A DNA stretch of 12,216 nt from Rhizobium sp. Q54 (GTDB lineage Bacteria; Pseudomonadota; Alphaproteobacteria; SMXS01): assembly GCA_945872035.1 (NCBI GenBank), contig CAMBYA010000037.1, positions 1 through 12,216 of the forward strand. The letters are read 5' to 3'. The position numbers and the translations under genes were made by a program. Shown piece after piece: positions 1 through 12,216 of the stretch; position 1 is the stretch's first letter; each line of letters begins with the position of its first letter. Below the pieces are notes generated by a model, which was not told the origin of the DNA, searched no databases, and was given only the letters and a program-made list of their open reading frames with translations.

Positions 1-119
1 GGCGGCTTCATCGTCGCCATGTACTCCTTCGTCTTCATGCCGACGAAGGCCTTCCAGCCGAACACGCCGCCCAAGACGACGAAAACGGCCGCAAGCATGA
101 TGATCATTCGCCTGTTCAT
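1..119 (-). CDS. N-terminus of a probable RND efflux periplasmic adaptor (membrane fusion protein), cut by the window edge
   Basis: The minus strand reads from an ATG at 119 to the window edge without a stop, giving 39 complete residues. They begin MNRRMIIMLAAVFVVLGGVF, a short basic stretch followed by a hydrophobic segment at about residues 5-20. This looks like a signal anchor. A stretch GWKAFVGMKTKEYMATMKPP follows, ending in the proline pair that often precedes the first beta strands of AcrA/MexA-type adaptors. Such adaptors bridge an inner-membrane RND pump to an outer-membrane channel. The biotinyl-lipoyl and beta-barrel domains would lie outside the window, so the call rests on the N-terminus alone. 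It lies 63 bp downstream of the metallopeptidase gene in the same orientation. No clear ribosome binding site precedes the ATG. Confidence 0.6.
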   Translation of the reverse strand, partial: MNRRMIIMLAAVFVVLGGVFGWKAFVGMKTKEYMATMKP

Positions 120-182
120 GGCAGCATCAGTGCCATTTCACGCCCATAACGTCGAGAGGCTTATTTCGACATTCGCCGTGCA

Positions 183-605
183 TCAATCCTCGTCGGCGAT
201 GGCGGATTCCTCGATGCGCTCCATGTCTTCATCGGAGAATCCGAAATGATGGCCGATCTCGTGAATCAGGACATGCGCGATGATGTGACGGACGCTCTCT
301 TCCCGGTCGCCTTCATCCCAGTAGTCGAGGATCGGTTCACGGTAGAGGAAGATCACGTCGGGAACGCCGTCGACCACGCCGGAGACCTTGTCGAGGATGT
401 TGACGCCTTCGTACAGGCCCAGCAGGTCCCACGGGCTTTCCAGCTCCATTTCCTCGCAGACCTCGTCGTCGGGGAAGTCCTCGATGCGGATGGCGACGCC
501 CTCGCAATGTGCGCGGAAATGGGCGGGCAGCTTGTCGAATACCTCCCGCGCGATCACCTCGAATTCCTCGAGGGACGGATAGTCGTCGTCGTCACTGTCA
601 GTCAC
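183..605 (-). CDS. Small zincin-like metallopeptidase (PF06262-type)
   Basis: This 140-residue acidic protein has a zinc-protease signature HEIGHH at residues 115-120 within HVLIHEIGHHFGFSDEDME. His115 and His119 would be zinc ligands and Glu116 the catalytic base. Length and motif position near the C-terminus match the one-domain zincin family PF06262, whose physiological substrates are largely unknown. No signal peptide is visible, so it is probably cytoplasmic. The start is GTG at 605; the nearest purine-rich stretch upstream (AAGGTGGGG on the minus strand) is rather far for a ribosome binding site. An upstream ATG near 630 is out of frame and soon meets a stop. The gene lies divergent to the Kazal lipoprotein and upstream of the efflux adaptor. 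The family call is firm; the function is open. Confidence 0.88.
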   Translation of the reverse strand: MTDSDDDDYPSLEEFEVIAREVFDKLPAHFRAHCEGVAIRIEDFPDDEVCEEMELESPWDLLGLYEGVNILDKVSGVVDGVPDVIFLYREPILDYWDEGDREESVRHIIAHVLIHEIGHHFGFSDEDMERIEESAIADED

Positions 606-672
606 GGATCGCCGGCCCCACCTTCATATATGACTGCCGTATGCGCCCTGGACGGCCGCGCGTCAACCGCCG

Positions 673-702
673 TTGGCCAGCGGCGCGGAACGACGGTATG
701 GT
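673..702 (+). promoter_or_regulatory. Candidate sigma70-type promoter of the Kazal lipoprotein gene
   Basis: TTGGCC at 673-678 and TATGGT at 697-702 are separated by 18 bp, and each matches the -35 or -10 consensus at four of six positions. A start about seven bases on would leave a leader of roughly 18 nt containing the ribosome binding site GGAGA at 716-720. This is an inference from consensus matching only; GC-rich alphaproteobacterial promoters are hard to call by eye. Confidence 0.35.
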
Positions 703-726
703 GACGCAGACCAACGGAGACCGTCG

Positions 727-1152
727 ATGAAGCCCATTTCCCTGCTGTTCGTCCTGGCCGCGCTGACACTGGCCGCCTGCGCCTCGGACAAGCCGGGCGG
801 ACCCGATCCCGAGGACGCGCTGGGCAAGCCGTCGGCGGTCACCATCCCGGCGGCGTCATCGACTCCGTCCGGCATGGGCCAGGGCGAGGGCAATGCGGTG
901 ATCTGCGACACGGTGGCCGGATTTTCCTGCCCCGATGGCCAGTACTGCAAGTTCGACGGCGGCAGCTGCGGCATCGAGAAGCGCACCGGTGTGTGCGTCG
1001 CCAAGCCGCAGATCTGCACGAGGGACTACCGCCCGCAATGCGGCTGCGACGGCAAGACCTACGGCAACGCCTGCGGCGCCGCGGCCGAGGGCAAGAACAT
1101 CGACTACGAGGGTGAGTGCAAGCCGGCCGAGGGTGCCGAGCCGGCCAAATAG
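727..1152 (+). CDS. Kazal-domain lipoprotein (putative serine protease inhibitor)
   Basis: The ATG at 727 is chosen because GGAGA (716-720) lies six bases upstream and because it gives a clean lipoprotein signal, MKPISLLFVLAALTLAAC, with lipobox LAAC and lipidated Cys18. The +2 residue is Ala, which predicts outer-membrane sorting. The 141-residue product has a Pro/Gly/Ser-rich linker (about 20-55), then a cysteine-rich part. Cys60, 68, 74 and 81 precede a Kazal-like domain with Cys90, 97, 105, 107, 116 and 131 around CGCDGKTYGNAC. Kazal domains inhibit serine proteases by presenting a reactive loop. An envelope-anchored inhibitor could guard against secreted or host proteases, but that is inference, as is any specificity. 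The gene is monocistronic: it diverges from the metallopeptidase gene and converges with the ligase gene. Confidence 0.88.
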   Translation: MKPISLLFVLAALTLAACASDKPGGPDPEDALGKPSAVTIPAASSTPSGMGQGEGNAVICDTVAGFSCPDGQYCKFDGGSCGIEKRTGVCVAKPQICTRDYRPQCGCDGKTYGNACGAAAEGKNIDYEGECKPAEGAEPAK

Positions 1153-1184
1153 CGCTAGGCCCACCCCACCAGTCCCTCCCAAAT

Positions 1185-1348
1185 TGTCATCCCCGCCAAG
1201 CGAAGCGCGAGCGGGGATCTATGTCGATGAAGGATGCGCCGTCGGCCGCAAGTTGGCCAATTTACGCGCGGAGAGATAGGCCCCCGATCGCAAGTCTCTC
1301 AGCCGCGAACCTGCCGGTTCGTGGGCTCGGCTAGCGTAGGGGATGACA
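1185..1348. repeat. Composite inverted-repeat (REP/BIME-like) intergenic element
   Basis: The gap between the convergent Kazal and ligase genes (1153-1368) holds no credible gene but is highly structured. TGTCATCCCC at 1185-1194 and its exact reverse complement GGGGATGACA at 1339-1348 bound a block of about 164 bp. Near the left end, ATCCCCGC (1189-1196) pairs with GCGGGGAT (1211-1218) across a 14-nt loop. Near the right end, CGAACC (1306-1311) pairs with GGTTCG (1316-1321) across a 4-nt loop, with a further AGCC (1301-1304) and GGCT (1324-1327) pairing outside. GTCATCCCCGC-type hairpins are typical of dispersed palindromic elements in alphaproteobacterial genomes. The element may also work as a two-way terminator for the converging genes, although no T-run follows. 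Whether it is multicopy cannot be seen here. Confidence 0.55.
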
Positions 1349-1368
1349 GGGAGAGAAAGCGGCTCGCA

Positions 1369-2946
1369 CTACTCCAGCATCGTCTCCAGCAGCCCCAGCT
1401 CGTCCGCCTCCCTCGGCGGCTTGTCCCATCTGATCCGGTTGATCCGGGGAAACCGCATGGCGACGCCGGACTTGTGCCGCGTGGAACGCTGCAAACCCTC
1501 GAACGCCACTTCCAGTACCAGGCCCTTGTCGGGCTCATGGGTCACTTCGCGGACCGGGCCGAAGCTGTTGATGGTGTTGTCGCGTACGAACCTGTCGAGC
1601 CGCTTCAGCTCGTCGTCGGTGAAGCCGAAATAGGCCTTGCCCACCGGTACCAGCGCGCCGTCCTTCCAGACGCCGAACGTATAGTCGGAATAGAACGACG
1701 ACCGCCGGCCGCTGCCGCGCTGGGCATAGAGCAGCACTGCGTCGACCAGGAACGGGTCGCGCTTCCATTTCCACCAGTAGCCTTTCGGCCGGCCGGCGAG
1801 ATACGGGCTGTCGCCGCGCTTCAGCATGACGCCCTCGACGCTCTCGGCCTCGGCATGGCCGCGCAGTTCGGTGAGGTCGTCGAAATTCGCGAAGGGGATC
1901 AGCGGCGACAGGCCGATGCGCGGCTCGCCCCGCGCTGCGACCCAGGCTTCGAGCCGTTCCCGGCGCTCGTCGAAGGGCAGCGGACGCAGATCCTCGCCGT
2001 CCTCGACCAGCAGGTCGTAGACCCGCAGGCCGGCGGGAAACTCGGCAAGCTGCTTCTTGCCCACGGTCTTGCGGTTCAGCCGCTGCTGCAGGTCGGAGAA
2101 CGGCGCCACCGCGCCGCCGCGCACGACCAGCAGCTCGCCGTCGATGGCGGCCTCGAACCGCATGGCCTCGATCAGGTCGGGGAACGAACCCGAGATATCC
2201 TCGCCGGTGCGGCTGTAGAGCCGCTTCACGCCGCCTTCGGACACCGCCTGCACCCGGATGCCGTCCCATTTCCATTCCGCCCGGTAGTCGGCCGGGTCCA
2301 TCCTGGCGAAATCCGCCTCCTCGACCGGATGCGACAGCATCACCGGCCGGAACGGGGCGAGGGTGCCGTGCTCGGGGCGTTCGGCAAGGCCGTCCGCCCA
2401 GGCGAACAGGTCCAGATAGGGCGGCTCCAGTCCATGCCAGACCTCCTCCACCTCGGCGATGTCCAGGCTGCCATACTGGGCCAGCGCCTGCTTGGCGAGG
2501 CGGGCGGAGACGCCGATGCGCATGGCGCCGGTGATCAGCTTCAGCAGCGCCCAGCGCCCGGTTTCGTCCAGCGCGTCGAGCCAGCCTGCGATTCGCCCCG
2601 GCATGTCGAGCTTCGACGTCCGGTCCAGTTCCTCGACGATCTCCGACAGGTCGGGGACGCGGTTGACGCCGGGGCGCACCGGCCACATCAGCGCGATGGT
2701 CTCGGCGGTGTCGCCCACATAGTCGCGCGACCAGCGGAACAGCGCCGGGTCGGCGCGCTCCTCGATCAGGCCGCGGATCATGGCCGGCTTGGCGTGTTTG
2801 AAGTCCAGCGTGCCGGTCATGGCGGCCAGCGCATAGCCCCGGTCCGGATCGGGCACGTGGCGGAAATAGTCGACGATCAGCGCCAGCTTGTCGTTACGGC
2901 CCGGCGTGTATGACAGGCGGTCGAGCAACTCGGCGAAACGGTTCAC
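1369..2946 (-). CDS. ATP-dependent DNA ligase of the ligase-associated repair cluster (cisplatin damage response type)
   Basis: This 525-residue enzyme would seal DNA nicks using ATP through a lysyl-AMP intermediate. An N-terminal helical DNA-binding domain (about 1-195) is followed by the nucleotidyltransferase core. Visible are motif I EWKWDGIR with nucleophile Lys226, SRTGED (245-250), motif III IDGELL (268-273), VYDLL (309-313), motif IV EGVMLKR (371-377) and motif V WWKWKRD (391-397). The OB-fold domain then ends with motif VI-like FPRINRIRWDK (499-509). The domain order and neighbours match the TIGR04120-type ligase found with the exonuclease, Lhr-Core helicase and PdeM. It starts at GTG 2946, sharing GTGA with the stop of the upstream exonuclease gene, and GGAGAG lies just upstream; the two are probably translationally coupled. 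No catalytic residue appears to be missing. Confidence 0.95.
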   Translation of the reverse strand: MNRFAELLDRLSYTPGRNDKLALIVDYFRHVPDPDRGYALAAMTGTLDFKHAKPAMIRGLIEERADPALFRWSRDYVGDTAETIALMWPVRPGVNRVPDLSEIVEELDRTSKLDMPGRIAGWLDALDETGRWALLKLITGAMRIGVSARLAKQALAQYGSLDIAEVEEVWHGLEPPYLDLFAWADGLAERPEHGTLAPFRPVMLSHPVEEADFARMDPADYRAEWKWDGIRVQAVSEGGVKRLYSRTGEDISGSFPDLIEAMRFEAAIDGELLVVRGGAVAPFSDLQQRLNRKTVGKKQLAEFPAGLRVYDLLVEDGEDLRPLPFDERRERLEAWVAARGEPRIGLSPLIPFANFDDLTELRGHAEAESVEGVMLKRGDSPYLAGRPKGYWWKWKRDPFLVDAVLLYAQRGSGRRSSFYSDYTFGVWKDGALVPVGKAYFGFTDDELKRLDRFVRDNTINSFGPVREVTHEPDKGLVLEVAFEGLQRSTRHKSGVAMRFPRINRIRWDKPPREADELGLLETMLE

Positions 2947-4007
2947 GCGGGCTCTCCGGCGGCGTCTTCGGCGGATTTCAAATTGTCGCCCTGCGGGCCC
3001 TCGCCGTCCTCCTCGTCATAGCCGGCGAGATGCAGCGGCCGGGCCTTCAGGCCGTTCAGCCCGGCCCAGTGCACCAGCGGTTCCTCGCGGCCATGGGTCA
3101 CCCATACCTCCTGCGGCGACAGCTCCAGCAGCGTGCCGGTCAGCTCGTCCCAGTCGGCGTGGTCGGAGATGACCAGCGGCAGTTCGATGCCGCCCTGCCG
3201 CGCCCGGGCGCGCACCCGCATCCAGCCGCTGGCGAAGGCGTTCACCGGCTCGGGCAGCCGCCGGCTCCAGCGGTCGCCCAGCGCCGAGGGCGGTGCGATG
3301 ACGATCTTGCTCATCATCTCGCCCTTCACCGCGTCCTTGGTCAGCCGCAGGTCGCCCAGTTCGACGCCGAGGCTTTCATAGAGCGAGCACAACTTCTCCA
3401 TGGCGCCGTGGATATAGACCGGCGCGTCATAGCCGCCCTGGCGCAGCAGCGTGATGATCCGCTGCGCCTTGCCCAGCGCATAGGCGCCGATCAGCACGCA
3501 GCGTTCGGGGAACACGTCCAGCATGTGCAGCGCCTTGGCCACCTCCTTGCCGTCGTCGGGGTGGCGGAAGACGGGGAGGCCGAAGGTCGCCTCGGTGATG
3601 AACACGTCGCACGGCACCGGCTCGAACGGCGCGCATGTCGGATCGGGCCGCCGCTTATAGTCGCCGGAGACGACGATGCGCCGCCCATGGGCCTCGATCA
3701 CCGCCTGGGCGCTGCCCAGCACGTGCCCGGCCGGCGACAGCCAGACCGTGGCGTCGCCGATCCGGTGTCTTTCTCCGTAACGGGCGGCCTGCTGCGACGG
3801 CGTGAAATCCGCGCCGTAGCGCGCGCCCATGATGGCCAGCGTCTCCTTCGTCGCCAGCACCGAGCCGTGCCCTGCGCGGGCATGGTCCGAATGGCCATGC
3901 GTCACCACGGCCCTGGGCGACGGGCGCGTCGGGTCGATATAGAAATCGCCGGGCGGGCAATAGAGACCCTTCGGCGTCGGGCAGACGATGTCGGTGAAGG
4001 CTTTCAT
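2943..4007 (-). CDS. Ligase-associated DNA exonuclease (metallo-beta-lactamase / beta-CASP-like fold)
   Basis: The product resembles the TIGR04122 exonuclease, related to SNM1/CPSF-type nucleases. Such enzymes process DNA ends with two metal ions. With the start at 4007, metal-binding motif HGHSDH is at residues 37-42, followed by PAGHVLGSA (92-100), SGDYKRR (114-120), TEATFGLP (138-145), SDHADW (281-286) and THGRE (304-308). The frame stays open to an ATG at 4082, with another at 4055. I prefer 4007 (354 residues) because it puts the conserved GLYCPPGDFYID about 13 residues from the N-terminus, as in relatives, and leaves the LexA-type box (4065-4079) outside the gene. No strong ribosome binding site marks any of the three starts. 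The stop overlaps the ligase start by four bases, so the pair forms one operon. Confidence 0.92.
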   Translation of the reverse strand: MKAFTDIVCPTPKGLYCPPGDFYIDPTRPSPRAVVTHGHSDHARAGHGSVLATKETLAIMGARYGADFTPSQQAARYGERHRIGDATVWLSPAGHVLGSAQAVIEAHGRRIVVSGDYKRRPDPTCAPFEPVPCDVFITEATFGLPVFRHPDDGKEVAKALHMLDVFPERCVLIGAYALGKAQRIITLLRQGGYDAPVYIHGAMEKLCSLYESLGVELGDLRLTKDAVKGEMMSKIVIAPPSALGDRWSRRLPEPVNAFASGWMRVRARARQGGIELPLVISDHADWDELTGTLLELSPQEVWVTHGREEPLVHWAGLNGLKARPLHLAGYDEEDGEGPQGDNLKSAEDAAGEPA

Positions 4008-4064
4008 GAAGGAAAGAACATCAGGCGCCGCGGTTTCGTTGCAAGGGACGGGCATAAAGCACCT

Positions 4065-4079
4065 GTTCCCATTCTGTTC
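4065..4079. promoter_or_regulatory. Putative LexA (SOS) box, GTTC-N7-GTTC
   Basis: GTTCCCATTCTGTTC is an exact match to the direct-repeat LexA operator GTTC-N7-GTTC established for several alphaproteobacteria. It lies in the gap between the leftward exonuclease-ligase pair and the rightward helicase-pdeM pair, 19 bases before the helicase ATG. A weak -35/-10 pair for the helicase, TGTTCC (4064-4069) and TAGATT (4088-4093) with an 18-bp spacer, would put the box over the -35 and give a nearly leaderless message. The position between divergent DNA repair genes makes chance unlikely. The motif has only eight fixed bases, so chance remains possible. Confidence 0.7.
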
Positions 4080-4098
4080 CATTCCGGTAGATTAGGCC

Positions 4099-6639
4099 AT
4101 GGATTCGTCGCACCCGCTTCCCGTGTCGCTGCCGCCCGTGTTCCGGGAGTGGTTCGCCGCGCGCGGCTGGGCGATCCGGCGGCACCAGCAGGAACTGCTG
4201 GATCTGGCGGAAAGCGGACGCTCGGCGCTGCTGGTCGCGCCGACGGGCGCGGGCAAGACGCTGGCCGGCTTCCTGCCGCCGCTGATCGAGCTGTACCACG
4301 AGCTGCAGGGGCCGCCCGCCCAGCGAAGACGCGGCCTGCACACGCTCTACATCTCGCCGCTCAAGGCGTTGGCCGTCGACATCGCCCGCAATCTGGAGGC
4401 GCCGTCGAAGGAGATGAGGCTGGGCGTGCGGATCGAGACCCGCACCGGCGACACGCCCATCGAGAAGCGTGCGCGCCAGCGCCACGATCCGCCTGACATA
4501 TTGCTCACCACGCCCGAACAGCTCGCCCTGCTGCTGTCGCACAAGGACGCGGGCGACCTGTTCGGCGGGCTGCGCACCATCGTGCTCGACGAGCTGCACG
4601 CCATCGAGAACACCAAGCGCGGCGACCTGCTGGCGTTGGGCCTCGGCCGCCTGGCAAGCATCGCCCCGCAGGCAAGGCGCGTCGGCCTGTCCGCCACGGT
4701 CGCCGATCCGGACCGGCTGCGGCGCTACCTGGTGCCACAGTTCGTCGGCCACGAACGCATGGCCGATCTGGTGGTGGCCGATCCGGGCGCGGCGCCCGAG
4801 GTCGCCATCCTGCGGACCCGCGAGCGGATTCCGTGGGCCGGCCACCGCGGCGCCTACGCCATGCCCGACATCATGGCCGCGATCAAGGCGGTGCGCTCGG
4901 CGTTGCTGTTCGTCAACACCCGCTCGCAGGCCGAGGCCAGCTTCCAGGCGCTGTGGCAGCTGAACGACGAGAACCTGCCCATCGCGCTGCATCACGGCTC
5001 GCTGTCGGTGGAGCAGCGGCGCAAGGTCGAGCAGGCCATGACCCTGGGGAAGCTGCGGGCCGTCGTCTGTACCTCGACGCTGGAGCTGGGCGTCGACTGG
5101 GGCGCCATCGACCTGGTCATCCAGCTCGGCGCACCCAAGGGCTCGTCGCGCATGATGCAGCGGATCGGCCGCTCCAACCACCGGCTGGACGAGTCGTCGC
5201 AGGCGCTGTTCGTGCCCACCAACCGGTTCGAGGTGCTGGAATGCGTCGCCGCCAAGCAGGCCATCGAGGAGGGAATCCAGGACGGCGACCTGCCGCGCCC
5301 CGGCGGCCTCGACGTGCTGGCCCAGCATGTGGTCGGCCGCGGCTGCGCCGAGCCGTTCGACATGGACACGCTCTACGAGGAGATCACCGCGGCCGCGCCC
5401 TACGCTCATCTCGATCGCCAGACCGTCGAGCGGGTCGTCGACTTCGCGGCGACCGGCGGCTATGCGCTGCGCCGCTACGAGCAGTACCACAAGCTGGAGC
5501 GGCTGGCCGACGGCCGCTACACCATCGCCTCGCGCAAGGCGGCGCAGCAATACCGGCTGAACGTGGGCACCATCGTCGAGGCGCCGATGATCAAGCTCCG
5601 CTCCATCCGGCGCGGCGGCAAGGCGCGCGGGACCGGCGCCGCGCCCCAGGTCACCCATGTGGCGGGCAAGCCGGTCGGCCGCGCCGGGTTCCACATCGGC
5701 GAGGTCGAGGAATGGTTCATCGAGCAGCTCCGCCCCGGCGACACCTTCCTGTTCGCCGGGCAGGTCTGGCGCTTCGAGGGCATGGCCGAGAACGAGGCCT
5801 ATGCCTCGAAGACCGAGGAGAAGGAGCCCATGGTGCCGTCCTACATGGGCGGCAAGTTCCCGCTATCGACGTTCCTCGCCTCCCGCGTCCGCGCCCTGCT
5901 GGCCGATCCGGAACAGTGGCGCTTCCTGCCGGGCCAGGTGAGCTGGTGGCTGGATCTCCAGCGCGCCAAGTCGTCGATCCCCAAGGCCGAGCAGATGCTG
6001 GTCGAGACGTTTCCGCGCGGATCGCGCCACTATCTCGCGTGCTATCCGTTCGAGGGACGCCTCGCGCACCAGACCCTCGGCATGCTGCTTACCCAGCGGC
6101 TCGAGAAGATGCGAATGCGGCCCATGGGCTTCATGGCCAACGACTACGCGCTCACCGTCTGGGCGCTGGGCGACATGTCCCGGTTGGACATGCACCTTCT
6201 GTTCTCCGACGAGGGCGTCGGCGACGGGCTCGACGCGTGGATGGCGGATTCCAACCTGCTGAAACGCACCTTCCGCACCTGTGCCACCATCGCCGGCCTG
6301 ATCGATCGGCGGCATCCGGGCCACGAGAAGACCGGCCGGCAGATGATGGTGAACTCGGATCTCATCTATGAGGTGTTGGGACGGCACGAGCCCGACCATA
6401 TCCTGTTGCAGGCGACCCGCGAGGACGTGTCGGCGGGCCTGCTCGACCTGGCGCGCATGCGCCAGCTGCTGGAGCGGATTCGGCCGGCCGGGCGCATCCT
6501 GCATCGCACGCTGGCGCAGATCTCGCCGCTGGCGGTGCCGCTGATGATGGAAATCGGCCGGGAATCGATCGGTGGCGAGGCGAACGAGGATTTGCTGGCG
6601 GAAGTGGCTGACGAGTTCATGGAGATCCTGAATGGCTGA
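4099..6639 (+). CDS. Ligase-associated DEXH-box DNA helicase (Lhr-Core type)
   Basis: This 846-residue superfamily 2 helicase would translocate on single-stranded DNA with ATP. The first RecA-like domain has a Q-motif-like RRHQQELL (27-34), Walker A APTGAGKT (47-54), TTPEQLALLLS (137-147), motif II DELH (164-167) and motif III SAT (198-200). The second has LLFVNTRSQAE (269-279), CTSTLELGVDWG (324-335) and motif VI QRIGRSNH (354-361). A long C-terminal part, about 380 onward, would hold the winged-helix and Lhr-specific domains. Its length and neighbours fit TIGR04121, the Lhr-Core helicase of the ligase cluster, and not full-length Lhr of about 1,500 residues. The ATG at 4099 has no clear ribosome binding site, but the protein aligns with the family from there. 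The 3' end overlaps pdeM by eight bases. Confidence 0.95.
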   Translation: MDSSHPLPVSLPPVFREWFAARGWAIRRHQQELLDLAESGRSALLVAPTGAGKTLAGFLPPLIELYHELQGPPAQRRRGLHTLYISPLKALAVDIARNLEAPSKEMRLGVRIETRTGDTPIEKRARQRHDPPDILLTTPEQLALLLSHKDAGDLFGGLRTIVLDELHAIENTKRGDLLALGLGRLASIAPQARRVGLSATVADPDRLRRYLVPQFVGHERMADLVVADPGAAPEVAILRTRERIPWAGHRGAYAMPDIMAAIKAVRSALLFVNTRSQAEASFQALWQLNDENLPIALHHGSLSVEQRRKVEQAMTLGKLRAVVCTSTLELGVDWGAIDLVIQLGAPKGSSRMMQRIGRSNHRLDESSQALFVPTNRFEVLECVAAKQAIEEGIQDGDLPRPGGLDVLAQHVVGRGCAEPFDMDTLYEEITAAAPYAHLDRQTVERVVDFAATGGYALRRYEQYHKLERLADGRYTIASRKAAQQYRLNVGTIVEAPMIKLRSIRRGGKARGTGAAPQVTHVAGKPVGRAGFHIGEVEEWFIEQLRPGDTFLFAGQVWRFEGMAENEAYASKTEEKEPMVPSYMGGKFPLSTFLASRVRALLADPEQWRFLPGQVSWWLDLQRAKSSIPKAEQMLVETFPRGSRHYLACYPFEGRLAHQTLGMLLTQRLEKMRMRPMGFMANDYALTVWALGDMSRLDMHLLFSDEGVGDGLDAWMADSNLLKRTFRTCATIAGLIDRRHPGHEKTGRQMMVNSDLIYEVLGRHEPDHILLQATREDVSAGLLDLARMRQLLERIRPAGRILHRTLAQISPLAVPLMMEIGRESIGGEANEDLLAEVADEFMEILNG

Positions 6640-7330
6640 AGCAGCGGCGGCGGGCGAGCTGGCGACGGCCTTGGTCAACGGCGCCGGGCTCGTGTTCGAC
6701 CGGTCGGGCGCGGCGTGGTGGCCGGAGGAACGGCTGCTCGTCGTCGCCGACCTGCATTTCGAGAAGGGATCGTCATTCGCCGCGCGTCGCGGCGTGCTGC
6801 TGCCGCCTTACGACACCCGCGAAACCCTGGCGCGGCTCGAGGCTGCCTGCGCGGTCTACCGGCCGAAAACCGTGATCGCGCTCGGCGACAGCTTCCACGA
6901 CCTGGGCGCCGCCGGACGGCTGGGAATCGACGAACTGGCCTCCATCCGGGCGCTGACCGGAGGCCGCGACTGGTACTGGATCGAGGGCAATCACGACCCC
7001 AAGCCGCCCGAGAACCTGGGCGGATGGTGCGTCGCCATGCTGGCTTGCGGACCGCTCACCTTCCGCCATCTGCCGCAACAGGGCGACCAGCCGGGCGAGG
7101 TCGCCGGCCATCTGCATCCGGCGGCACGGGTGACGGTGCGCGGGCGCGGCCTGCGCCGCCGCTGCTTCGTCACGGACGGCAGCCGGCTGATCCTGCCGTC
7201 ATTCGGCGCTTATACCGGCGGCCTCGACGTCCGTGACCCCGCCTTCGCCGGCCTGCTCGCCCCGCGCTTCCACGCATGGATGATCGGGCAGGACCGGGTT
7301 TATCCGGTGGCGAGCGGGAAGCTATCGTAA
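6632..7330 (+). CDS. pdeM: Ligase-associated DNA damage response endonuclease PdeM (metallophosphoesterase)
   Basis: This 232-residue calcineurin-like metallophosphoesterase has the expected metal-site motifs in order: ADLHFEKG (39-46, Asp40 and His42), GDSFHD (85-90), GNHD (119-122) and GHLHP (159-163). The family (TIGR04123) consists of manganese-dependent DNA nucleases that accompany the Lhr-Core helicase, exonuclease and ligase. The ATG at 6632 lies inside the helicase gene, eight bases before the end of its stop codon, with GGAG at 6621-6624 as ribosome binding site. This predicts translational coupling and balanced amounts of helicase and nuclease. No signal peptide is present, so it should act in the cytoplasm. 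All predicted metal ligands are intact. Confidence 0.93.
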   Translation: MAEAAAAGELATALVNGAGLVFDRSGAAWWPEERLLVVADLHFEKGSSFAARRGVLLPPYDTRETLARLEAACAVYRPKTVIALGDSFHDLGAAGRLGIDELASIRALTGGRDWYWIEGNHDPKPPENLGGWCVAMLACGPLTFRHLPQQGDQPGEVAGHLHPAARVTVRGRGLRRRCFVTDGSRLILPSFGAYTGGLDVRDPAFAGLLAPRFHAWMIGQDRVYPVASGKLS

Positions 7331-7462
7331 CGGTTGCATGCGCGCGTCCCTTTCGCGCTTAATCGTCGCGGGTTCATCGTGTCGGAGGGCAGCGACCGAG
7401 TGACTGGTCCGGAAACATTCCATCAGACGGGCGGATCGCGCATCCGTGACCGGACCGCGGCG

Positions 7463-8395
7463 ATGGACGCCCTTAAACGGCGGTTGGATGCGCTGACCGA
7501 GACGATCCCTGCGGAGTCTCCGGTCATCTATCTGGACATTCCCATGCATCTGAACGTCGGCGATCTGCTGATTTTCGCCGGGACCGAAAGTCTTCTCGCC
7601 CGGCATGGGCGGCGGGTGACCCACCGCTTCAGTTCCAAGGACTATGCGCGCTTTCTCGACGCGGTCACGGACCGTCACGTTCCGTTGCTGCATGGCGGCG
7701 GCAATCTCGGCGATCTATGGCCGGAGCACGAGTCGGTCAGACAGGATGTCCTGCGGCGATTCCCGCATAACCGGGTCGTGATCTTTCCGCAGACAGTCCA
7801 TTTCCGGAACATGCAAAACGCCGCTGCATGCGGTGCTGCATATCGGGATCATCCGGATTGCACCCTGTTCGTGCGGGACGAGACGTCGCGGAAGCTGGCG
7901 GAGCGGCATATGGGCGTGCCATGCCGGACCGCGCCGGACGCCGCGCATTATCTCTGGCGGTCGGGACCCACCTTCGGAGCGGATGCGGCCGGCCATGGGG
8001 AGCTGGTCTTTCGCCGCACGGATCAAGAGGCCGCTCGGCTTGAATTGGCGCCTGGGGGAGTGGACTGGCAGGACATTCTAACGCCGAGGGACCGGTCTCT
8101 CTTCCGCATGCAGAGACATGCCTTCAGGCTCAATCCCAGCGCGGCGCTGCAGGCGCTGCTGATGGGGATGTGGCGAGGACACCGGGACCGCCTGATCGCT
8201 CGAGCCGCGGCCCACTTCAGGACCAAGGCGCGTATACGCGCCGACCGCCTTCACGCGGTCATCCTGGCCTGCCTGCTCGGCAAGGAGGTAACCATGGAGG
8301 ACAACAATTATGGCAAGCTGTCGTCTTACTTCGATACCTGGATGCCCGGACTGATCCCCGGCGCCGGTTCGGGCGCTCTCGATCCGGGAGCGTAG
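7463..8395 (+). CDS. Polysaccharide pyruvyl transferase family protein
   Basis: From the ATG at 7463 the product is 310 residues, with motifs of the pyruvyl transferase family (PF04230): LDIPMHLNVGDLLI (24-37), LLHGGGNLGDLWP (75-87), FPQT (108-111), FVRDE (136-140), APDAAHYLW (157-165), ADRLHAVILACLLG (260-273) and DNNYGKLSSYFDTW (280-293). Characterised members move pyruvate from phosphoenolpyruvate to a sugar of an exopolysaccharide, making a ketal. The frame is open from a TTG at 7334; a GTG at 7400 with GGAGGG (7384-7389) ten bases upstream is a real alternative start. I prefer 7463 because it matches the family N-terminus. No glycosyltransferase or export gene lies nearby, so its glycan target is unknown. 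Base composition looks slightly poorer in GC than the repair genes (33 of 60 bases in 7801-7860), weakly hinting at separate ancestry. Confidence 0.85.
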   Translation: MDALKRRLDALTETIPAESPVIYLDIPMHLNVGDLLIFAGTESLLARHGRRVTHRFSSKDYARFLDAVTDRHVPLLHGGGNLGDLWPEHESVRQDVLRRFPHNRVVIFPQTVHFRNMQNAAACGAAYRDHPDCTLFVRDETSRKLAERHMGVPCRTAPDAAHYLWRSGPTFGADAAGHGELVFRRTDQEAARLELAPGGVDWQDILTPRDRSLFRMQRHAFRLNPSAALQALLMGMWRGHRDRLIARAAAHFRTKARIRADRLHAVILACLLGKEVTMEDNNYGKLSSYFDTWMPGLIPGAGSGALDPGA

Positions 8396-8399
8396 TCCA

Positions 8400-8413
8400 C
8401 CCGGATTTCCGGG
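8400..8413. terminator. Small hairpin between convergent genes, possible two-way terminator
   Basis: CCCGG (8400-8404) and CCGGG (8409-8413) pair across a 4-nt ATTT loop, in the 20-bp gap between the stops of the pyruvyl transferase-like gene and the globin gene. The location suits a terminator shared by converging transcripts. The stem is only five pairs and no T-run follows on either strand, so intrinsic termination is doubtful. Confidence 0.3.
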
Positions 8414-8415
8414 CG

Positions 8416-8787
8416 TCAGGCCGGTTGCTTCGCCACCAGCGCGCCGCGCAGATCCTCGAACGCCTCGAGGAAGCCGTACAGCATGCCGCCCGGCACGCCG
8501 GCCTCGCTCAGAGTCTCGTGATAGATGTCGTACAGGGCGTCGAACTCGGCATTGCTCAAGCCTTTGCCGACGAGCGCCTCGTGGGCGCGCGCCATGGCCT
8601 GGGGAACCTCGTCCGGTTCGAAATCCAGGTGGGCGCGCAGCGCCTCCTCGATGCCGGCTCGCATGCTCGGGCCGTCGACGGTCTCGAAATAGGCCCTGAC
8701 CGCCGGGTGCGCCCGGGCGTGGGTGAAAAAGGCGTCCGATGCCTGGTGCAGGCCCTCGGTGCCGCCGATATCCGCAAGCATGGACAT
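8416..8787 (-). CDS. Truncated hemoglobin-like protein (group I-like)
   Basis: The ATG at 8787 is chosen because AGGGGA lies about seven bases upstream; the frame stays open to 9156, but that extension overlaps the DUF2061 gene. The 123-residue product fits the 2-on-2 globin pattern: FFTHARAHPAVRAYFETVD (20-38) spans the B-C region, ARAHEAL (66-72) carries the likely proximal haem ligand His69, and GLSNAEFDALYDIYHETLSEAGV (76-98) matches the G helix and its start. The E-helix region (about 43-58) lacks the usual GGP motif, so ligand-pocket properties may be unusual. Family members bind O2 or NO and often serve in NO detoxification. The gene lies 74 bp downstream of DUF2061 and is probably co-transcribed with it. 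The globin call is good; the exact subgroup is less sure. Confidence 0.82.
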   Translation of the reverse strand: MSMLADIGGTEGLHQASDAFFTHARAHPAVRAYFETVDGPSMRAGIEEALRAHLDFEPDEVPQAMARAHEALVGKGLSNAEFDALYDIYHETLSEAGVPGGMLYGFLEAFEDLRGALVAKQPA

Positions 8788-8861
8788 GACAGGTTCCCCT
8801 TGGTTGACGTGGCATTGAACGCCGGCCAGGGCGCCGCTGCATTGACGGCGATCAAACGGCT

Positions 8862-9098
8862 TCAGAAGCCGTGGGCGTGGCTGCCCAGCGTGACCGTGTC
8901 GGCGCCGCGTTGCGCCTTCCGGTCGGCGGTGCGCCAGGCGCGCTCGTGGAAGAAGAACACCACCGTGTTCACCGCCGGCTCGACCAGCGCCACGCCGGTC
9001 GCGATCGCGACCGAGCCGGTGAAGGCATAGGTCACCGCGAAGCCCACGGTGAAGTGCAGGGCGGCGAAGGTGGCGGTCTTGGTCAGGTCCCGTGTCAT
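8862..9098 (-). CDS. DUF2061 small membrane protein
   Basis: This 78-residue protein has two hydrophobic segments, about 10-26 and 28-50, and the DUF2061 (PF09834) signature: HFTVGFAVTYAFTGSVAIA, then VEPAVNTVVFFFHERAW (39-55) with a conserved Glu, Pro, Asn and the HERAW ending. A short charged C-terminal tail contains His74 and His76. It should sit in the inner membrane. Its biochemical function is unknown. The ATG at 9098 has no strong ribosome binding site, but it is preceded by a well-formed promoter and two palindromic sites (9112-9178). It is the first gene of a likely two-gene unit with the globin. Confidence 0.88.
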   Translation of the reverse strand: MTRDLTKTATFAALHFTVGFAVTYAFTGSVAIATGVALVEPAVNTVVFFFHERAWRTADRKAQRGADTVTLGSHAHGF

Positions 9099-9111
9099 GG
9101 CGGCAGACTCT

Positions 9112-9130
9112 GTTGCGAGTAATTCGCAAC
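9112..9130. promoter_or_regulatory. Perfect dyad GTTGCGA-N5-TCGCAAC overlapping the DUF2061 promoter, possible Fur-family operator
   Basis: GTTGCGAGTAATTCGCAAC is a perfect inverted repeat with 7-bp arms around a 5-bp spacer. On the minus strand it overlaps the last bases of the -10 element (9128-9133) and covers the likely start point near 9121, a classic repressor position. Its layout resembles the 19-bp Fur-type box seen in other bacteria (TTGAGAAT-N-ATTCTCAA), with CG in place of AG. That resemblance is an inference; a TetR- or MarR-type regulator could also bind such a dyad. Confidence 0.5.
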
Positions 9131-9156
9131 ATAGGCCGGCCTAGAGCGCGGGTCAA
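9128..9156 (-). promoter_or_regulatory. Sigma70-type promoter of the DUF2061-globin unit
   Basis: On the minus strand TTGACC (9156-9151) and TATGTT (9133-9128) are separated by exactly 17 bp. The -35 matches consensus at five of six positions and the -10 at four, including the key TA and final T. Transcription would start near 9121, giving a leader of about 22 nt. The spacer holds the palindrome TAGGCCGGCCTA (9132-9143). This is the best-formed promoter in the window. Confidence 0.55.
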
Positions 9157-9163
9157 GAACGAT

Positions 9164-9178
9164 TTAGAATAATTCTAA
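9164..9178. promoter_or_regulatory. Putative Irr box (iron control element), perfect 15-bp palindrome
   Basis: TTAGAATAATTCTAA is a perfect palindrome with a single central base. It matches the form of the iron control element TTTAGAA-N3-TTCTAAA bound by Irr, the Fur-family, haem-responsive regulator of alphaproteobacteria; the left arm is even extended by one T. It lies eight bases upstream of the -35 of the DUF2061-globin promoter and ten bases past the P450 stop codon. That upstream position would allow activation by Irr, though repression is also possible. AT-rich sequence of this kind is striking in such a GC-rich region. Confidence 0.6.
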
Positions 9179-9187
9179 GGTGACGGC

Positions 9188-10426
9188 CTATTTGAGGCTG
9201 TACCTTATCGGCAGGCGCTTCAGGCCGCTGACGAAACTGGACTGGACCCATGCGGGGAAGCCGTCGATCGCCACATCGTCCAGCCGCGGGATCAGCTCCG
9301 CGAACAGCGCGCGCATCTCCATCTTGGCGAGGAACTGGCCCAGGCACAGATGCGGCCCGTAGCCGAAGGCGATGTGCCGGTTGGGCGCGCGGTCGACGCG
9401 GAACTCGTTGGGCGCCTCGAACGCGTCCTCATCCCGGTTGGCCGCATGGTAGAGCAGCATTACCGCGTCGCCCTTGCGGATGGTCTGGCCGCGCAGGACG
9501 TAATCCTCGGTCGCCGTGCGCATGAAGTGCTTCACCGGCGTCGTCCAGCGGATCATCTCGTCCACCGCCGACGGGATCAGCGACGGGTCGGCCTTCAGCT
9601 TCTCCAGTTCCCACGGGCTGCGGACCAGCGCGAGCAGGCCACCCGCCGTCGCCGAACTGGTGGTGTCGTGGCCCGCGGTGGCGATGATGATGTAGTAGGA
9701 CATGGCCTCCAGGTGGCCGATGGGCCTGCCGTCGATGGTGGCGTTGGCGATCACCGTCGCCACATCGTCCTGCGGATGGGCGCGGCGCGCCTCGGTCATG
9801 GCGGTGAAATAGGCGAAGAAGTCCTGCACCGTGCCCATGTCCGGCGCGGACGTCCGCTGCATGTCGGGATCCTGCGCCCCGAACAGTTCCTGGGTCAGCT
9901 TCAGCAGCTTCGGCTCGTCGGATTCGGGCGCGCCCAGGATCATCATGATGACGTGCAGCGGATACCAGACGGCCACTTCCTTGACGAAGTCGCAGCGGCC
10001 GCCCTGGCCCGCCATGCGGTCGACCGTACGCCTCGCCAGGTCGGCGATGCGGTCCTGCAGCTTGTTGAGGCTGCGCGGCTGGAACCATTCCTGGGTCATG
10101 GCGCGGAACACACGGTGGTCCGGGTTGTCCATGTGGATCAGGGTGCGCAGCAGCAGGTGGTTGCCGCCGGTGAAGGCGCGCACCGCCTCTTCCTGCTCGA
10201 TGCTCTGCAGCACGGCGCGCGGGCCGTTCAGGAAGCGGTCGTTCTGGCGCTCCAGCTCCATGATGTCGGCGTGCCTGGTGATCGCCCAGAACGGGCGGAA
10301 ACCGGGCGGCTCCACCCAGGCGACGGGTGCGTTGCGGCGCATGTCGTCGAGCAGCGCGAGCAGCTGGCGCTCGTCGCCCCAGGTGCGCGGATCCGCGACC
10401 GCTGCATAGTCGGTGATGGTGCTCAT
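9188..10426 (-). CDS. Cytochrome P450 monooxygenase
   Basis: This 412-residue soluble bacterial P450 has every core signature: I-helix AGHDTT (251-256), the ExxR motif EMIR (290-293), the meander arginine region EFRVDR (341-346), and the haem loop FGYGPHLCLG (354-363) with thiolate ligand Cys361. It would insert one oxygen atom into an organic substrate, using electrons from a ferredoxin and ferredoxin reductase. No redox partner gene is in the window and the substrate cannot be read from the sequence. The ATG at 10426 follows a strong ribosome binding site, GGGGAGGA, about five bases upstream. The gene lies 58 bp downstream of the OsmC gene in the same orientation, so they may share a transcript. 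No signal or membrane anchor is present, and length is normal for the family. Confidence 0.95.
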   Translation of the reverse strand: MSTITDYAAVADPRTWGDERQLLALLDDMRRNAPVAWVEPPGFRPFWAITRHADIMELERQNDRFLNGPRAVLQSIEQEEAVRAFTGGNHLLLRTLIHMDNPDHRVFRAMTQEWFQPRSLNKLQDRIADLARRTVDRMAGQGGRCDFVKEVAVWYPLHVIMMILGAPESDEPKLLKLTQELFGAQDPDMQRTSAPDMGTVQDFFAYFTAMTEARRAHPQDDVATVIANATIDGRPIGHLEAMSYYIIIATAGHDTTSSATAGGLLALVRSPWELEKLKADPSLIPSAVDEMIRWTTPVKHFMRTATEDYVLRGQTIRKGDAVMLLYHAANRDEDAFEAPNEFRVDRAPNRHIAFGYGPHLCLGQFLAKMEMRALFAELIPRLDDVAIDGFPAWVQSSFVSGLKRLPIRYSLK

Positions 10427-10460
10427 AGGTTCCTCCCCACAACCACTATGCGCGGCGCCG

Positions 10461-10476
10461 CGGTAGACCGCTACCG
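10461..10476. other. Stem-loop in the OsmC-P450 gap
   Basis: CGGTAG (10461-10466) and CTACCG (10471-10476) pair across a 4-nt loop, directly next to the 12-bp palindrome CGCGGCGCCGCG (10451-10462). The two share two bases, so they cannot both form fully. The structure lies between the OsmC stop and the P450 ribosome binding site. It could protect mRNA, attenuate read-through, or mean nothing in such GC-rich sequence. Confidence 0.25.
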
Positions 10477-10484
10477 GCAGATGG

Positions 10485-10904
10485 TCACGGCGCCTCGGCC
10501 ACTTCGAAATCGTGGGTGATCGCCACCGATCTGGACAGCATGGCCGACGCCGAGCAGTATTTTTCCGCCGACAGGGCGATGGCGCGCTCCACCTTGGCGG
10601 CGTTCAGCTTGCGTCCGGTCACCACGAAGTGCAGGTGGATCTTCGTGAACACCTTGGGATCCTCTTCGGCCCGTTCCGCGTCGATCTCGAGGGCGCAGTC
10701 GGTCACCGCCTCGCGGCCCCGTTCCAGGATGTGCACCACGTCATACGAGGTGCAGCCGCCGAGCCCCATCAGGATCAGTTCCATCGGCGTCGGCGCGATG
10801 GCGACGCCGGTCTTGCCGCCCTTGCTGCCCATCACCACGGCATGCCCGCTGTCGGACTCGCCGAGGAAATTCCGGTCCTCGATCCATTTTACGTACGCTT
10901 TCAT
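10485..10904 (-). CDS. OsmC/Ohr family protein (YhfA-like)
   Basis: The ATG at 10904 gives 139 residues and follows GAGG six bases upstream; the frame is open to 10985 but the extension is unlike the family. The two redox cysteines are present: Cys51 in LGGCTSYDVV and Cys117 in EKYCSASAML. OsmC-type proteins are dimers that reduce organic hydroperoxides with these two thiols. The early WIEDRNFLGESDSGHAVVMG and the KYCSASAML pattern look more like the YhfA branch, whose substrate is not well defined, than Ohr. It is cytoplasmic, with no signal peptide. It is the first gene upstream of the P450, and its divergent neighbour is the radical SAM gene; a peroxide-protective role beside an oxygen-using enzyme is plausible but inferred. 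Confidence 0.9.
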   Translation of the reverse strand: MKAYVKWIEDRNFLGESDSGHAVVMGSKGGKTGVAIAPTPMELILMGLGGCTSYDVVHILERGREAVTDCALEIDAERAEEDPKVFTKIHLHFVVTGRKLNAAKVERAIALSAEKYCSASAMLSRSVAITHDFEVAEAP

Positions 10905-10943
10905 ACCAAACCTCGTATAAGGGAGCTGCAATCTAGCGGCGCC

Positions 10944-11032
10944 ATGTCCGATGGGAAACCCCCGCAGACGATAAGCCGATTGCAACGAGGGCCGGACTCC
11001 GCCGGTTTTCGACGATTGTATGTCCGATGGGA
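10944..11032. repeat. 13-bp direct repeat in the divergent OsmC / radical SAM promoter region
   Basis: ATGTCCGATGGGA occurs exactly at 10944-10956 and again at 11020-11032, start points 76 bp apart (about seven helical turns). Both copies lie in the 184-bp gap between the divergent OsmC and radical SAM genes. Each copy is 40-57 bp from the nearest start codon. Nothing else in this gap looks like a gene. The pair could be operators for a shared regulator or leftovers of a local duplication. Confidence 0.45.
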
Positions 11033-11088
11033 TCTCGGTGCGGTCGGTAGGAGTCTATTCGTCGACGCCTTTACCCGGGGAGCACCGG

Positions 11089-12216
11089 ATGACGCCCTTG
11101 CGCATCACCATAGTCGATTTCGCCACGCGCGGACCACAGAAGCGGCTCTATGCCCGCATCATGAACGCCAACTATGCGAGCATCATGCCGCAGGTCATGG
11201 GCGTGTGGTGCGAGGAGCTGGGCCACAAGGTCCGCTACATCTGCTACACCGGCAGCGAGGACATCACCGGCTCGCTGGTCGAGGACACCGACGTGCTGAT
11301 CCTCGGCGCGTTCACCCGCTCGGCGCTCGCCGCCTACGCGGTCAGCGCCCTCTACCGGGCGAAGGGCGTCGTCACCGTCCTCGGCGGGCCGCATGCGCGG
11401 TGCTACCCGGAAGACGCGGTGAAGTATTTCGACTACGTGCTCGGCTTCACCGACAAGATCGTGCTCGCCGACCTGCTGCACGAGCGCGCGCGGCACCGGC
11501 CGCTTGGCCGGGAGATGTCGGCCGCCCGCCAGCCGGACAGCCTGCCGGGCGTGCGCGAGCGCTGGAAGTTCATCGCGCCGACCCTCGCCAAGGCGCCCAC
11601 GCTGAAGCTGATCCCGATGATCGGCTCCATGGGCTGCCCCTACACCTGCAGCTTCTGCATCGATTCCACCGTCGACTACCAGCCCATGGAATTCGACCAG
11701 ATCACCGAGGATCTGCGCTTCGTCCAGGCCAACCAGAAGAATCCCTACGTCGCCTGGCACGATCCCAATTTCGGCGTGCGCTTCGACGACTACATGACCG
11801 CCATCGAGGGCGCGGTCAGGCCCGGCTCGGTCCGGTTCGCCGCCGAAAGCAGCCTGTCGCTGCTGTCCGAGGACAACGTCAAGCGCATGGGCCGCAACGG
11901 CTTCGTCGGCATGCTGCCCGGCGTCGAGTCCTGGTACGACTACGGCAACAAATCGCGTGCCACCCGCGCCAGCGGTGCCGACAAGGTCCGGCAGGTGTCG
12001 GATCACGTGAACATGATCCTGCGCTACATCCCCTATGTGCAGACCAATTTCGTGCTCGGCCTCGACCAGGACGAGGGCGACGAGCCGTTCGAGCTGACCA
12101 AGAAGTTCCTCGACGCCTCGCCCGGCGCCTATCCGGCCTACTCGCTGTGGACGTCCTATGGCCGCGCCGCGCCGATGAACCGCCAGCTGCAGGGCGACGG
12201 CAGGGTGCTGCCGTTC
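11089..12216 (+). CDS. Radical SAM protein with cobalamin-binding-like N-terminal region, cut by the window edge
   Basis: The frame runs from ATG 11089, six bases after GGGGAG (11077-11082), to the window end: 376 residues without a stop. Residues 1-140 look like a Rossmann-type B12-binding domain, with TDVLILGAF (67-75) and VVTVLGGPHARCYPEDA (94-110). I find no DxHxxG cobalamin-ligand motif, and the usual GEGE stretch is replaced by LGFTDKIV (118-125). The radical SAM core begins with CPYTCSFC (183-190), whose Cys183, Cys187 and Cys190 would bind the 4Fe-4S cluster. Further core-like segments are WHDPNFGV (223-230) and GVES (278-281). Such enzymes make a 5'-deoxyadenosyl radical for methylations, rearrangements or ring chemistry. 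Substrate and pathway are not recognisable. Confidence 0.9.
   Translation, partial: MTPLRITIVDFATRGPQKRLYARIMNANYASIMPQVMGVWCEELGHKVRYICYTGSEDITGSLVEDTDVLILGAFTRSALAAYAVSALYRAKGVVTVLGGPHARCYPEDAVKYFDYVLGFTDKIVLADLLHERARHRPLGREMSAARQPDSLPGVRERWKFIAPTLAKAPTLKLIPMIGSMGCPYTCSFCIDSTVDYQPMEFDQITEDLRFVQANQKNPYVAWHDPNFGVRFDDYMTAIEGAVRPGSVRFAAESSLSLLSEDNVKRMGRNGFVGMLPGVESWYDYGNKSRATRASGADKVRQVSDHVNMILRYIPYVQTNFVLGLDQDEGDEPFELTKKFLDASPGAYPAYSLWTSYGRAAPMNRQLQGDGRVLPF

Follow-up and report, generated by a model that had tools for sequence, protein, structure and literature searches.

The stretch of DNA that we analyzed (12,216 bases, hereafter the window) carries all four members of the ligase-associated DNA damage response module, each scoring above its curated NCBIfam cut-off. 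The plus strand holds the ligase-associated DEXH box helicase (4099–6639; TIGR04121, 1067 bits, cut-off 850) and the ligase-associated PdeM (6632–7330; TIGR04123, 233 bits, cut-off 150), and the minus strand holds the ligase-associated exonuclease (2943–4007; TIGR04122, 461.6 bits, cut-off 325; start assigned by homology) and the module's ATP-dependent DNA ligase (1369–2946; TIGR04120, 820.7 bits, cut-off 400). Open reading frames overlap within each pair, by 8 bp between helicase and PdeM and by 4 bp between exonuclease and ligase, so the module is likely arranged as two divergent two-gene operons, exonuclease–ligase and helicase–PdeM.

The start codons of the helicase and the exonuclease are 91 bp apart, and the gap between them holds a LexA-type box. 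As the original prediction had stated, a perfect GTTC-N7-GTTC sits where both repair pairs diverge: GTTCCCATTCTGTTC, that is GTTC-CCATTCT-GTTC, lies at 4065–4079 on the plus strand with all eight core positions exact, between the helicase ATG at 4099 and the exonuclease ATG at 4007 (minus strand). Measured from its near end on each side, the box stands 19 bp from the helicase ATG and 57 bp from the exonuclease ATG; it is the only match to the motif on either strand of the window. A mechanical listing gives the exonuclease frame as 2943–4082, and a start at 4082 would run through the box. The TIGR04122 match begins at residue 34 of this longer frame, and homology to relatives begins at 4007. 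A further in-frame ATG upstream of 4007 (4055–4053, minus strand) is absent from one relative (G003) and is therefore probably not the start of the exonuclease.

The window has further genes. A zincin-like metallopeptidase gene (183–605, minus strand; PF06262) adjoins a gene for a Kazal-type protease inhibitor domain protein (673–1152, plus strand; PF00050). Downstream of PdeM lie genes for a polysaccharide pyruvyl transferase (7334–8395, plus strand), a cytochrome P450-like protein that scored under the model cut-offs (9188–10426, minus strand), an OsmC family protein (10485–10985, minus strand), and a radical SAM protein that extends past the window end (11020–12216, plus strand).

Conservation and spread of the box

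The order to which this organism belongs is small, and the order-level and family-level samples consist of the same ten genomes. The helicase is present in eight of them, each with a perfect box that ends 19–20 bp upstream of the helicase ATG. In a comparison anchored on the box, the core was identical at 8/8 positions in each of eight pairs, with the 40 bp upstream agreeing at only 8–18 of 40 positions. Conservation in relatives had been proposed as a check on the site, and the outcome indicates strong constraint. The helicases themselves can be very close: that of one relative (L217/G007) is 99% identical to the helicase of the window. Helicases 95%–99% identical to that of the window are encoded in public assemblies (L214, L215, and L217) whose titles name Candidatus Kuenenia, Sphingomonadales, and Rhizobium, so some of these titles are probably wrong.

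A wider survey covered 142 helicase regions, composed of 140 of the 142 helicase-matching genomes among 387 sampled from the class (G037 and G366 left out) and of G002 and G003, added from the family sample. Contig ends shortened the region below the scanned span in four genomes (G201, G080, G062, and G108), and in six (G113, G198, G244, G239, G365, and G373) the match began well inside the protein and the position of the gene start was extrapolated from it. Scanning from −300 to +60 around the aligned helicase start turned up a perfect box in 17 of the 142 regions, always between −80 and −16. Eight of these belong to the order and nine to the 134 other regions: all three helicase-bearing genomes of family f103, three out of five of family f41, and three further genomes (G050, G305, and G288). 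The 125 regions that had no perfect box suggest that SOS control is not general for the module, and with only 9/134 helicase regions outside the order carrying the box, we rejected a class-wide SOS link.

Among the spacing controls, GTTC-N8-GTTC was found in 12/142 helicase regions, nine of the 12 at +41 inside the helicase coding sequence, and seven other spacings were found in zero or one of 142. Scrambled words with the N7 spacing gave 0–6 matches in 142 regions; four of the five CGTT-N7-CGTT matches were GTTC boxes displaced by one base.

A set of named loci was also examined. The box was found in 14 of 66 helicase loci (out of 69; L253, L254, and L272 were left out owing to a gene start outside the record), five of them from this order and nine from Chelativorans and Nitratireductor. 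Judged by identity, the five order loci are probably the same genomes as five members of the class survey. All nine loci from Chelativorans (seven) and Nitratireductor (two) had the box, at −34 to −39, and ten Caulobacter loci had none in the 400 bp ahead of the helicase. In 30 genomes, a gap shorter than 300 bp separates the helicase from a divergent exonuclease; eight of these gaps held a perfect box and three gave no usable gap. The best degenerate match in each of the other 19 was no better than in shuffled sequence (lowest value 0.14). Judged from these sequence surveys, the putative SOS linkage of the module is lineage-specific.

The LexA-type motif of this organism

The original prediction took the direct repeat to be the LexA operator form of several alphaproteobacteria and proposed a genome scan as a check. 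The organism's own assembly (2.38 Mb, 338 contigs, 78% complete) holds 48 matches to GTTC-N7-GTTC against 18 for the reversed control. One of them (C266:358–372) is a perfect box shortly before lexA (C266:410–1093), of which no second copy was found; this bears out the proposed motif. Across the ten genomes of the order, a perfect GAAC-N7-GAAC starts 48–51 bp upstream of lexA in nine out of nine parsed lexA genes. The same scan was to cover dnaE2/imuB; a perfect box was found ahead of an imuA-like gene, at a distance of 18 bp. This gene assignment is weaker, as the match to the ImuA model is under its cut-off (E = 8.5e-19; 68.2 bits, cut-off 150); the open reading frame that follows resembles imuB by eye. 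We did not find recA in the 78%-complete assembly. The recA loci of relatives had no perfect box (0/7), and by eye six of the seven have a one-mismatch form, GAAC-N7-GTAC; the seventh (G001) was scanned from a wrong upstream methionine. Taken at sequence level, the site at 4065–4079 is very probably a LexA operator.

Three further perfect matches in the same assembly point to additional genes: one before a gene for an HTH/S24-peptidase regulator (L048:1990–2004), one at the start of a PA0069-family radical SAM gene (L037:2072–2086), and one 2 bp before a topoisomerase gene (L014:1501–1515). We list these three genes as candidate members of the same regulon.

Promoter elements around the box were sought by eye and by a consensus scan. 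A sigma-70 consensus scan of 3950–4150 returned no promoter for the helicase or the exonuclease. By eye, TAGATT (4088–4093, plus strand) is a putative helicase −10 element, 5 bp before the ATG. It follows the box in six of the eight order genomes, 5–6 bp before the ATG, with altered forms in G002 and G001. This hexamer between box and ATG suggests that the box probably lies over the helicase core promoter, overlapping its −35 region. Beside the box is a TTTATG, a by-eye candidate for the exonuclease side, which is altered in G003.

Could the box be a chance match? The motif is short enough to recur: dinucleotide shuffles of the window gave a mean of 0.20 matches, with at least one match in 39 out of 200, and GTTC-N7-GTTC also occurs within genes elsewhere in the organism's own genome. 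Its presence anywhere in the window is thus weak evidence, and its presence inside the short gap is stronger, as a perfect match arose in 0.3% of 300 shuffles of the divergent gap (which preserve base composition only). Against chance stand the conservation of the core while its flanks drifted and the position of the box, which is fixed across eight order genomes and the same in nine Chelativorans and Nitratireductor loci. On conservation and position we rejected a chance origin, which we consider extremely improbable. It is also unlikely, though less remotely so, that a regulator other than LexA recognizes the repeat, or that it serves as a conserved part of the promoter rather than as a LexA operator. 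The HTH/S24-peptidase regulator, whose open reading frame has its perfect box 70 bp upstream, might be a second LexA-like protein that uses the motif, and the by-eye overlap with the helicase −35 region is what a promoter element would also give. However, the same motif with the same spacing is found at lexA itself, and the seven spacer bases differ between lineages, which fits an operator.

Reach of the box across the divergent gap

Reading the box as a LexA operator leaves the question of whether it serves both gene pairs. The original prediction held that one operator controls all four genes. The part of this claim that stood is the proximity of the box to both starts in the window; in relatives, the box keeps to the helicase and the exonuclease can be separated from it. 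Exonuclease and helicase starts are 91–98 bp apart in five genomes of the order (G000, G003, G005, G006, and G001; the window and four others), and 718, 732, and 449 bp apart in G002, G004, and G007. Genes intervene between the box and the exonuclease in three of the eight order genomes and in four of the nine Chelativorans and Nitratireductor loci. The exonuclease then lies 449–1612 bp from the helicase start, so that the promoter distance to both pairs is not kept.

The inserted genes differ between lineages. In locus L216 (G002-like), positions 2298–2887 carry a gene for a HigB-like toxin (PF05015) together with an HTH antitoxin-like gene, both on the same strand as the exonuclease; L217 (G007-like) has, at 2566–2901 and likewise on that strand, an antitoxin-like open reading frame, assigned by eye with no Pfam match. 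An insert of this kind was also noticed in the gap of G004. The window itself is free of a HigB-like or antitoxin-like insert, despite the near identity of its helicase to that of L217/G007. In the four Chelativorans and Nitratireductor loci, a gene co-oriented with the helicase places the exonuclease 1.2–1.6 kb away; run on L219, Pfam identified this gene as a methyltransferase, and it looks alike in the other three. Loci with the insert include those of C. multitrophicus and N. indicus, and the gap is short in C. intermedius, C. alearense, and N. aestuarii. The gaps of six of these loci (L216, L217, and the four Chelativorans and Nitratireductor loci) hold no second perfect box, and G004 has no box within 400 bp of the exonuclease start.

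We also surveyed the exonuclease side, examining 90 exonuclease starts out of the 113 genomes that have the gene. Ten had a box within 400 bp: four from the order, three from f103, and G088, G273, and G040. Six control patterns were found at 1–5 of the 90 starts, which puts the boxes of the last three genomes at control level. In all three f103 genomes, the gap measures 94–99 bp, and the start of the box is 34 bp away from, and upstream of, the aligned start of the exonuclease. It reads GTTC-N7-GTTC in the exonuclease direction and, by eye, falls within TTGGGT-16 bp-TAGATT. Two lineages thus have the box at the helicase promoter and one has it at the exonuclease promoter, suggesting that whether the other pair is controlled as well depends on the shortness of the gap.

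Whether a single LexA operator is equally shared, with all four genes repressed and induced together through this site, is evenly balanced in our judgment. The short distance between the starts in the window and four other order genomes, the 57 bp from the box to the exonuclease ATG, the exonuclease-side box of f103, and the overlapping reading frames that suggest both pairs are operons all speak for sharing. The inserted genes in 3/8 order genomes and 4/9 Chelativorans and Nitratireductor loci, with no second perfect box found, speak against it, as does the want of a recognized exonuclease promoter, the TTTATG beside the box being altered in G003. We give somewhat more credence to a narrower claim, namely, that in this genome the same bound LexA may also repress the divergent exonuclease–ligase pair. 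This is plausible given the two start codons only 91 bp apart and the nearness of the box to the exonuclease ATG; the exonuclease–ligase promoter must lie nearby. Equal sharing among four genes as a conserved design we rate lower than this. Control of the exonuclease–ligase pair is not a conserved feature, and it has probably disappeared wherever inserted genes part the box from the exonuclease.

Proposed control and relation to known systems

Damage to DNA leads to RecA filaments, which trigger LexA self-cleavage and derepression of LexA targets. Our best explanation, in which we have high confidence, is that a LexA operator lies over or beside the helicase–PdeM core promoter and that damage would relieve repression there by the same route. 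LexA at 4065–4079 would most likely block RNA polymerase from the helicase–PdeM promoter; upon DNA damage, the RecA filament would provoke LexA self-cleavage, and the helicase–PdeM operon would be freed. The binding of LexA to the box, and repression and induction there, are what we infer from the sequence comparisons. More tentatively, and with somewhat less than even confidence, we suggest that the module was recruited to the SOS response separately in at least three alphaproteobacterial lineages, each time through a single LexA box positioned over one member of the divergent promoter pair, that of the helicase in two lineages and that of the exonuclease in the third. It would then be mainly the helicase–PdeM arm that responds to SOS, and a HigBA-like toxin–antitoxin pair would have entered the divergent unit in some relatives.

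The circumstances in which cells use the ligase-associated helicase, nuclease, and ligase module, and their reasons for doing so, are poorly understood. Its four members (TIGR04120–TIGR04123) are the same here as in the module as defined. They are arranged differently in Variovorax, Massilia, and Gemmatimonadetes, where the four genes lie on one strand (five loci), in contrast to the arrangement described here, in which two divergent pairs flank a LexA-type box.

The operator itself is of a familiar kind. Alphaproteobacterial LexA sites have been sorted into GTTC and GAAC consensus groups (PMC6473078), and the box has the motif and spacing of such an operator, shared with the organism's own lexA and imuA-like promoters. 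The ligase-associated module is not among the LexA targets listed in the part of that work consulted. A Caulobacter repair survey (PMC1839093) records CC2040 as an Lhr-like helicase and CC3610 as an ATP-dependent ligase, and the only SOS box mentioned in the portion consulted belongs to a different gene; the consulted portion of PMC9705874 has nothing on the module. A further likeness comes from a different phylum: according to the consulted part of a study of Myxococcus xanthus (PMC12288472), both mitomycin C and deletion of lexA raise the Lhr helicase MXAN_0997, and LexA is described as a negative regulator of lhr. The likeness holds at the level of Lhr helicases. We found no report of LexA or SOS control of the module in alphaproteobacteria in the literature searched, which took in only a minority of subscription journals. 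The LexA operator type is therefore well known, and its predicted link to the ligase-associated module in alphaproteobacteria appears to be the new part.

As a modest addition to a known response, a conserved LexA-type box would tie the helicase–PdeM arm of the module to the SOS response in particular lineages. The prediction that follows is that helicase–PdeM would be induced by mitomycin C and that this induction would be lost on alteration of the box; the cultured genera Chelativorans and Nitratireductor already hold natural variants of the gap.
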